NCBI GenBank assembly: GCA_017504205.1
Contig: JAFVRO010000019.1
Coordinates: 1 to 64,000 of the forward strand
DNA length: 64,000 nt
Source of the DNA: Clostridia bacterium
Lineage (GTDB): Bacteria > Bacillota > Clostridia > Oscillospirales > CAG-272
Reading direction: 5' to 3'
Positions 1 to 64,000 of this stretch are shown here, one piece after another. Positions within the stretch are counted from its first letter, which is position 1. Every line of letters starts with the position of its first letter. The notes beneath the pieces were generated by a model. That model did no database searches and was not told the DNA's origin. It worked only from the letters and a program-made list of their open reading frames with translations. A program made the position numbers and the translations under genes.

Positions 1-195
1 GTCAAAACCTTTAATCCGAGTAGCTCATTCTTAGCTTCTCTCTTTTACTTTTGTTGAGTTCGTGTACTCAATTCTTTCTCAGAATTCTCTTCTTGACGAG
101 ATTTGCACTTTGCTTTTTTTAGCATTTGCTTTGTACTTATCTCTTATTGTTCAATTTTCAATGACCGGTTGCCTCCGCGGCTTTCCCGCAGTGAC
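1..195 (-). other. rRNA operon leader (pre-16S transcribed region, truncated at window edge)
   Basis: This gene-free stretch reads right to left, away from the two tandem promoters at 202-230 and 318-346. The minus strand at 148-161 reads TTGAAAATTGAACA, very close to the boxA-like phrase common in Firmicutes rRNA leaders. A GC-rich hairpin (177-189) and a TGAGT/ACTCA hairpin (54-69) follow. No open reading frame with a ribosome binding site is present. The gene served should start just left of the window, most likely 16S rRNA; this is inferred, since no mature rRNA sequence is in view. Confidence 0.75.
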
Positions 196-201
196 TTGAC
201 T

Positions 202-230
202 ATTATACCACATCTCACATCGCTTGTCAA
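202..230 (-). promoter_or_regulatory. Consensus sigma-A promoter P2 of the rRNA operon
   Basis: On the minus strand TTGACA (225-230) is followed by exactly 17 bases and TATAAT (202-207), a perfect match to the vegetative consensus. Upstream (231-290) is AT-rich with A- and T-tracts that could act as an UP element. It points into the leader at the left edge. Confidence 0.85.
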
Positions 231-317
231 TACCTTTTTCAAAGTTTTTTGAACTTTTTTGAAGAATTTCAAGGCGGTGATGCGACGCTTCGGAGTTCCC
301 TCTCCTGAAGCCTTCAT

Positions 318-346
318 ATTCTACCACTTTACTTCCTATTTGTCAA
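318..346 (-). promoter_or_regulatory. Sigma-A promoter P1 of the rRNA operon
   Basis: The minus strand has TTGACA (341-346), 17 bases, then TAGAAT (318-323). It lies 116 bp upstream of the second promoter in the same direction. Tandem promoters are usual for rRNA operons in Firmicutes. Bases 350-450, between this promoter and the first gene, hold nothing else I can recognise. Confidence 0.75.
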
Positions 347-456
347 GGGGTTTTTGGAAATAATTCGGTTTTTTCTTAAATTAGGTAATTAATCATCAAA
401 AACGGGGATACTAAGATCGGTTTATGTACTAAATATGCAAAACACGGGGTGTATTG

Positions 457-1134
457 ATGCTGACCATACTTTTAAGAACGGTAGTTATATACTTGATTTT
501 GATAATTGCTTTACGGCTTATGGGCAAGCGTCAGATCGGGCAGCTTGAGGTTTCTGATTTTGTAACTACTTTAATGTTGTCAGAAATCGCCACAATACCC
601 ATGGAAAATCCGCAGTTGCCGTTGGTATACGCGCTGATTCCCATTATCACGTTACTAACGTTTGAGGTAGTATCTTCAGTTGTTTCCAAAAGATATCCTA
701 CATTCAAAAGGGTGGTCAACTCCACTCCGTCGATGCTTATACGGCGTGGGATTATCGATCAGGTGGAGATGCGGCGAACGAGAATATCGCTTGAGGAATT
801 ATTATCCGAGGTGCGCCAAAGCGGTGTTGCGGACATTTCCGAGGTTTATTATGCTATATTGGAAGCTAACGGCAATCTGACGGTAATTCCGCGTAGCAGT
901 GCAATGCCTGCCACGCGCTCAGACATGTCAGTTGACGTTCCCGAGACGGGAATTGCGCACATTGTGATATCTGAAGGTCGTCTTAATCGAAATGCGTTGA
1001 AATATTTAGGTATCAGTCGAGAAAAGGTTGATAAGATACTGCGGAAGCGCGGGGTGCAAATACACGATGTATATCTTATGACCTGCGATGATGCATTGAA
1101 TTTTATGATCACAACGAAGGGGACAAAACAATGA
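457..1134 (+). CDS. DUF421 (YetF-like) membrane protein
   Basis: Predicted 225-residue membrane protein of the DUF421/YetF family, whose biochemical role is unsettled. Three hydrophobic segments occupy about residues 2-20, 35-50 and 55-78, with the family phrase LRLMGKRQIGQL between the first two. The rest is a soluble domain containing the region ISLEELLSEVRQSG typical of the family. A TTG three bases earlier is in frame, but the ATG at 457 sits better behind GGGG at 446-449. The stop overlaps the next gene by ATGA, so the two are probably translationally coupled. I see no clear promoter close upstream. Confidence 0.9.
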   Translation: MLTILLRTVVIYLILIIALRLMGKRQIGQLEVSDFVTTLMLSEIATIPMENPQLPLVYALIPIITLLTFEVVSSVVSKRYPTFKRVVNSTPSMLIRRGIIDQVEMRRTRISLEELLSEVRQSGVADISEVYYAILEANGNLTVIPRSSAMPATRSDMSVDVPETGIAHIVISEGRLNRNALKYLGISREKVDKILRKRGVQIHDVYLMTCDDALNFMITTKGTKQ

Positions 1135-1496
1135 AGAGCTTCTGGATCAGTATTATTATGTTTATAATGCTTTGCGGCATTATCGTTATCAACTCAGTCT
1201 ACGTTAATACGGTTTGCTTGGATTTAATCGAGCGTGTAGGAGCACTTGATATATCTGCCGATGACTGTGAGCAGAAGCTATCACAATTCGAACTGGAGTA
1301 TGAAAGACATGCACCGTATCTGAGTCTTTCTGCTATGATCGGCAAGCCTGAGGCGATAGAACTACAGATCGTTGCGCTTCACGAATACTACCGCGCGGGC
1401 GACAGCACGGAATTTTACAAGACAGTTTCTCAACTCAAATTACTTTTCAGTGACGTTATGCGTCCGGAGCAACTGCATTTACACAACATTATATAA
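1131..1496 (+). CDS. DUF4363-like membrane-anchored protein
   Basis: 121 residues: one N-terminal hydrophobic segment (about residues 4-25), then a helical, acidic domain presumably outside the membrane. Its size, layout and position directly after a DUF421 gene match DUF4363 proteins, which commonly accompany DUF421 in Clostridia. The start codon overlaps the upstream stop, indicating coupling. Function is unknown; a partner role for the DUF421 protein is an inference from context alone. Confidence 0.75.
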   Translation: MKSFWISIIMFIMLCGIIVINSVYVNTVCLDLIERVGALDISADDCEQKLSQFELEYERHAPYLSLSAMIGKPEAIELQIVALHEYYRAGDSTEFYKTVSQLKLLFSDVMRPEQLHLHNII

Positions 1497-1559
1497 TATT
1501 TAATTATCAACTTGCGAAGTGTACGGTCAGGGAAAACTCGTAGTTTTTCAAAAATAGTA

Positions 1560-1588
1560 TTGATAATACCGCTAAGGTATGCTATAAT
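1560..1588 (+). promoter_or_regulatory. Sigma-A promoter of the OPA-type transporter
   Basis: TTGATA (1560-1565), 17 bases, TATAAT (1583-1588). It lies 34 bp before the ATG at 1622, so the transporter is probably transcribed apart from the DUF421 pair. Confidence 0.7.
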
Positions 1589-1621
1589 GGACGGGTACCG
1601 TTTGAAAGCGAGGTTATTTCT

Positions 1622-2893
1622 ATGGAGCCAAAGGATACTGCTGAGCGCAGGCGCGAGCATGGAAGAATATTTATATTATGCTTTACTATATATGCGTTCA
1701 GCTATATCGGACGGATGAATTATTCTGCGTGTATACCGTCTATAATTAATGAAGGAATTTTTGACAGAGCATTTGGTGGATATATCACTACTGCTTATCT
1801 TATTGCATACGGTGCGGGGCAGCTCATCAACGGGTATGTCAGCACGCGCATATCACCAAGGTATATGATAGGGATTGGGCTTGCGGGAGTTGCGGTCAGC
1901 AATTTATTTATGGGAATATTTCCTTACAAATATGCCATGGTGGTTATATGGGCGTTTAACGGATTCTTCAATTCAATGCTATGGACTCCACTTATCCGCG
2001 CATTTACGGATTGGCTACCGGAAAAACCGAGAGCGCGTGCGGGGGTCAACATTTCCGTATCAATACCGCTTGGAACGTTAGCGGCGTACCTGATACCCGC
2101 GCTCATACTCAAGCACTTTGATTGGAGAACCGTATTTTTCGTATGCTCAGGTTGTTTATTCCTTGCATTTATAATATGGTGTGTTGGGATGAGAACCATA
2201 AAGGATTATCTTGCTGAGATTGCAAAGTGTGAGACTACGCCTCCGGGAGGTTCAGTATACGACCATAGTGGCTCTGACGTCAGAGACGGTTTCGGACGTA
2301 TACTTATAAGGATGTGCGTTCCGTTAGTTGCTATAATATGTTTCTTCAACGGTGCGCTCAAGGATTCGGTAACTTCATGGACTCCAACGTATCTTTTTGA
2401 CACCTTTTCAATCAATGATTTTCAGGCTTCCCTTATAACTACGCTTTTGCCTATTGTGAGTGTTTTTGGAGCGTACGTTGCGCGATTTCTTGACGACCGT
2501 TTTTTCAAGAACGAATTGGCGGTATGTGGGGTGCTTTACGGTATTGCGGCGATTGCCTACATCGCGCTAAACCTGTTTGGGCATACAAATGTTATTCTTT
2601 CTGCCGCGCTGATATCAATTGCGTTATCGGCAATGTGGGGAGTCAACACGCAAGTGCTAACATTTATACCCTTTTACTTTAACAAGTTACATAAGTCGTC
2701 AGCAATTTCGGGAATGCTCAACTGCACCGCATACATAGCATCATCCACATGCTCGTCGGTATTCGGCACTCTTGCGGAGTCAGTCGGTTGGAGCGCTGTA
2801 ACAGCAATATGGTTAGGTATTGCGATAGCGGGAACTGTTGCATCGTTTGTTATTGCACCAATTTGGAAAAAGCGGCGTAACAGGTATTCTTGA
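1622..2893 (+). CDS. Major facilitator transporter, organophosphate:phosphate antiporter-like
   Basis: 423 residues with about 12 membrane segments. The N-terminal region (RMNYSACIPSI, then GAGQLINGYVSTRISPR and FNGFFNSMLWTP) resembles the GlpT/UhpT/UhpC group, which exchanges sugar phosphates or glycerol-3-phosphate for inorganic phosphate, or senses them. The substrate cannot be read from sequence. It has its own promoter just upstream and a strong terminator just downstream, so it looks monocistronic. The start is the ATG at 1622 behind GAGG. Length is normal for the family (about 420-460). Confidence 0.85.
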   Translation: MEPKDTAERRREHGRIFILCFTIYAFSYIGRMNYSACIPSIINEGIFDRAFGGYITTAYLIAYGAGQLINGYVSTRISPRYMIGIGLAGVAVSNLFMGIFPYKYAMVVIWAFNGFFNSMLWTPLIRAFTDWLPEKPRARAGVNISVSIPLGTLAAYLIPALILKHFDWRTVFFVCSGCLFLAFIIWCVGMRTIKDYLAEIAKCETTPPGGSVYDHSGSDVRDGFGRILIRMCVPLVAIICFFNGALKDSVTSWTPTYLFDTFSINDFQASLITTLLPIVSVFGAYVARFLDDRFFKNELAVCGVLYGIAAIAYIALNLFGHTNVILSAALISIALSAMWGVNTQVLTFIPFYFNKLHKSSAISGMLNCTAYIASSTCSSVFGTLAESVGWSAVTAIWLGIAIAGTVASFVIAPIWKKRRNRYS

Positions 2894-2912
2894 TTATAAT
2901 GCCAAAAGCAAA

Positions 2913-2946
2913 GATCCAAGTCCCAAAGGGGGCTTGGATCTTTTTT
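2913..2946 (+). terminator. Rho-independent terminator after the transporter
   Basis: GATCCAAG and CTTGGATC arms with inner CCC/GGG pairs and a short loop, followed by six T. The reverse direction ends in TTTGCTTTTGG, so it may also end the convergent lipoprotein transcript whose stop is at 2974. Confidence 0.9.
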
Positions 2947-2973
2947 ATCCGATAATATTCAATATATTGGTGA

Positions 2974-4722
2974 TTATTTGATCTTCCACATAAGGTCTGC
3001 GATTATCGGATAATGGTCCGAGGCATCCTCGCCGTCTATCTTTTCGGTAAGCACATCGTATGAAAAAACGATTGCATCGTCATTTGAAATGAATATATGA
3101 TCTATTACCTTAGAACCTCCCACGAAGGTACCCGAGGAGTCGGTAGAAATAGCGATTTCTGCAGAAGACGAAAATCCTGAGGTGGTAATCATTTTATACG
3201 GTTCAGCGATTGGCTGGCAGTTGAAATCACCTGTGATAATAATCTTATACTCAGAAATATATTCCGACACAAATTGAAGAAGAACCTTTGTCTGACGAAC
3301 TCTTGCTTCGTTATTCGTATGCTCTAAATGAGTATTTATAAAAAGAAATTTATCTTTTGTAATCTTATCCTCGAGAAAAGCGTATGTAAAAATGCGGTTA
3401 TAAGAGGATTCTTCATACCTGCTTACCGTATCCGGGGTATCTGAGAGCCATTTTGTACCACTGTCAAGCAGGTTATAGATATCGTGTCTATAGAATATTG
3501 GATTATATTCGCCCATATCACCGCCGTCTCTACCAACACCGACACAGCTATACACGGACGAAAGATCTGTGCGCAATAAACTCATCCAATAAGGTGAAGC
3601 TTCCTGAAGGCCGACAATTGCCGGAGTGTTAAGGAGTATTGCGGATTTGACGCGGTTGCGCCTTGCGTCATCGGGAGCGGTTGTAAGAATATTAAAGCTC
3701 ATGACTCTCAGAACACTATTATCTTCATTGCCGTCTATAACGGATGAATTGAGTTCAAGAGCAAGTGTTGTGTCTGATGAACTAAGCATACCGTTAAAGT
3801 GAACGAGTGCGTTATAAACGCCGAGGTCATTGTTTGCGTAGAAGAGGATGCCGTTTTCATCCGGATGAATGGTATACTGATTTTCGCCAAGGTCAAAAGT
3901 TGGAATAATATCGGTATCTCTGTTGGTCTTTCCTACGCGAAGCTCGTGTGCAGACTTTTCTTCTTTGGTATCCTTCACCACGGGAATAATGTAACCCGTC
4001 TTACATTTAATAAAGGCTTGAAGCTCTTCCGCGAAGAGTATGCCTGTACTTGCAATCGCACCGGAGTATACTATCTTGTAATCTTGTATATTTGTACCAT
4101 TGATTGAGAGTGAATCGACCGGGTATGTAGCTCTTATAAGTTTATTTCCCTTCGCCGAATCAATGAGAGACTCTGAACTATCATTCGGTGCATTTTTCAG
4201 AATATCACCAATGAACAGATCGACTGACGCGGTCACTGATTCATCGGTAATACCGAGAATTAGGATTTTAGTACCGGCAATAGCATATCCGCAATCCAGG
4301 GCACGAAGCGAAGTAGAGGAATAGTATGTCTCTACTTCATCGCGAGCGCATTTTCCAACAAGGATCTCATATTCAGACTCAGCGAACATTGGGACATCCT
4401 CCATAACGTAATCGTCCCTGTAATCGAGAGCTACTCCAATATGCTCTTCGATGGCACTACGGAGCGTATTTACGGTGCTTTTGAATGTATCGGATGCGGT
4501 CTCCGGTCTTATGACCACGAAGGATTTGAAGTCGTTGACAGAGAAAGAAACTGTCTCAATGATCGGCTCGGTGTCGGAATCTGCAGTGGTATCGCTTTCC
4601 TGCGGGTTGCTATCGGTTGACGGAGGTTCAGGGGGGGTATTGCATGATAAAAGGATTACGCACATTGAAGTTAAAATAGAAAGTGTCAGCAAAATTGATA
4701 ATAGTTTTTTCATGTTTTTCAC
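2974..4722 (-). CDS. Lipoprotein with C-terminal endonuclease/exonuclease/phosphatase domain
   Basis: 582 residues. The signal peptide ends in a lipobox (ILLSC, Cys27), followed by a Ser/Asp/Pro/Glu-rich linker, so the protein is probably anchored outside the membrane. Residues 60-330 contain two copies of a domain with a VG(K/T).(T)NR-type motif, resembling domains that precede catalytic modules in some glycosidases. From about residue 340 an EEP-fold domain carries its usual motifs: MSFNI, GLQEA, INTHLEH, TGDFN and SDHYP. The family cleaves phosphoesters (nucleic acids, sphingomyelin, phosphoinositides); the substrate here is unknown. It is the last gene after the zinc-ribbon and HAD genes, 9 bp after the HAD stop. 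A paralogue of the same architecture lies at 32441-34162. Confidence 0.85.
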   Translation of the reverse strand: MKNMKKLLSILLTLSILTSMCVILLSCNTPPEPPSTDSNPQESDTTADSDTEPIIETVSFSVNDFKSFVVIRPETASDTFKSTVNTLRSAIEEHIGVALDYRDDYVMEDVPMFAESEYEILVGKCARDEVETYYSSTSLRALDCGYAIAGTKILILGITDESVTASVDLFIGDILKNAPNDSSESLIDSAKGNKLIRATYPVDSLSINGTNIQDYKIVYSGAIASTGILFAEELQAFIKCKTGYIIPVVKDTKEEKSAHELRVGKTNRDTDIIPTFDLGENQYTIHPDENGILFYANNDLGVYNALVHFNGMLSSSDTTLALELNSSVIDGNEDNSVLRVMSFNILTTAPDDARRNRVKSAILLNTPAIVGLQEASPYWMSLLRTDLSSVYSCVGVGRDGGDMGEYNPIFYRHDIYNLLDSGTKWLSDTPDTVSRYEESSYNRIFTYAFLEDKITKDKFLFINTHLEHTNNEARVRQTKVLLQFVSEYISEYKIIITGDFNCQPIAEPYKMITTSGFSSSAEIAISTDSSGTFVGGSKVIDHIFISNDDAIVFSYDVLTEKIDGEDASDHYPIIADLMWKIK

Positions 4723-4731
4723 CTACTTACT

Positions 4732-5385
4732 TTAATTTTGACTGTTTGCTTTAATAACTGATATAATATCCGAGACATCCCGGACGGTATGAGGACATAT
4801 AGAAGAAAGGTATTCGAGAGATTGGTGTCCTTGTGCGACAAGTATGCAGTCTGCGCCCATAGCATCGGCCACCTCATAATCGTGGTCGGTGTCACCGATG
4901 AAGAGAACCTTTGCGTTGGGATGTGCTTCCCTCCACTGCTCAGCAAGGTGCTTTTTGCTACCGGCGTGGATATTATCAAGCCCGATGAGTTCATCGAAGT
5001 ATTCTCGGACTTTGAGCTCGTCTATCTGCTCACGAAGCATATTGACCTCCGTTGCGGAGATTATCAGTTGAGGAATTCCGCATTTTCTGAAATACTCAAG
5101 TACGGATATTACGTTTTTACAGGTTGAAGCGGTACGGCGTCTGGCGTTATACTCATTCACCCATTCTATTGCGATCTCCCCGAAGGGTTCTTTTTCAAAA
5201 TCGAAACCAAGTTTTTTATAATACTCTGTTATTGGAAATCCGAAAACGCTATGATATCTTTCGATAGAGTCCACTGTGGGCATTGAACGGCGTTCAAGAA
5301 GGGTATTGACGCATTTGATGCAGATACCGACATCATCGAGAATAGTACCGTTAAAATCCCAGACAATATGCGTATATTTTTTCAT
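4732..5385 (-). CDS. HAD-superfamily hydrolase with DFNGT motif I
   Basis: 217 residues with HAD layout: motif I near residue 10, motif II Ser/Thr in LIISATE, motif III Lys in AGSKKHL, and motif IV GDTDHDYEVA. It resembles phosphoglycolate phosphatases. Motif I reads WDFNGTILDD, so the second acidic residue of the usual DxDGT is Asn. In classic HAD phosphatases that Asp is the general acid/base, so activity may be altered. It starts 4 bp after the zinc-ribbon protein and ends 9 bp before the lipoprotein, so the three form one operon. Confidence 0.85.
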   Translation of the reverse strand: MKKYTHIVWDFNGTILDDVGICIKCVNTLLERRSMPTVDSIERYHSVFGFPITEYYKKLGFDFEKEPFGEIAIEWVNEYNARRRTASTCKNVISVLEYFRKCGIPQLIISATEVNMLREQIDELKVREYFDELIGLDNIHAGSKKHLAEQWREAHPNAKVLFIGDTDHDYEVADAMGADCILVAQGHQSLEYLSSICPHTVRDVSDIISVIKANSQN

Positions 5386-5389
5386 ATTC

Positions 5390-5809
5390 TTACCTTTTAA
5401 TACTTACTTTCAGCTTGTTTTTACATTTTGGACACGTTGCGGTATGCTTGCCCTTGACGCGCGGCAGGCGAAGCACTGCTTTACATTTCGGGCATTTTCT
5501 ATAAACGTGTGTTTTTCTGTCGCGCTTTTTGTTTCGACTAAGGTCACGCGCGTTTTTAATTTTCGCGCCAAGTCTTATAAAGGGGGCATTTTCGCGGCGT
5601 CGTTTAGCAATATTTTTTGACATCATCCTGAATATTACTATAGCTATCAGCAGAAGTGAAACAAAAAACAGGATGATCGCAATAATCCCGTCGAAAAAGG
5701 ATTGCGCTATGGCAATTACCAGATACAAAACTGTCAACATGACATTGAGGGCGTCCGTACCGTATCTGCCATACATAAAAGCGGCTAACTTATTACTTAT
5801 TTTTCCCAT
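5390..5809 (-). CDS. Zinc-ribbon membrane protein
   Basis: 139 residues. Two hydrophobic segments cover about residues 22-64, followed by a basic stretch. A C-terminal zinc ribbon has CPKC and CPKC pairs 17 residues apart. The tail is strongly basic, as in proteins that touch nucleic acid or membrane lipids. I do not recognise a named family. It is the first gene of the three-gene unit with the HAD protein and the lipoprotein; the start has a good AGGAGT site and a promoter at 5847-5875. Confidence 0.75.
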   Translation of the reverse strand: MGKISNKLAAFMYGRYGTDALNVMLTVLYLVIAIAQSFFDGIIAIILFFVSLLLIAIVIFRMMSKNIAKRRRENAPFIRLGAKIKNARDLSRNKKRDRKTHVYRKCPKCKAVLRLPRVKGKHTATCPKCKNKLKVSIKR

Positions 5810-5846
5810 TTTTTACTCCTGATATGATAATTTTTATACTTTTTAT

Positions 5847-5875
5847 ATTCTACCACAATATTTTGCTTATTTCAA
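5847..5875 (-). promoter_or_regulatory. Sigma-A promoter of the zinc-ribbon/HAD/lipoprotein unit
   Basis: Minus strand TTGAAA (5870-5875), 17 bases, TAGAAT (5847-5852), pointing to the start at 5809. It diverges from the manA promoter about 55 bp to the right. Confidence 0.65.
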
Positions 5876-5929
5876 GTGTTAAATGCCAATGCGGTGAAAA
5901 ATTTATTTCGATCACTATTGGTATTGTTA

Positions 5930-5958
5930 TTGACTTTTCGGAGAAAATGGTGTACAAT
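5930..5958 (+). promoter_or_regulatory. Sigma-A promoter of manA-galT
   Basis: TTGACT (5930-5935), 17 bases, TACAAT (5953-5958), 37 bp before the manA ATG. Confidence 0.7.
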
Positions 5959-5995
5959 GGGAATGATAAAATTCAACTGATACGGAGGCTTGAGA

Positions 5996-6955
5996 ATGAA
6001 TCATTTATATCCACTGAAAATGAGTTATGCCACGAGGGATTATCTATGGGGTGGCAGAAGATTGATAAACGAATGGGGCAAAAAAACCGAAGCTGACAAG
6101 CTGGCTGAGACATGGGAGCTTACGGTACGCGACGACGCAATGAGCTTCATTGTAAACGGTGAGCTTCAAGGCATGTCCATGCGCGAATATATAAATAAAT
6201 TCGGTGCAACTGTGGTCTCAGATACTTTTGACGGCGGCCGTTTTCCTTTGCTTATCAAGCTTATTGATGCTTGTGACAATCTGTCGGTTCAGGTACATCC
6301 CGACGATGCTTATGCGGCTATGAAGAGTGGAGACATAGGAAAAACGGAGATGTGGTACATAATTGACGCGCTTCCGGGGGCGTGCATCGCTTACGGCCTT
6401 GCGGACGGTATCAGTGAGGCAGATTTCCAAAGTATGATAAAAAGCGGCGAGGTCGAAAAGGCGCTTAAATTTCAGCCTGTGAAGGCCGGTGAGTGCTATT
6501 TCATTCCTGCGGGAATGGTACACGCTATTGGAAAGGGTATTCTGATTGCAGAGATACAGCAAAACTGTGATATAACCTACCGCATATACGATTACAACAG
6601 GCGTCAGAAGGATGGCTCATTGCGTGCGCTTCATGTTGAGGATGCCATTGCGGTCGTCCGCAAATTTGCTGAAGATGAGGTAGATGCGCTCTGTCATGAG
6701 GCGCGCAGATCCGACGGTGAGTTGGTTGGATGTAAGTATTTCAACGTTGAGAAGTTCTTGCTTGTTGGAGATGAGATAAGCCTTGTCGCAACTGAAAAGG
6801 GCTTTAATTCCCTGCTCTGCATTGGCGGCAAGGGAAAGATAATCGCAAGCGATATTGAGTATGATATAGCGAAGGGTGACAGTTATTATATTCCCGCAGG
6901 TCTTGGTGAGTATAAGGTATGTGGCAATGTGGAGCTGATCCGTACACAGCTTTGA
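5996..6955 (+). CDS. manA: Mannose-6-phosphate isomerase, class I
   Basis: Zinc enzyme that interconverts mannose-6-phosphate and fructose-6-phosphate in the cytoplasm. About 319 residues, the usual size of the short Firmicutes form. Zinc ligands are visible as Gln and His in VQVHPDD, Glu in GKTEMWYI and His in GMVHAIG, with the downstream phrase YRIYDYNR of the cupin fold. The ATG at 5996 follows CGGAGG (5983-5988) with 7 bases between; an upstream in-frame TTG at 5990 is too close to that site. The galT gene follows after 29 bp, so the two probably share a transcript feeding hexoses into glycolysis and sugar-nucleotide synthesis. Confidence 0.93.
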   Translation: MNHLYPLKMSYATRDYLWGGRRLINEWGKKTEADKLAETWELTVRDDAMSFIVNGELQGMSMREYINKFGATVVSDTFDGGRFPLLIKLIDACDNLSVQVHPDDAYAAMKSGDIGKTEMWYIIDALPGACIAYGLADGISEADFQSMIKSGEVEKALKFQPVKAGECYFIPAGMVHAIGKGILIAEIQQNCDITYRIYDYNRRQKDGSLRALHVEDAIAVVRKFAEDEVDALCHEARRSDGELVGCKYFNVEKFLLVGDEISLVATEKGFNSLLCIGGKGKIIASDIEYDIAKGDSYYIPAGLGEYKVCGNVELIRTQL

Positions 6956-6984
6956 CAGCTGATTTTTAAAAACGCGAGGATAAT

Positions 6985-8487
6985 ATGAGAGCCGGTATAA
7001 AATTTTACATTGGACAATTAATTAATTATGCAGAAAAGCAGGGGCTCATTTCAAGGCTCGACAGGACTTACGCAGTCAACAGGCTTCTTGAGGTGCTGAG
7101 GCTTTCGTCATACGAAGAGCCAAAGACAGGCAAGGAGCTTCCGCTTGAGCAAATACTTGAGGGAATACTTGATTATGCATATAAAAAAGGTTTGATCCCC
7201 GACAATTCCGTTACTCAGCGAGATCTTTTTGACACCAAGCTGATGGGACTTCTGACGCCGCCTCCGTCCGTGGTGGTGGGCAGATTCGAGATGCTGCGTC
7301 TGCAGGATGCAAGGAGGGCTACCGACTACTATTACGGGCTCTGCCGATCAAGTGACTATATACGCACATACAGGGTCGAAAAGGACGTTCGTTTTACGCA
7401 CAAGAGCAAATACGGCGTGATGGACATCACGATCAATCTCTCCAAGCCTGAAAAAACACCTGAAGAGATCGCGGCGGCACGCCTTGCGAAGAGCAGCGGC
7501 TATCCACAATGTCTTTTATGCCGCGAGAATGAAGGCTTCTGCGGAACTATATCGCATCCTGCAAGGCAAAACCACAGGCTTATCCCATTGATGCTTGACG
7601 GAGAAGAATGGTTTTTACAGTACTCGCCATACGTTTACTACAACGAGCATTGTATAGTACTCAGCGGTGAGCACGTTCCGATGAAGATATCGCGCTCAAC
7701 CTTCAAGCATATGCTTGACTTCATTGAATACTTGCCGCATTATTTCGTCGGATCAAATGCCGATCTTCCGATAGTGGGCGGTTCCATTCTCAGTCACGAT
7801 CATATGCAGGGCGGAAGATACGAATTTGCAATGGAAAGAGCGCCTATAGTCACATCGCTTAAATTCAGAGGCTTTGATGACGTTACTGCGGGTATAATCA
7901 AGTGGCCTCTGTCAGTCATACGGCTTCGCAGCCGCAACAAGAGCTCACTCGTTGAGCTTGCAGACAAGATTCTCGGTTTATGGCGCGGATACACTGACGA
8001 GGCTTCCTTTATATATGCCTTTACAAACGGTGAGCCGCACAACACTATCACTCCGATCGCACGTTATAAAAACGGACAGTTCGAGATGGACCTTGTGCTT
8101 CGCAATAACATTACTACAGAGGAACATCCGCTTGGATATTATCATCCTCATGCGCAGCATCATAACATCAAGAAGGAAAATATAGGTCTTATTGAGGTTA
8201 TGGGACTTGCGGTTTTACCTGCACGCCTTAAAAACGAAATGGCGCGTCTTGCTGAATACGCCGAGAAGGGATTACCCATCAGAGAGGATGCGGAGCTTTC
8301 CAAGCATGCCGAATGGTTTGAATGTTTTGCAAAAGAATATGATTTCAGCGTTGGAAATGCGTTGAATATACTTTATTCCGAGATAGGAAAGACATTTGTA
8401 AGAGTTCTTGAGGACTGCGGTGTTTATTTTAATGATGAAAAGGGATTTATGCGGTTCATAAAAATTTGTAACGGATTTGAGTCATAA
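6985..8487 (+). CDS. galT: UDP-glucose:hexose-1-phosphate uridylyltransferase, Firmicutes type
   Basis: Leloir pathway enzyme that exchanges UMP between UDP-glucose and galactose-1-phosphate. At 500 residues it belongs to the longer second GalT family found in Gram-positive bacteria rather than the 350-residue E. coli type. Family phrases are SHPARQNHRLIP, then GGSILSHDHMQGGRYEFAME with the histidine pair around the active site, and the C-terminal PHAQHHNIKKENIGL. GAGGA precedes the ATG. No galK or galE is next to it; the partner here is manA. A hairpin at 8495-8520 follows. Confidence 0.93.
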   Translation: MRAGIKFYIGQLINYAEKQGLISRLDRTYAVNRLLEVLRLSSYEEPKTGKELPLEQILEGILDYAYKKGLIPDNSVTQRDLFDTKLMGLLTPPPSVVVGRFEMLRLQDARRATDYYYGLCRSSDYIRTYRVEKDVRFTHKSKYGVMDITINLSKPEKTPEEIAAARLAKSSGYPQCLLCRENEGFCGTISHPARQNHRLIPLMLDGEEWFLQYSPYVYYNEHCIVLSGEHVPMKISRSTFKHMLDFIEYLPHYFVGSNADLPIVGGSILSHDHMQGGRYEFAMERAPIVTSLKFRGFDDVTAGIIKWPLSVIRLRSRNKSSLVELADKILGLWRGYTDEASFIYAFTNGEPHNTITPIARYKNGQFEMDLVLRNNITTEEHPLGYYHPHAQHHNIKKENIGLIEVMGLAVLPARLKNEMARLAEYAEKGLPIREDAELSKHAEWFECFAKEYDFSVGNALNILYSEIGKTFVRVLEDCGVYFNDEKGFMRFIKICNGFES

Positions 8488-8494
8488 ATTTTTG

Positions 8495-8520
8495 GGGTTG
8501 TCTCATTGGGACAGCCCTTT
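8495..8520 (+). terminator. Terminator hairpin after galT
   Basis: GGGTTGTC and GGACAGCCC arms (one G-T pair) with a short loop, then TTT. The T-run is weak. It lies between convergent genes and may serve both. Confidence 0.6.
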
Positions 8521-8583
8521 AATCATTTTCTGCACTGCTTCTGATGAAATTTGATACCGTTTTCGTCCCAAGCACGATATCTT

Positions 8584-9144
8584 TTATGGCAAGGAAACAG
8601 CGTTTATCAGGGGCTCGAAGCAGATATCGCTTGGGTAATCCACTCTCACCTCTTCGATATGGAGTATTCGCTCGCCCGTATTATTATATGTTGACAGTGG
8701 ACGGTCAAGGGCATCGTTGGAATGGGCGCAGAGCAGCAGGTCGGTTTCGGTGACTTCGGAGATGATGAGGGTGTGATAAAAATCGCCCTGTGAGTCAGAG
8801 AGTTGGATCACGTCACCAATCGCAGCTTCATCAAATCCGACCTCGCGGGCAAAGGGGCCCACGTTGCCGCTGAGCGCGACACGAGCCTCTGTGCGTGTGA
8901 GAAATTCATACAAAAATTCCACGCCTGTCCAAGCTGCGGCTCTGTTTTGGACTGAGATATAGTACCATCCAAAGTCAGGGGTATAATTCATAGTACAGCT
9001 GCCCGCAAGCAGGCATTGGGAGACAAAGTTAGTGCAATCCCCGCCTATCCCTGAAAAGTTTGCGAACAAAGGGTTTCTTGAAAGAGCCCAGCGCCTTGCG
9101 TAGGCAACGGCGTTTTGTCTGTTATACGGTATTGTAAGGAGCAT
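8584..9144 (-). CDS. Putative amidase domain protein (Amidase_6-like)
   Basis: 186 residues, essentially one cysteine-amidase domain of the NlpC/CHAP type called Amidase_6. Visible motifs are GGDCTNFVSQCL with the likely catalytic Cys, then FYHTLIISE with the likely catalytic His, and AHSNDALDRPLSTYN near the end. No signal peptide or membrane segment is seen, so it is either cytoplasmic or exported without a classical signal; in spore formers such domains are sometimes made inside the mother cell. The ribosome site is weak (GGAA). It stands alone between galT and a divergent membrane protein. Confidence 0.75.
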   Translation of the reverse strand: MLLTIPYNRQNAVAYARRWALSRNPLFANFSGIGGDCTNFVSQCLLAGSCTMNYTPDFGWYYISVQNRAAAWTGVEFLYEFLTRTEARVALSGNVGPFAREVGFDEAAIGDVIQLSDSQGDFYHTLIISEVTETDLLLCAHSNDALDRPLSTYNNTGERILHIEEVRVDYPSDICFEPLINAVSLP

Positions 9145-9216
9145 AGCTTTTCCGCGCTTTCTTATAGTTTTTTATCAGTATATGCGGATATTGTGAGAGA
9201 GGTCACGGGGAGTATA

Positions 9217-9245
9217 TTGACATTACGCCAGATGTATGTTATAAT
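9217..9245 (+). promoter_or_regulatory. Consensus sigma-A promoter
   Basis: TTGACA (9217-9222), 17 bases, TATAAT (9240-9245): a perfect match, 40 bp before the TTG start at 9286. Confidence 0.8.
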
Positions 9246-9285
9246 AAAATATATATTAAACGATGTTGGATAAGAGGAACTTGGC

Positions 9286-10104
9286 TTGAAGAATTTTTTT
9301 GATTTTATAGGCGACACTGACGCACTTTACGGGGATGTCTACAAGGTTGCGTCTGCTACTGATACACAGCTTGAGGAATACGAAGCGCGTCTGTCCCCTC
9401 TTATGGATGAGTATCCCATGCGGAAGAGGTCTAAGAGGCGCAGAACGGTGAAGATCATACTGCTTGCGGTCTCTTTTGCGTTTTTTGAGATTGGGTTCGA
9501 GCTCGGTGGCTCACTCGGCACTGTGCTTATTGTGCTTGGCGGTGCAACACTGATTTTCACTCTATGTTTGTATCTGGTCCACTCAAAGGCACGCAAGCGC
9601 ACGATGGAAGAGTTTGATTATTCAGCATACGCGCGAAGGGTGCTTGATATGTTGCTTGAGCACGTCAAGGTTATGGGAATGCCCGACGATTCGAAAGTAG
9701 TTGAGATAATTGAAACGGAAATCGGCAGTGACCCTAAGGATAAGGATATGATTTCCACGCCTTACGCGATAGCGGTTATTGAACGGGACGGTGAGAGGTT
9801 GTTGATGCTTGCAAACGAAAGCTTCGCTTACTCAATACCCGTAAGTCACATAACGGAGATGAGGACGGTACGGGAGGAGTATAACGTTCTGTATTGGGAG
9901 AGAGCTGATGTCATCGGGTATACACAAGCAGAGCTATGCGGAATGATACCGATCAAATCCTGGATAGGACGCGACACGTTCAAGGCTGACAGATATTTAT
10001 CCGTTACGGTTTCGGGGGAGTCCGAGCCGCTTGAGATATGCTTTTTACCGTGTGATGCGGAGTTGATTTGCAGGCTTACGGGGATTGTGCCCGACGGAGA
10101 GTGA
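9286..10104 (+). CDS. Uncharacterised membrane protein with two central membrane segments
   Basis: 272 residues, family not recognised. A charged N-terminal region of about 55 residues is followed by two hydrophobic segments (about residues 57-75 and 79-97) and a basic stop, then a C-terminal soluble domain of about 170 residues. The likely start is TTG at 9286, because AGAGGA lies at the right distance and no in-frame ATG has one. A perfect sigma-A promoter precedes it, which suggests steady expression. Confidence 0.7.
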   Translation: MKNFFDFIGDTDALYGDVYKVASATDTQLEEYEARLSPLMDEYPMRKRSKRRRTVKIILLAVSFAFFEIGFELGGSLGTVLIVLGGATLIFTLCLYLVHSKARKRTMEEFDYSAYARRVLDMLLEHVKVMGMPDDSKVVEIIETEIGSDPKDKDMISTPYAIAVIERDGERLLMLANESFAYSIPVSHITEMRTVREEYNVLYWERADVIGYTQAELCGMIPIKSWIGRDTFKADRYLSVTVSGESEPLEICFLPCDAELICRLTGIVPDGE

Positions 10105-10141
10105 CGCTTTCCGTTGCAAGTCAGAAGTACATATAAAAACG

Positions 10142-10171
10142 GTCGACGGAGCACAAACAGTCTCCGTCGAT
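10142..10171 (-). terminator. Terminator shared by the membrane protein and HAD genes
   Basis: CGACGGAG (10144-10151) pairs with CTCCGTCG (10162-10169). On the minus strand it is followed by CGTTTTTATAT, a better T-run than on the plus strand, so it mainly ends the HAD gene at 10190. Confidence 0.75.
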
Positions 10172-10189
10172 CTTATTTGGTAACGGTAT

Positions 10190-10819
10190 TCAGATGAGAG
10201 AAATATCGTGAGGTGTGGGGGCAATATAATCGGCGTCAGACAGCTCCTCGCGGTCACCGAAGCCGAAGAGGACGGCTATTGCCTTAATGCCGTTTTTATG
10301 TGCGCCTTCTACATCGTATGAGCGATCACCGACCATTACGGTTTTGCTTTTGTCGAGGTTCATCTCGGTGATTACATAGTCGATGACCTCGGCTTTATCG
10401 GTGCGCTCATGGGACATCGTGCTTCCGCCGACGAATTCAAATTTATCGATAAGTCCGAAATGCTCGAGTATTCTTTTGGCGTAGACCTCGGGCTTACTTG
10501 TAGCGACATAGAGATGCTTTCCTTTGGAACGCAATTCATCGAGTGTTTCGGGAATGCCGTCGTAAACGGAGTTTTCAAACAGTCCCTTTACGGAAAAATA
10601 CTCTCTGTAATACTTAACAAGCAGATCTGCGTCCTCTTCGTCGAGGTTGCAGTATTTTGCGTAGGATTCGTGCAGAGGCGGGCCGATGAATTTATCGAGT
10701 ATACATTCGGGAAGCACGGGAAGATCTGCTTTTTTCAGAGAATAGATTATAGAATTTTTAATACCCTGTGCGGAATCGGTGAGAGTCCCGTCGAGGTCGA
10801 AAAGATAGTTTTTATACAT
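10190..10819 (-). CDS. HAD-superfamily hydrolase, phosphoglycolate phosphatase-like
   Basis: 209 residues. Motif I is canonical (LFDLDGTLTDS), motif II lies in VATSKPE, motif III Lys in ERTDKAEV and motif IV in MVGDRSYDVEGA. A helical cap domain lies between motifs I and II, giving the PGP/beta-phosphoglucomutase shape. Likely activity is hydrolysis of a small phosphate ester such as phosphoglycolate or a nucleotide; the substrate cannot be assigned. It has its own consensus-like promoter at 10897-10925 and diverges from the CofE-like gene. Confidence 0.88.
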   Translation of the reverse strand: MYKNYLFDLDGTLTDSAQGIKNSIIYSLKKADLPVLPECILDKFIGPPLHESYAKYCNLDEEDADLLVKYYREYFSVKGLFENSVYDGIPETLDELRSKGKHLYVATSKPEVYAKRILEHFGLIDKFEFVGGSTMSHERTDKAEVIDYVITEMNLDKSKTVMVGDRSYDVEGAHKNGIKAIAVLFGFGDREELSDADYIAPTPHDISLI

Positions 10820-10896
10820 TTGGCGCTCCTTATCACTGTAGATTTCGATGGTAGTTGGGATATAGCACTTAATATATTTCCTTCACAAGTCGCTAC

Positions 10897-10925
10897 AGTA
10901 TATCACGAAAATGCGTTTTTGTCAA
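10897..10925 (-). promoter_or_regulatory. Sigma-A promoter of the HAD gene
   Basis: Minus strand TTGACA (10920-10925), 17 bases, TATACT (10897-10902). It is back to back with the CofE-like promoter. Confidence 0.75.
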
Positions 10926-10983
10926 GTAAGGCATATCCTGAAAAAGTATTTTGCAAAAAAACAGATTTTTTAGCAAAAAAATC

Positions 10984-11012
10984 TTGCAAAAGGCAAAGGT
11001 TCGTGGTATAAT
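10984..11012 (+). promoter_or_regulatory. Sigma-A promoter of the CofE-like gene
   Basis: TTGCAA (10984-10989), 17 bases, TATAAT (11007-11012), with TGG just before the -10. The 35 bases upstream hold repeated GCAAAA tracts at 10953, 10973 and 10986. Confidence 0.7.
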
Positions 11013-11067
11013 ATTTTGTTGTATGTGATGCAACCAAAAATTTGCGTTTTTAAAGGAGTTGTTTACT

Positions 11068-12261
11068 ATGAGTCGTATGATCGGTACAGTATCGAGAGGT
11101 GTCCGAGCTCCCATTATCAGAAAGGGAGATGACATCGTTGAGATAGTTACAAATTCTGTACTGGAGGCATCTCGCGATGCGAAATTTGAGTTTCACGACA
11201 GAGATATAGTTGCTATGACCGAGGCAATAGTTGCAAGAGCACAGGGCAACTATGCAACAGTTGACGATATTGCCGCGGATGTCAAGGCAAAGCTTGGCGG
11301 CGAGACCGTTGGAGTTATTTTCCCAATTCTTAGCCGTAACCGTTTTGCTATCTGCTTAAGAGGAATTGCAAAGGGAGCAAAAAAGATTGTACTGATGCTT
11401 TCTTACCCGTCCGACGAGGTTGGAAATCATCTTGTAAGCCTTGATATGCTCGACGAAAAGGGCATTGATCCTTACCGCGACGTACTTTCTCTTACGCAGT
11501 ACAGAGAGATGTTCGGTTATGAAAAGCACAGATTTACCGGAGTTGACTATGTTGAATATTATGAGGAACTCATCAAGGAATGTGGTGCTGAGGCAGAGAT
11601 TGTTTTCGCAAACAACCCCAAGGCTATACTGAATTACACAAAGAACGTGCTTTGCTGTGATATCCACACAAGAGCGCGCACCAAGAAGATCCTTAAAGCG
11701 GCGGGCGCTGACATTGTGGTCGGTCTTGATGAGATACTGAACGCTCCCGTAAACGGAAGCGGATACAACGAAAATTACGGTCTGCTTGGATCAAACAAGG
11801 CGACTGAGGACACGATCAAGCTTTTCCCAAGAGAATGCCAGCCTATCGTTGAGGCTATTCAGGCAAGGCTTTATGAGGCAACGGGTAAGATGATTGAGGT
11901 CATGGTTTACGGTGATGGCGCATTCAAGGATCCCGTTGGAAAAATCTGGGAGCTTGCAGACCCGGTAGTATCCCCTGCCTACACAAGCGGACTTGAGGGT
12001 ACTCCCAACGAACTCAAGCTGAAGTATCTTGCGGATAATGAGTTCTCTGCTCTTTCCGGAGACGAGCTTAAGGAAGCTATCAAGGCGAAGATACACGAAA
12101 AGGACGGCGATCTTGTAGGTCAGATGGCATCCGAGGGTACGACACCCAGGCGTTTGACCGACCTTATCGGTTCACTTTGTGATCTCACGTCGGGATCAGG
12201 TGACAAGGGTACGCCGATAGTATTTATTCAGGGTTATTTTGACAATTATACTACGGAATAA
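11068..12261 (+). CDS. CofE-like ligase (coenzyme F420-0:L-glutamate ligase family)
   Basis: 397 residues matching the F420-0:gamma-glutamyl ligase family, which in methanogens and actinobacteria adds glutamate to F420-0. Visible family features are an N-terminal region with DRDIVAMTEAIVARAQGN, a central IHTRARTKKILKAAGADIVVGLDE and the block VYGDGAFKDPVGKIWELADP. It is longer than the roughly 250-residue archaeal CofE. No other F420 genes are in the window and Clostridia generally lack F420, so the real acceptor may differ. The start is ATG 11068 behind AAAGGAG (11052-11058), not the in-frame TTG at 11059. It appears monocistronic and ends in a strong terminator. Confidence 0.82.
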   Translation: MSRMIGTVSRGVRAPIIRKGDDIVEIVTNSVLEASRDAKFEFHDRDIVAMTEAIVARAQGNYATVDDIAADVKAKLGGETVGVIFPILSRNRFAICLRGIAKGAKKIVLMLSYPSDEVGNHLVSLDMLDEKGIDPYRDVLSLTQYREMFGYEKHRFTGVDYVEYYEELIKECGAEAEIVFANNPKAILNYTKNVLCCDIHTRARTKKILKAAGADIVVGLDEILNAPVNGSGYNENYGLLGSNKATEDTIKLFPRECQPIVEAIQARLYEATGKMIEVMVYGDGAFKDPVGKIWELADPVVSPAYTSGLEGTPNELKLKYLADNEFSALSGDELKEAIKAKIHEKDGDLVGQMASEGTTPRRLTDLIGSLCDLTSGSGDKGTPIVFIQGYFDNYTTE

Positions 12262-12285
12262 GATTATAAACTGAAAAGTCATTTA

Positions 12286-12320
12286 AAAATTCCACCTCGG
12301 ATTTCGAGGTGGAATTTTTT
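12286..12320. terminator. Strong bidirectional terminator
   Basis: AATTCCACCTCG pairs with CGAGGTGGAATT around a five-base loop, flanked by A-run and T-run on both sides. It ends the CofE-like gene on the plus strand and recQ on the minus strand; the recQ stop codon lies in its T-run. Confidence 0.93.
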
Positions 12321-14202
12321 ATGCGTTATAATATTTTTTGATCACGCCTATAAATCTGTCGGCGTATTTTTCTGCTTTTACTGAACCTACTCCGAGGACG
12401 GTCAGGAACTGCGTCTTATTAAGTGGGCGTTTTGCCGCCATATCGGCAAGGCTTGCGTTATTGAAAATGATATAGTCCGGGACGCCCGACTCTCTTGCGA
12501 TTTCGTGACGGAGTGCGCGTAGGGCTTCGTAGAGTTTATTTTCAAGCGGAACGGGCCGGAGATCCGCGTTTGACTTTCGGGTTCTGCGCGAGGAGCGACC
12601 GGATGATTTTTTACCCAAGTCTTGCGATGAAGCATGGGAATGAGTGTGGTCCTCGGAAATGGGTAACATAACGGCTTCGTCATAGAAAAGCACGCTTGCT
12701 GCCTTCTGCGGTAGCAGTACGCCGCCGTGGTCGGGGTCAATAAACAGATAGCCTTCCTTTTCGAGATGGGAGATATACTCAAGTATAGTGGACTTTTTGA
12801 ATTTTGACATTAACCCGAATGTACTTAGCGTACCTAGTCCGAGTCTCAGTATTTGTTCATTTCTTGTCCCTCGCAGTACGTGGATAAGTGCTTGTGTTCC
12901 CATAGGATAGCCAAGTTTATCCTTGATACGCTTAGCGCAGGAGAGTATCATTTTGGATTCAAGGGTTATATCACGGTACAGATCCACCGGCTTACAGTTA
13001 GTACAGTTTCCGCAAAAGCCTTCTGAGTTTTGACCGAAATATGACAGGATGAAGGCTCTGAGGCAACCGCGATGCTTACAATAGTTTTGCATCGTTTGCA
13101 GGCGTGCGTAATCCATCTGCTTGAGGTTTTCGACTGTCTCTGTGGGATGGTTACTGTTTTCATATGAGGATTCTATAAGCATTATTGCAGTCTTGACGTC
13201 GGCGGCGGAGTACATAAGTATACAGTCTGCGGGTGAGCCGTCGCGCCCTGCTCTGCCCGCCTCCTGATAATATGCCTCCATACATTTTGGCATATTATAG
13301 TGGATAACGTAGCCGACGTTTGGCTTGTTTATTCCCATACCGAAGGCGTTGGTCGCAACCATAACCTGAACTCTATCGTAGATGAAATCGTCCTGACTGC
13401 TTTTGCGGTCGGTATCGCTCATACCGGCGTGATACATAGAGACACTGACGCCGCATTCCGCAAGTTTCCCTGCAACCGACTCGACCTTTTTGCGTGTGGC
13501 ACAATAAACGATGCCGCATTTGTCTCCGCGCTCTGCGATCAGGCTCAGAAGGGTCTCTGGCTTTGATCCCTGTGTTATCACTTCAAAGCAGAGGTTTGGG
13601 CGGTCAAATCCGGTCACAATACGGAAAGGTGACAACAATCCGAGGTTTTTTTCTATATCAAGACGCACTGAGTCGGTTGCGGTCGCGGTAAAGGCGGCAA
13701 CAGTTGGTCGGTAATAGAGCTGATCCAAGAACTCGGGTATTGCGAGATAGCTTGGGCGAAAATCCTGTCCCCACTGAGAAATACAGTGGGCCTCGTCAAC
13801 TGCGACCAGGGGAACGCGCGTCCTTTTTATACAATCAAGAAACTCCGGTGATGAGAGGCGTTCCGGAGCAACGTAAACAATTTTATACTTACCGTGAACG
13901 ACTGCGGATAGAATCTCGCGCTGCTCGGAACAGGTTTGTGTACTGTTAACGTAAGTAGCAGATATGCCAATATCATTTAACGCCATAACCTGATCCTGCA
14001 TAAGAGATATTAGCGGTGAAATGACTACGGTCACGCCATCGAGTAATAGTGCGGGAAGCTGATAACAGATGCTTTTTCCGCCGCCTGTGGGCATCACTGC
14101 CATTACGCACCGTCCGTTAAGTATTGCGTCAATGACCGGCTCCTGCCCTTCCCTGAATGCGGTATATCCGAAATATTGCTTTAAAGCCTCGAATTTGTTC
14201 AT
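12319..14202 (-). CDS. recQ: ATP-dependent DNA helicase RecQ
   Basis: 3'-5' DNA helicase used in recombination and fork repair. 627 residues from the ATG at 14202, which has AGGAGA just upstream; the longer in-frame start would lie in the terminator of the previous gene. In order: Walker A in MPTGGGKSICYQLP, DEAH box in VDEAHCISQWGQDFRPSY, motif VI in QEAGRAGRDGSPADC, the RecQ-C-terminal zinc site with Cys in KHRGCLRAF and FCGNCTNC, and a C-terminal HRDC domain. All key residues are present and the length is typical. Confidence 0.96.
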   Translation of the reverse strand: MNKFEALKQYFGYTAFREGQEPVIDAILNGRCVMAVMPTGGGKSICYQLPALLLDGVTVVISPLISLMQDQVMALNDIGISATYVNSTQTCSEQREILSAVVHGKYKIVYVAPERLSSPEFLDCIKRTRVPLVAVDEAHCISQWGQDFRPSYLAIPEFLDQLYYRPTVAAFTATATDSVRLDIEKNLGLLSPFRIVTGFDRPNLCFEVITQGSKPETLLSLIAERGDKCGIVYCATRKKVESVAGKLAECGVSVSMYHAGMSDTDRKSSQDDFIYDRVQVMVATNAFGMGINKPNVGYVIHYNMPKCMEAYYQEAGRAGRDGSPADCILMYSAADVKTAIMLIESSYENSNHPTETVENLKQMDYARLQTMQNYCKHRGCLRAFILSYFGQNSEGFCGNCTNCKPVDLYRDITLESKMILSCAKRIKDKLGYPMGTQALIHVLRGTRNEQILRLGLGTLSTFGLMSKFKKSTILEYISHLEKEGYLFIDPDHGGVLLPQKAASVLFYDEAVMLPISEDHTHSHASSQDLGKKSSGRSSRRTRKSNADLRPVPLENKLYEALRALRHEIARESGVPDYIIFNNASLADMAAKRPLNKTQFLTVLGVGSVKAEKYADRFIGVIKKYYNA

Positions 14203-14219
14203 TATGTCTCCTGAAAACG

Positions 14220-14246
14220 GGGTGAGCCAAGATATTTGACTCACCC
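14220..14246 (-). terminator. Terminator of the DUF47-pit operon
   Basis: Minus strand GGGTGAG and CTCACCC arms followed by CGTTTTC, placed between the pit stop (14268) and the recQ ribosome site. Confidence 0.7.
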
Positions 14247-14267
14247 ACGGATATGTATTTTGGAATA

Positions 14268-15359
14268 TTATGCTGCGAAGTAACCCTGCGTCAAAAGCGC
14301 CACGATATATGCGAGCAAGCCTGCGACGGTGGGTGAGCTTACCCAGGCGATAGCGATACGTTTAAACACGCCGAAGTTTACACTCTTAACACCGTTTACA
14401 AGTCCTGCACCGATAACTGCGCCGACGACGGACTGGGATGTTGATACGGGTATACCCATAAGCTTACCCATAAGCAGAACGGTCAGAGCACTTGCGAGGA
14501 TGACGAGGAATCCGTCTATCTGGCTTATCTCGGCAATGCTTCCGCCGACTGTCATCATAACGCGCTTTGAGAAGGTGAGCACACCTACAGCGATAGATAA
14601 ACCACCAAGTATAGCGACTATGCGGTCAGCAGTAAAGTATTCGCCGAAATTCTGATAGATGAGGTTTGCACCTGCACCTGTACCGTCATAATAGAATGCT
14701 GTTACGCTGGCGGAGCTGTTTTGTCCGATACTGAATGCGGAGAATGCACCTGCGATGAGATAGCCTACGGTTATGAGCTTATCGTAGCCCTTCATGGATG
14801 TGAGTCGGCTTTCAAGGAACTTCTTGACAACGAACACGAGCACGAAGGAGATAAGTGCTGCACCGAGTGGGTTAATGAGCCAGGTGGACATAAATTCAAG
14901 AATCTCTATAAGATTTCCTTTAAGGATCGCGGGATCGTTATAGTTGGCGTGGAAGAGACCCCATCCGATAACGGCGCCCGTAATTGATTGGTTGGCTGAC
15001 ACGGGAAATTTGAGGTAACTCATTACGAAAACGGTTATACCCGCACAGGCAAAGATGATAAACGCTTTGAGTGCAGATTTGAGGCGGAGATCGGATAGCG
15101 TACCGTTTGCCACTGCGGTATTTACGTCTTCCTCCGAGGCGATAACCTCGTTATTTGTTGCGATGCTTGAAAGCTTGTTAACGCTTTGGTTGCCGAGAAG
15201 AATGGCTCCAAGCATCACCATTACCGCAATTATTATAATTGCGGTACGGTATTTTACAACTCGGGTTGCAACGGCAGTACCAAAGGCATTGGCTGCATCG
15301 TTAGTACCGAGTGACCAGCCCATGAACAGGCCGGCTGCAAGGAGTAAATAGATCCACAT
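14268..15359 (-). CDS. pit: Low-affinity inorganic phosphate transporter, Pit family
   Basis: 363 residues and about 10 membrane segments. The two inverted Pit signatures are present: GWSLGTNDAANAFGTAVATR near the N-terminus and the matching PVSTSQSVVGAVIGAGL in the C-terminal half. Pit carriers import phosphate (as metal-phosphate) with cations. Length suits the compact Gram-positive form. It starts 3 bp after the DUF47 gene; this pair is a standard arrangement in which the PhoU-like protein is thought to control the carrier. Confidence 0.93.
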   Translation of the reverse strand: MWIYLLLAAGLFMGWSLGTNDAANAFGTAVATRVVKYRTAIIIIAVMVMLGAILLGNQSVNKLSSIATNNEVIASEEDVNTAVANGTLSDLRLKSALKAFIIFACAGITVFVMSYLKFPVSANQSITGAVIGWGLFHANYNDPAILKGNLIEILEFMSTWLINPLGAALISFVLVFVVKKFLESRLTSMKGYDKLITVGYLIAGAFSAFSIGQNSSASVTAFYYDGTGAGANLIYQNFGEYFTADRIVAILGGLSIAVGVLTFSKRVMMTVGGSIAEISQIDGFLVILASALTVLLMGKLMGIPVSTSQSVVGAVIGAGLVNGVKSVNFGVFKRIAIAWVSSPTVAGLLAYIVALLTQGYFAA

Positions 15360-15362
15360 TTT

Positions 15363-16007
15363 TTAAGCCTTTCTTGAAATGAGCATTATCTGAATTTTGT
15401 CTGCGATGTCCTCAATAATATCTGAAACGTCGCTAAGGAGTTCTACTACGTTATGGATCTGCATAGAACGAGCAAGGTCGGTCTGATCGTCAAAGCATTT
15501 CTCGTAAAGCTTTTCCTCAATTCTGTCCACGTCGGATTCGAGGGCGCGGATCTCATCAAGAATATCGTGGTTTTTAATAAGCTCGCCGAATTTCTCAAAG
15601 AGGAGACGGATCGCGTTTTCAAGAACGGTAAACTGCTTTCTTGTAATCGCTACGATTTTGAGAACATCCTCAGAGAAATCTGCCGGGAAGGAAAATCTCT
15701 GATATACAATGATTTTTGTAACTGTCTCGCACTTGTTTGCTATCTTATCACAACTGGTTGCAATGTTGATAAGATCCTCACGCGTTGAAGGCAGATATGG
15801 ACCGTTGAGAGAGTCGATCATCTTGCGAAGAGAAATGTCAGCGACATTTTCGGATTCGATAACTCCAAGTGAAAGGCTTTTGATGGTTTCTCTTGCGGTT
15901 TCGGTGACGACCGCAGCTCTCATAAAGTTCTCAAAGCTGACAAGACAAAGCTCTACATCCTTAAGTTGCTTCATAATTAGTGTGTTACTGTTGTTTTTGG
16001 TAAACAT
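15363..16007 (-). CDS. DUF47 family PhoU-like protein (Pit accessory)
   Basis: 214 residues, all-helical, matching the DUF47/PhoU-like family that accompanies Pit carriers. Family regions include SLGVIESENVADISLRKMID and a C-terminal helix with DVSDIIEDIADKIQIMLISR, rich in acidic residues that could bind metal in PhoU fashion. It is the first gene of the operon and lies 3 bp from pit. The promoter at 16043-16071 drives both; I see no obvious phosphate-control box. Confidence 0.88.
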   Translation of the reverse strand: MFTKNNSNTLIMKQLKDVELCLVSFENFMRAAVVTETARETIKSLSLGVIESENVADISLRKMIDSLNGPYLPSTREDLINIATSCDKIANKCETVTKIIVYQRFSFPADFSEDVLKIVAITRKQFTVLENAIRLLFEKFGELIKNHDILDEIRALESDVDRIEEKLYEKCFDDQTDLARSMQIHNVVELLSDVSDIIEDIADKIQIMLISRKA

Positions 16008-16042
16008 TTTGTTTCCTCCAAATGAGTCATTTTATAGAATTC

Positions 16043-16071
16043 AGTATAACATTTTTTACCTGATTTGTCAA
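16043..16071 (-). promoter_or_regulatory. Sigma-A promoter of DUF47-pit
   Basis: Minus strand TTGACA (16066-16071), 17 bases, TATACT (16043-16048), 36 bp before the start codon. Confidence 0.75.
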
Positions 16072-16186
16072 CCGCATATTTAATTGTTTACAAATTAACC
16101 CAAAAGCTTTTGCGTATTGTAGAAAGTGTACAAAAGGCACGGTACGCAATTCAGCAACTTTACGAACGGTTATTCTGCATTTTTTA

Positions 16187-16215
16187 TTGACAAAAAGGTG
16201 GTTTGATGGTACAAT
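16187..16215 (+). promoter_or_regulatory. Sigma-A promoter of the flavodiiron gene
   Basis: TTGACA (16187-16192), 17 bases, TACAAT (16210-16215), 57 bp before the ATG. Confidence 0.75.
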
Positions 16216-16271
16216 ATTTAAGATATATTAATAAATATCAATATTATTGTTTGACACAAAGGGGATAAAAT

Positions 16272-18062
16272 ATGTATATTTCTGATTCTGTTAAATACAT
16301 TGGTGTAAACGATCACAAGGTTGATCTGTTTGAGGGGCAGTACAGAGTCCCGAACGGAATGTCGTACAATTCGTATGCGATCATTGATTCCAAAATTGCT
16401 ATAATGGATACAGTAGATATCAACTTCACGCACGAATGGCTTGATAATATCCAAAATGCGCTCGGCAATCGCAAGCCTGATTATCTTGTTGTTCAGCATA
16501 TGGAGCCTGACCACTCTGCAAATGTTGTAAACTTCATGAAAGCATATCCTGCGGCAAAGATCGTATCGTCTTCAAAGGCGTTTGCTATGATGAAAAACTT
16601 TTTCGGTACAGATTTTGCCGATTGCAGAATAGTTATCGGTGAAGGTGACACACTTGAGCTTGGCGCACATACGCTTCATTTCGTCACGGCGCCGATGGTA
16701 CATTGGCCCGAGGTAATAATGACTTATGAGGCAAGTGAGAAGATTCTTTTCTCTGCTGACGGATTTGGTAAATTCGGTGCGCTTGATGTGGACGAGCCGT
16801 GGGATGACGAGGCACGCCGCTATTACATTGGTATCGTAGGAAAATACGGTCCTCAGGTACAAAGTGTTCTCAAAAAGGCTTCCGCTCTTGACATTGCTGC
16901 AATTTGCCCGCTCCACGGTCCTGTTCTTTCAAAGGATCTCGGTCACTATATAAGTCTTTACAACTCATGGTCAAGTTATGAGCCTGAGGCAGAGGGTATA
17001 GTTATTGCGTACACTTCGATTTACGGTAACACGAAGAAAGCAGTTTTTAAGCTTGCGGATGCGCTCAAGGATAGAGGCTGTCCCGAGGTAATAGTTCACG
17101 ATCTTGCAAGATGTGATATGGCGGAAGCGGTTGCAGACGCATTCAAGTACAGCAAGCTGGTTCTTGCGACGACCACCTACAATTCCGGAATATTCCCTTT
17201 TATGCGCGATTTTATCGAGCATCTTACGGAGCGAAATTTTCAGAACAGAACCGTCGCTTTCATTGAAAACGGAAGCTGGGCACCGCTTGCCGCAAAGGTA
17301 ATGAAGAGTATGCTTGAAAAGAGCAAGAATCTGACCTACTGCGAAAACAATGTTAAGATCCTTTCTGCTCTTAATGACGAAAGCTCTGCTACTGTTGACG
17401 CACTTGCAGATGAGCTTTGTCGCGAGTATCTTGCTCAGCAGGATTCCACCGCAAACAAGAATGATCTGACCGCCCTGTTCAACATTGGATACGGTCTTTA
17501 CGTTATCACATCAAACGATGGAAAGAAGGATAACGGTCTTATCGTCAACACTGTCACTCAGGTGACCAACACGCCCAACAGACTTGCAGTAACCATTAAC
17601 AAGGAGAATTATTCGCATCACATCATCAAGCAGACCGGTATTATGAATATCAACTGTCTGACTGTTGATGCACCGTTCAAGGTGTTTGAGGTGTTTGGAT
17701 TCCAGAGTGGCAGAAACGTGGACAAGTTTGCGGACTGTGAACCGCTTCGCTCTGACAACGGGCTTATCTTCCTTCCGAGATACATCAATTCGTTTATGTC
17801 CCTCAAGGTTGAGCAGTATGTTGATCTTGACACGCACGGAATGTTTATCTGTTCCATCACGGAAGCAAGGGTTATTTCGAGTGTTGAGTCAATGACTTAC
17901 AGTTATTATCATAGCAACGTAAAGCCGAAGCCCGAAACTGAGGGCAAAAAAGGTTACGTTTGCAAGATCTGCGGATACGTTTATGAGGGAGATCCGCTTC
18001 CCGAAGATTTCATTTGTCCTCTCTGCAAGCACGGAGCTGCAGACTTTGAACCTATATCCTGA
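16272..18062 (+). CDS. Flavodiiron protein fused to flavin reductase-like and rubredoxin domains
   Basis: 596-residue cytoplasmic enzyme expected to reduce oxygen to water or nitric oxide to nitrous oxide. Order: metallo-beta-lactamase-like diiron domain (about 1-250), flavodoxin domain (IVIAYTSIYGNTKKA, about 255-395), flavin reductase-like domain (about 400-560), C-terminal rubredoxin (from about 562). Diiron ligands are visible in HMEPDH, MVHWPEV, FSADGFG and CPLHGP. The rubredoxin has CKICGY and CPLC and is of the short rubrerythrin-like form. With both electron-entry modules fused, it may take electrons with few external partners. The start follows AAAGGGG. It is preceded by its own promoter. 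Confidence 0.93.
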   Translation: MYISDSVKYIGVNDHKVDLFEGQYRVPNGMSYNSYAIIDSKIAIMDTVDINFTHEWLDNIQNALGNRKPDYLVVQHMEPDHSANVVNFMKAYPAAKIVSSSKAFAMMKNFFGTDFADCRIVIGEGDTLELGAHTLHFVTAPMVHWPEVIMTYEASEKILFSADGFGKFGALDVDEPWDDEARRYYIGIVGKYGPQVQSVLKKASALDIAAICPLHGPVLSKDLGHYISLYNSWSSYEPEAEGIVIAYTSIYGNTKKAVFKLADALKDRGCPEVIVHDLARCDMAEAVADAFKYSKLVLATTTYNSGIFPFMRDFIEHLTERNFQNRTVAFIENGSWAPLAAKVMKSMLEKSKNLTYCENNVKILSALNDESSATVDALADELCREYLAQQDSTANKNDLTALFNIGYGLYVITSNDGKKDNGLIVNTVTQVTNTPNRLAVTINKENYSHHIIKQTGIMNINCLTVDAPFKVFEVFGFQSGRNVDKFADCEPLRSDNGLIFLPRYINSFMSLKVEQYVDLDTHGMFICSITEARVISSVESMTYSYYHSNVKPKPETEGKKGYVCKICGYVYEGDPLPEDFICPLCKHGAADFEPIS

Positions 18063-18076
18063 TCACAAAGTGTGAT
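18062..18076. promoter_or_regulatory. Perfect 15-bp palindrome, possible operator
   Basis: ATCACA-AAG-TGTGAT overlaps the flavodiiron stop codon and lies just upstream of a TATAAT-like sequence (about 18081-18086) before the glycosidase-like gene. It could be a repressor site or a small hairpin; no regulator is identified. Confidence 0.35.
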
Positions 18077-18119
18077 ACTATATAATCGCTGAAATGATTT
18101 TTCAAACGGAGGTATCATT

Positions 18120-20147
18120 ATGGTATACTACAGCAAGGAAAGCAGGAAGGATTATGCACCGTTGTTTTTAGGCAACGGAGACATAGCGATATCTGCAGAT
18201 GCAGAAGGAATGACGGAGTACAATTGCTACGATGAGATCAAGGGTGCATCCAAGAGATGCGTATTCAGAGCAGGTCGCAGAACTGTTGTAAACCCCCACT
18301 TGAAACTTCAGGCAAATTTATACTCATTTGGAAACTTTACATTCCGTACAGGCGCAGAATTGAAGGAGTTTTCTCAGGAGCTTGTTCTTCCGGACGGATA
18401 TATGAATAGCGTTTGTGATTATTCAGACGGGTCTAAAATAGAAACAACAGCCTTTATCAGCCAGGCACATCCAATATACGCAGTTAAAAAAGTATATTAC
18501 GGAGATACAAAGAATGTTTCATACGTTTTCAATTATGACGGAAAGGTGCCCGAGCACGCAAACCCCGCGCTAAAAAGCGGAAAAGTTTTATGTGACGAAA
18601 AGGGTGTATGCTTTGATTACGAGAATGTCGGTCAGGACATATACCGTGGCAGAGTTCGCTTATTAATGGATATTCCTTTCACTTTTGCCGATGACGGCTC
18701 AAGCGTAACGCTCAGCTTTGACATAAAAGACGGGGACACCTTCACGTTGTATTACTGTATTGAGGACTCGCTTTTTGACAATGATCACCGCAAAACGTGT
18801 GATGGGTTAGCAGAGCTTGCGCTAAAACGTGGCTTTGACGGTCTGTTGGAAGAATCCGCTCAGATTTTCAGAGATTACTTTGACAAGGGATATATCCGTA
18901 CGGAAAACGAGCAGTTAAACCAAGTATACCTGACGGCGCTCTATCATTTCAAGACTGTTGTAACGAGATGGTCGATACCGGTTGGTTTACACAGTGGAAC
19001 ATGGGAGGGCAGATACTTTGCGTTTGATGAGTATTACGGAATGAATGGACTACTCAGTTCAGGCAGACCTGAGCTCGCAAAAAGAGTTCCGGAATTCAGA
19101 AGCAATGCGTGTCTGAAACCTGCGATAAAGCGTGCTACACGTCTTACCGATGACCAGGCGCGCTTTATGTGGGAAACGCTTGAGTACGGAGGCGAGGGAG
19201 CCCCCTACGGATTCTGGATGGATCATCAATTCCATATGCCGATAATTGCGCTTGGAGCATTTGAGTACTACGAATACACGGGTGACATTGATGCGCTCAA
19301 AAAGTATTACAAGATGATCAGAGCCTGCGCGAAATTCTTCACCTACAACATGATATATAGTGACGGTAACGGTGGATTCTACATTGGTAAGTGCACCGAC
19401 CTTGAAAGACTTGGTTCGTCGCACGAGCGTGCATTTATGACTACTTGCAGTGCCATTAGTGTATTACAGGTATGCGCACGCGCAAGTGAGATACTCGGTG
19501 TTGACGAGGAATACCGTGCAGAATGTCTTGCGCTTATACCGAAGCTTTACGAAAGTCTGCCGCACAACGGGGAGAGATACGTACCTTATCCCGGTTGTCC
19601 TGACAGAAGTATTGGTGTGTTCTCCGGCAAATACCCGTTTGATGTACTCAAAAATGATGACGGATTGATGCTTAATTCATTTGAAGATTACATCGCCAAT
19701 GAATCAACGTGCGGAAATATGTATCATGAAGGTGTCAAGGTAGCTCCTTGGTATGCAGCATGGAAGGCCGTTGGCTATGCCCGTTGCGGAATGGCAAAGG
19801 AGGCGCATGAGAATTTACTTCAGGTATTTGATTCTGTGGGCGTTTTCGGCGACATGTTTGAGATAAATGAAGAGGTTATCAAGAGACGGCCTTGGTTTAT
19901 GACTGCAGCGGGTGTATATCTGGGCGCAGTTAACGAGATGATGCTCCGCGGTGACGGAAGTTACATTGAGCTTCTTCCTGCATATGAGGGTGATGTTGAA
20001 TTCAAGCTTCTTGCAAAGGGCGGTGCGACCGTTGAGGCGTGCATAAAGGGCGGAGAGATCACAAGCTTAAAGATAAATGGCGGACGTGAAGATATCAAGG
20101 TGCTCTTCAAAGGCAAGTGCATCGGTTGTGTTGCAGATTTCAGATAA
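18120..20147 (+). CDS. Predicted (alpha/alpha)6-barrel glycoside hydrolase, GH95/GH65-like
   Basis: 675 residues without signal peptide, so probably cytoplasmic. The N-terminal part looks like a beta-sandwich domain (LGNGDIAISADAEG near the start). From about residue 270 comes an alpha-helical barrel, with FAFDEYYGMNGLLSSGRPEL and a long acidic, aromatic-rich region. The C-terminus (SYIELLPAYEGDVEF, then KGGATVEACIKGG) resembles the closing beta-domain of GH95-type enzymes. Substrate and catalytic residues cannot be fixed. The ATG follows CGGAGG with 7 bases between. It is 57 bp after the flavodiiron gene with no terminator between, though the two have no obvious functional link. Confidence 0.6.
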   Translation: MVYYSKESRKDYAPLFLGNGDIAISADAEGMTEYNCYDEIKGASKRCVFRAGRRTVVNPHLKLQANLYSFGNFTFRTGAELKEFSQELVLPDGYMNSVCDYSDGSKIETTAFISQAHPIYAVKKVYYGDTKNVSYVFNYDGKVPEHANPALKSGKVLCDEKGVCFDYENVGQDIYRGRVRLLMDIPFTFADDGSSVTLSFDIKDGDTFTLYYCIEDSLFDNDHRKTCDGLAELALKRGFDGLLEESAQIFRDYFDKGYIRTENEQLNQVYLTALYHFKTVVTRWSIPVGLHSGTWEGRYFAFDEYYGMNGLLSSGRPELAKRVPEFRSNACLKPAIKRATRLTDDQARFMWETLEYGGEGAPYGFWMDHQFHMPIIALGAFEYYEYTGDIDALKKYYKMIRACAKFFTYNMIYSDGNGGFYIGKCTDLERLGSSHERAFMTTCSAISVLQVCARASEILGVDEEYRAECLALIPKLYESLPHNGERYVPYPGCPDRSIGVFSGKYPFDVLKNDDGLMLNSFEDYIANESTCGNMYHEGVKVAPWYAAWKAVGYARCGMAKEAHENLLQVFDSVGVFGDMFEINEEVIKRRPWFMTAAGVYLGAVNEMMLRGDGSYIELLPAYEGDVEFKLLAKGGATVEACIKGGEITSLKINGGREDIKVLFKGKCIGCVADFR

Positions 20148-20192
20148 ATAATGCTACGTCTCTTTTTAAACAGACAGCATGTAGAATACGCA

Positions 20193-20230
20193 AATCGGGC
20201 AGAGGATCAAAGTTCCTCTGCCCTGATAAT
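20193..20230. terminator. Bidirectional terminator hairpin
   Basis: GGGCAGAGGA pairs with TCCTCTGCCC around a short loop, with outer ATC/GAT pairs. It lies between the convergent glycosidase-like and YwaF-like genes; the plus side continues AATTTATTTGTTTT. Confidence 0.85.
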
Positions 20231-21031
20231 TTATTTGTTTTTTGCACTTCTCTTCCATTTTTGCTTTTTCAGGATATCTGTGACTATAAAGATTATATAG
20301 GCACCAAGGCATACAGTTGGAATATAGAGAAGTGTGCTGAACCACCATCCGACCTTTTGCGAGAAAAAGCTAAAGACTGCAAGACTTGAATTGGCGGGAC
20401 CTACGAAAAACATATTTATACTTCCGCCGGAAACGTTCCAAAGGGACACGTTGATTGTAAAAGCTACCGCGCACAAAGTAACGAATGTAAATGCAGCGAA
20501 GAGATAATCGCGACTTGTGGTAGCATGTTTATTTGACATTATCAAATACACACCGATAAAAATAAGCATCATATGCCATACGAAGGCATGAAGTGTTAAA
20601 GTAACGTAGCCGTGGACAATACCCGACGGTTCAATAAACGCCATAAATCCGCCGAGCAGATTGAAGGTGGTCATAAAGCCGTACATTCCCTTTTGTAGTT
20701 TTCCCGGTTTGAGTAAAGGCGCTATCATACAAAGATACATTGGTATGCTACACATCTGAAACGGGAATATCCACCATTGATAACTACGGTCACCTATATG
20801 GTAATAATAAAATAGCTGTTTATATATTTCGGTAATGATCAGAAATCCGCCTACACTCATAAGAAGTATACGGTTTCCCTTCTCGCCAATTCCTCTCAGT
20901 TTCCAAGCTATGAAAAAGCAGAGGACTATTCCAACTAATGTAAAGGTCAGATGAAATGGGCCGTATGCCCGCGGTGTTGTCATTTTCCAAGCAGTTGCTT
21001 CAATAAAGGCTTCAAGCCATTTATCTATCAT
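20231..21031 (-). CDS. YwaF-like integral membrane protein (TIGR02206 type)
   Basis: 266 residues with about 7-8 membrane segments. It matches the YwaF/TIGR02206 family, whose members share FPFQMCSIPMYL-type and HAFVWHMMLIF regions with conserved aromatic and His residues. Function is unknown; the eukaryotic relative is TMEM164. The start is ATG 21031 behind GGGAGG rather than the in-frame TTG at 21037. It has its own promoter at 21077-21105. Confidence 0.82.
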   Translation of the reverse strand: MIDKWLEAFIEATAWKMTTPRAYGPFHLTFTLVGIVLCFFIAWKLRGIGEKGNRILLMSVGGFLIITEIYKQLFYYYHIGDRSYQWWIFPFQMCSIPMYLCMIAPLLKPGKLQKGMYGFMTTFNLLGGFMAFIEPSGIVHGYVTLTLHAFVWHMMLIFIGVYLIMSNKHATTSRDYLFAAFTFVTLCAVAFTINVSLWNVSGGSINMFFVGPANSSLAVFSFFSQKVGWWFSTLLYIPTVCLGAYIIFIVTDILKKQKWKRSAKNK

Positions 21032-21076
21032 ATGCAATGCCTCCCGGTAATATGTTTGAACACATTCGACACAATG

Positions 21077-21105
21077 ATTATAGCACAGTAATCTACACAG
21101 GTCAA
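21077..21105 (-). promoter_or_regulatory. Sigma-A promoter of the YwaF-like gene
   Basis: Minus strand TTGACC (21100-21105), 17 bases, TATAAT (21077-21082). Confidence 0.75.
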
Positions 21106-21141
21106 CTCAATAAAAGAAACTTAATAAGAATTTAATGTTTA

Positions 21142-21930
21142 TTAACCGAACACCTCGAATGCGGCAATCACCTTAAGCATATCGGGATCAACTGCATCCC
21201 TTCCGTATACATCGAGAAAACGTGAGGAATATTTATCGGTTCCAAGGTTAAAGAAAAGCGTCCAGACGCCCCAGAAGAGATCAACGTGACGGTCTCCGAC
21301 GCCGCCATTACCGAGGTCGATAAATGCGCTGAACCGCCAATTATTCAGAATGATATTCGGGAGGCAATAATCTCCGTGAAGGAGAACCTCGTCCTTTAGC
21401 CTATACTTGTTTTGTTCTACCACACGCCACGCCTCCTCTGCGCTTGCATATCCCCAGTTATCGGGAAAGAGTGTAGAATCGTAATTTCCTGTGAGGTAGT
21501 TGCGGGTGGCGGTTGATATATATCTTGCGGTATGGCTCTGAACGGGGCAATCCGAGATATCAAGGCTGTGTAGGTACCTGAGAGTGGTTGCAACCGTATC
21601 ACAAAGGCGTTTGGGGTCATCGAGATACATTTGATGCGTTGCATCCTCGCCCTGCGCTTTTTTAGTCAGCATCCAATCCTTGACATCGGTACTGAAAAAA
21701 TCAAGGATCTCAGGGGCAAGTCCTTTATTTGCGAAAAATGATGCAAGAGTATATTCGGTTACAAGGCTTCCTTTGGGTGCGCTTTTGAGGAATAATCCAT
21801 CGTACTTATCAACAAAGTAGACATCGGCGCCGCTTGCACAGTGACTATCGTATACGTTGGCGTCGCGGATCAGAGTATGAAATCTTTGCGGGATAGCGGA
21901 AAGGTCAGGTGTAATCAGGGTTCTTTTCAT
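21142..21930 (-). CDS. APH(3')-like small-molecule phosphotransferase
   Basis: 262 residues of the aminoglycoside phosphotransferase/choline kinase fold. The catalytic loop is LLHGDYCLPNIIL and the metal-binding motif FIDLGNGGVGDR, with an N-terminal nucleotide-binding lobe (DGLFLKSAPKGSLVTEY). The arrangement matches APH(3') enzymes, which use ATP or GTP to phosphorylate kanamycin-type drugs. Many such chromosomal homologues act on other substrates, so resistance is not shown. The start is ATG 21930 with AAAGGAGT just upstream; an earlier in-frame codon near 22011 lies in the divergent promoter region. No mobile element surrounds it. Confidence 0.82.
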   Translation of the reverse strand: MKRTLITPDLSAIPQRFHTLIRDANVYDSHCASGADVYFVDKYDGLFLKSAPKGSLVTEYTLASFFANKGLAPEILDFFSTDVKDWMLTKKAQGEDATHQMYLDDPKRLCDTVATTLRYLHSLDISDCPVQSHTARYISTATRNYLTGNYDSTLFPDNWGYASAEEAWRVVEQNKYRLKDEVLLHGDYCLPNIILNNWRFSAFIDLGNGGVGDRHVDLFWGVWTLFFNLGTDKYSSRFLDVYGRDAVDPDMLKVIAAFEVFG

Positions 21931-21979
21931 TTCTACTCCTTTCAATTTTGTTTTTGGAAATATATTTTCAACTTTGGGC

Positions 21980-22008
21980 TTGAAATACATCCAAAAAAGT
22001 AGTATAAT
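21980..22008 (+). promoter_or_regulatory. Sigma-A promoter of glpK-ldh
   Basis: TTGAAA (21980-21985), 17 bases, TATAAT (22003-22008). It leaves a leader of about 115 bases before glpK; I see no riboswitch in it. Confidence 0.65.
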
Positions 22009-22127
22009 CAAAATACATATAGTTTCAGCACTTTACTTATATTTTATCATTTTACAAAGCATATGTCAACTCACGTCACAAGGTTGATTGTCAACTCAGC
22101 AAATTTTTCACGAAAGGACATACCGAA

Positions 22128-23618
22128 ATGAAAAAATACTTACTTGCATTAGACCAAGGAACGACAAGCTCAAGATGCATCATCTTTACTTTAAACGGAG
22201 AAATTGTAACCGTAGCGCAGAAGGAATTCAAGCAAATCTTTCCTTACGAGGGATGGGTCGAGCACGATCCGTGGGACATTTTCAACACGCAGCTTGAGGT
22301 GGCTCAGGAGGCACTGAGAAACGCTTGCATTCCCGTAAGCAGTATTGCGGGAATCGGTATAACCAATCAACGCGAGACAACTGTCATATGGGACAGAATT
22401 ACGGGAGAACCGATATATAACGCAATAGTATGGCAATGCAGACGTACATCGGAATACTGTGACAGTCTGAAGGCACAGGGGCTTGCCGAGACGATCCGTT
22501 TAAAGACGGGACTTCTGATAGACTCATATTTTTCAGCGACCAAGATCAAATGGATACTTGACAATGTAGCCGGCGCGCGGGAGCGTGCAGAAAAGGGTGA
22601 GCTGATGTTTGGAACAGTAGATACCTGGCTTATCTACAACCTGACCGGGGGAACGGTTCACGCAACCGACTATTCTAATGCGGCGCGTACGTTGCTTTAC
22701 AATATAAACACGTTGGAATGGGACGATGAGCTTCTGTCCCTCTTCGGCGTTCCGCGCTCTATGTTACCCGAGGTAATGCCGTCAAGTCACCTGTTCGGTT
22801 ACACGGAGACTGAAATGTTCGGCATTCCTTTACCTATTGCGGGAGTTGCGGGAGACCAACAAGCGGCATTATTCGGTCAGGGATGCTTTAATGCGGGGGA
22901 CGTAAAAAATACATACGGCACCGGTGGATTCATGCTTATGAACACGGGAGCGAAGCCAATCTATTCTGAAAAGGGCCTACTTACTACTATTGCGTGGGGT
23001 ATAAATGGAAAGGTAAGCTACGTACTTGAAGGCTCGGTATTTGTGTGCGGAGCAGCAATACAGTGGCTTCGTGACGGGTTGAAGCTTTTTGAAAAGGCAT
23101 CGGAGTCGGAGGCATTAGCGCTTGAGGTTGAAGACAACGGTGGTGTATACGTAGTTCCTGCATTCGTAGGACTTGGGGCGCCGTATTGGGATCCTTATGC
23201 AAGGGGAACGATAATTGGTATTACGCGCGGAACGACCAAAAATCACATAACCCGCGCAGTGCTTGAATCAATGGCATATCAGACGGTTGATGTGCTTCAG
23301 ATCATGATTGATGAGACCGGAGCTCCGATTTCCGAGTTGAAGGTTGACGGCGGTGCATCTGCTAACAATTTGCTGCTTCAGTTCCAATCAGACGTATTGG
23401 GTTCATCCATAGTGCGTCCACGTTGTATTGAGACTACCGCGTTGGGAGCGGCGTATCTTGCAGGTCTTGCGATGGGAGTAATAGAATCGCTTGACACGAT
23501 ACGCGCATCATGGCAGGCAGAGCGTGTATTTACACCGTCAATCAACGAAGAAGAAAAGGAGCGCAAGCTGAAATATTGGCACAAGGCGGTTAAATGCTCG
23601 CTTGCGTGGATAGAATAA
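22128..23618 (+). CDS. glpK: Glycerol kinase
   Basis: FGGY-family kinase converting glycerol and ATP to glycerol-3-phosphate. 496 residues, full length. The N-terminal phosphate loop [14 protein letters not shown] and catalytic Asp in [13 protein letters not shown] are present, as is the FGGY-type C-terminal block [14 protein letters not shown]. In enterococcal enzymes a His in a YHFFG-like loop is phosphorylated by HPr; here that spot reads EMFG, so this control seems absent (inference from alignment by eye). No glycerol facilitator or glpO/D is adjacent. Lactate dehydrogenase follows after 28 bp. Confidence 0.95.
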
Positions 23619-23646
23619 TAGTAAGTCAATTTATAAGGAGTATAGC

Positions 23647-24648
23647 ATGGCAAAAACAGATCGGATTATGGTTACGTCCGTAATGGACAATGAGAGAAAA
23701 TGTGCAATCATCGGTTGCGGGTACGTTGGTGCAACCGCGGCGTTTTCGCTTATGAAGAGCGGACTTTTTACCGAGATCGTATTAATAGACAAAGATGAAA
23801 AAAAGGCGTACGGAGAGGCGATGGACCTGATGCATGCAGTTCCCTTCAATGCTCCGACAGAAATATACAGTGGCGGTTATGAGGATATCGGTGACGCAGA
23901 TATAATCGTTATAGCGGCAGGCGCTAATCAAAGGCCCGGGCAGACAAGGCTTGAGCTTGTCCGAACCAATGTCAGGATTACGGAATCGATAATGGCAGAG
24001 GTTGCAAAGCACAACGAGCACGGTATTATTCTGATGGTAAGCAATCCCGTTGATGTATTGACATATGTTGCGATCAAGTCCTCGGGAATTGATCCTTCGA
24101 GAGTGATCGGTTCGGGAACCGTGCTTGACACGGCACGTCTTAAGGCGTTGCTCGGAAGGCATCTTGGAGTAGACTCCCGAAACGTACACAGTTTTATTCT
24201 GGGAGAACACGGTGACAGTGAGATTGCCGTTTGGAGCAGTGCGAACATTTCGGGCATTGATCTGCTTGAATTCTGCGGTGCGAACTGTAATGACTGTGCG
24301 CTCGAAACGCTTCAGGGACTTCACAAGCAGGTCACTACGAGTGCATACAGAATAATTGAAGCAAAGGGTGTTACAAACTATGCCATTGCCGAGGCGGTAT
24401 GCCGTATCTGTTCTGCAATCATAAGGGATGAAAACGCAATTCTTCCCGTTTCCGTATTGGTTGACGGTCATTACGGTTTAAATGACATTTGTCTTGGTCT
24501 GCCGTGTGTAGTTGGAGGAAAGGGTGTAAGTCGCATACTTGACATTCCGCTTGACGAGCAGGAAAGCACGATGCTCAAGAGGTCTGCCGCGGCGCTGTCT
24601 CAGATACTCGTTGATATAGGCTACGGAAATCTCATCTTGAAAAACTGA
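23647..24648 (+). CDS. ldh: L-lactate dehydrogenase
   Basis: NAD-dependent enzyme reducing pyruvate to L-lactate. 333 residues; a short N-terminal extension precedes the NAD-binding site IIGCGYVGATAAFSLM. The substrate loop reads AGANQRPGQTR, with Gln at the position that favours lactate (malate dehydrogenases have Arg), and the catalytic His is in LGEHGDSE. AAGGAG precedes the ATG. It appears to share a transcript with glpK, which would tie glycerol use to NADH disposal. A structured hairpin follows at 24654-24729. Confidence 0.95.
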   Translation: MAKTDRIMVTSVMDNERKCAIIGCGYVGATAAFSLMKSGLFTEIVLIDKDEKKAYGEAMDLMHAVPFNAPTEIYSGGYEDIGDADIIVIAAGANQRPGQTRLELVRTNVRITESIMAEVAKHNEHGIILMVSNPVDVLTYVAIKSSGIDPSRVIGSGTVLDTARLKALLGRHLGVDSRNVHSFILGEHGDSEIAVWSSANISGIDLLEFCGANCNDCALETLQGLHKQVTTSAYRIIEAKGVTNYAIAEAVCRICSAIIRDENAILPVSVLVDGHYGLNDICLGLPCVVGGKGVSRILDIPLDEQESTMLKRSAAALSQILVDIGYGNLILKN

Positions 24649-24653
24649 ATATC

Positions 24654-24729
24654 GGGCTATCATTCGCAATTATGACTGCACGGTACAGATCCGCGTAGGA
24701 TCGTGTCCGGCTCAGGCGAATGGTAGCCC
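24654..24729. terminator. Nested long hairpin between ldh and spoVFB
   Basis: A 14-bp outer stem (24654-24667 with 24716-24729, one G-T pair) encloses a second hairpin built on GATCC/GGATC with further paired segments. Plus-strand continuation is TTAATTTAT. It is unusually elaborate for a terminator but sits where a bidirectional one is expected. Confidence 0.6.
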
Positions 24730-24734
24730 TTAAT

Positions 24735-25295
24735 TTATATAAATAGTTTTCTCAACTGCTTACCGTTCAATGCTGCTTGAAGTGCATCGGGAAGCAGTGA
24801 AAAATCCGCCACAAGAGAATGAGGCTTTTTTTCGGGGTCATCCTGTCTCATCGGCACAAAATATACGTTTTTCCGCATCAGAAGCGTAGCGATATTCCTG
24901 AGATTTGCAGACATAGCGTCATTTGAAGCAAGTGCGATAAGCAGAGGACGGTCGCTTCTCAGATGTGCCTTTGCTGCCATTGTAACTGCCGTATCCGTTA
25001 TTCCACCTGCAAGCTTTGCCAGAGTATTGCCCGTACAGGGGCATATGACGAGTGCGTCAAGGCTTATTTCGGGGCCAAGCGGTTCTGCCTGCGTTATGGT
25101 ATGAATGGGGTCACGGCCCGTCAAAGCTTGCAATGCATTAAAGGTATATTCTGCGCTTTGAAATCTGGTATCGGTTTTATATACGGTCTCACTGACGATC
25201 GGCTGCACGCTGTAGCCGCTGTTTACGATAAGCTTTAGCTGCTCAAGTGCGCTTTTGACCGTACAAAATGAGCCGCAAAGAGCAAATCCTATCAT
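24735..25295 (-). CDS. spoVFB: Dipicolinate synthase subunit B
   Basis: 186-residue flavoprotein-fold partner of SpoVFA. Together they oxidise dihydrodipicolinate to dipicolinic acid, the calcium chelator of the spore core, in the mother cell. Recognisable blocks are the N-terminal IGFALCGSFCT, the central VICPCTGNTLAKLAGGITDT and the late NVYFVPMRQDDPEKKPHSLV. It begins one or two bases after spoVFA ends, with GGAGGG inside the upstream gene, so translation is coupled. Its presence is direct evidence that the organism makes endospores. Confidence 0.95.
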   Translation of the reverse strand: MIGFALCGSFCTVKSALEQLKLIVNSGYSVQPIVSETVYKTDTRFQSAEYTFNALQALTGRDPIHTITQAEPLGPEISLDALVICPCTGNTLAKLAGGITDTAVTMAAKAHLRSDRPLLIALASNDAMSANLRNIATLLMRKNVYFVPMRQDDPEKKPHSLVADFSLLPDALQAALNGKQLRKLFI

Positions 25296-25296
25296 A

Positions 25297-26178
25297 TTAG
25301 AGTATTCCCTCCGATTGCAGTATCTCGATCACGGTCTCGCTTATGATCCTGCCTGCGGTTGAAGGTGCGTATCTTCCGGGCAGAGCTGCGCCTCGGATGA
25401 CGGTAACGCCGCAATCATTCAGCGCACCGATATCAAATCCGCCCGGAGCTGAGGCAAGTTCAATAAGCTTTGTGTCGTGTGAAATGTTTTGTATGAGGGA
25501 TCTGTCGAATATCCAGCACGGAACTGTATTGAAGATCACGTCGTAACCCTGACAGAGTTCAGACAGTGAGCTGATGCCGTTAACGTGTGTTATCCGGAGC
25601 GTTTTATAGCGATTTATTCCGGCATACGCGAGGTCACTTTGGCGTCTGGCGGCAACGGTAACCTCTGCTCCCATTGCTTTGAGAAGAGCACAAAGGGCTT
25701 TGGATATTCTGCCGTATCCCGTAACTGCGGCGCGGCACGAATCAAGTGTTATGTCGAGCTCTTGCATTGCAAGATATACGGCGCCCTCTGCGGTAGGAAG
25801 TGCATTCTTTATTTGCAGACTTTCATTTTCATAATAGTCTATGGCTTTAACGCCCTTTTCTTTAGCGTAATTCTTAAATGACGGCGGAAGCTTACCGCCA
25901 AGTATCAACGGTGTCGGAGACAACGCGGAGGTGATTTCGACGAGCTCGGTAAATCTTATAGCCCGCGGGGAATTAATTCTTACGCCATCATTTGACGATG
26001 GAAGCGGAAGAATAACGGCGTGAGCACCGTCAAGAGCTTCCTTGAGCGTCAATGATCCGGAAGAATCTGTGCACAGGTGGATTGCAGAGAGTCCGTTCAA
26101 TTCGAGATGTTTTGTGACGTAAAGCTGTCTTGCGTCTCCTCCGATTACTACTACTTTGATCTTTTCGTTTATATTCAT
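25297..26178 (-). CDS. spoVFA: Dipicolinate synthase subunit A
   Basis: 293 residues, the NAD(P)-binding subunit. The N-terminal VVIGGDARQLYVTKHL is the typical start; a second Rossmann segment, VTGYGRISKALCALLKAMG, lies near residue 155. It works with SpoVFB to form dipicolinic acid during sporulation. It is first in a two-gene operon and the region upstream carries a sigma-K-type promoter (26241-26270), which fits mother-cell timing in Bacillus subtilis. The ribosome site is modest (GGGAAAAC). Confidence 0.95.
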   Translation of the reverse strand: MNINEKIKVVVIGGDARQLYVTKHLELNGLSAIHLCTDSSGSLTLKEALDGAHAVILPLPSSNDGVRINSPRAIRFTELVEITSALSPTPLILGGKLPPSFKNYAKEKGVKAIDYYENESLQIKNALPTAEGAVYLAMQELDITLDSCRAAVTGYGRISKALCALLKAMGAEVTVAARRQSDLAYAGINRYKTLRITHVNGISSLSELCQGYDVIFNTVPCWIFDRSLIQNISHDTKLIELASAPGGFDIGALNDCGVTVIRGAALPGRYAPSTAGRIISETVIEILQSEGIL

Positions 26179-26209
26179 TGTTTTCCCTCAATACGATTAA
26201 TAAAAACAA

Positions 26210-26234
26210 GATGATATTCATTTTGAATACCATC
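26210..26234 (-). terminator. Terminator after comEC-birA
   Basis: Minus strand GATGGTATTCA pairs with TGAATATCATC (one G-T pair) around a three-base loop, followed by TTGTTTTTATT. It lies just at the expected start of the spoVFA transcript, so it may also form a 5' hairpin on that RNA. Confidence 0.7.
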
Positions 26235-26240
26235 TATTAT

Positions 26241-26270
26241 TATGTTATGAGGTTATAAGAAAAATGTCAC
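26241..26270 (-). promoter_or_regulatory. Sigma-K-type promoter of spoVFA-spoVFB
   Basis: Minus strand GTGACA (26265-26270), 15 bases, CATAACATA (26241-26249). This fits the B. subtilis mother-cell pattern AC-N16-CATANNNTA exactly. The start site would be near 26234, about 55 bp before the spoVFA start. Confidence 0.65.
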
Positions 26271-26282
26271 CGCAATTGGAAA

Positions 26283-27023
26283 TTAATATTCGACGGATAC
26301 GTCTGCGCTTCTGAGAATAACGGCTCCGTGCTTTGATACGGTCATAAGTCCGCCGTCGTCGGAGATACCGAGAACTGTTGCTTCGTACGGCTCTTCACCC
26401 GAATGCGGATTAACTGTGATCTTTTGATCCATTATTACACAGTTCAAGCGGTAGTAATAAAGGAATTTACGGCTCTTCAGCTCTCTTCGATATCGGGAAA
26501 GTCCTTTGGCAATTAGTTTTACGAGTTTTTTTCTGATGCGTGGCAAGCGGTTCTCATCGACTTCAAGGCTTGCGGCTATTTCTTTAAGATCATGGGGAAA
26601 ATCAATTTTTCCAAGATTTATTCCTATTCCGACAATGGAATATTCGGTGTATCCCGCATTCGCTGAAAGTGTGGTTTCGGTAAGAATACCGCAGACCTTC
26701 CCTTCTTTTGAGAGGATATCATTCACCCATTTTATTCCAAGAGGTGTCGGAAAGCATCTTTTCAGCGCTTTAAGCACGCAGGTAGCGGCATAAAGGGTAA
26801 GCAGGCTGAGGTCATCAATGGATACGCTATCCTGTGGCCGAAGTATAACGGACATATAGAGGCCTCCGTTTGAATAGAAGGAACGGTCCTTCTGTCCTTT
26901 ACCGTTTGTTTGAGACTTTGCGGTTACAACGGTCAGCTCTTCGGCTCCCTGCTCTGCCAGGGCCTTTGCCTGCGCGTTGGTGGAATCAGTAGTGGAATAG
27001 TTTATAAGTTTAATTTTTTTCAT
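26283..27023 (-). CDS. birA: Biotin-[acetyl-CoA carboxylase] ligase, group I
   Basis: 246-residue enzyme that makes biotinyl-AMP and attaches biotin to carrier proteins. Visible regions are the N-terminal STTDSTNAQAKALAEQG, the biotin loop area KSQTNGKGQKDRSFYS (normally GRGRxGR; here GKGQKDR), the catalytic IKWVNDIL and the C-terminal SH3-like domain. It lacks the helix-turn-helix domain of the BirA repressor, so it should not regulate biotin genes. It overlaps the comEC stop by 14 bp and is second in that operon. Confidence 0.93.
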   Translation of the reverse strand: MKKIKLINYSTTDSTNAQAKALAEQGAEELTVVTAKSQTNGKGQKDRSFYSNGGLYMSVILRPQDSVSIDDLSLLTLYAATCVLKALKRCFPTPLGIKWVNDILSKEGKVCGILTETTLSANAGYTEYSIVGIGINLGKIDFPHDLKEIAASLEVDENRLPRIRKKLVKLIAKGLSRYRRELKSRKFLYYYRLNCVIMDQKITVNPHSGEEPYEATVLGISDDGGLMTVSKHGAVILRSADVSVEY

Positions 27024-29403
27024 TTGTTTTCCCTTTTTTATTCGTTTCAGAATCTATATAGACCACATCGCCTCCGACGGTGAGGCGGGCGTTTCCGAGA
27101 GCAGTCTTGAACAGCTCATCATCTATATTAGCATATGTTGCGACATTTTCGTTTGCAAACCAGACGGAGTTAATAATGTCGGGATCAAGTGGATAAGAGT
27201 ATCTTGATTTGATCTTTGGGCCGTGTGAGCCGAACACTACCGTACTGCTTTCTGCGGTTTTATTTCCCCATACGGTATAGTGTGTTGCTTCATAGAAGGA
27301 TGCGCCGATGTAACAAACGGTTTCGTCGGGGGATTCAATACAAAGCGCAAGGGTTGGATGCGTTGACCTTTCGATATACTCTTTTGTGAGTGTAATACTG
27401 ACATCTTCAAGCGGCTCTACGGGCTTATCGGTATAATACAATACGGCATTGACTCCGCATTCCTGCGTCTTTTCAAACACGGATTTCATAACTGCAAATT
27501 CTCTTGCGTCGGCGGGTTGCGGCATCATAAGTGTTGAAACGAGATTGTTTTCCATATATCTGAGCGCGCTTGTAACGTGCTTTTTGTGATAATGGGTCAG
27601 CATAAGTACATCCGTATTGGTTCTGCCCATTTTAACAAGAAGTGCTGATGCGCGCATCAGGTGCGAATAGCTTCCGTCGCTGATATCACAGACAAGGCTT
27701 GTATTATCTGAAGTGATAACCAATGCTTCGCTTTTAGTTTTATGGAGAAAGGCTATATCAACGTCATTTCCGGCGTTTTGTATTGCCAATCCGACAGTAA
27801 TGGACAACGTACATAATGCCACGGGAACGAGAAAGAATATCTTTCTTCTGAGCTTAACTATCATAAGAATTGCAAGGGATACGCAGGTCAGTGCTACTAT
27901 CACGCCGACGAAGTTATAGCTGATTGATATGGAGCTGTATTTCCATTCGGACAGAGATTTTGTAACGTATAACATAAGTGCCGCGATTTTATTGGCACAG
28001 AAGCCAACAAAGCTATTAAATGCAGGGAGGAACGGCGTGGCGAGTATTACCATAGACAGCGCCATAAGCACGACACTGAGCGGTGAGAGCAAAAGCGTCG
28101 CCACCGGACCTGTAAGAGAGAGTTCTCCGAAATATAGCCACATTATGAACATTACTGCGACGTTTGCGGCAAGAGTTGTAACGAGGGAAAGTCCTACCCA
28201 AGTAATCGGGCGAAGGAACGGCCTTTTCTGTGTCAGATCCTTAATTTTCGCGGTAAGATTTTCGGAATAAATGCTCCAGACCACTATTCCAAGTGTAGCA
28301 AAAAGGGATAGGAGAAATCCGATATCGCACACTGCTCCCGGAGATACGAGAATAATGACTGCTCCTGAGAAGAACACATTTGTAAAAGTATCCGCTTTTG
28401 CGGAGAAGATGTATGCAAGGTATACCACGTTTAGCATGACCACGCTTCTCACGGCTGACATAGCAAATCCTGTCAGGAAGAGGTATGCGGGGCCACATAG
28501 CATAAGAAGCACTGTGCGCACGCCTCTTGGAACTCTCAGCTTACTGAGTAAAAGGGATGCAAGTCCGACAATTATAGTCATATGAGTACCGCTTACTGCA
28601 AGGATATGAGATGAGCCGGTGCGCTTGAAGTCGCGCACGGTGCTATCGGACAAAAGCCGGCGAGTGCTTAAAAACAGTGCGGAGGTAAGGTCTCCTGGAG
28701 CTCCCTTTACACTATCCCTGAGCACAAGTGACAAGCGGGTATTAAGGTGCTTGGCTTTCAGTACAAGACCTGATGGGGTGGTTTCCGTAACTGTAAGTGC
28801 ACCACCGGTTACATTATCTTCAAAATCAAGTCCCGGAACAAATTCGGAGCTACTGTCATCTTCGGAAACGTCCTCAAAAACCATCAGATATCCGCACGAG
28901 CGCAGGGTGTTGACGTAATAAGCGTCATAATGAGCTTCAAGGCCGTATCCCATTAAATCGCCTTCAAGCTCATAGCCTACCTGATACTCTGCGGTGTAAT
29001 TACAGTCGAGAACGGCTTTAAGGTTTGTAGATCTACCGTCAATTTCGGTGACCTTTATCCCGAATGTAGAATAATAGCTCCCCGAGACAATGCGGTCAGT
29101 TACTGTAGCTTTTACATTGCAGAGCTTTGAATAGTACTGCTGACATTGTGTGTACTTATGATCAAAGTTTATGAATGAGATCAGAAGTGCCAGAAGGACG
29201 GAAACGGAGCACACACTGAGTAGCACCACTTTATCCGACAATAATGGATTTTTCATAAAGAATAGGAACAAAAGCACTGTAACTATTGCAACGACAAATC
29301 CTGAAATCACCTTTCCTGCAGTCGAGAGGAAGTACGATATTATTGATGTAAGCACGAATATAGCGCAGACCGATGCAAGAGGTCTGTTCTTAAACAATTG
29401 CAT
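27010..29403 (-). CDS. comEC: ComEC/Rec2-family DNA uptake channel
   Basis: 797 residues. N-terminal membrane segments, an OB-like domain, the Competence domain with many membrane segments (SSHILAVSGTHMTIIVGL is its signature), then a C-terminal metallo-beta-lactamase-like domain. ComEC carries single-stranded DNA into the cell during transformation. The C-terminal metal motif reads LTHYHKKHV, so the Asp of HxHxDH is replaced by Lys; nuclease activity may be lost. The start is ATG 29403 behind AAAAGGAGG, not the longer in-frame codon at 29487. No other competence genes are in the window. Confidence 0.92.
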   Translation of the reverse strand: MQLFKNRPLASVCAIFVLTSIISYFLSTAGKVISGFVVAIVTVLLFLFFMKNPLLSDKVVLLSVCSVSVLLALLISFINFDHKYTQCQQYYSKLCNVKATVTDRIVSGSYYSTFGIKVTEIDGRSTNLKAVLDCNYTAEYQVGYELEGDLMGYGLEAHYDAYYVNTLRSCGYLMVFEDVSEDDSSSEFVPGLDFEDNVTGGALTVTETTPSGLVLKAKHLNTRLSLVLRDSVKGAPGDLTSALFLSTRRLLSDSTVRDFKRTGSSHILAVSGTHMTIIVGLASLLLSKLRVPRGVRTVLLMLCGPAYLFLTGFAMSAVRSVVMLNVVYLAYIFSAKADTFTNVFFSGAVIILVSPGAVCDIGFLLSLFATLGIVVWSIYSENLTAKIKDLTQKRPFLRPITWVGLSLVTTLAANVAVMFIMWLYFGELSLTGPVATLLLSPLSVVLMALSMVILATPFLPAFNSFVGFCANKIAALMLYVTKSLSEWKYSSISISYNFVGVIVALTCVSLAILMIVKLRRKIFFLVPVALCTLSITVGLAIQNAGNDVDIAFLHKTKSEALVITSDNTSLVCDISDGSYSHLMRASALLVKMGRTNTDVLMLTHYHKKHVTSALRYMENNLVSTLMMPQPADAREFAVMKSVFEKTQECGVNAVLYYTDKPVEPLEDVSITLTKEYIERSTHPTLALCIESPDETVCYIGASFYEATHYTVWGNKTAESSTVVFGSHGPKIKSRYSYPLDPDIINSVWFANENVATYANIDDELFKTALGNARLTVGGDVVYIDSETNKKGKTNEKN

Positions 29404-29426
29404 TTGCGTACCTCCTTTTAAAAGTA

Positions 29427-29450
29427 CGGGCTGTCCTATGTGACAGCCCG
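29427..29450 (-). terminator. GGGCTGTC/GACAGCCC hairpin between lipoprotein and comEC
   Basis: CGGGCTGTC (29427-29435) and GACAGCCCG (29442-29450) pair perfectly. The minus-strand tail is GTACTTTTAAAAGG, a weak T-run that merges into the comEC ribosome site, so some read-through into comEC is likely. Confidence 0.6.
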
Positions 29451-29514
29451 TTGGATCATGCTTGCGTAACCGATGAGGACGAAGCACCCGTTAATATTGA
29501 TAAAGTTTTTTGCG

Positions 29515-32298
29515 TTAGTTTTTGATGACCTTACATTCACCGTTCTCAAGCTTGAACAAATCTCTTTTGTTTACCATAGTGCCGCCTTCATAGAGGAAGA
29601 AGTATACATTGGAGGGGCTAAGGGAGGGCGCGGTGAAGAGTACACCGTCATAGGATCTGATATCAAATGAGTTTGATTCAGGCCAGAAGGCAAAGTAAAG
29701 CGGAATGTCTGCATCTTGGGTAAAGCTCATCTTTGGAATATCGGTGAGGGACTCTGCCATCAGTATAAGGAAAGCGTACTGTGCAGTTCCCTTTATACTG
29801 CCAACGGTAAAGGTGGTATCTGCTCTGCCTTTGAGCTGTATCTGACCGTTACCCGACTCATATACGATCTGATCTGCGTTGAATGTGATGGGATGCATAT
29901 CGTATATCAATACAATTGCCGCGCCTCCTACGGTGAGTGTGTCGATATCATAACTGCCGTTGATTATTAAGCAGGCTGCGTTCTGTGCAACGGCTATTGA
30001 ACCTACGCTTGCGTCGGAGGCAAGCTGAGATTGATCCGTCGTGGAGATCACAAGCTTACTTGACTTATCTCCCTGAACTGCGAATCCGTTATTCAGATTT
30101 ACCCGTGTACCGGTAAGGGTGAGCGTATTACCGAGTATATTAAGGATACATTCCGATGAGGTTATTCCCTCAAGGGCGATATCCTCAAGCAGCACGTTAG
30201 TGCTTGCGGTAATATTCTTTTGAAGCTGAAGCGTGGTGATATAGTAAGACTGGCCTGACAGTGCAATAGTGCCTTTAAATTTCACAGATCCTGCTGCGGG
30301 GATATCATCGTAGAGCTTATAGGCTCCGTGGCAATCATCCATTTCTACAGTGTAATCTGCTTTTGTATCGGTCATGGCAAGGAACGCGGTGCGGAAGGAA
30401 ACGAATCTTCCAACAAGTGTACCGTTTTTATAGAGCGTTACCGGTGAGAGATCGACCTCATCCTGCGGTGTGGGATAATCGAACATATAAGCCGACGTAT
30501 TGGAGGATGACGTATACGCCTTATGAGTTTTTACAAATTCCGAATGCGCCTGACCGAAATAAATATAGGTTACGTTTCCGTTTGAGAGGTCATCCCAGGT
30601 TACGTCGATATTGTACCATTTACCGTCCTCGAATTTTACGGAACTCCATGCGTGTGCGGTCGGGGCGTCACCGTGGACGGTGATGCAGTCGATTCCGATG
30701 GAGCTGAGAACGAGCTGATAGGTCTCGGCGTAGGTTTCGCAGACACCGCCAAGCCCTTGTACTACGCCTAATATGTTATGTGCCCAGACCGTATTAAGGG
30801 GAGTAACTCCGTCCGCCTCGTACTTGTAATCAATGCGTTTGATTATGTAGTCATGAACGGCAAGTGCCTTTTCTGAGATGGTGGAGTAGTTATTTGTGAG
30901 AGCTTTAAGCTCTGCTATAAACGAAGAAATATCTGCGGCTATCTGCTTTCTGACGGAGCCTGTTGCGTAATCCTTATCTATACAAAGTGAAATGGCTTGT
31001 GAATTATGATAATACTGCTTTGCAAGCCAATAGTATCTCGGTGTGTCAAGAGTGAACACTCTATGAACCATTAGCGCCTCATCTGCTGAGAGTGACCGGT
31101 CGGCAAAGCTTACGGTGCCGATGACATATTTTGCATCTGTAACATTCGTATAGTTCGTATAGAAGGATTTGCAGACGTTGTCGAGATCGCGGTAGAACGC
31201 CTTGAGATTTTCGGCGTTGTTCTGCTTATTCAGGTATGTATATCCCCACAAGGCGTTTCCTTCATACGGTACGAAATCAGTAGGAATGACCTCAATACGG
31301 GGAACGGTTCTTTCCTCGTGTTCATCGCAGTTAATGCAATCGCGTCTTTCTGTGCCTTCCGACGTTGTCGTTGCCTGCGTCACGGTCTTCCATTCGCCGA
31401 AAATGTGACCCGTTGCTTTTACATAGTCACCGACCTCACTATGGCCACACGCGCAGGTATAGGTTGTGAAGCCTTGCTCTGTGCAGGTGGGGGATGTAAC
31501 AACCTTGGTAAAACTATGTCCGGTTGCGGGATAGGTTTTGGTTTCGGTATAATCACATCTTGAGCACTCAATTCTATCGTAACCCGATTGGGTACAGGTA
31601 GGAGCAAGCGAATACGTTTTCAGATCGTGTCCGAGCTTATTTTTGTAATCAGCCTTGTAGCTGTCTCCGCAGGTACAGGTGTAGGTCGTATATCCCTGTG
31701 CTGTGCATGTGGGGGCGGTGGTTTTTGCCGTATATGAATGCTTATGCTCCGGAGTCGGATCATCGGGCTCCGTGGTGGGAGTAGTATCGGGAGTGGAAAT
31801 CGATTCGGTTTCCGTGGTTTTATCCGTATCGGGTGTAGGCTTGGGATCGGTTTCCGTGGTCTTATCCGTATCGGGTGTGGGCACAGGATCGGTTTCCGTG
31901 GTCTTATCCGTATCGGGTGTAGGCTCAGGATCGGTTTCCGTGGTTTTATCCGTATCGGGTGTAGGCACAGGATCGGTTTCCGTGGTCTTACCCGTATCGG
32001 GTGTAGGCACAGGATCGGTTTCCGTGGTCTTATCCGTATCGGGTGTGGGCTTGGGATCGGTTTCCGTGGTTTTATCCGTATCCGGGGTAGGCTCTAGATC
32101 TGTATTTGACGGTTCCTGAGTTTGCTTATTTGACTCCGTATTTTCCGGGGTGGAGGGTTTATCCGTTTGATGGGTTGTAGAGTCCGGATCTTTAAACACC
32201 TTAAATTCAAAATCGCAAGAAGTGAATGAGAGAACGCAGGCAACTGTAAGAATCAATGCCAAAACAGTTAATATTGATCTGAAAAGTCTGATTTTCAT
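29515..32298 (-). CDS. Surface lipoprotein with Pro/Thr repeats, Cys-pair repeats and transglutaminase-like domain
   Basis: 927 residues from ATG 32298. The signal peptide ends in SFTSC (lipobox Cys28). Then come seven 14-residue repeats of the form PTPDTDKTTETDPx, a stalk-like linker. Next are about four repeats with CxxC pairs followed by a GH motif (ATGHSF, ATGHIF), common in gut Firmicutes surface proteins. The transglutaminase-like domain at about 440-600 has likely catalytic Cys in GGVCETYAE, His in TAHAWSS and Asp in NIDVTWDD. The last 300 residues look like a beta-rich region. Likely role is cross-linking or cleaving a cell-surface protein or sugar polymer; the target is unknown. A promoter is at 32343-32371. 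Confidence 0.85.
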   Translation of the reverse strand: MKIRLFRSILTVLALILTVACVLSFTSCDFEFKVFKDPDSTTHQTDKPSTPENTESNKQTQEPSNTDLEPTPDTDKTTETDPKPTPDTDKTTETDPVPTPDTGKTTETDPVPTPDTDKTTETDPEPTPDTDKTTETDPVPTPDTDKTTETDPKPTPDTDKTTETESISTPDTTPTTEPDDPTPEHKHSYTAKTTAPTCTAQGYTTYTCTCGDSYKADYKNKLGHDLKTYSLAPTCTQSGYDRIECSRCDYTETKTYPATGHSFTKVVTSPTCTEQGFTTYTCACGHSEVGDYVKATGHIFGEWKTVTQATTTSEGTERRDCINCDEHEERTVPRIEVIPTDFVPYEGNALWGYTYLNKQNNAENLKAFYRDLDNVCKSFYTNYTNVTDAKYVIGTVSFADRSLSADEALMVHRVFTLDTPRYYWLAKQYYHNSQAISLCIDKDYATGSVRKQIAADISSFIAELKALTNNYSTISEKALAVHDYIIKRIDYKYEADGVTPLNTVWAHNILGVVQGLGGVCETYAETYQLVLSSIGIDCITVHGDAPTAHAWSSVKFEDGKWYNIDVTWDDLSNGNVTYIYFGQAHSEFVKTHKAYTSSSNTSAYMFDYPTPQDEVDLSPVTLYKNGTLVGRFVSFRTAFLAMTDTKADYTVEMDDCHGAYKLYDDIPAAGSVKFKGTIALSGQSYYITTLQLQKNITASTNVLLEDIALEGITSSECILNILGNTLTLTGTRVNLNNGFAVQGDKSSKLVISTTDQSQLASDASVGSIAVAQNAACLIINGSYDIDTLTVGGAAIVLIYDMHPITFNADQIVYESGNGQIQLKGRADTTFTVGSIKGTAQYAFLILMAESLTDIPKMSFTQDADIPLYFAFWPESNSFDIRSYDGVLFTAPSLSPSNVYFFLYEGGTMVNKRDLFKLENGECKVIKN
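31801..32094 (-). repeat. Seven 42-bp in-frame tandem repeats
   Basis: Seven near-identical 42-base units encode the 14-residue Pro/Thr/Asp repeats of the transglutaminase lipoprotein. Units differ mainly at one codon (Glu, Lys or Val) and at one Asp/Gly position. Because the unit is a multiple of three, copy-number change would alter linker length without a frameshift. Confidence 0.95.
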
Positions 32299-32342
32299 AT
32301 TGTACAACTCTCCTTTGATAGTTTTTTTACTTGCTTGACTTA

Positions 32343-32371
32343 ATTATAGCATACCGAACATTATTTTTCAA
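32343..32371 (-). promoter_or_regulatory. Sigma-A promoter of the transglutaminase lipoprotein
   Basis: Minus strand TTGAAA (32366-32371), 17 bases, TATAAT (32343-32348), 45 bp before the ATG. Confidence 0.65.
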
Positions 32372-32402
32372 CAGCGTAGCAAGTTTTTTTTAAAAAAAGC
32401 CG

Positions 32403-32434
32403 AATAAAAATGGGCTACCATGAAAAGGTAGCCC
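32403..32434 (-). terminator. Terminator after the second endonuclease-fold lipoprotein
   Basis: GGGCTACC (32412-32419) and GGTAGCCC (32427-32434) pair; the minus strand continues ATTTTTATT. It ends the long polC-lipoprotein transcription unit. Confidence 0.85.
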
Positions 32435-32440
32435 GAATGC

Positions 32441-34162
32441 TTATTTGAATTTTACGTCGACGTAGATGGGACAGTGGTCTGATGCTTTTATAACGAAATC
32501 ATCGATCAGAGTGTTATAGTACAGAAGCTCTACGTCATTGGTTGCAGTGATGTGGTCAATTGAAAGCTTTGAATTTGGAACAGGCTGATTGAGGGTGTGA
32601 TAGGTAGTGGTCTGACGGTTGATCACCTTTGAATCGTATTTGGAATCCTGCATACCTGTAGTGTTCATAAACACGGTAAATGGCTCTGAGTCTTCCTTAC
32701 AGTTAAAGTCGCCCGTTGCAAACACGGGTACTTTATGAGTTGCAACCAACTGATTGATAAGTGCCGCCTCCTCCTTTGCCTGAACCAGGCGAACCGAACC
32801 TGCATCTCCCGGATCCCAATGGGTATTGACAACGATAAATTGCTTACCGTCTGCAAGGCGTTCGAACATTGCCCAGCAGGCGACTCTCATTTTGTCACTG
32901 TTTCCGCTTGAGAAAAACAGCATATCCTGCTTAACTACCTTAACGGTTTCCTTATTGTAAGCTATTCCTGAATAGTTATTTCCGCCACGGGTATTTTTTT
33001 GGTAAACAAATCCGTATTGCAAGCCGATGCCTGCCTCAAGCTCAGTATACCAGGCAGGGGTTGCTTCCTGGATACCGATTACGTCGGGTTGGAAAGTGAG
33101 TATAGTTGCACAGACGCGGTCGTCTCTGCCGGGGATGGGAGAGCCACTTCCGACCTGGAAAAGAATATTCCAGGACATTATTCTGATATCGGTACCATCC
33201 GCAAAGCTTGCACTGTCTCCGCCGGTATAGAGATTAAACGTTTCATTCAGTTCTTTAATGACGCTCGGTGAGTAAGAGCAGCCTTCCTGCATAAAATTAC
33301 TCATAAAGGCATCACACGCCGCGTTGAGAATGCTATTTTTGCTTGCTATGATATAAAGCTTAGCTCCTTTGGCAATTATTTTATATTCGCCGTTGGAGAC
33401 ATCAACGTCTGTAATCACTCTGTTAGTAAGACCGAGTACTATCTCCTTATCCTGAGGAGCGACAGAGTCATCTGTGTATTCTATCTCGACGCCGTAAGCC
33501 TTTTTGATTTTTGTGGCGAGCTGCTTTGCAAGCGTCTTATTATCCTCACCTCTATATACAATGCGGTATTCGCTGAATGCATCGACCGTATCAAACAGGA
33601 GAGCTGCGTTTCCCTCTCCTTTGAATTCGCCTTCAAACGCAAATGCAGAATTTTCAACGGACTTGATTCCGTCTTTCAAAAACACCTCAAACGCTTTGGC
33701 GTAATTTTCAAGGGAGTGTGCTGCGATGACGATCTTGTTATTTACCCGCTTTACCGTATACGAATCAGCGGGGGTATTTTGAAGCACCTCAAGGCTTTCG
33801 GGACGGTTGGTATATCCGACGAGGATTTCGGGAGCATCTTCATCGTAGTCCTCAAGCGGGTTGATCCAGTCATCCTTATAGGTTGCTACTGAGCCGGTTT
33901 TGGCTTGGATATCTGCAAAAAAGGCGGTAAGTGCTGATTTAAATGCATCGTTTACAAGCTCCGGGCGAATCAAGGTATAATTGACTTGTCCGTTTTCGGC
34001 GAATAATATGGAGGATTCGGGATTATCTGTTTCGCTTCCCGGGGTATTGCTATCGGCTCCGGTGTCGCTACTTTGCGGTGTGTCGGGAATATTATCTTTG
34101 CACGATGTAAGGACACAGCAAAGGCAAAGAATAATCAATAAAACGGTAACGAGTTTTTCCAT
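32441..34162 (-). CDS. Lipoprotein with endonuclease/exonuclease/phosphatase domain (paralogue of 2974-4722)
   Basis: 573 residues from ATG 34162 behind GGAAG. The signal peptide ends in VLTSC (Cys21), then a Thr/Ser/Asp linker. Two related N-terminal domains carry EILVGYTNR and EIVLGLTNR. The EEP domain starts near residue 325 with MSWNILF, then GIQEATP, VNTHWDP, TGDFNC and SDHCPI, so all catalytic positions are filled. The family is phosphodiesterase or nuclease; the substrate is unknown. It lies 28 bp after the polC stop with no terminator between, so it may be read from the large housekeeping operon, although its own promoter is not excluded. Confidence 0.85.
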   Translation of the reverse strand: MEKLVTVLLIILCLCCVLTSCKDNIPDTPQSSDTGADSNTPGSETDNPESSILFAENGQVNYTLIRPELVNDAFKSALTAFFADIQAKTGSVATYKDDWINPLEDYDEDAPEILVGYTNRPESLEVLQNTPADSYTVKRVNNKIVIAAHSLENYAKAFEVFLKDGIKSVENSAFAFEGEFKGEGNAALLFDTVDAFSEYRIVYRGEDNKTLAKQLATKIKKAYGVEIEYTDDSVAPQDKEIVLGLTNRVITDVDVSNGEYKIIAKGAKLYIIASKNSILNAACDAFMSNFMQEGCSYSPSVIKELNETFNLYTGGDSASFADGTDIRIMSWNILFQVGSGSPIPGRDDRVCATILTFQPDVIGIQEATPAWYTELEAGIGLQYGFVYQKNTRGGNNYSGIAYNKETVKVVKQDMLFFSSGNSDKMRVACWAMFERLADGKQFIVVNTHWDPGDAGSVRLVQAKEEAALINQLVATHKVPVFATGDFNCKEDSEPFTVFMNTTGMQDSKYDSKVINRQTTTYHTLNQPVPNSKLSIDHITATNDVELLYYNTLIDDFVIKASDHCPIYVDVKFK

Positions 34163-34190
34163 AAGCACTTCCTTTCTTTTATACAAATCG

Positions 34191-37100
34191 TCAAAACATT
34201 GAAAGTTGATCGGTATCGCTCATGCCGTCAAGGGCACCGCATCTTTTGAGAATTTCGATAACGGATTTGCTGAGTTTTGCGCGTACGCGGAGATCCTCGA
34301 TTGAGAAGAAGGGCTCTTTGTTACGTTCGTTGATAATGCTTTGAGCAGCACTTTCACCAAGTCCGCCAAGAGATGAGAAAGGCATTCTGATGCTTCCATT
34401 TTCGGGGAGAAATGCGTAGGCATCTGATTTTTCTATATTTACGGGGAGGAAGCGTATACCGCGCGCCATGCACTCATTGGCAAGCTGAAGCGACGGTATC
34501 ATTCCCTGTTCCTTTTGCGTTGCTTTTTTGCCGAGTGTTTCAATTTCCTTGATAAGTGCGCGGACGGCTCCTCTGCCCTTACCGACCACCTCGGCGTCAA
34601 AGCCTCCCGGTGCTACGGTAAACATAGCGGAATAGAACACGATGGGCATATGGACCTTATACCATCCGAGGCGTATTGCGGACATAACATAAGCAGCGGC
34701 GTGTGCCTTAGGGAACATGTATTTTATCTTAAGGCAGGAGCCTATATACCATTCGGGAACGTTATGCGCTCTCATCTCCTCCATCCATTCAGGTGTAAGT
34801 CCTTTACCCTTACGAACTGATTCCATGATCTTAAACGCAAGGCCGTTATCAAGTCCATAGCGGATAAGGTCAAGCATGATACCGTCACGCGTACCAATAA
34901 CCTTGGAAATATCGCAGATACCGTCCTTGATAAGTGTTTGCGCGTTGCCAAGCCACACGTCGGTTCCGTGGGTAAGTCCCGAGATCTGCATAAGGTCGGC
35001 AAAGTTTTTAGGCTTTGCATCGATAAGAACCTGCTGAATGAAGCGTGTACCCATTTCGGGGAGTCCGTAAGTTCCTATTTCGGTATCAATATCCTCCGGA
35101 GTTACGCCCAGGGGCTTTGTAGATGCGAAGAGCTCGTAGACAGACGGATCGTTCATTTTAACGTCCATAACACTTGTGTCAGAAAACCTTTCAAGCCACT
35201 TATACTTGGTAGGAATATCGTGGCCGAGTTCGTCGAGCTTGAGAATGGTATCGTGAAGGTATGAGAATGCAAAGTGCGTGGTTACTATATCGGATTTTGG
35301 GTCATCGGCGGGGTGTTGAACGGGGGTGAAGTCATAGACCTCATATTCACGGGGGACAACTATTATACCGCCGGGATGCTGACCCGTAGTACGCTTAACG
35401 CCCACGCAACAGTTTACGATACGGTTAGTTTCGGCGCGGCTAAGTGCTATTCCCCGGTCCTCAAGATATTTTTTGACAAACCCGAAGGCTGTTTTATCGG
35501 CAAGAGTACCAAGGGTCCCTGCTTTAAAGACATTTTCAGCTCCGAAAAGCTCCTCGGTATATTTATGTACTCGTCCCTGAACATCACCTGAGAAGTTAAG
35601 GTCTATGTCGGGAGATTTGTCGCCGTAGAAGCCAAGGAATGTCTCAAATGGTATGTCGTGACCGTCTCCTATGAGTTTAGTTCCGCATTCAGGACAGACG
35701 GCATCGGGGAGGTCAAATCCTGAACCGACGGTTCCGTCCGTGAAGAACTTACTGTATTGACATTTCGGGCAATAATAATGCGGTGGGAGTGGGTTAACCT
35801 CGGAAATACCTGACATTGATGCGGCAAGGGATGAGCCGACGGATCCTCTTGATCCGACGAGGTAACCCTGGCTTTCACTGTAATGGACAAGCTTTTGTGC
35901 TATCATATAGAGCACTGCGAAGCCGTGCTTTATGATCGAGTCAAGTTCCTTTTGAAGTCTTGTGGCTACTATCTCGGGTACGGGGTCTCCGTAGAGTCTC
36001 TTTGCGCGTGACCAGCATAGGTTCTGAAGATCCTCCTCCGCGCCCTCCATTTTAGGAGTATAGGTACCGTGAGGGATGGGGCGCACGTCATCCGCGATCA
36101 TATCCGCGATAAGATTGGTATTCGTGACTACGACTTCATAGGCAGTTTCCTTGCCGAGATAGTTGAACTCCTCGAGCATCTCCTCCGTGGTACGGAAGAA
36201 GAGATGATGCTCTTTATTTGCATCCTTGAATTTCATGCCTGTAAGAAGTATGCGGCGGTAGAGGTCATCCTCGTCGTTTACATAGTGGGCATCGCAGGTA
36301 GCAACTACGGGCTTGGAGTACTTCTTACCAAGCTCCACTATTCTTTTATTCAACTGACGGAGCGCATCGTCATTTTTGACGGTTCCCTCTTCAATGAGAA
36401 ATCGGTTGTTGCATATGGGCTGTATCTCGAGATAATCGTAAAATCCGACTATCTCTTCAATCTCGGCGTCGGTTCGATTTTCAAGTAACGCGCGGTAAAG
36501 CTCACCCGCCTCGCACGCAGAGCCGATAAGAAGCCCGTCTCTGTGCTTTTCGAGTACGGATTTGGGTATACGGGGGCTTCTGCGGTAGTATTGGAGGTAG
36601 CTCATTGAAATGAGCTTATAAAGATTTTTAAGTCCGGCAAGATTTCTGACGAGAATTACCTGATGGTAAGGCTTTAGCTGAAGCGGATCGGCGTTCAGCA
36701 TCATTTCCTTTTGGAGAGCGTCGAAACTTGTGATATCAAGATCTCGCATTTTAGAGCACATTGCAAAATAGATATGGGCAAGTATTTCTGCGTCGTCGCA
36801 GGCTCTGTGGTGGTGAAAATCGTGCAAACCGTAATATTTTGCTACGGTATCAAGCTTATGATTTTTTATATCAGAATTGAGAAATCTTGAAAGCGCGACG
36901 GTATCAAGATATTTGAAATCGTACTGTATATCAAGTTCCTTGGCAGCTTGTCTGATGAATGAAATATCAAATGAGGCGTTGTGTGCAATAAGAAGCTTAT
37001 TACCGTCTACAAAGCTGAAGAATGCCGGGAGTGCTTCTGAAATATCCGGAGCGTCTGCGACCATTGAATCGTCGATGGAGGTAAGGCGGGTTATTTCCTC

Positions 37101-38594
37101 GGATATCGGAACGCCGGGATTTACGAAGGTATTGAAGGTATCGATAATTGCTCCGTCCTTGATCTTTACTGCACCGATCTCTATAATTTTACAAGTAATT
37201 GGAGAAAGTCCTGTGGTTTCGATATCAAAGACGATCATTTCGCCGTCAAAGGTCCCGTGATAATCGCCGCTGAGGGCGCTTACGGTATCATTGACAAAAT
37301 ATGCCTCCATTCCGTAGATGACCTTCATTCCGCACTTATCTGCCGCCTTCATTGCCTCGGGGAAGCCTTGAACGTTGCCGTGGTCGGTAAGTGCAACCGC
37401 TTTATGTCCCCACTCTTTTGCAAGATACACTATCTGATCCGGAGGAATGAGGGCGTCCATGGCTGACATTTGGGTATGCAGGTGAAGCTCGACGCGCTTT
37501 TGTTCTGCGGAATCAGATCTTTTGATCTTTTTGATCTTGGCGATTGAGCTATAATGGAATATAAGCTCACCCTTTGTGCCGTCCATTCTCTGCTCTTCCT
37601 TGGCGTATCCTTTTATAGCAAGGGTTGCGCCGTCCTTTACGAAGCCTTCAAGCTCCTTGGCATCCGATTTCTCCATATTGCGGGTTACTATTTCGATTGA
37701 GGAGTTGCCGTCATAGATGCTGAAGGTGACGTGCATCTTGTCGCCATTACGGCTTTCCTCTTTTGTAAAGCCGAATGTTTCACCAATGATGACGGTACCG
37801 CCCTTTGCTTTTGTTACAGTTGCAATGGGCGTGGGCTCTATTCTGAACTGATTGCCCAAAAGGTACTCCGGCTCTGAAATATCAAATTGACAGTTACCTA
37901 TTTTGCAGATATTATTCTCTACTGCGACCTCGCTCTGATCCTCAAAAAGAGTTCTTACGGTGGGAAGTTGAGGGGTATCCGATTGAGGGGCTACGTGTTC
38001 TGTATAGTCATGCTTACCGTATTCGAGAGCGGCGGCATTCATCTCCGCATCCATACGGTTTAAGATATCTATTCTTGTATCAATTCTGTCGGAATCGGGA
38101 AGTTCACCGGCGCGGTAGGTCGTGATAGTAACGTTGATATCCAATCCAAACTCGGAATTGATAATTCTTGATATAATAACGGGTGTATTGGCATCGTAAA
38201 GCAACGTTACACCGCCGTCTACAAGAGGTATTCTTATTTCAAGCGCGGAGCCTTCAAGGTCGAGATCGTATTTGAAATCGCGAAAAAAGCCCTTTGCAAC
38301 AACGCCCACTCTTTCCGCCTCCATAATAACCTGCGGAACGTAGTCAGCGGTAAAAAGGGTGCCGGGATACTTCGGCATGATTTTAAAGCCGCCCAAATTA
38401 TGTGCCTTAGTGATACCGTCTTCAATTCGATACAGGTCCTCTTTATCCATTATCCAATCAAAGCACGCGTGTATCTCAATTATACGTCTTTCACGATTTG
38501 CGCGCATACTGATATTAGTTGCATTATCAAGCCAGTCTTTAGTTGTACTGTCAGGTGAGTAGTTTGCAAATCTTTGAAGTATAGTTTTTTCCAT
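34191..38594 (-). CDS. polC: DNA polymerase III alpha subunit, PolC type
   Basis: 1467-residue replicative polymerase of low-GC Gram-positive bacteria. In order: N-terminal domain, OB fold (about 230-340), split PHP domain (HLHTQMSAMDALIPP), an inserted DnaQ-like 3'-5' exonuclease (VFDIETTGL, near residue 430), the C-family polymerase core (SRGSVGSSLAA, then DIDLNFSGD carrying catalytic Asp), a zinc site (CPKC and CPEC) and the helix-hairpin-helix/C-terminal domain. Length is normal (B. subtilis about 1437). GAGGA precedes the ATG. It is the last of the eight-gene block starting at pyrH. Confidence 0.97.
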   Translation of the reverse strand: MEKTILQRFANYSPDSTTKDWLDNATNISMRANRERRIIEIHACFDWIMDKEDLYRIEDGITKAHNLGGFKIMPKYPGTLFTADYVPQVIMEAERVGVVAKGFFRDFKYDLDLEGSALEIRIPLVDGGVTLLYDANTPVIISRIINSEFGLDINVTITTYRAGELPDSDRIDTRIDILNRMDAEMNAAALEYGKHDYTEHVAPQSDTPQLPTVRTLFEDQSEVAVENNICKIGNCQFDISEPEYLLGNQFRIEPTPIATVTKAKGGTVIIGETFGFTKEESRNGDKMHVTFSIYDGNSSIEIVTRNMEKSDAKELEGFVKDGATLAIKGYAKEEQRMDGTKGELIFHYSSIAKIKKIKRSDSAEQKRVELHLHTQMSAMDALIPPDQIVYLAKEWGHKAVALTDHGNVQGFPEAMKAADKCGMKVIYGMEAYFVNDTVSALSGDYHGTFDGEMIVFDIETTGLSPITCKIIEIGAVKIKDGAIIDTFNTFVNPGVPISEEITRLTSIDDSMVADAPDISEALPAFFSFVDGNKLLIAHNASFDISFIRQAAKELDIQYDFKYLDTVALSRFLNSDIKNHKLDTVAKYYGLHDFHHHRACDDAEILAHIYFAMCSKMRDLDITSFDALQKEMMLNADPLQLKPYHQVILVRNLAGLKNLYKLISMSYLQYYRRSPRIPKSVLEKHRDGLLIGSACEAGELYRALLENRTDAEIEEIVGFYDYLEIQPICNNRFLIEEGTVKNDDALRQLNKRIVELGKKYSKPVVATCDAHYVNDEDDLYRRILLTGMKFKDANKEHHLFFRTTEEMLEEFNYLGKETAYEVVVTNTNLIADMIADDVRPIPHGTYTPKMEGAEEDLQNLCWSRAKRLYGDPVPEIVATRLQKELDSIIKHGFAVLYMIAQKLVHYSESQGYLVGSRGSVGSSLAASMSGISEVNPLPPHYYCPKCQYSKFFTDGTVGSGFDLPDAVCPECGTKLIGDGHDIPFETFLGFYGDKSPDIDLNFSGDVQGRVHKYTEELFGAENVFKAGTLGTLADKTAFGFVKKYLEDRGIALSRAETNRIVNCCVGVKRTTGQHPGGIIVVPREYEVYDFTPVQHPADDPKSDIVTTHFAFSYLHDTILKLDELGHDIPTKYKWLERFSDTSVMDVKMNDPSVYELFASTKPLGVTPEDIDTEIGTYGLPEMGTRFIQQVLIDAKPKNFADLMQISGLTHGTDVWLGNAQTLIKDGICDISKVIGTRDGIMLDLIRYGLDNGLAFKIMESVRKGKGLTPEWMEEMRAHNVPEWYIGSCLKIKYMFPKAHAAAYVMSAIRLGWYKVHMPIVFYSAMFTVAPGGFDAEVVGKGRGAVRALIKEIETLGKKATQKEQGMIPSLQLANECMARGIRFLPVNIEKSDAYAFLPENGSIRMPFSSLGGLGESAAQSIINERNKEPFFSIEDLRVRAKLSKSVIEILKRCGALDGMSDTDQLSMF

Positions 38595-38610
38595 TTAAAA
38601 ATCCTCGTCT

Positions 38611-39696
38611 TTATATCGTAGAAAGCCTCTTGATCTCGTTAATAAGTGTGCTTACGATCTCGTCTTCGGCGATCTTCCTTATGATTTTCCCGTGTGAGAA
38701 AAGTACGGCTTCGCCAACGCCGCCTGCAATTCCAATATCTGCCTCTGATGCCTCCCCGGGACCGTTCACAATGCATCCCATGATAGCCACTTTGATTGGC
38801 AGATCGTTCAAGCCCTCGCGTTCAGCCGCCTCCTCAAAGGCGTGAACGATTGGGATGAGATCAATTTTAGTTCTTCCGCAGGTGGGGCAACTTACGATCC
38901 TAAGTCCGCTCATACCGTCTATCTCAAGTGCCTTCATAATACTTTTGGCAGCAGCTATCTCTTTAACTGGATCTGCAGTGAGGGACACGCGGACTGTATC
39001 ACCGATTCCTTGGCACAGAAGTGAGCCGATACCTATTGCACTTTTGACCGTGCCGATGATTTCACTTCCCGCTTCGGTAACACCGATGTGGATAGGATAG
39101 GAGCATTTTTCTGCCACGAGCTCATTTGCGCGGATCATTCCGTAGGGATTGGAGGCTTTTATTGATATAACAATATTATTGAAATTAAATTTTTCAAGCA
39201 AGCGAACGTGGTAGAGTGCGCTTTCGCAAAGTGCCTCGGGAGTCGGCGCGCCGTATTTTTCGAGTATATGCTTTTCAAGAGAGCCGCTGTTTACGCCTAT
39301 TCTTATCGGAACTTGGTTTTCCTCGCACACGCGGCAGACCTCTTTTACTCTTTCGTCAGAGCCGATGTTACCGGGATTTATGCGGATTTTATCAGCCCCT
39401 GCGTATGCAGATGCTATGGCGGCGCGGTAATCGAAGTGTATATCCGCAACTATGGGCATATTGATACCTGCGGCTTTTATGCGCTCGATTGTTTTGGCTG
39501 CTTCGACAGTGGGAACTGTAAGTCTTGCAATATCGCATCCCTCTTTTTCAAGGCTTGTCAGCTGTGAGATGGTTGCGTCAACGTTAAGAGTATCGGTATT
39601 AGTCATTGACTGAATTGCGATTGGGTTATCTGCTCCGATAATCACACGTCCTATCTTTACCGCATGTGTTTTTCGTCTTATAAGATTATAATTCAT
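38611..39696 (-). CDS. ispG: 4-hydroxy-3-methylbut-2-enyl diphosphate synthase (flavodoxin)
   Basis: Iron-sulfur enzyme of the MEP pathway, converting the cyclic diphosphate MEcPP to HMBPP. 361 residues, the compact bacterial form. Start region THAVKIGRVIIGADNPIAIQ is typical. Cluster ligands lie in VSCPTCGRTKIDL and MGCIVNGPGEASEADIGIAG. It starts 14 bp after rseP and ends 16 bp before polC. With dxr in the same operon it shows that isoprenoids come from the MEP route. Confidence 0.96.
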   Translation of the reverse strand: MNYNLIRRKTHAVKIGRVIIGADNPIAIQSMTNTDTLNVDATISQLTSLEKEGCDIARLTVPTVEAAKTIERIKAAGINMPIVADIHFDYRAAIASAYAGADKIRINPGNIGSDERVKEVCRVCEENQVPIRIGVNSGSLEKHILEKYGAPTPEALCESALYHVRLLEKFNFNNIVISIKASNPYGMIRANELVAEKCSYPIHIGVTEAGSEIIGTVKSAIGIGSLLCQGIGDTVRVSLTADPVKEIAAAKSIMKALEIDGMSGLRIVSCPTCGRTKIDLIPIVHAFEEAAEREGLNDLPIKVAIMGCIVNGPGEASEADIGIAGGVGEAVLFSHGKIIRKIAEDEIVSTLINEIKRLSTI

Positions 39697-39710
39697 TTTA
39701 AAGTCCTTTA

Positions 39711-40751
39711 CTATGCGAAGAGTCTGAAAACGTCCTTTACGCTTATGATAACGATAAATCCGAGAAGTATAAGCAGAGCGATGGCGTGGATAGCGTTCTC
39801 GGTCTCGCGTTTAACTACGGGTCTGCCTGCGATCAGTTCAAGAAAGTTGAATACAAGGTGTCCGCCGTCAAGAGCGGGAATTGGGAGCAGGTTCATGACG
39901 CCAAGGTTTATGCTTATGACAATGAACAGGTACAGTACGTCAAATGAGTCTCCCTCCTGTGCAACCTGAGTGGTCTGCTGAATGACTCCGACGGGGCCTG
40001 ATACCGCTTCCATTCCAAAGCGTCCGCCGATAAGTCCCGCAAGCGAATCCCAGACCATTTTGACGGTCGAACAGGATCGGAAGAAGGAATGCTTGATAAC
40101 GCTTCCAAAGGTTTTAGGAGCGGCTTCGAGCCAGAAATCGTAAAGTCCGATTTTGATTCCGCTCTGAACGTCGGTTCTGAAGCTGACGTCCGGAATATAC
40201 TTTTGCTTTCCGTCTCTTATAACAACTATATCAATGGGCTCATAGCCTTGCATCATTATTTCGTACACGACCTCGTCGCCTGTATGAACTTTCGTGCCGT
40301 CGACCTCTATTATTGTATCCCCGACCTCAAGTCCGCAGACGTGGCTTATAGCTACGTCCTGAAATTTTGCTATCGTATTTGATGCCGGTGTGGGGGAAAA
40401 GGCAACAAGCACGATCATAAGCAAAAATCCGAGCAAAAGGTTCATCGTAGGGCCTGCGGCAAGAATAATAATTCTTTGCCATACGGGCTTATTGCAGAAT
40501 GCGTTTGTATCGTCAGAAACCTCGCTCTCACCGTCCATACTGACAAATCCACCGAATGGGAGGGCGCGGATAGAATATTCTATTTCGGTTTTTTTGCTCT
40601 TTTTGCAAAGAAGTCTTGGGCCCATACCTATTGAAAATTCGTTTACCTTTACTTTACAGGCGCGAGCGGCGGTAAAGTGGCCGAGCTCATGGATAAAAAC
40701 AAGAAATCCGAACAGGAATATCGCAAGGATAACGTAGAGAATAGTTTGCAT
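39711..40751 (-). CDS. rseP: Site-2 intramembrane zinc protease RseP/YluC
   Basis: 346-residue M50 protease that cuts membrane-bound anti-sigma factors and leftover signal peptides. Zinc ligands are His in IHELGHF near the N-terminus and Asp in PALDGGHL near residue 295. One PDZ domain lies between (GLEVGDTIIEVDGTKV). About four membrane segments. The start is ATG 40751; the in-frame TTG at 40769 lacks a ribosome site. In Firmicutes the gene regularly sits between dxr and ispG as here. Confidence 0.94.
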   Translation of the reverse strand: MQTILYVILAIFLFGFLVFIHELGHFTAARACKVKVNEFSIGMGPRLLCKKSKKTEIEYSIRALPFGGFVSMDGESEVSDDTNAFCNKPVWQRIIILAAGPTMNLLLGFLLMIVLVAFSPTPASNTIAKFQDVAISHVCGLEVGDTIIEVDGTKVHTGDEVVYEIMMQGYEPIDIVVIRDGKQKYIPDVSFRTDVQSGIKIGLYDFWLEAAPKTFGSVIKHSFFRSCSTVKMVWDSLAGLIGGRFGMEAVSGPVGVIQQTTQVAQEGDSFDVLYLFIVISINLGVMNLLPIPALDGGHLVFNFLELIAGRPVVKRETENAIHAIALLILLGFIVIISVKDVFRLFA

Positions 40752-40769
40752 AAAAGGGGTACCTTTCAA

Positions 40770-41933
40770 TCAATTTATATTTTTTGATAATTCGAGTGCC
40801 TTTTCGCGTGCGAGCTTATCATAGGCAATTATGCCTTCGAGTGAATGCTCGTGCTTGGCATCCTTCAAGGTGTCGATAACCTGACAAACCGTTTCGGAAA
40901 TACCGAGGAAGCTGAGCTTTTCGTGCAGGAAAAGGTCAACCGCGACTTCATTGGCGGCGTTAAGCACTGCGGCAACGGCGCCGCCTTTATCAAGGGCATC
41001 GTATGCCTTCTGAAGAAGCACGAAGGTATCTTTATCCGGCTCTGCAAAGGTCAGGCGGGAAAGCTCGGTAAGACAGAGGCGAGAGGTTGACGAGGCGGTT
41101 CTCTGAGGGTAACTCAGTGCATATTGCACACAATGGCGCATATCGGGCACTGAAAGCTGTGCGATGACACTGTTATCAATATATTCCACCATCGAATGTA
41201 TTATACTTTCCCGATGCACCACGACATCTATCATATCTGCGGTAACTCCGAAAAGGTGTGCTGCTTCTATTACCTCAAAGCCTTTATTCATCAATGTGGC
41301 GCTATCTATCGTAATTTTTGCGCCCATTTTCCAAGTGGGATGCGCCAATGCGTTTGCGACGGTAATCTCTGCAAGCTCAGACTTAGTTTTGCCGAAGAAG
41401 GGGCCTCCTGAGGCGGTAAGGATAAGTCTTTGGATTTCGTTAGCGTTTCCCGCGCGAAGACACTGATGGATGGCACAATGCTCACTGTCTACGGGGGTGA
41501 GTACGGTATTATAATTTTTCACCTCAGACATTACAATCTCACCCGCTACCACTAATGATTCCTTATTTGCAAGAGCGAGGCGTTTGCCGCTTCTGACAAT
41601 TGAGAGCGTCGGGAGCAATCCCGCCTTGCCTGTTATGGCGTTGACCGCCGCCTCGGCGTGACTATCCTCTATCATTCGACAGATGCCGTCTGCGCCGCAA
41701 TAGACCTTAACCTCTGTATCCTTTAATCGGATGCTGAGAGTTTTGGCAGCTTCGGTGTCACTCATAGCAACGGCGCGCGGCTTGAATTCCCGTGCCTGAC
41801 GCTCTATTGAATCCACGTCACGGTTTGCTGACAGGGCCTCAACTTGTATATTATTAGCTCTTGCGACATCAAGTGCCTGCGTACCTACCGAGCCGGTAGA
41901 GCCAAGCACAATAAGAGATGGGTAGGTGAACAT
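40770..41933 (-). CDS. dxr: 1-deoxy-D-xylulose-5-phosphate reductoisomerase
   Basis: NADPH enzyme forming MEP, the committed step of the MEP isoprenoid path. 387 residues from ATG 41933, which follows AAGGAG. NADPH site in VLGSTGSVGTQALDVAR; metal and substrate region in LTPVDSEHCAIHQCL and TASGGPFFGK; the later IDSATLMNKGFEVIEAAHLF is characteristic. Eighteen bases separate it from rseP. A GC hairpin sits in the 93-bp gap from cdsA. Confidence 0.96.
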   Translation of the reverse strand: MFTYPSLIVLGSTGSVGTQALDVARANNIQVEALSANRDVDSIERQAREFKPRAVAMSDTEAAKTLSIRLKDTEVKVYCGADGICRMIEDSHAEAAVNAITGKAGLLPTLSIVRSGKRLALANKESLVVAGEIVMSEVKNYNTVLTPVDSEHCAIHQCLRAGNANEIQRLILTASGGPFFGKTKSELAEITVANALAHPTWKMGAKITIDSATLMNKGFEVIEAAHLFGVTADMIDVVVHRESIIHSMVEYIDNSVIAQLSVPDMRHCVQYALSYPQRTASSTSRLCLTELSRLTFAEPDKDTFVLLQKAYDALDKGGAVAAVLNAANEVAVDLFLHEKLSFLGISETVCQVIDTLKDAKHEHSLEGIIAYDKLAREKALELSKNIN

Positions 41934-41970
41934 AGTATGCTCCTTAATCATGCGTTCTTATGAAAATTGG

Positions 41971-42000
41971 CGCCCGTGGTCAAGGGGCTATACACGGGCG
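41971..42000 (-). terminator. Hairpin between cdsA and dxr
   Basis: CGCCCGTG and CACGGGCG pair perfectly around 14 bases; the minus strand continues CCAATTTTCAT. It could be a partial terminator or an RNA-processing site inside the operon. Confidence 0.45.
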
Positions 42001-42026
42001 AAAAGATATACTGTTCAATAAAGCTA

Positions 42027-42848
42027 TTATACGGATAGCATATTGGCCAGGCCAAGTACTGCAAGCAGCACTACGGATACGGCGATACAGGAGTCAAAGC
42101 GGTCGAGAACGCCGCCGTGTCCCGGGAAAACGTCACCGTAGTCCTTGACTCCGTATTTTCTTTTTATCACAGACATGAGCAGATCTCCAATCTGTGAGGA
42201 AAGGGATGCGGCAAGACCGCAGATAGCGAGCACGCCGTAATTGGGGGTAAAGGTGGGTGAAATTTTTGTGCAGATAAAGCCGTACAGCATGACGATGGCG
42301 GTACAGCAGACAGTTCCGCCTATTGCGCCTTCAACGGTCTTTTTGGGGCTTACAGCGGGTATGAGCTTATGCTTTCCGAAGAGTCTGCCTGAGAAATAAG
42401 CGAATATATCCGTCATCCACGCGCCGATAAAGACGAGTAGAAACAGAAGGTTACCGTCCTGATATTCGCGTATCTTGACCATTGACATAAAGCCGATAGA
42501 AATATAGATAACTGACATAACCGCAAGGGCGATCTCCTGAACGGGGATCTTTTCCGTCATAAAGATTGCGACGCCGAACATATAGAGCAGATACACTGCG
42601 ACAACGAGAACGTAGAGTTCGAGCGCGTTGGGAATAAATTTTACGGCGTATGGCATCAGGAGGGGAATGAGCAGTGACGGTATGGATATCACAAGCTTTT
42701 TCTTAAGTCCGATGCACTGAAGCATCTCGTAGCAGGCGACGGTTCCGAGAACCGATATGGAGAAAGCAAACATTACCGTATCCGAAAACATAAGGAACGG
42801 CAGAAAAACAAATAAAGCAACTATTGCGGTGATAATACGGGTACGCAT
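42027..42848 (-). CDS. cdsA: Phosphatidate cytidylyltransferase
   Basis: Membrane enzyme making CDP-diacylglycerol from phosphatidic acid and CTP, the branch point of phospholipid synthesis. 273 residues from ATG 42848 (AAAGGA upstream), with about 7-8 membrane segments. The C-terminal family signature is complete: SVIKRKYGVKDYGDVFPGHGG followed by VLDRFDS. It sits 33 bp after uppS, as in most Firmicutes. Confidence 0.95.
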   Translation of the reverse strand: MRTRIITAIVALFVFLPFLMFSDTVMFAFSISVLGTVACYEMLQCIGLKKKLVISIPSLLIPLLMPYAVKFIPNALELYVLVVAVYLLYMFGVAIFMTEKIPVQEIALAVMSVIYISIGFMSMVKIREYQDGNLLFLLVFIGAWMTDIFAYFSGRLFGKHKLIPAVSPKKTVEGAIGGTVCCTAIVMLYGFICTKISPTFTPNYGVLAICGLAASLSSQIGDLLMSVIKRKYGVKDYGDVFPGHGGVLDRFDSCIAVSVVLLAVLGLANMLSV

Positions 42849-42881
42849 AACAATAATCCTTTCACTCAAAATACGCCGGAA

Positions 42882-43595
42882 TCAAACACCACCGTAGCGT
42901 CTTTTCCTTTGGTAGAAGTTTTCGATGGCTTTATTGACCTCACACTCATTCATATCCGGCCACAGGCAATCGGTGACGTATATCTCGGAATACGCCGCCT
43001 GCCAAAGCAGAAAGTTTGATAGACGGTATTCGCCGCCGGTACGGATGATAAGATCGGGGTCGGGGCTGTCAGCGGTATAAAGGTACTGTGAGATAAGCTC
43101 TTCGGATGCACATTTTACTCCGTCTGCCAGCATTCTGTTGAATGCGGTTACGAGTTCGGGGCGTGCGCCATAGTTGAGTGCAATATTTAAGGTTTTGGAG
43201 TGATCGCGGCTAAGCTCCTCAAGGGTCTGCATTTTTTTCAGAAACCTTTCGTCAAAAGGTGAGCGATCTCCGATAAATCTGACTTTAACATCATAGTTAG
43301 TAATTTCTTTTATTGTATTATCGAGATAGTCGTCGAGCAGTTTAAAGATAGATTTCACCTCATCCTTAGGACGTTTCCAATTCTCACTTGAAAAAGCGTA
43401 TACGGTGATAGTCTGTACTCCGATCGTAGAGCAATACTTAACTATTTCTGTAAAAGCCTTCGCCCCTGCCTTATGGCCGTTTTTTCGGGGTAATCCTCTT
43501 TTTGCTGCCCATCTGCCGTTACCGTCCATTATGAATGCAATATGCTTCAGGCGGTTATCGACCTGTATTGGCGCATCTGATCTTGAAATTTCCAT
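42882..43595 (-). CDS. uppS: Isoprenyl (undecaprenyl) diphosphate synthase
   Basis: Cis-prenyltransferase that extends farnesyl diphosphate to the C55 lipid carrier for wall synthesis. 237 residues. The catalytic start block IAFIMDGNGRWAAKRGLPR is intact, as are TITVYAFSSENWKRP, LNIALNYGARPELV and the C-terminal DLIIRTGGEYRLSNFLLWQ. AGGTG precedes the ATG. It may start its own transcript, since a hairpin and a TATAAT-like box lie between frr and uppS. Confidence 0.96.
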   Translation of the reverse strand: MEISRSDAPIQVDNRLKHIAFIMDGNGRWAAKRGLPRKNGHKAGAKAFTEIVKYCSTIGVQTITVYAFSSENWKRPKDEVKSIFKLLDDYLDNTIKEITNYDVKVRFIGDRSPFDERFLKKMQTLEELSRDHSKTLNIALNYGARPELVTAFNRMLADGVKCASEELISQYLYTADSPDPDLIIRTGGEYRLSNFLLWQAAYSEIYVTDCLWPDMNECEVNKAIENFYQRKRRYGGV

Positions 43596-43690
43596 TTTTC
43601 ACCTCGCGCAAGTCCTGAGCTGACACAGCGTATTATAGCCCAAATAAATTAACTGAATAATAACCGAGCGGTTTATGAACATATTTATTT

Positions 43691-43724
43691 GGGCTGTTGC
43701 AAACTGTGGGATCTGCAACAGCCC
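43691..43724. terminator. GGGCTGTTGCA/TGCAACAGCCC hairpin between frr and uppS
   Basis: Perfect 11-bp stem with a 12-base loop. The minus strand continues AAATAAATATG, without a T-run, so it is not a classical terminator for pyrH-frr; it may be an attenuator or processing site. Confidence 0.5.
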
Positions 43725-43754
43725 TTTGCCATTATTCTATGGCTTCAGTGCAAC

Positions 43755-44309
43755 TTATATTTCGTTAAGCTCTGCAATCTTTTTCGTAGCGATTGCATCA
43801 ATTTCCTTGATAAACTTATCGGTAAGCTCTTGGATAAGCTTTTCTGCATTCTTAACGTCATCCTCGGTGAGCTCGCCATTCTTCTTCATCTTCTTAATTT
43901 CCTCGTTAGCGGCTCTGCGGATATTACGGATAGCAACCTTTGCATCCTCGCAGGCCTTCTGAACCTGTTTGCCGAGCTCTTTTCTGCGCTCACCGGTAAG
44001 TTGAGGGAATGAGAGACGGATAACGGTACCGTCATCGGTAGGAGTAATTCCAACATCGGATGCAAGGATAGCCTTAATCATTGCCTTGAAGGTAGACTTA
44101 TCGTAGGGGGTAATTGTGAGAGTTTTGGGGTCGGTGACTTTGATATCAGCCATAGTGGTAAGGGGAGTAGGTGCGCCATAGTAATCAAAGGTAACTTTGG
44201 AGAGAACGGCAGCGTTTGCTCTGCCTGCTCTGATGGATGCGAGATTCTCCGAATACGAAGCAACCGCCTTTGACATTTTTTCCTCGTAGGGCTTTTTGTT
44301 GAAGTTCAT
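43755..44309 (-). CDS. frr: Ribosome recycling factor
   Basis: 184-residue factor that splits post-termination ribosomes together with EF-G. Family blocks are SIRAGRANAAVL, TPLTTMADIKVTDPKTL and RKELGKQVQKACEDAKVAIRNIRR in the three-helix arm, ending in the usual acidic/basic helix. Length is standard (185). It follows pyrH by 40 bp; the pyrH-frr pair is one of the most conserved in bacteria. Confidence 0.97.
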   Translation of the reverse strand: MNFNKKPYEEKMSKAVASYSENLASIRAGRANAAVLSKVTFDYYGAPTPLTTMADIKVTDPKTLTITPYDKSTFKAMIKAILASDVGITPTDDGTVIRLSFPQLTGERRKELGKQVQKACEDAKVAIRNIRRAANEEIKKMKKNGELTEDDVKNAEKLIQELTDKFIKEIDAIATKKIAELNEI

Positions 44310-44349
44310 GGTACTTTCCTTTCTGTATGTATATCTTGTTTTTTAGTTA

Positions 44350-45063
44350 TCACGGATTCAATTCAGTGCCGATATGCTCGCCCATAACAATTTTATATAT
44401 ATTATTGGGCTCAGCCAGACCGAAGGCAAATCCTTTGATGCCGTTTGCCAAACAGAATGCGGCTGCAGCAAGATCGATTGCTTTAAGATTATCCTTGAGT
44501 ATACGCGAGTACGAAAGCTCGTCGTATTTTATAGCATCGGGGTTTTTGTTGGGGTCATCGGTATAAATGCCGTCAATATTCTTTGCGAAAAGGACGGCGT
44601 CTGCACCTATCTCTGCGGCTCTGAGGGCTGCGGCTGTGTCTGTAGTAAAGTACGGTGAGCCAGTGCCGCCTGCAACTATAACCACTTTTCCTTCGGATAG
44701 GTACTGCTTTGCCTTGAAGGGATCGAACGCCTCTGCAAATCCTGTAACCTGCGGAGGTGCCATCACGACGGACGGAATACCCGCCTCTGTGAGTGCCTGA
44801 GAGACTGCCAAGGAATTGATCGTTGTGGCCAACATACCCATACGGTCTGCAAGACTTTGATCCATATCGGACGATCCCTGTCTTCCGCGCCATATATTTC
44901 CTGCACCTATAACGATAGCGATCTCTGTGCCGCAATCGAGGCACTTTCTGACGGTTCCCGTAATAGTTGAGAGAAATTCGAAGCTGATTACTTCATTTTG
45001 GGTTTTGATTGCTTCGCCTGAAAGCTTAAGCAGTATTCTTTTGAATTTAGGGGTAGATTGCAT
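44350..45063 (-). CDS. pyrH: UMP kinase
   Basis: Amino-acid-kinase-fold enzyme phosphorylating UMP to UDP. 237 residues with KRILLKLSGEAI at the start, the GAGNIWRGRQGSS loop, MGMLATTINSLAV, and the ATP region GTGSPYFTTDTAAALRAAEI. It is the first gene of the eight-gene block, with TTGGAGG before the ATG and a promoter at 45114-45142. Confidence 0.97.
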   Translation of the reverse strand: MQSTPKFKRILLKLSGEAIKTQNEVISFEFLSTITGTVRKCLDCGTEIAIVIGAGNIWRGRQGSSDMDQSLADRMGMLATTINSLAVSQALTEAGIPSVVMAPPQVTGFAEAFDPFKAKQYLSEGKVVIVAGGTGSPYFTTDTAAALRAAEIGADAVLFAKNIDGIYTDDPNKNPDAIKYDELSYSRILKDNLKAIDLAAAAFCLANGIKGFAFGLAEPNNIYKIVMGEHIGTELNP

Positions 45064-45113
45064 GTGACGGCCTCCAACGGTATAGAAAATTCGTTATTAA
45101 TATTTCTCTTTAT

Positions 45114-45142
45114 ATTTTACCTTATTTAATTGATTTTGTAAA
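45114..45142 (-). promoter_or_regulatory. Sigma-A promoter of the pyrH block
   Basis: Minus strand TTTACA (45137-45142), 17 bases, TAAAAT (45114-45119), with a leader of about 45 bases. Confidence 0.6.
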
Positions 45143-45210
45143 TATGAGAATTGTATTTTTTTTGTAAAATCGGAAAAAAAGTATGATGAATTTTTATCCG
45201 CCCGATATTT

Positions 45211-47697
45211 TTACAGTTTTTGAAGCTTTGCGTAAGATGCCATAAGCTTTTTTATGCCTGCGTTATCGAACATTATTTCGTAGATAACGTCTACACCTGC
45301 GGGGGTCACGGAAATAACTGTTCCCTCACCGAACGTGATATGCTTTACACGGTCACCTGCGGAAAGCTTTTCGGCGGCATAGGAGCGTCGAGGTGCGGCG
45401 GGTGACGGTTTAGCGGAAGAGGTCGGAGACGTGCGTGGGGTAGGACGTGTTGGGGCAGTATCCGGGGCATCGTAGTAAACAGTTTTTTTGGGACGGTTAT
45501 AGTCTGTCCTTTCATAACCGCCGCGATAGGCGCTTCCAAATCCGTCACGGTAGCCGTAGGATTGTGAGGCGCGTGGCTGAGGCTTTGGCGCATCGGTAAA
45601 TTCAGGAGGTATCTCCTTGAGAAATCTTGATGTCGGGTTATATGAGGTTCTGCCCCACAATAGTCTTTGCTCTGCAGAAAGCAGGTAGAGCTCGCTTTTG
45701 GCGCGGGTGATGGCAACGTATGCCAAACGTCTTTCCTCCTCAATGGCGGAAGGGCCGTCAGTTATCGTCTGCATTCCGGGGAAGATACCGTCCTCCATTC
45801 CGGGAAGAAAGACGACGGGAAACTCAAGACCCTTTGCACTATGTATCGTCATCATTACGACTGCGTCGGCGTTTTCGTCGTATTTATCAACGTCTGCGAC
45901 GAGGGCATTTTCCTCAAGGAAGCCCACAAGGGACGGGGTATCCGTTGAGTGAATATAGTCGATAACACCCGACACAAACTCATCGAGGTTATCAAGTCTG
46001 TCCTTCTCTTCTTCGCCCTTTTCCACGATCGACTGCCTGTAACCCGAGCGGTCGAGTGTTGCTCTTACGAGGGCGTCAAGTTCAATACTTTCGGAAAGTG
46101 CAGAAAGCTCGTTTATAAGCCCTGCGAACTCAATCAAAGGCTTCGCGCTTTTTTTAAGTGCGACGTATTCGTCGGCATGCTCCATTATCCAGAACATTGT
46201 TTTGCCGTGATAGTCGGCAAGCTCCTCGATTGCGGCAAGGGTTTTAGCACCGATCTTGCGAGCAGGCTTATTAATAATACGCTTCAGTCTTTCACGGTCA
46301 TTTCGGTTATTGATAATCTGAAGGTAGGCGGTAATATCGCGTATCTCTTCTCTATCGTTAAATCTTGTACCGCCGAGCATTCTGTAAGGGATGCCGCTTC
46401 TTGCAAAAGCTCGTTCTATTGCGCTTGACTGTGCGTTCGTTCTGTAAAGTATAGCATAATCCTTGAAGCTATGCGCGCCGGTGCGGACGCTTCTTGTGAT
46501 TATATCGAGGATATATCTTGCTTCGTCGTTCTGGTCATTCAGGGAACGGACTGTAATTTTTGCTCCGCCTTTTTTGGAAGTGCGCAGTGTTTTTTTATGT
46601 CTGCCAACGTTATTGGCAATAACTGCATTTGCGGCACCGAGGATGGTATCGGTAGAACGGTAGTTCTGTTCGAGCTTTACAATTCTGGCGTCGGGGTAGG
46701 ATTTATCAAAATTAAGTATGTTTTCGATCACGGCTCCGCGGAAGCTGTAAATACTCTGATCATCATCACCGACCACCATGAGATTTCTGTATCCGTTTGC
46801 AAACAGACACGAAAGCTCAAGCTGAGCCTTATTGGTATCCTGGAACTCGTCTATGCAGACATAGCGAAATTTTTTCTGATAGTATGCTCTGACGTCGGGA
46901 AAATCGCGCAAAAGCAGAACGGTGTTCATAATGATATCATCAAAATCCATTGCGTTTGACTCTGCAAGTCGTTTTTGGTAAGCGGCGTAGACCTTGGCGA
47001 TCAGCTTGATTTTATACTCTGCAAGTGAGCCTTGCGCGGTTGCAAGATATGCGTCGGGTGAAAGCAGGTTCTCCTTGGCGCGGCTTATTGCGTTTATTAC
47101 TGATTTGAGTGGCAGGGATTTTTCATCGATATTGCATTCTTTAATAGCGGATGAAATAGCCTTTTTGGTATCCTCGGTATCGTACACGGAAAAGCCTGCT
47201 TCATAACCGAGCTTTGCGCCGTGGACGCGGAGAATCCGCATACATACGGAGTGAAATGTACCCGCCCAGACGTCCTTGGCGATCTCGGGATCGTCGAGGG
47301 TGGAGGCAAGCCTTAACTTGATCTCGTTTGCGGCTTTATTGGTAAAGGTAATTGCGAGGATATTCCACGGTGCGCAGGGGTTTTCCGCAAATGAAGCCAT
47401 AAGCAAGGGGTCGGGGGTATCATCCGATCTTGCGTAGGATTCAAGCATACGGACGTACTCCTCGTCAAGCTCCAGGAGCTCGGGGATATCGTCCGACATA
47501 TAGGCATTACCGTATTTGATTATAAAAGCTATTCGTCTTACAAGAACGGTGGTTTTTCCGCTCCCTGCTCCTGCTAGTATGAGCAGTGGGTTATTAACGG
47601 TAAAAACCGCTTCCCTTTGCTCGGGGTTAAGGTCGCGGTACATTCTGTTAAAGAGTGTACGCTTAGCGTTATTATATCGTTTGATCAGATCGGTCAT
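45211..47697 (-). CDS. pcrA: ATP-dependent DNA helicase PcrA/UvrD
   Basis: 828-residue superfamily 1A helicase used in repair, replication restart and removal of RecA filaments. Motifs: Walker A AGAGSGKTTVLVRR, motif Ia ITFTNKAANEIK, Walker B region CIDEFQDTNKAQLEL, GDDDQSIYSFRGA, QNYRST, and VFLPGMEDGIFP late in the protein. About 100 residues at the end are Pro/Arg/Ser/Thr-rich and disordered, followed by a Tudor-like PcrA tail (GDRVKHITFGEGTVISV) that can touch RNA polymerase. GGAG precedes the ATG. The Asn/Gln-rich peptide gene lies 84 bp upstream on the same strand. Confidence 0.96.
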   Translation of the reverse strand: MTDLIKRYNNAKRTLFNRMYRDLNPEQREAVFTVNNPLLILAGAGSGKTTVLVRRIAFIIKYGNAYMSDDIPELLELDEEYVRMLESYARSDDTPDPLLMASFAENPCAPWNILAITFTNKAANEIKLRLASTLDDPEIAKDVWAGTFHSVCMRILRVHGAKLGYEAGFSVYDTEDTKKAISSAIKECNIDEKSLPLKSVINAISRAKENLLSPDAYLATAQGSLAEYKIKLIAKVYAAYQKRLAESNAMDFDDIIMNTVLLLRDFPDVRAYYQKKFRYVCIDEFQDTNKAQLELSCLFANGYRNLMVVGDDDQSIYSFRGAVIENILNFDKSYPDARIVKLEQNYRSTDTILGAANAVIANNVGRHKKTLRTSKKGGAKITVRSLNDQNDEARYILDIITRSVRTGAHSFKDYAILYRTNAQSSAIERAFARSGIPYRMLGGTRFNDREEIRDITAYLQIINNRNDRERLKRIINKPARKIGAKTLAAIEELADYHGKTMFWIMEHADEYVALKKSAKPLIEFAGLINELSALSESIELDALVRATLDRSGYRQSIVEKGEEEKDRLDNLDEFVSGVIDYIHSTDTPSLVGFLEENALVADVDKYDENADAVVMMTIHSAKGLEFPVVFLPGMEDGIFPGMQTITDGPSAIEEERRLAYVAITRAKSELYLLSAEQRLLWGRTSYNPTSRFLKEIPPEFTDAPKPQPRASQSYGYRDGFGSAYRGGYERTDYNRPKKTVYYDAPDTAPTRPTPRTSPTSSAKPSPAAPRRSYAAEKLSAGDRVKHITFGEGTVISVTPAGVDVIYEIMFDNAGIKKLMASYAKLQKL

Positions 47698-47781
47698 ATT
47701 TACTCCATTTAATGAAAGTCAAACGGAGCCGCCGTGTGGCAACCCCGTCTGCAGGATATTTTACAAGGCCTTTGCCATGCG

Positions 47782-47919
47782 TTACTGCTCCTGTGAATCC
47801 TTGGACTGACTCTTGTTGCAGTTCTGTTTGTTCTGGCTATTCTGCTTATTCTGATTGTTCTGGGTCTGTTGATTGTTCTGATTATTTTTATTATTCTGGT
47901 TGCTCTGATTGTTCTGCAT
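47782..47919 (-). CDS. Asn/Gln-rich 45-residue peptide
   Basis: A short gene too small for usual ORF calling. From ATG 47917-47919 it encodes 45 residues, of which about two-thirds are Asn or Gln, with scattered Lys and Ser and a single Cys at residue 34; the end is DSQEQ. The ribosome site is excellent: AAAGGAGAT, then four A. Function is unknown. Low-complexity Asn/Gln-rich small proteins include gamma-type small acid-soluble spore proteins, which is one possibility, but no SASP motif is evident. A sequence resembling a forespore promoter lies 50-80 bp upstream, and pcrA follows downstream. Confidence 0.65.
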   Translation of the reverse strand: MQNNQSNQNNKNNQNNQQTQNNQNKQNSQNKQNCNKSQSKDSQEQ

Positions 47920-47949
47920 TTTTATCTCCTTTATAGAACGCAGTGATAT

Positions 47950-47963
47950 TAGCCCGTGGGCTA
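47950..47963. other. 14-bp perfect palindrome
   Basis: TAGCCC-GT-GGGCTA lies between the 516-residue membrane protein and the Asn/Gln-rich peptide gene. It is too short and has no T-run to be a sure terminator. The rest of the 320-bp gap (47698-48018) holds the peptide gene and, at 47970-47999, a possible sporulation promoter. Confidence 0.35.
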
Positions 47964-48018
47964 CACGGTTATTATCGGCAAATCAGGAAAGGAATATGCA
48001 GAAATGAAGAAAAAAGGA

Positions 48019-49569
48019 TCAGTAGAGATATCTCTGTTTGATCTGGTAAAAGATCTCGTTGATCGCGCTATAAATGAAGCCTACGGCGAATGCGGATATA
48101 ACGAAGTCAAGGAACCAAAATCCGCTTGGGACAGTATCTCTCAAAAAGGTTGACAGGCGCGGATGCGCTTTGATAAATTCCTGTGAAAGGAAGGTATGCT
48201 TCGTCTGATACTGCTTCAAAAAATCGTATACTACGGCAGTAACTGCGGCAATTGCGGAAAATACGCACACGCGTGTAAGCATTCCCTTGAGTTCCCGACA
48301 AAGTACAAGGTGCTGACTATCGGCAAACTCGTTATTATCAAGCTTGGAAATATATCCGCAGTGACCGGTTATGATATCATACAAGACGGCGCAGAGTGCA
48401 AATATTGCGGCAAAAAACAGTATATTTTCAAGCAAGGTGGAGGTACACATTCTCATATAGTGGTCATATGCTTCCTCGCTTTTGAAAACAGCCTCAAAAA
48501 CGGCGTGGAGCTTATTGAAGTTGTAGTTTATCAGAGATGCTGCGAGACTTACGGCACCGTAAGCTACGGTTACTCCAATTGCTATATTTCTCTTTTTCAC
48601 GTTGACGTAGGGGGAGAGCAACAGCAATGCGACGATTGCGAAAACGGCGTATATACAATCGGGGAGGATATTATTATATGATACATAGAAATCGATCAGG
48701 AAAAATGCCGCAAGCTTGAGAAATGTAAAAGCAAGTCCGAAGCGGCGGACGGTAAAGAGTCCTTTATTGGTTTCGATCTCGTTTTTATACTTTAAGTCAA
48801 GTCCTTTATACAGTGCGTTATCCTTTTTGATAAAGCAGACGTATCTGATAAATTTTACAAGCCAGACAGTTCCTATGACGAGCATGACTGTCACGGCAAC
48901 AAAGCGGAAGAGTCCGATATAATCGTAGAGATCTATGGTATTTCCGGTTTCATCATAAGTATCACTTGTAAGCACGGAAAACTCGGGGAGTGCGCTGAGC
49001 ACCGTTTTACTTACAACAAAGAACAGGGTAAATGAGGATGTACGCTCGGTAAGATTTTTAGCGTCACGGCGCACCTTTCTTATTCTGTTGCTTTTGATCG
49101 GGTAGAGATAGAAGAACGCCCGTGTGCCACCGTTCCGGGTGGAAAGATAGGTAATACCTTCAAAAAGATTTTTATACGCGGGCACCAACAATATGAGTTC
49201 AACCACTCCGAAAACACAAGGGTAAAGAAGCAAGGAATACGGGCGCATATAATCGTCCGTAACGCCGAAGAGAAGCAACAGTGAGATAAGCTTCGCTCCA
49301 CTGACGTAGATCATCAGAAGGAAACGCTTTCTTGCCTCCTCCATTTTATCGTTAATATCTGCAAATCGCTTAAGGGCAACGGTTATAAGCAGATAAGCGA
49401 CTATATCCGGAAGGACGTCAAGTACGGCAAAGTCGGGGTTAAACAAAAATATTGCGGCAAAAGCAAGCAATCCCAGACGGAATTTATGCTCACGGGAGGA
49501 ATCTGCATCTGATAACTGCTCATTTTTTCTTGCATTAAGATCAGTGTCAATAAGCCTCTCTCTTCTCAT
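48019..49569 (-). CDS. Uncharacterised polytopic membrane protein
   Basis: 516 residues with roughly 10 hydrophobic segments, starting after a charged 30-residue N-terminus. No catalytic or transport signature is recognised. A basic loop near residue 160 (SNRIRKVRRDAKNL) and a long central loop are the main soluble parts. GGAGC precedes the ATG. It follows the 244-residue membrane protein by 28 bp on the same strand, and both sit downstream of secA, so they may form one unit. Function unknown. Confidence 0.7.
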   Translation of the reverse strand: MRRERLIDTDLNARKNEQLSDADSSREHKFRLGLLAFAAIFLFNPDFAVLDVLPDIVAYLLITVALKRFADINDKMEEARKRFLLMIYVSGAKLISLLLLFGVTDDYMRPYSLLLYPCVFGVVELILLVPAYKNLFEGITYLSTRNGGTRAFFYLYPIKSNRIRKVRRDAKNLTERTSSFTLFFVVSKTVLSALPEFSVLTSDTYDETGNTIDLYDYIGLFRFVAVTVMLVIGTVWLVKFIRYVCFIKKDNALYKGLDLKYKNEIETNKGLFTVRRFGLAFTFLKLAAFFLIDFYVSYNNILPDCIYAVFAIVALLLLSPYVNVKKRNIAIGVTVAYGAVSLAASLINYNFNKLHAVFEAVFKSEEAYDHYMRMCTSTLLENILFFAAIFALCAVLYDIITGHCGYISKLDNNEFADSQHLVLCRELKGMLTRVCVFSAIAAVTAVVYDFLKQYQTKHTFLSQEFIKAHPRLSTFLRDTVPSGFWFLDFVISAFAVGFIYSAINEIFYQIKQRYLY

Positions 49570-49597
49570 AGCTTGCTCCTTTCTTTAAGTTGTTTGA

Positions 49598-50332
49598 TCA
49601 TTTTTTCTTTTTACCGGTAGGTTTGTTAGTACGCAGTTGTCGCGCAATTCGGCGGTTATCCCGGTATTCGCGGTATCTGCGTACTCTTTCGTCTGCCGCT
49701 TTTTGCTCTTTTCTTGCGGTTTCGCGGCGGAAGTTATCAATGAATTCTATTCCTGACTCCCGTATCGGCATATCCTCGTCACCCTGAGGACAAATAAATG
49801 CATAGCATGAATAAAGGAGGATACAGTCAAGTACGGTAAAGCTGAGCTTGAGCAAAAGCAGAAGGACGGTCATTATCTGTTTTGCTGTTAAGTTATATTC
49901 GATTGGAATGAGCCAAAACAGTGCAAGTGCGTAATATGCGCAGACGAAAATGCGGTTACGCACTGCGGCGATCTTTTGCTTATCAAGTTCGAGATCGGAC
50001 GTAATACTGATCAGTGCCTTGAAAAGCAGTATATGGAATACTATACACGCTACATATCCGACCACCTCAACTGCAGTACTGACGGTTTGAGTAATAAACG
50101 GAAGCGGAAAACCGATGACGTCGGAGGCAAGTCTTGCGGTAAAACAGGCCTCTACGAGTATATACGGAATAAGGGGGAATACGGGATAAAGGAAAAATCT
50201 ATTATAAGCCTTAAGCTTGAAAAGTCCGTTAATCATAAGTGCACATCCAAGCAGCATAATGCCGTGACTATAATTACTGAAGCTCATCATAAAAGTCATG
50301 AAGTAGCCGATAAAAAGCCATCCAAATCCCAT
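49598..50332 (-). CDS. Uncharacterised membrane protein with basic C-terminal tail
   Basis: 244 residues from ATG 50332, which follows AAAGGAGG; a TTG/ATG further upstream is less likely. About six hydrophobic segments fill residues 1-190. The last 50 residues are strongly basic (ending TNKPTGKKKK) and probably cytoplasmic. No family recognised. It lies 42 bp after secA and 28 bp before the next membrane protein gene, suggesting co-transcription and perhaps a shared complex. Confidence 0.7.
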   Translation of the reverse strand: MGFGWLFIGYFMTFMMSFSNYSHGIMLLGCALMINGLFKLKAYNRFFLYPVFPLIPYILVEACFTARLASDVIGFPLPFITQTVSTAVEVVGYVACIVFHILLFKALISITSDLELDKQKIAAVRNRIFVCAYYALALFWLIPIEYNLTAKQIMTVLLLLLKLSFTVLDCILLYSCYAFICPQGDEDMPIRESGIEFIDNFRRETARKEQKAADERVRRYREYRDNRRIARQLRTNKPTGKKKK

Positions 50333-50374
50333 ATTTTTGCCTCCTTTACACAATATCAGTTATCTTTATTCGAG

Positions 50375-53125
50375 TTAAACTCTTGTACCGTTTGCTCCGC
50401 AGCAGTTCTTATACTTTTTGCCTGAACCGCAGGGACAGGGATCGTTTCTGCCTATTTTGGCGGATTTTCTGACTACGGTCTTCTTTTTGGGATCAACCGA
50501 GCCGTCCTCTCCTGTATCGAGGGGATTTGCGATCTGTACTCTTTCGATTGCCTGCGGACGCGGGAATACGGAAAGAATTTTGCGCACGGTGTTTTCTTTG
50601 ATCTCCTCAATCATCTGATCGAACATTTCGGCGCCCTCTAAGCGATACATCATAGTGGGGTCTCTTTGAGCGTAAGCCTGAAGTCCGACGGTGGATTTGA
50701 GATCATCCATTGCGTCGATATGCTCCATCCACGCGCGGTCAACGTTTTCAAGAAGTATTGCTCTTTCGACCTCTCTGAACACTTCAGCGCCGAAGAGTAT
50801 CTCCTTGCTCTTATAGATATCGAGAGCCTTTTCCACGAGTGTGTCCACGATATCGTCACGTTTAAGAGATCTGAGTTCTTCTTCGGTATATTTCAGATCA
50901 TCCTCGGTGCAGAGATATCCGAGAAGCTGAGCTCTTATAGCATCGATATTCCAATGCTCAGGCTCGTCTGCGGAGGTCGAGCCCTCTACGATAGACTCGA
51001 TGAAGGAACGGATCATATTAGTCACGGTATCTGTGATATCCTTGCAATCAAGAACCTGGCTTCTCTGTCCGTAGATGACATTTCTCTGTTGATTCATAAC
51101 GTCATCATAGGTAAGGACGTTTTTACGGCGGTGGAAGTTCTGATCCTCAATTCTCTTCTGTGCGCTTTCGACTGCGTTAGAGAGTATTTTGGCGTCTATC
51201 GGAACATCGTCGCCGAGTTTAAGTGCTTCGATAAGTCCCATTATTCTTTCGGAGCCAAACAGGCACATAAGATCGTCCTCGAGTGAGATAAAGAATCTTG
51301 ATTCACCCGGGTCACCCTGTCTGCCCGAGCGTCCTCTCAGCTGGTTATCTATGCGGCGGCTTTCGTGTCTTTCGGTTCCGAGGATGAAGAGTCCGCCTGC
51401 GGCTCTGACCTTCTCGGCTTCGGGGGCTATCTCCGCCTTAAAGCGTGCGTAAAGCTCCTCGTAGGTGCGTCTTGCCTCAAGAATTGCGGGATCGTCGGTG
51501 TTGGAAAATCCGTTTGCCTCGGCAATAAGCTCCTCGGGGATGCCCATTTTGCGCATTTCGGTTTTTGCCATGAATTCCGGATTACCGCCGAGCATAATAT
51601 CGGTTCCGCGTCCTGCCATATTTGTGGAGATAGTTACGGCACCGAATTTGCCTGCCTGAGCGACGATCTCTGCCTCCTTCTCGTGATATTTTGCGTTAAG
51701 GACGGTGTGAGGTATTCCCTCCTTGCGAAGTCTTGCGGAAAGCTCCTCGGACTTATCAATGGAGATAGTACCGACGAGAACGGGTTGTCCCTTGGCATAG
51801 CATGCCTTTATCTGCTCGATGATGGCGTTATATTTTCCCTTTATGCTCTTATAGACTACGTCGTTATTGTCGATCCTTATCATCGGCTTATTTGTGGGGA
51901 TCTCGATAACGTCGAGATTATATATTTCGCGGAATTCAAGCTCCTCGGTGAGTGCGGTACCGGTCATACCTGAGAGCTTGCGGTACATTCTGAAATAGTT
52001 CTGGAAGGTGATGGTTGCAAGAGTTTTATTCTCGCGTTCGATCTTTACGCCCTCCTTTGCCTCGATAGCCTGATGCAGACCGTTGGAATAGCGGCGTCCG
52101 GGCATAATACGGCCTGTGAAGGCGTCAACTATCATAACTCCGTTTTCGTTAACGACATATTCGACGTCGCGGTGCATTACACCATAGGCGCGGATAGCCT
52201 GGTTGATATGATGGTATAGCGTAGAGTTTTCAGGATCGGTAAGCTTTTCGATTCCGAAGTACTGCTCTGCCTTCTGTGCGCCGCGTGAGGTAAGGATCAC
52301 CTGATTATCCTTTTCGTTGACTATATAGTCGGCGTCCTCTGAGAGGGTATCGTAGTCGGCCTTGGAATCGACCTCTTTGATAACGAACTTTTTAAGTCTG
52401 CGGACGAATTTATCAACGCGCTCGTAAATATCGGTGGACTTTTCGCCTGCGCCTGAAATAATAAGGGGCGTTCTTGCCTCGTCAACAAGAATTGAGTCGA
52501 CCTCGTCAACGATAGCGAATGCGTGTCCTCTTTGCACCATTCTTTCTTTATACACGACCATATTGTCTCTGAGGTAGTCAAAGCCGAGCTCATTGTTGGT
52601 GCCGTAGAGAATATCGCAATTATAGGCGTCCTGCTTTTCCTGTGTTGACTGACCGTGGAATACAAGTCCCGTGCTAAGTCCCATAAAGCCGTACACTCTA
52701 CCCATTTCCTCGCTGTCGCGGCGGGCAAGATATTCGTTTACGGTTACTATGTGAACGCCTTCGCCTGTGAGAGCGTTAAGGTATGCGGGCATGGTTGCCA
52801 CGAGGGTCTTTCCTTCGCCAGTTTTCATTTCTGCGATACGCCCCTGATGCAGCACTATTCCGCCGATGAGCTGAACTCGGTAGGGGCGTTTGCCGAGTAC
52901 GCGCCACGCCGCCTCGCGTACTGCGGCGAATGCCTCGGGGAGAATATCGTCGAGTGTTTTTCCGTTTGCAAGCTGCTCCTTGAATATAGCGGTCATCCCC
53001 CGGAGGTCGAAGTCCGACATAGCGGAATATTTTTCTGCAAGTGCCTCGATAGTATCGACGGTTGAGTTTATTTTTTTGATCTGTCTTTGGCTATACGTGC
53101 CGAAGATCTTATTTATAAGTCCCAT
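50375..53125 (-). CDS. secA: Preprotein translocase ATPase SecA
   Basis: 916-residue motor that drives secreted proteins through SecYEG. N-terminal Walker A MKTGEGKTLVATMPAYLNAL, Walker B with FAIVDEVDSILVDEARTPL, the preprotein-binding domain, the second ATPase half (TNMAGRGTDIMLGGNPE, QLRGRSGRQGDPGESRFF), and a C-terminal SEC-C zinc motif NDPCPCGSGKKYKNCC. All elements are present and length is slightly above the Bacillus form (841). GGAGGA is close to the ATG. Confidence 0.97.
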   Translation of the reverse strand: MGLINKIFGTYSQRQIKKINSTVDTIEALAEKYSAMSDFDLRGMTAIFKEQLANGKTLDDILPEAFAAVREAAWRVLGKRPYRVQLIGGIVLHQGRIAEMKTGEGKTLVATMPAYLNALTGEGVHIVTVNEYLARRDSEEMGRVYGFMGLSTGLVFHGQSTQEKQDAYNCDILYGTNNELGFDYLRDNMVVYKERMVQRGHAFAIVDEVDSILVDEARTPLIISGAGEKSTDIYERVDKFVRRLKKFVIKEVDSKADYDTLSEDADYIVNEKDNQVILTSRGAQKAEQYFGIEKLTDPENSTLYHHINQAIRAYGVMHRDVEYVVNENGVMIVDAFTGRIMPGRRYSNGLHQAIEAKEGVKIERENKTLATITFQNYFRMYRKLSGMTGTALTEELEFREIYNLDVIEIPTNKPMIRIDNNDVVYKSIKGKYNAIIEQIKACYAKGQPVLVGTISIDKSEELSARLRKEGIPHTVLNAKYHEKEAEIVAQAGKFGAVTISTNMAGRGTDIMLGGNPEFMAKTEMRKMGIPEELIAEANGFSNTDDPAILEARRTYEELYARFKAEIAPEAEKVRAAGGLFILGTERHESRRIDNQLRGRSGRQGDPGESRFFISLEDDLMCLFGSERIMGLIEALKLGDDVPIDAKILSNAVESAQKRIEDQNFHRRKNVLTYDDVMNQQRNVIYGQRSQVLDCKDITDTVTNMIRSFIESIVEGSTSADEPEHWNIDAIRAQLLGYLCTEDDLKYTEEELRSLKRDDIVDTLVEKALDIYKSKEILFGAEVFREVERAILLENVDRAWMEHIDAMDDLKSTVGLQAYAQRDPTMMYRLEGAEMFDQMIEEIKENTVRKILSVFPRPQAIERVQIANPLDTGEDGSVDPKKKTVVRKSAKIGRNDPCPCGSGKKYKNCCGANGTRV

Positions 53126-53233
53126 TTATTCCTCCAAACAGGTAATTTTCGTACAATCAGATTTATTATACTACATTAATGTGATTTTTGCCATATCTAT
53201 TTGTAAATTTTTAGATTTCTTTACTTTAAAGTC

Positions 53234-53261
53234 TTGAAAAATCAATAAATTTCAATATAAT
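53234..53261 (+). promoter_or_regulatory. Sigma-A promoter of trmL-mnmA
   Basis: TTGAAA (53234-53239), 16 bases, TATAAT (53256-53261), 38 bp before the trmL ATG. Confidence 0.55.
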
Positions 53262-53298
53262 AATTGTATAAAGTTGTTTTTTTGAGGAAGGACACACT

Positions 53299-53802
53299 AT
53301 GGGAAGGATAAATATCGTTTTGCTTGAGCCTGAGATACCGCAGAATACGGGCAATATTGCGCGCACCTGTGCCGCCACGGGAGCATCCCTGCATCTTATC
53401 AAGCCGTTGGGGTTTGAGATAGATGACACCAAGCTGAAGCGCGCGGGGCTTGACTATTGGCATTTGCTTGACATAACTTACTACGAAGGGCTTGAGGATT
53501 TTTATGCAAAAAATCCGAATGCCAAGGTCTACTATTTTTCGACGAAGGCGCTTTACAATCACACTGAGGCAAGCTATCCCGACGAGGTATACATTATGTT
53601 TGGCAAGGAAAGCCGTGGGTTGCCCGAGGAGCTACTTAAGGCAAACCGTGAGCGGTGCGTGCGCATTCCGATGAGGGATGGGCTTCGGTCCCTGAACCTT
53701 TCAAATTCGGTTGCTATTGCGGTATACGAGGTATTACGTCAGCGCGGATTTGAGGGCTTGCGTGAGGATGGAGAGCTGACGAAATACGGTTGGTTTGATT
53801 AA
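53299..53802 (+). CDS. trmL: tRNA (cytidine/uridine-34-2'-O)-methyltransferase
   Basis: SPOUT-fold enzyme methylating the wobble ribose of certain tRNA-Leu species with S-adenosylmethionine. 167 residues, the standard length. Three SpoU motifs are present: LEPEIPQNTGNIARTCAATG at the start, IMFGKESRGLPEELL in the middle and IPMRDGLRSLNLSNSVAIAV forming the trefoil knot. It ends just before mnmA, whose ribosome site follows the trmL stop, so two tRNA-modifying enzymes share a transcript. Confidence 0.95.
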   Translation: MGRINIVLLEPEIPQNTGNIARTCAATGASLHLIKPLGFEIDDTKLKRAGLDYWHLLDITYYEGLEDFYAKNPNAKVYYFSTKALYNHTEASYPDEVYIMFGKESRGLPEELLKANRERCVRIPMRDGLRSLNLSNSVAIAVYEVLRQRGFEGLREDGELTKYGWFD

Positions 53803-53812
53803 GGAGATTCAA

Positions 53813-54874
53813 ATGGACGGTTACGGAAAAAAAGCGCTGGTTGCGATGAGTGGAGGGGTTGATTCTGCCATATCGTGTGCGCTCACCGTTGAGGCAGGAT
53901 TTGAGGTCTCGGGTGTTACTATGCTGCTTTCAAACAACTCCTGCTGCAGTGAGCGAGAGATAGCGGACGCAGCGGCAATTTGTCGCATATTAGGAGCATC
54001 TCACGATGTTCTGCGCCTTGAGGAAGAGTTTGACAGGCACGTTATAAGCCAATTTGTGCGTGCTTACGCCGAGGGGCTTACGCCGAACCCTTGCGTTGAG
54101 TGCAACAAGCATCTGAAATTTGGTTGCATTGTCAGATACGCCGACGAGATCGGAGCGGACACGGTCGTTACGGGGCATTACGCAAGAACTGACCGAGATG
54201 CAGACGGACGGGTTCGTTTACTTCGGGCGCGCGACCTGCGAAAGGATCAGAGCTATGTTTTGTGGAGGCTTGGTCGGGACGTGCTTGAGCGTGTTTATTT
54301 CCCTCTTGGGGATTATACGAAGGACGAGGTACGCCGAATGGCGGCGGAGCGCGGATTTGTCAATGCGCACAAAAAGGAAAGTCAGGACATATGCTTCATA
54401 CCGGACGGTGATTACGTCAGGTTCATTGAGGAGTACTGCGGTCGTGCCTTTCCGCCCGGAAATTTTGTAGCTCCTGACGGAAGTGTGCTTGGACGGCATG
54501 CGGGCATTATACGTTACACGCCCGGTCAGCGCAAGGGGCTTGGAATTGCCTTTGGCAAGCCGATGTACGTCAAAAGCAAGGATGCAAAGAACAACACGGT
54601 CGTGCTTTGTGAGGATGCGGAGCTTTATACGTCGGGCACGGTTGCTCGCTCGATAAATCTGATCTCGGTGGATTCGATAGATGCACCGATGAGAGTTCAG
54701 GCAAAAATAAGATACAACCACGTCCCCTGCGCTGCGACCGTCGTACAGACGGACACGGACGAGCTTTCGGTACGGTTTGATGAGCCGCAGAGGGCGTGTG
54801 CGAGTGGGCAAAGCGTCGTGCTTTACGATGGAGACGTTGTGGTTGGCGGAGGAATTATTTCTGAAAGCAAATAG
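53813..54874 (+). CDS. mnmA: tRNA-specific 2-thiouridylase MnmA
   Basis: Enzyme that adds sulfur to U34 of Lys, Glu and Gln tRNAs, using ATP and a persulfide donor. 353 residues from ATG 53813, six bases after AAGGAG; the in-frame TTG at 53795 lies in trmL. The PP-loop SGGVDSAISCALTVEAGF, the catalytic Cys in NPCVECNKHLKFG and its partner Cys in SQDICFIPDGDY are intact, followed by a beta-barrel C-terminus. Codon use is slightly more GC-rich than neighbours but not clearly foreign. Confidence 0.95.
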   Translation: MDGYGKKALVAMSGGVDSAISCALTVEAGFEVSGVTMLLSNNSCCSEREIADAAAICRILGASHDVLRLEEEFDRHVISQFVRAYAEGLTPNPCVECNKHLKFGCIVRYADEIGADTVVTGHYARTDRDADGRVRLLRARDLRKDQSYVLWRLGRDVLERVYFPLGDYTKDEVRRMAAERGFVNAHKKESQDICFIPDGDYVRFIEEYCGRAFPPGNFVAPDGSVLGRHAGIIRYTPGQRKGLGIAFGKPMYVKSKDAKNNTVVLCEDAELYTSGTVARSINLISVDSIDAPMRVQAKIRYNHVPCAATVVQTDTDELSVRFDEPQRACASGQSVVLYDGDVVVGGGIISESK

Positions 54875-54903
54875 TTACGCTAAAGTTTTTCGAATACCAA
54901 AAA

Positions 54904-54931
54904 GGGCTGTCTCGCTTGCGCAAGACAGCCC
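54904..54931. terminator. GGGCTGTCT/AGACAGCCC terminator
   Basis: Strong stem between mnmA and the convergent lipoprotein. On the minus strand it is followed by TTTTTGG, so it is best suited to end the lipoprotein gene; the plus strand continues with A rather than T. Confidence 0.8.
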
Positions 54932-54954
54932 AAAAATCACTTTGGAAAAATGAA

Positions 54955-55620
54955 TTATACGATATTCACCGCATAGCAGAACATAATGTTTCCATAAAGC
55001 CCCGGCTCGGTAACACCACCTTCAGGTTCGGGATAGTATACTGTAATGCATCTGCAATAGGTGTTTCCGGGAACAAGATCGTCGAGTGTCAGAGGCTCCT
55101 GCCGGCTCTCGATTTCGCCGAAAACATAATAGCAGTCTTTCTTTATTTCTCCCTGAAGGAGTTCGACTTTTACAACCTCGTCCGCTTCCTCCGGTCGGAA
55201 TGTTATTTCCGGCATAACTGAAGGTCTTTCCGCCGGGACATAGACGACCGGATCAAAATCGAGAACCTCAGTAATAACCCCATCATTTTCAATATAATAC
55301 CGCGCGCTCCACATATCCGCCATAGAATAACCACCAAGTTTTTCTCCATTGACAACAAGGTTCAATATGCTGCTAACACCAATCTTCGTCTGTATATATT
55401 CATACGCCTCCGGTCTTACAAACTCCGTCTCCGATTCAGGCTCGGTAACGCCGTCTTCTATCGTTTTGTCCCCCGATTCAGCGGGGTCGGAGTCGCTTTC
55501 GGGAGAGGTGTTTTCACCATCCCCCTCTGTCCCGGGGCCGGGATCGTGAGGCTTCATATCGCAGGAAAACATCGTAAAACACAGTGTGGTAATTAAAAGC
55601 AACAGCAATAGTTTTTTCAT
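54955..55620 (-). CDS. Small lipoprotein of unknown function
   Basis: 221 residues. Signal peptide of about 19 residues ending in FTMFSC (lipobox), then an acidic Gly/Pro/Ser/Glu linker (about 21-70), and a folded domain of about 150 residues that looks mostly beta-strand. No enzymatic motif is seen. The linker style resembles the other two lipoprotein types in the window. AAAGGAGG precedes the ATG; a promoter lies at 55695-55722 and an inverted repeat further upstream. It looks monocistronic. Confidence 0.75.
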   Translation of the reverse strand: MKKLLLLLLITTLCFTMFSCDMKPHDPGPGTEGDGENTSPESDSDPAESGDKTIEDGVTEPESETEFVRPEAYEYIQTKIGVSSILNLVVNGEKLGGYSMADMWSARYYIENDGVITEVLDFDPVVYVPAERPSVMPEITFRPEEADEVVKVELLQGEIKKDCYYVFGEIESRQEPLTLDDLVPGNTYCRCITVYYPEPEGGVTEPGLYGNIMFCYAVNIV

Positions 55621-55694
55621 ACGTTCCTCCTTTTTATAATACTTTTCTATTCAAGCTTTTGGCAGATGCAGACCTATTCCACTCCACCGATTAT

Positions 55695-55722
55695 ATTATA
55701 CACAATAAATATTAACGATCAA
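55695..55722 (-). promoter_or_regulatory. Sigma-A-like promoter of the small lipoprotein
   Basis: Minus strand TTGATC (55717-55722), 16 bases, TATAAT (55695-55700). Confidence 0.5.
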
Positions 55723-55734
55723 TAAACTCACCGT

Positions 55735-55792
55735 AAATTGTGCGTACATATTTCAAATGATTTTCGATATTTTTGTACATTTTGCACAATTT
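55735..55792. repeat. Inverted repeat upstream of the lipoprotein promoter
   Basis: AAATTGTGC (55735-55743) and GCACAATTT (55784-55792) are a perfect 9-bp inverted pair 40 bases apart, and each has a GTACAT-type word on its inner side. The position, 13 bp upstream of the -35 box, suits a regulator binding as a dimer of dimers, but this is speculation. Confidence 0.4.
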
Positions 55793-55820
55793 GAGAAAAG
55801 GCATTTATGCAAAATGAAAA

Positions 55821-55852
55821 GAGTCCCCGGCGGCTAAAGCCGTTTGGGACTC
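55821..55852 (-). terminator. Terminator of the structured RNA transcript
   Basis: GAGTCCC and GGGACTC arms with an inner CGGC/GCCG hairpin. On the minus strand TTTTCATTTTG follows; the plus strand has TTGCTTTTTG, so it may work both ways. Confidence 0.8.
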
Positions 55853-55861
55853 TTGCTTTTT

Positions 55862-56101
55862 GTGCGTTACAATGCACAGAGGTTGGAAATATTCTGTTTC
55901 CCCACCGAGCCGTGTGCCGGGATATGGAGACCCTGTTCTCCAGGGCGGTGCTCTATCCTACGCTTTACTGCTCCCAGCGTCCTTGGACGGGCCGAGACAA
56001 GTCAATCGGGGTGTCGCCAAGGGAGGTCTGCAAACCACGTCGGAACCATTATTTCGAGCTCCTTTAACTACTTGTGGGTCTAATTACCCAACATCACGCA
56101 C
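55862..56101 (-). ncRNA. Structured noncoding RNA candidate (6S RNA possible, family not assigned)
   Basis: Within a 500-bp gene-free stretch, the minus strand forms a closed structure: GTGCGT (56096-56101) pairs with ACGCAC (55862-55867). Inside are hairpins GGGT/ACCC (56076-56089), CTCCC-TTGG/CCAA-GGGAG (55971-56025) and CCCTG/CAGGG (55931-55945) enclosed by GGATA/TATCC. A terminator follows at 55821-55852. No reading frame here has a ribosome site. It lacks the marks of RNase P RNA, tmRNA, SRP RNA, T-box and 5S rRNA. Length near 240 and the closed ends allow 6S RNA, but I cannot confirm it. It starts about 20 bases after the DUF1292 stop and probably shares that promoter. Confidence 0.6.
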
Positions 56102-56121
56102 TAAGCAGGATGAAATTCAAA

Positions 56122-56409
56122 TCAGATACCGTCGCAGTCGATCTCGGCGGTGAACATATCGTCGAAGAGGTCTGCCACGTCGTCGAACTCGTCGTCATCC
56201 TCGATGAAGTCGAAGGATGGCTCGCCGTTGGTCATCTCCTCGCGGATGATGAGATAATTCTCAAATGCACCGTCCTCGCATTCCTCGGGGTTTACTATTG
56301 CGTAATACGTTTTTTTCTTATACACGCATTCTCCGACCACCTCGAAGGTGATCTCATTACCGTTTTCGTCGAGAAGGACGAAGTTTTTTGGTGTATTGAT
56401 CTCGCTCAT
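56122..56409 (-). CDS. DUF1292 family protein (YrzB-like)
   Basis: 95 residues, a small acidic cytoplasmic protein of the DUF1292 family, present in nearly all Firmicutes and of unknown function. The N-terminal half is beta-rich (FVLLDENGNEITFEVVG, then YYAIVNPEE) and the tail is very acidic (DDDEFDDVADLFDDMF). It is driven by a perfect sigma-A promoter at 56442-56470. The structured RNA candidate follows at once on the same strand. Confidence 0.9.
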   Translation of the reverse strand: MSEINTPKNFVLLDENGNEITFEVVGECVYKKKTYYAIVNPEECEDGAFENYLIIREEMTNGEPSFDFIEDDDEFDDVADLFDDMFTAEIDCDGI

Positions 56410-56441
56410 TGAGTTATCTCCTTTTGAGTTCTTACGTTATT

Positions 56442-56470
56442 ATTATACTAGATTTCCGTGTTTTTGTCAA
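56442..56470 (-). promoter_or_regulatory. Perfect consensus sigma-A promoter for DUF1292 and the RNA candidate
   Basis: Minus strand TTGACA (56465-56470), exactly 17 bases, TATAAT (56442-56447). Apart from the rRNA promoter at 202-230 and the one at 9217-9245, it is the only full-consensus promoter seen. Confidence 0.85.
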
Positions 56471-56523
56471 TTGGTATTAACTAACAAAATACCGTTTTAA
56501 TTATTATGCGTTTTGCGAATGGT

Positions 56524-57708
56524 TCAAAAGCTGAGAAGGTCTGACAGAATATAGTTACTTACGAAAAAGCCTTTATCCGTGAAGGCAAGTACTCCGTCAG
56601 TGAGGGTCATAAATCCTTGACCGATATACGGATCAAGGGGTGTGTCCAGCAATGTGTCGATTGATACGTCGAAGCGCGTCTGAAGCTCGTCAAGGCTTAC
56701 GCCTCGTGCAAGTCTGAGTCCGAGCATCAGAAATTCCGTTGCCGCGTCGGTTTTAGTAAGATGCTCAACGGTGTCCGTCAAGGGAGTTTCAGTTATATTG
56801 CGAAGTGAGGTTGGAAAATCCTTTTCGGACAAAAACGCTTCGGTGGACGTGACGGTAGAAAATCTGATTCCGTCAATGCAGGAGTGTGCGCCGGGGCCAA
56901 CGCCGAGGTAGTCAAGGCATTGCCAATAGCGCAGGTTATGGCGGGATTCTCTGTCTTTTTTTGCAAAATTACTTATCTCGTAGCGGTTATATCCGTTTTG
57001 CGCAAGAGTATCGACCAATGCGGAATACATATTTGCCGTAGTGTCCTCGTCAGGGAACGGAAGCTCACCGGTACGTTTGTACAGCGGAGTTCCCACCTCC
57101 AGCGTAAGGGCGTACGAGGATATATGCGCGGGGGCAAGGCTTACAAGTCGATCTACCGAAAAGGCGAAGCTTTGCTCGGTCTGCTCGGGAATGCCGTACA
57201 TCAGATCTGCGCTGATATTATCAAATCCCGCAAGAGAGGCATCGGAATAAGCTCTTACGAAGCCGTCGGAGGTATGTATCCTTCCAAGGATGCGGAGCTC
57301 GTTATCGTTAAAGGACTGTGCGCCCATGCTGAGGCGGTTGAAGCCTGCGGAACGCAGGTCTTTAAAATAATCAAGGTTCGCGGTTCCGGGGTTACATTCA
57401 GTTGTTATCTCTGCTTCGGCATCTACATTGAAGTATTGGAAAACCGAGTCAAGGACAGTAACAAGAGAGCGCGACGGAAGCACTGTTGGTGTGCCTCCGC
57501 CGAAATAAACGGTATCAACTGTACGATCTCCCAAATAGGCGGAGGCGGCATGAAGATACTTTATTACTGCATCTGCATATGAATCCGCGTATTCTTTGCT
57601 GTGTGCAAGCGGATTTGAATAAAAGTCACAATATGAACACTTACTGAGGCAGAACGGGACGTGTATATATATGCCGATGCTTTTATTAACCAAGGTCTTA
57701 TCAGTCAT
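56524..57708 (-). CDS. hemW: HemW-type radical SAM protein (coproporphyrinogen oxidase-like)
   Basis: 394 residues from ATG 57708, which overlaps the end of lepA by 8 bp; the longer in-frame extension inside lepA is not real. The radical SAM cluster motif is [16 protein letters not shown]. Then come [21 protein letters not shown] and [18 protein letters not shown], all typical of HemW, a heme chaperone long mistaken for HemN. No heme synthesis gene is nearby. The lepA-hemW order is conserved in Firmicutes. The ribosome site is poor, consistent with coupling to lepA. Confidence 0.93.
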
Positions 57709-59533
57709 TATCGTCGAATTTGAGGACAGCCATAAACGCCTCGGGACTAACCTTGACCGATCCGAGCTGACGCATTTTCTTTTTACCCTCTTTTTGCTTT
57801 TCGAGGAGTTTTTTCTTACGGGTAACGTCGCCGCCATAGCATTTTGCAAGGACGTCCTTACGCATTGCTTTAACCGTTTCACGGGCAATTATCTTGGAGC
57901 CGATAGCTGCCTGTATCGGTATCTCGAAGAGCTGGCGCGGAATGCTTTCTTTAAGCCTTTCCGCAATTTTTCTTGCGCGTCCGTAGGCTTTATCTGCATG
58001 AACTATAAACGAAAGCGCATCGACCTGCTCGCCGTTGAGCAGGAAATCAAGCTTTACGAGCTTACTTGGGACGTAGCCGTCAAGCTCATAGTCGAAGGAA
58101 GCGTAGCCTTTTGAGCGGCTCTTCAGGGCGTCGAAAAAGTCATAGACGATCTCACCGAGGGGAAGTGTATAATGAAGTTCGACTCGGTCTGTATCAAGAT
58201 ATTTCATATCAATAAAGGTTCCGCGTCTATCCTGACAGAGATCCATAAGTCCGCCGACGTATTCCGATGGGGTAATGATGGAAGCTTTTACTACGGGCTC
58301 GTAAGCGGTTGAGATCTCTTCGGTGGGTGGATAATCGGATGGGTTATCTATGCGGCATTTTTCGCCGTTGGTCTTTTCGACCTCGTAAATAACGCTTGGT
58401 GCGGTGGTGATCAGGTCAAGATTGAATTCGCGCTCGATACGCTCCTCAATTATTTCCATATGGAGAAGTCCAAGGAATCCGCAACGGAAGCCAAATCCGA
58501 GTGCGATTGAGGTTTCGGGCTCGAACACAAGTGATGCATCATTAAGTCTGAGTTTTTCGAGGGCATCGCGCAGGTCACCGTACTTTGCGCCGTCTGCGGG
58601 GTAGATACCTGCATATACCATAGGAAGTACCTTTTTAAAGCCGGGGAGAGGCTTATCCGCAGGATCGTCGGCAAGGGTGACAGTATCTCCTACTCTGGTA
58701 TCTCCTACGCTTTTTATTGATGCGGTAAGGTAGCCTACGTCTCCTGCCATAAGCTCGTCGGTCTTTTTAAGTCCGAACGGATCAAGCACTCCGACCTCGA
58801 CCACGTCGAACTCTTTGCCGGTGCTCATAAGTCTTATTCTGTCGCCTGCTTTTATTTTGCCGTCAACCACTCTGATATTTACGACTACGCCGAGGTAGCT
58901 ATCGTAATAGGAGTCGAATATCAGGCACTTGAGCGGTGCGTTTTCGTCTCCGTCAGGTGCGGGGATGTCTCTTACTATTGCCTCAAACACGCTATCTATA
59001 TTGAGACCCGTTTTAGCGGAGACGGCGGGGCATCCTTCGGCGGGAATACCGATGATCTCCTCAATCTCGTTACGGCATCTGTCCACGTCGGCAGATGGGA
59101 GGTCGATCTTATTGACTACGGGAATAATTTCAAGTCCTGCGTCAACGGCAAGGTAAGCGTTGGCAAGCGTCTGCGCTTCAATTCCTTGGGTTGCGTCGAC
59201 AACGAGAAGCGCGCCGTCGCAGGCGTTAAGGGAACGGGACACCTCGTAGTTGAAGTCAACGTGACCTGGGGTATCAATAAGATTAAGAGAATAATGCTCA
59301 CCGTCGGGGGCTGTGTAGGAAAGCCTTACGGCTCTTGCCTTGATGGTTATACCTCTTTCCCTTTCAAGCTCCATATTATCGAGCACCTGCTCCGACATCT
59401 CGCGCTTTTCGACGGTTTCGGTTGCCTCAAGAAGACGGTCTGCAAGTGTGGATTTACCGTGGTCAATGTGAGCGATGATGGAGAAGTTTCTTATATGCAT
59501 TTGTCTTTCGCTTTTGCTTTGGTTGTTTTGCAT
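57701..59533 (-). CDS. lepA: Elongation factor 4 (LepA)
   Basis: 610-residue ribosome-bound GTPase that helps during ribosome assembly or stalled translocation. G1 in [18 protein letters not shown]3 in [11 protein letters not shown]4 in [10 protein letters not shown], then EF-G-like domains and the unique C-terminal domain with [20 protein letters not shown]. The N-terminus ([11 protein letters not shown]) resembles the Bacillus extension, so the first ATG is kept. Spacing to AAAGGA is somewhat long. Confidence 0.97.
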
Positions 59534-59690
59534 CTGTTCTATTACGTCCTTTACTAGTGGATGTTAATCTATTTTATTTATTATATATTAAAACTCGTTG
59601 TAAAACAAGAGCTTTGGCGTTTTTTTCTTGTATTTTTTCAAAGTTTTTTGCTTAGAACAGCAAAACCCGGCAATTTTTTTTAAAAAAGGG

Positions 59691-59719
59691 TTGATAAAAT
59701 AGTTGATTTAGATTATAAT
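59691..59719 (+). promoter_or_regulatory. Sigma-A promoter of the Gfo/Idh/MocA gene
   Basis: TTGATA (59691-59696), 17 bases, TATAAT (59714-59719), 55 bp before the ATG. Confidence 0.65.
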
Positions 59720-59774
59720 TATAGTGGTGATAAATACACTTTGAGCTTTTGATAAACAAGGAGGACAAAAAATC

Positions 59775-60851
59775 ATGAGCACAAGCAAAAAAAAGGTTGC
59801 GGTAGTTGGTTATGGAGGAATGGGCGGATGGCACACCCGTTACATTCTTCAGAGTGATGTATGCGAACTTGCAGGTATTTACGATATAAAGCCTGAAAGG
59901 TGCGAGTTGGCGCGTGAGAACGGAATTTTCGTTTATGAATCTTTTGAGGCATTACTTAACGATAAATCCGTTGATATAGTGACTATAGCAACCCCGAATG
60001 AACTTCATAATCCACTTGCTATAAAAGCGATGGAGGCGGGCAAGGCAGTGATTTCCGAAAAGCCCGTAACGCTTTCAAGTGAAAGTCTACAGGAAATGAT
60101 AGATGTTGCGAACAAGAACGGCGTAATATTCACCGTACATCAAAACAGACGTTGGGATGTTGACTACAAAATGATGAGAGAGGCGTACAGATGCGGTGCG
60201 CTCGGTAATATCTTCACTGTTGAGTCACGCATTCAAGGTTCAAGAGGCATTCCCGGCGACTGGCGCGGCAAGAAGGAGCACGGTGGAGGAATGATCCTTG
60301 ACTGGGGTGTACACCTTATTGACCAGATGCTTGGCATTGTATACGATCGCAAGGTGGAGTCACTTTACTGTTGCTGTGACCACATAACCAATGATGAGGT
60401 TGATGACGGATTCAAACTTGATCTGCACTTTGAGGGTGGTCTTTGCGCAAGAATTGAGGTTGGAACATCCCACTTTATTTCATTGCCGAGATTTTACATG
60501 GCGGGAACGAACGGGGCTGCGATGGTCAACGATTGGCGCGAGACCTGCAAGGTAGTAAGCTGCAAAAAGTGGCATGAGCAGAACGTAGTGCCTGTAGTAA
60601 CATCTGCTGGACTCACCAAGACGATGGCTCCGAGAGATGAAAAAACGACAGAGACATTTGAAATTGAGCGTATGGATTCCGATGTACACGATTTCTACAG
60701 AAACATTTGTCTTGCGATAGACGGTAAGGCTGAGCAGATAGTAACACATCCGCAGATGATGCGAGTAATGAAAATAATGGAAGCAGCATTTGAGTCGGAC
60801 AGACTTGGCGCTGTAGTAAAGCTTGACGGGGACGAGACTGTACACGTCTGA
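59775..60851 (+). CDS. Gfo/Idh/MocA family NAD(P)-dependent sugar oxidoreductase
   Basis: 358 residues. N-terminal Rossmann fold with VVGYGGMGGWHTRYIL, the family EKP motif in AVISEKPVTLS, and a C-terminal domain with the active-site region GGMILDWGVHLIDQML (Asp and His typical of this family). Members oxidise or reduce sugars, inositols or amino sugars; the substrate is unknown. AAGGAGG precedes the ATG. It is flanked by its own promoter and terminator, so it is transcribed alone. Confidence 0.9.
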   Translation: MSTSKKKVAVVGYGGMGGWHTRYILQSDVCELAGIYDIKPERCELARENGIFVYESFEALLNDKSVDIVTIATPNELHNPLAIKAMEAGKAVISEKPVTLSSESLQEMIDVANKNGVIFTVHQNRRWDVDYKMMREAYRCGALGNIFTVESRIQGSRGIPGDWRGKKEHGGGMILDWGVHLIDQMLGIVYDRKVESLYCCCDHITNDEVDDGFKLDLHFEGGLCARIEVGTSHFISLPRFYMAGTNGAAMVNDWRETCKVVSCKKWHEQNVVPVVTSAGLTKTMAPRDEKTTETFEIERMDSDVHDFYRNICLAIDGKAEQIVTHPQMMRVMKIMEAAFESDRLGAVVKLDGDETVHV

Positions 60852-60869
60852 TTACTGTCGATTATATTT

Positions 60870-60901
60870 GCAACGGGTGAAAATCGCCCGTTGCTTTATT
60901 T
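60870..60901 (+). terminator. Terminator after the oxidoreductase
   Basis: GCAACGGG (60870-60877) pairs with CCCGTTGC (60887-60894), followed by TTTATTTATATTT. Confidence 0.85.
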
Positions 60902-60979
60902 ATATTTATAACAAACAAATAAAAAGATTAATATTAATTGTAAATTTTATAATATAGTATGGAAAAACTTTTTAATTTG

Positions 60980-60988
60980 TGGTATAAT
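60980..60988 (+). promoter_or_regulatory. Extended -10 promoter of lon
   Basis: TGG-TATAAT lies 55 bp before the lon ATG. The -35 region is poor, so the extended -10 may carry recognition. No CIRCE or CtsR-like heat-shock operator was found. Confidence 0.5.
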
Positions 60989-61042
60989 GATATGATTAAA
61001 CTGTAAATTGCGTAATTATCGCTTTATTGAAAGGGTCACATA

Positions 61043-63394
61043 ATGATAAAATACACGGAAGGCGCGGAGATTCTCAGGCTCTCTGCGGTTATGATGAATG
61101 GGATAATTCCCTTCCCTTCATCTAATATTGCGTTTGATATAGTGGAGGGGGCATCCTCCAAGGGAATTGAGGCGGCTATGGCGCAGGGTGGAACGGTTTT
61201 ACTTTTGCCTACGTCAAATCCTGCAGGTGAGACGGTGGACGGAGCGCTAACTAAAGAAAGCTTTTGCAGGATAGGTATCATCGCGAGGGTTATCAGTGTA
61301 CGCAACGGAAAAAAGAGCCGTCACGTTGTGTGTGAATGCAAGGCACGCGCGTCGGTTGAAAGCTTTGAGCTTGTTGAAGACCATTATGAGTGTGACGTCA
61401 CAAAGGTAATGGCGTTTGGAGGAAATTCGAGTGCGTACCTTTTAAAATCAGCGAAGGAATATATAAAAAAGCAGTTGAACAAGGTATCCGAGCTTTTACC
61501 TATCAACACGGATGAGCTTCTTATGCTGCTTGATAAGATCAATGACGCGGGAACGCTTGCGGATGTTGTTGCGTCCTCGGGATTTATATCTGCTTATGAG
61601 GACAAGAAGGCACTGCTCTACGAGACTGACGTTGACAAGCGTCTGAAACTCCTGATAGATATATTGGAAAAGCAAAACGCATATTTTGAATATGAAAAGG
61701 GGCTTCACGATAAGGTGCGTGCAAGGCTTACCAAGTCGCAACGAGATTTTTATCTGCACGAGCAGATGAAGGTCATACGCAACGAGCTTGGTGAGGGAGG
61801 AGACTCTGAGCTTGACGAGCTTGAGGCGAGGATAGATGCAGCTCCGCTCAGCGCTGAGGCAAGAAACGGGCTTCACAAGGAGTTGCGCAGGCTTTCAAAG
61901 ACACCTTTTGGGTCTGCGGAGTATTCGGTTATTGAAAACCACATTGATCTTTGCCTTTCGCTTCCGTGGGAGACGAGAACACGCACTGCCATAGATGTTG
62001 CTTTGGCTGAGAGAATACTTGATGACGATCACTACGGACTTGAGAAGGTCAAGGAAAGAATATTGGAGTTTTTGGCTGTCAGAAAGAATAGTGATACGCT
62101 CAAGGGGCAGATAATTTGTCTTGTAGGGCCTCCCGGCACGGGAAAGACTTCTATTGCGTCATCGGTTGCAAGAGCAGTGAAGCGTGAGTTCGTAAGAGTT
62201 TCGCTTGGAGGAATCCGCGACGAGGCGGAGATAAGAGGACACAGAAAGACCTACATAGGGGCGATGCCGGGAAGAATAATCACTGCGCTTCAAAAGGCAG
62301 GCGTGAGCAATCCCGTAATGCTACTTGATGAGATAGACAAGATGTCAAGTGACGTTCACGGAGATCCGACGGCGGCAATGCTTGAGGTATTGGATCCCGA
62401 GCAGAATGTAGCGTTCAGGGATCATTTTGTAGAGTATCCCTTCGATCTTTCAGACGTATTCTTCATAGCAACGGCGAACTCTCTCAAGAGGATACCGCGT
62501 CCGCTCATTGACAGAATGGAAATTATTGAGCTTGGTATTTACACGCGTCTTGAAAAGCTGATGATAGCGAAGAGGCATCTTATACCGAAGCAGCTTAAGC
62601 GTCACGGTGTCAACGGAAACTTTCTGCGCTTTACCGATGCGGCGATATACGAGCTTATAGACGGATACACGCGAGAGGCGGGAGTAAGGCGGCTTGAGCA
62701 GATGATCGCAGAGGTCATACGCAAGTGTATCAGACGTGCGGAGCGCGGAGACGCCAAGAGCAAGCGCACAACTGTAACCGAGACAAATCTTGCGGGTATT
62801 ATCGGTGCGCGCAAAGCGATACCGCCGCACGTTTCAGATGAAGATGAGATAGGAGCAGTCACGGGACTTGCATATACCGAAGTCGGTGGGGATGCACTCG
62901 AAATAGAGGCGGTAGTTACTGACGGAAGTGGCAAGCTTGAGCTTACGGGATCTCTCGGAGACGTAATGAAGGAAAGTGCAAGGATCGCAGTTACCTGTGC
63001 CAGAACGGTAGCGGATGAGTACGGATACAAGGCAGATTTTGTCAAGAGTAAGGATGTGCACATTCACGTTCCCGACGGAGCAGTACCGAAGGATGGGCCG
63101 TCTGCGGGAATCACGCTCTGCACGGCGCTTGTAAGTGCGCTTAGTGGATTTAAGGTGCGTCACGATATTGCTATGACGGGAGAGCTTTCGCTCAGAGGGA
63201 AGGTGCTTGCCATCGGCGGCCTCAAGGAAAAGACTATGGCGGCGTATCAACTTGGCATCAGGACGATAATAATCCCGAAGGACAACGTACCGTCTCTTGA
63301 AGAGATAGACCGACAGATAGTTGATGAGATCGAATTTATTCCCTGCTCAAGCATACGGGAGGTTTTAGATGTAGCGGTTATCAGACCGCAATAA
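61043..63394 (+). CDS. lon: ATP-dependent protease La (LonA)
   Basis: 783-residue AAA+ serine protease that removes damaged and regulatory proteins. N-terminal substrate domain (about 1-210), helical neck, Walker A GPPGTGKTSIASSVAR, Walker B MLLDEIDKM, and a C-terminal protease domain with catalytic Ser in KDGPSAGIT and Lys in LSLRGKVLAIGGLKEK. Length matches LonA of Bacillus (774). GAAAGGG precedes the ATG. engB follows after 21 bp, as in B. subtilis lonA-ysxC. Confidence 0.97.
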   Translation: MIKYTEGAEILRLSAVMMNGIIPFPSSNIAFDIVEGASSKGIEAAMAQGGTVLLLPTSNPAGETVDGALTKESFCRIGIIARVISVRNGKKSRHVVCECKARASVESFELVEDHYECDVTKVMAFGGNSSAYLLKSAKEYIKKQLNKVSELLPINTDELLMLLDKINDAGTLADVVASSGFISAYEDKKALLYETDVDKRLKLLIDILEKQNAYFEYEKGLHDKVRARLTKSQRDFYLHEQMKVIRNELGEGGDSELDELEARIDAAPLSAEARNGLHKELRRLSKTPFGSAEYSVIENHIDLCLSLPWETRTRTAIDVALAERILDDDHYGLEKVKERILEFLAVRKNSDTLKGQIICLVGPPGTGKTSIASSVARAVKREFVRVSLGGIRDEAEIRGHRKTYIGAMPGRIITALQKAGVSNPVMLLDEIDKMSSDVHGDPTAAMLEVLDPEQNVAFRDHFVEYPFDLSDVFFIATANSLKRIPRPLIDRMEIIELGIYTRLEKLMIAKRHLIPKQLKRHGVNGNFLRFTDAAIYELIDGYTREAGVRRLEQMIAEVIRKCIRRAERGDAKSKRTTVTETNLAGIIGARKAIPPHVSDEDEIGAVTGLAYTEVGGDALEIEAVVTDGSGKLELTGSLGDVMKESARIAVTCARTVADEYGYKADFVKSKDVHIHVPDGAVPKDGPSAGITLCTALVSALSGFKVRHDIAMTGELSLRGKVLAIGGLKEKTMAAYQLGIRTIIIPKDNVPSLEEIDRQIVDEIEFIPCSSIREVLDVAVIRPQ

Positions 63395-63415
63395 CGTACA
63401 ACGAAAGGATACGGT

Positions 63416-64000
63416 ATGGCAGACATTAATATACAGAACGCGACGCTCAGGATCACCGCAGGGCTTCCGTCGCAGTTTCCGACGCAGGCAGTACCGCAGG
63501 TGGCATTATCGGGGCGTTCCAACGTGGGAAAAAGCTCACTTATCAACACACTTCTTAACCGAAAGTCATTGGCGCGTGTCAGCTCGTCGCCCGGAAAGAC
63601 TATAACTATAAATTTTTACGATATTGACCGCAAGCTATTTCTCGTTGATATGCCGGGATACGGCTATGCGAAGCGCACTCCTCAGGAAAAGGAGCGTTGG
63701 TCAAGGTTGACGGACGGTTATTTTACCGATAATAAAAATATTGATCTTCTGAAGCTTGTTGTGCAGCTCATTGACAGCCGTGTAGGGCCTACGAAAGATG
63801 ACGAGATGATGTTGAATTATCTCATTTCCATGGGCATTCCTTACATCGTGGTTGCGACGAAGATCGACAAGCTCAACAAGACGGAGAGAGCAAAATCTCT
63901 TGCGTCTCTTGCAGCGCATCCGCTTATAGGGGCGGAAACCCTGATCATTCCCTTCTCCGCGTTGAAAAATGAGGGGCGTCAGGAGCTTTGGCGTGCGATA
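63416..64000 (+). CDS. engB: Ribosome biogenesis GTPase EngB/YsxC (3' end cut by window)
   Basis: 195 codons are visible with no stop before the window edge; the family is about 195-200 residues, so only a few codons are missing. G1 is SGRSNVGKSSLINTLL, G3 DMPGYGYAK and G4 ATKIDK; LSLRGK-type elements are absent, as expected. EngB acts in assembly of the large ribosomal subunit and is essential in Bacillus. The ATG follows GAAAGGA by six bases. It pairs with lon in one transcript. Confidence 0.95.
   Translation, partial: MADINIQNATLRITAGLPSQFPTQAVPQVALSGRSNVGKSSLINTLLNRKSLARVSSSPGKTITINFYDIDRKLFLVDMPGYGYAKRTPQEKERWSRLTDGYFTDNKNIDLLKLVVQLIDSRVGPTKDDEMMLNYLISMGIPYIVVATKIDKLNKTERAKSLASLAAHPLIGAETLIIPFSALKNEGRQELWRAI

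Follow-up and report, generated by a model that had tools for sequence, protein, structure and literature searches.

A divergent 6S RNA gene located behind a DUF1292 gene in an uncultured clostridial bacterium

Comparative analysis of a 64,000-nucleotide stretch of DNA (the window) has revealed that the element located at about 56114-55895 of the minus strand is, with a probability of roughly 97%, an ordinary though divergent 6S RNA; it adds a new member to a known family, from which its role as a polymerase decoy is predicted. Homology, structure, single copy and synteny have been established here by sequence work. The locus is best explained as an ssrS-type 6S gene, present in one copy, in an uncultured clostridial bacterium; polymerase binding, pRNA synthesis and growth control are expected by analogy with the 6S family. 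By LepA, the closest named records come from uncultured Clostridia/Oscillospiraceae of the gut and rumen.

Rfam matches and the family model

A search of the whole 64-kb window at the Rfam gathering threshold yielded zero matches. When the threshold was relaxed, the 6S RNA model RF00013 matched 56114-55895 (minus strand) along its full length (model positions 1-187), with 29.3 bits versus a threshold of 46.4 and an E-value of 0.0021 in 3 kb. The 6S gene is overlooked by routine annotation because this score lies below the threshold. The limits 55895-56114 are those of the model match, which takes in a few flanking bases on either side, rather than mapped ends of the mature RNA. This was the sole RF00013 match in the assembly to which the window belongs (a 52% complete genome, 947 kb). 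Sub-threshold matches to ctRNA_p42d (at the terminator hairpin, on both strands) and mir-234 were considered as chance matches.

RF00013 matched 87 of the 146 family genomes, at one locus each and with no second 6S gene found in any of these 87; 37 of them exceeded the threshold, up to 77 bits, at the locus orthologous to that of the window. Class-wide, 124 of 147 genomes were above the threshold, unlike the mostly sub-threshold window family, and the weak Rfam score is therefore a peculiarity of this clade. A DNA similarity search with the window gave a weak result (8 of 39 genomes) and has been superseded by the models; it independently picked four genomes (G001, G002, G005 and G015) in which the places found coincide with the RF00013 loci.

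A covariance model (R1) was built from a 33-sequence alignment that includes the window, so that the score of the window (151.6 bits, E-value 5.9e-35) is obtained partly by construction; the independent part of the R1 result consists of the genomes outside the 33 training sequences, that is, most of the genomes found. With this model 6S RNA was found in 135 of the 146 family genomes (98 of the 103 good ones) and in 186 of the 197 order genomes (153 of the 154 good ones); almost all of these carry one copy. An annotation gap is thus revealed by the recovery of 135 family genomes versus the 37 that pass the RF00013 cut-off, with about three quarters of the family genomes lacking an above-cut-off Rfam 6S match. 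Two 6S copies (L146 and L147), both preceded by DUF1292, are located on separate contigs of genome G150, and they may reflect duplication or contamination.

The first-pass annotation had placed a structured RNA of unassigned family at 55862-56101. The presence of an RNA gene has been upheld, with its limits and strand corrected to 56114-55895 of the minus strand, and 6S RNA, one of the options offered, has been borne out by the Rfam matches in relatives, by covariation and by the family model. RF00013, the model singled out there as the one to run, exceeded its threshold in 37 relatives but stayed below it in the window itself. The region had also been described as free of reading frames, which is not literally true, as plus-strand ORFs of 79-97 amino acids cross it.

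Structure, covariation and predicted pRNA template

Alignment A1 brings together, end to end, 33 sequences: that of the window, the 30 best of the family and two weaker relatives. All 33 sequences share the canonical 6S layout of a long closing stem, a large central bulge and a terminal arm. Conserved sequences in A1 were found at the ends (CCUGC...CGUGAU on the 5' side and ACACGG..CGGYGGG on the 3' side), where the 5' central bulge begins (ACCYACAA) and in the terminal arm (GCAGACCUCC and GGACGUUGGGAGC). In the window, the closing stem P1 (55901-56109, minus strand), whose pairs were read directly, is formed by a 5' strand at 56109-56087 and a 3' strand at 55921-55901 and runs inward to a 7-bp UGUUGGG/CCCGGCA helix; P1 (helix 1 of the covariation test) showed 93.7% of cells paired and nine pairs with two-sided changes. 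The inner helix P2 (55928-56081, minus strand), which adjoins the central bulge, pairs AGACCC (56081-56076) with GGGUCU (55933-55928), with 89.9% of cells paired (helix 2). The terminal arm (P3 and apical hairpin, 55947-56062, minus strand) comprises helices 3-7 of the covariation test. The outer pairs are CCUGC (56109-56105) with GUGGG (55905-55901), in place of the GTGCGT...ACGCAC closing ends proposed earlier, and the RNA folds as a single long hairpin, interrupted and bulged at its centre, instead of at least four separate internal hairpins.

The 44-pair 6S structure was paired in 90.1% of the cells of A1, and the covariation among homologues that the first-pass annotation had called for was strong, with 178 double-change cells; 500 shuffles gave 61±6.5, and sliding the partners by 1-3 columns gave 37-66. 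This structure was partly drawn from the same 33 sequences, which favours pairing over the slid versions but would hardly produce compensatory counts this large. In contrast to covariation, the folding energy of the single sequence equalled that of shuffled sequence (z = 0.26 on the minus strand and 0.81 on the plus strand, no signal on either), as would be expected from a chance structure in an intergenic gap without functional RNA; the covariation test refutes this explanation, and the order-wide conservation also stands against it, leaving it with practically no credit. The minimum-energy fold of the single sequence replaces the real stem by a competing hairpin. The absence of an energy signal means that the structure rests on comparison and not on energy, and for the same reason the hairpins noticed in the first pass carry no weight by themselves.

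The 5' strand of the central bulge (56063-56075, minus strand), with ACCYAC-A conserved at its start in A1, is expected to occupy the polymerase active site as in other 6S RNAs. Hallmarks of pRNA reported in lactic acid bacteria are an A adjoining the start site and a GG at about positions 4-6 (PMC8414754). On the basis of these hallmarks, shared by the window RNA, the C at 56074 is the probable template start and 5'-GUGGGUCUAAUUACCC (56074-56089, plus strand) the predicted product, supported by a C that is conserved in A1 with an A after it and by GG near positions 4-5; the start may move by a few bases. The 3' strand of the bulge can form the hairpin CCCUG-GAGAA-CAGGG (55931-55945, minus strand), of the type reported in 6S RNAs from lactic acid bacteria and Bacillus subtilis (PMC8414754). 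It was paired in 84.2% of cells and displayed no covariation, an uninformative test, and it shares bases with P2. The GGG at 55933-55931 pairs either in P2 or in this hairpin, the two being mutually exclusive, in keeping with the refolding that 6S RNAs are known to undergo.

A conserved apical cap, UUGACUUGUC (55996-56005, minus strand), occurs at 20 of the 90 family loci examined and a second, CUUAYGUCAC-like version at 15 of the 90, with related caps in others; cap-related patterns were present in 52 of the 90 loci versus 4.9 expected by shuffling. The cap may act as a stable loop or as a clade-specific binding site. Like the known RF00013 members (SsrS; 6S-1 of B. subtilis and RCd3 of C. 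difficile), the RNA is about 200 nt long, with a closing stem, a central bulge containing a predicted template site, a candidate 3' bulge hairpin, a terminal arm and usually one copy per genome, but the terminal arm of the window clade is longer and divergent and carries the clade-specific cap. The canonical structure, the hairpin predicted here in the 3' bulge and a neighbourhood conserved at family level are also found in lactic acid bacteria (PMC8414754), where the neighbours are rarA and uspA instead of DUF1292.

Linkage to DUF1292

The gene located directly upstream of the 6S RNA (56122-56409, minus strand) encodes a 95-amino-acid DUF1292 protein (Pfam PF06949, E-value 3.8e-13), and 7 bases separate its stop codon (gene end 56122) from the 6S model match. 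Each of the 93 family loci tested has DUF1292 upstream of the 6S RNA on the strand of the latter, and the model begins 1 to 388 bases (median 28) past the stop codon. Elsewhere in the order DUF1292 was present at 11 of 12 loci, taken from other families, and it was also present at 7 of the 30 best class-level 6S loci. This class-level linkage suggests that the arrangement arose earlier or more than once. The seven class-level loci behind DUF1292 (L204, L210, L215, L221, L222, L223 and L225) showed own-promoter scores lower overall than those of the other class loci. A LepA-anchored genome set yielded few 6S loci, and the order lepA-hemW-DUF1292-6S was found only in a few close relatives. No paper joining 6S RNA with DUF1292, or 6S RNA with Ruminococcaceae, was found in the collection of papers searched. 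The steady pairing, a mildly unusual setting for a 6S gene, provides a testable idea on 6S production in gut bacteria of this group and offers an initial clue to what DUF1292 does.

The link with DUF1292 had been anticipated in the first pass and is real and conserved, but the undescribed RNA class to which it was tied has been rejected, since the locus belongs to the 6S family. A new class merely resembling 6S RNA, regulating DUF1292 or dependent on it, such as a control element in the 3' untranslated part of the DUF1292 mRNA, would agree with the conserved position right behind this gene and with the sub-threshold Rfam score of the window. However, the same locus in relatives reaches 77 bits with the Rfam 6S model, other 6S genes were not found there, and 23 of the 30 class-level 6S genes have no adjoining DUF1292 despite being members of this RNA family, which makes a new class very improbable.

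Promoters, terminator and joint transcript

A sigma-A-type promoter, TTGACA-17-TATAAT, is located before DUF1292 (56442-56470, minus strand), with 12 of 12 consensus matches, and is kept in the family; it likely serves both DUF1292 and the 6S RNA. Sigma-A promoters were scanned as the best score of 12 in equal 110-base stretches, with shuffles that keep base composition only. Before DUF1292 the mean was 9.9 (shuffled 7.5), with scores of at least 10 in 69 of 93 family loci, and -10 boxes were detected in 75 of the 93; before the 6S RNA the mean was 7.7 (shuffled 7.2), with at least 10 in 3 of 93. As a positive control, the 58 bases at the starts of class-level 6S genes scored at least 10 in 15 of 30 loci. 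Because promoters precede DUF1292 and not the 6S RNA, whereas half of these class-level genes have their own, a shared transcript is proposed, and the 6S RNA of the window is probably matured from it. The 6S gene of C. difficile, which carries consensus sigma-A elements (PMC3649979), differs in this respect from that of the window, behind DUF1292 and with no detectable promoter.

Alternatively, the 6S RNA could be transcribed from a separate promoter lying within the last part of DUF1292, unseen by a simple consensus scan, with DUF1292 as a mere neighbour. Such a scan would miss an extended or alternative sigma-factor promoter, and TATAAT-like boxes occur at a fitting place in some long-gap relatives (12 of 34 loci versus 7.0 expected), some of which may keep their own 6S promoter. 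However, at short-gap loci, the kind to which the window belongs, boxes were found in 6 of 29 versus 3.1 expected, most of them overlapping the stop codon and created by it, and the scan does pick up the promoters of other clostridial 6S genes. This alternative is considered possible but rather doubtful. A broader proposal, favoured by a narrow margin, is that throughout the order the 6S gene no longer has a promoter of its own and the RNA is processed out of a dicistronic DUF1292-6S transcript, which would tie the amount of the polymerase regulator to the expression, and perhaps the function, of DUF1292. If true, the level of a global polymerase regulator would be tied to an uncharacterised acidic protein.

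According to the proposed mechanism, the DUF1292 promoter would drive the joint transcript, from which the 6S RNA would be cut out, and a hairpin at 55854-55819 would end transcription. The 6S RNA would then form a long double helix whose central bulge resembles melted promoter DNA and bind the RNA polymerase holoenzyme with the main sigma factor, so that promoters would be blocked once growth stops. When nucleotides return, the polymerase would copy the bulge into a short pRNA, and the 6S RNA would refold and release the enzyme. The expectation of a promoter decoy released by pRNA synthesis follows what is known of 6S RNAs (C. difficile, PMC3649979; lactic acid bacteria, PMC8414754; B. subtilis, PMC12005410).

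The terminator hairpin (55819-55854, minus strand) has a 9-bp outer stem and a U-rich tail; it is symmetric, and action on the plus strand is also possible. The first pass had included a terminator within its range, and the hairpin does exist but lies just beyond it. Such terminators were present at 54 of 92 loci. Beyond the 6S terminator, a probable lipoprotein of 221 amino acids, with zero Pfam matches and a signal-like start with a cysteine, is encoded at 54955-55620 of the minus strand.
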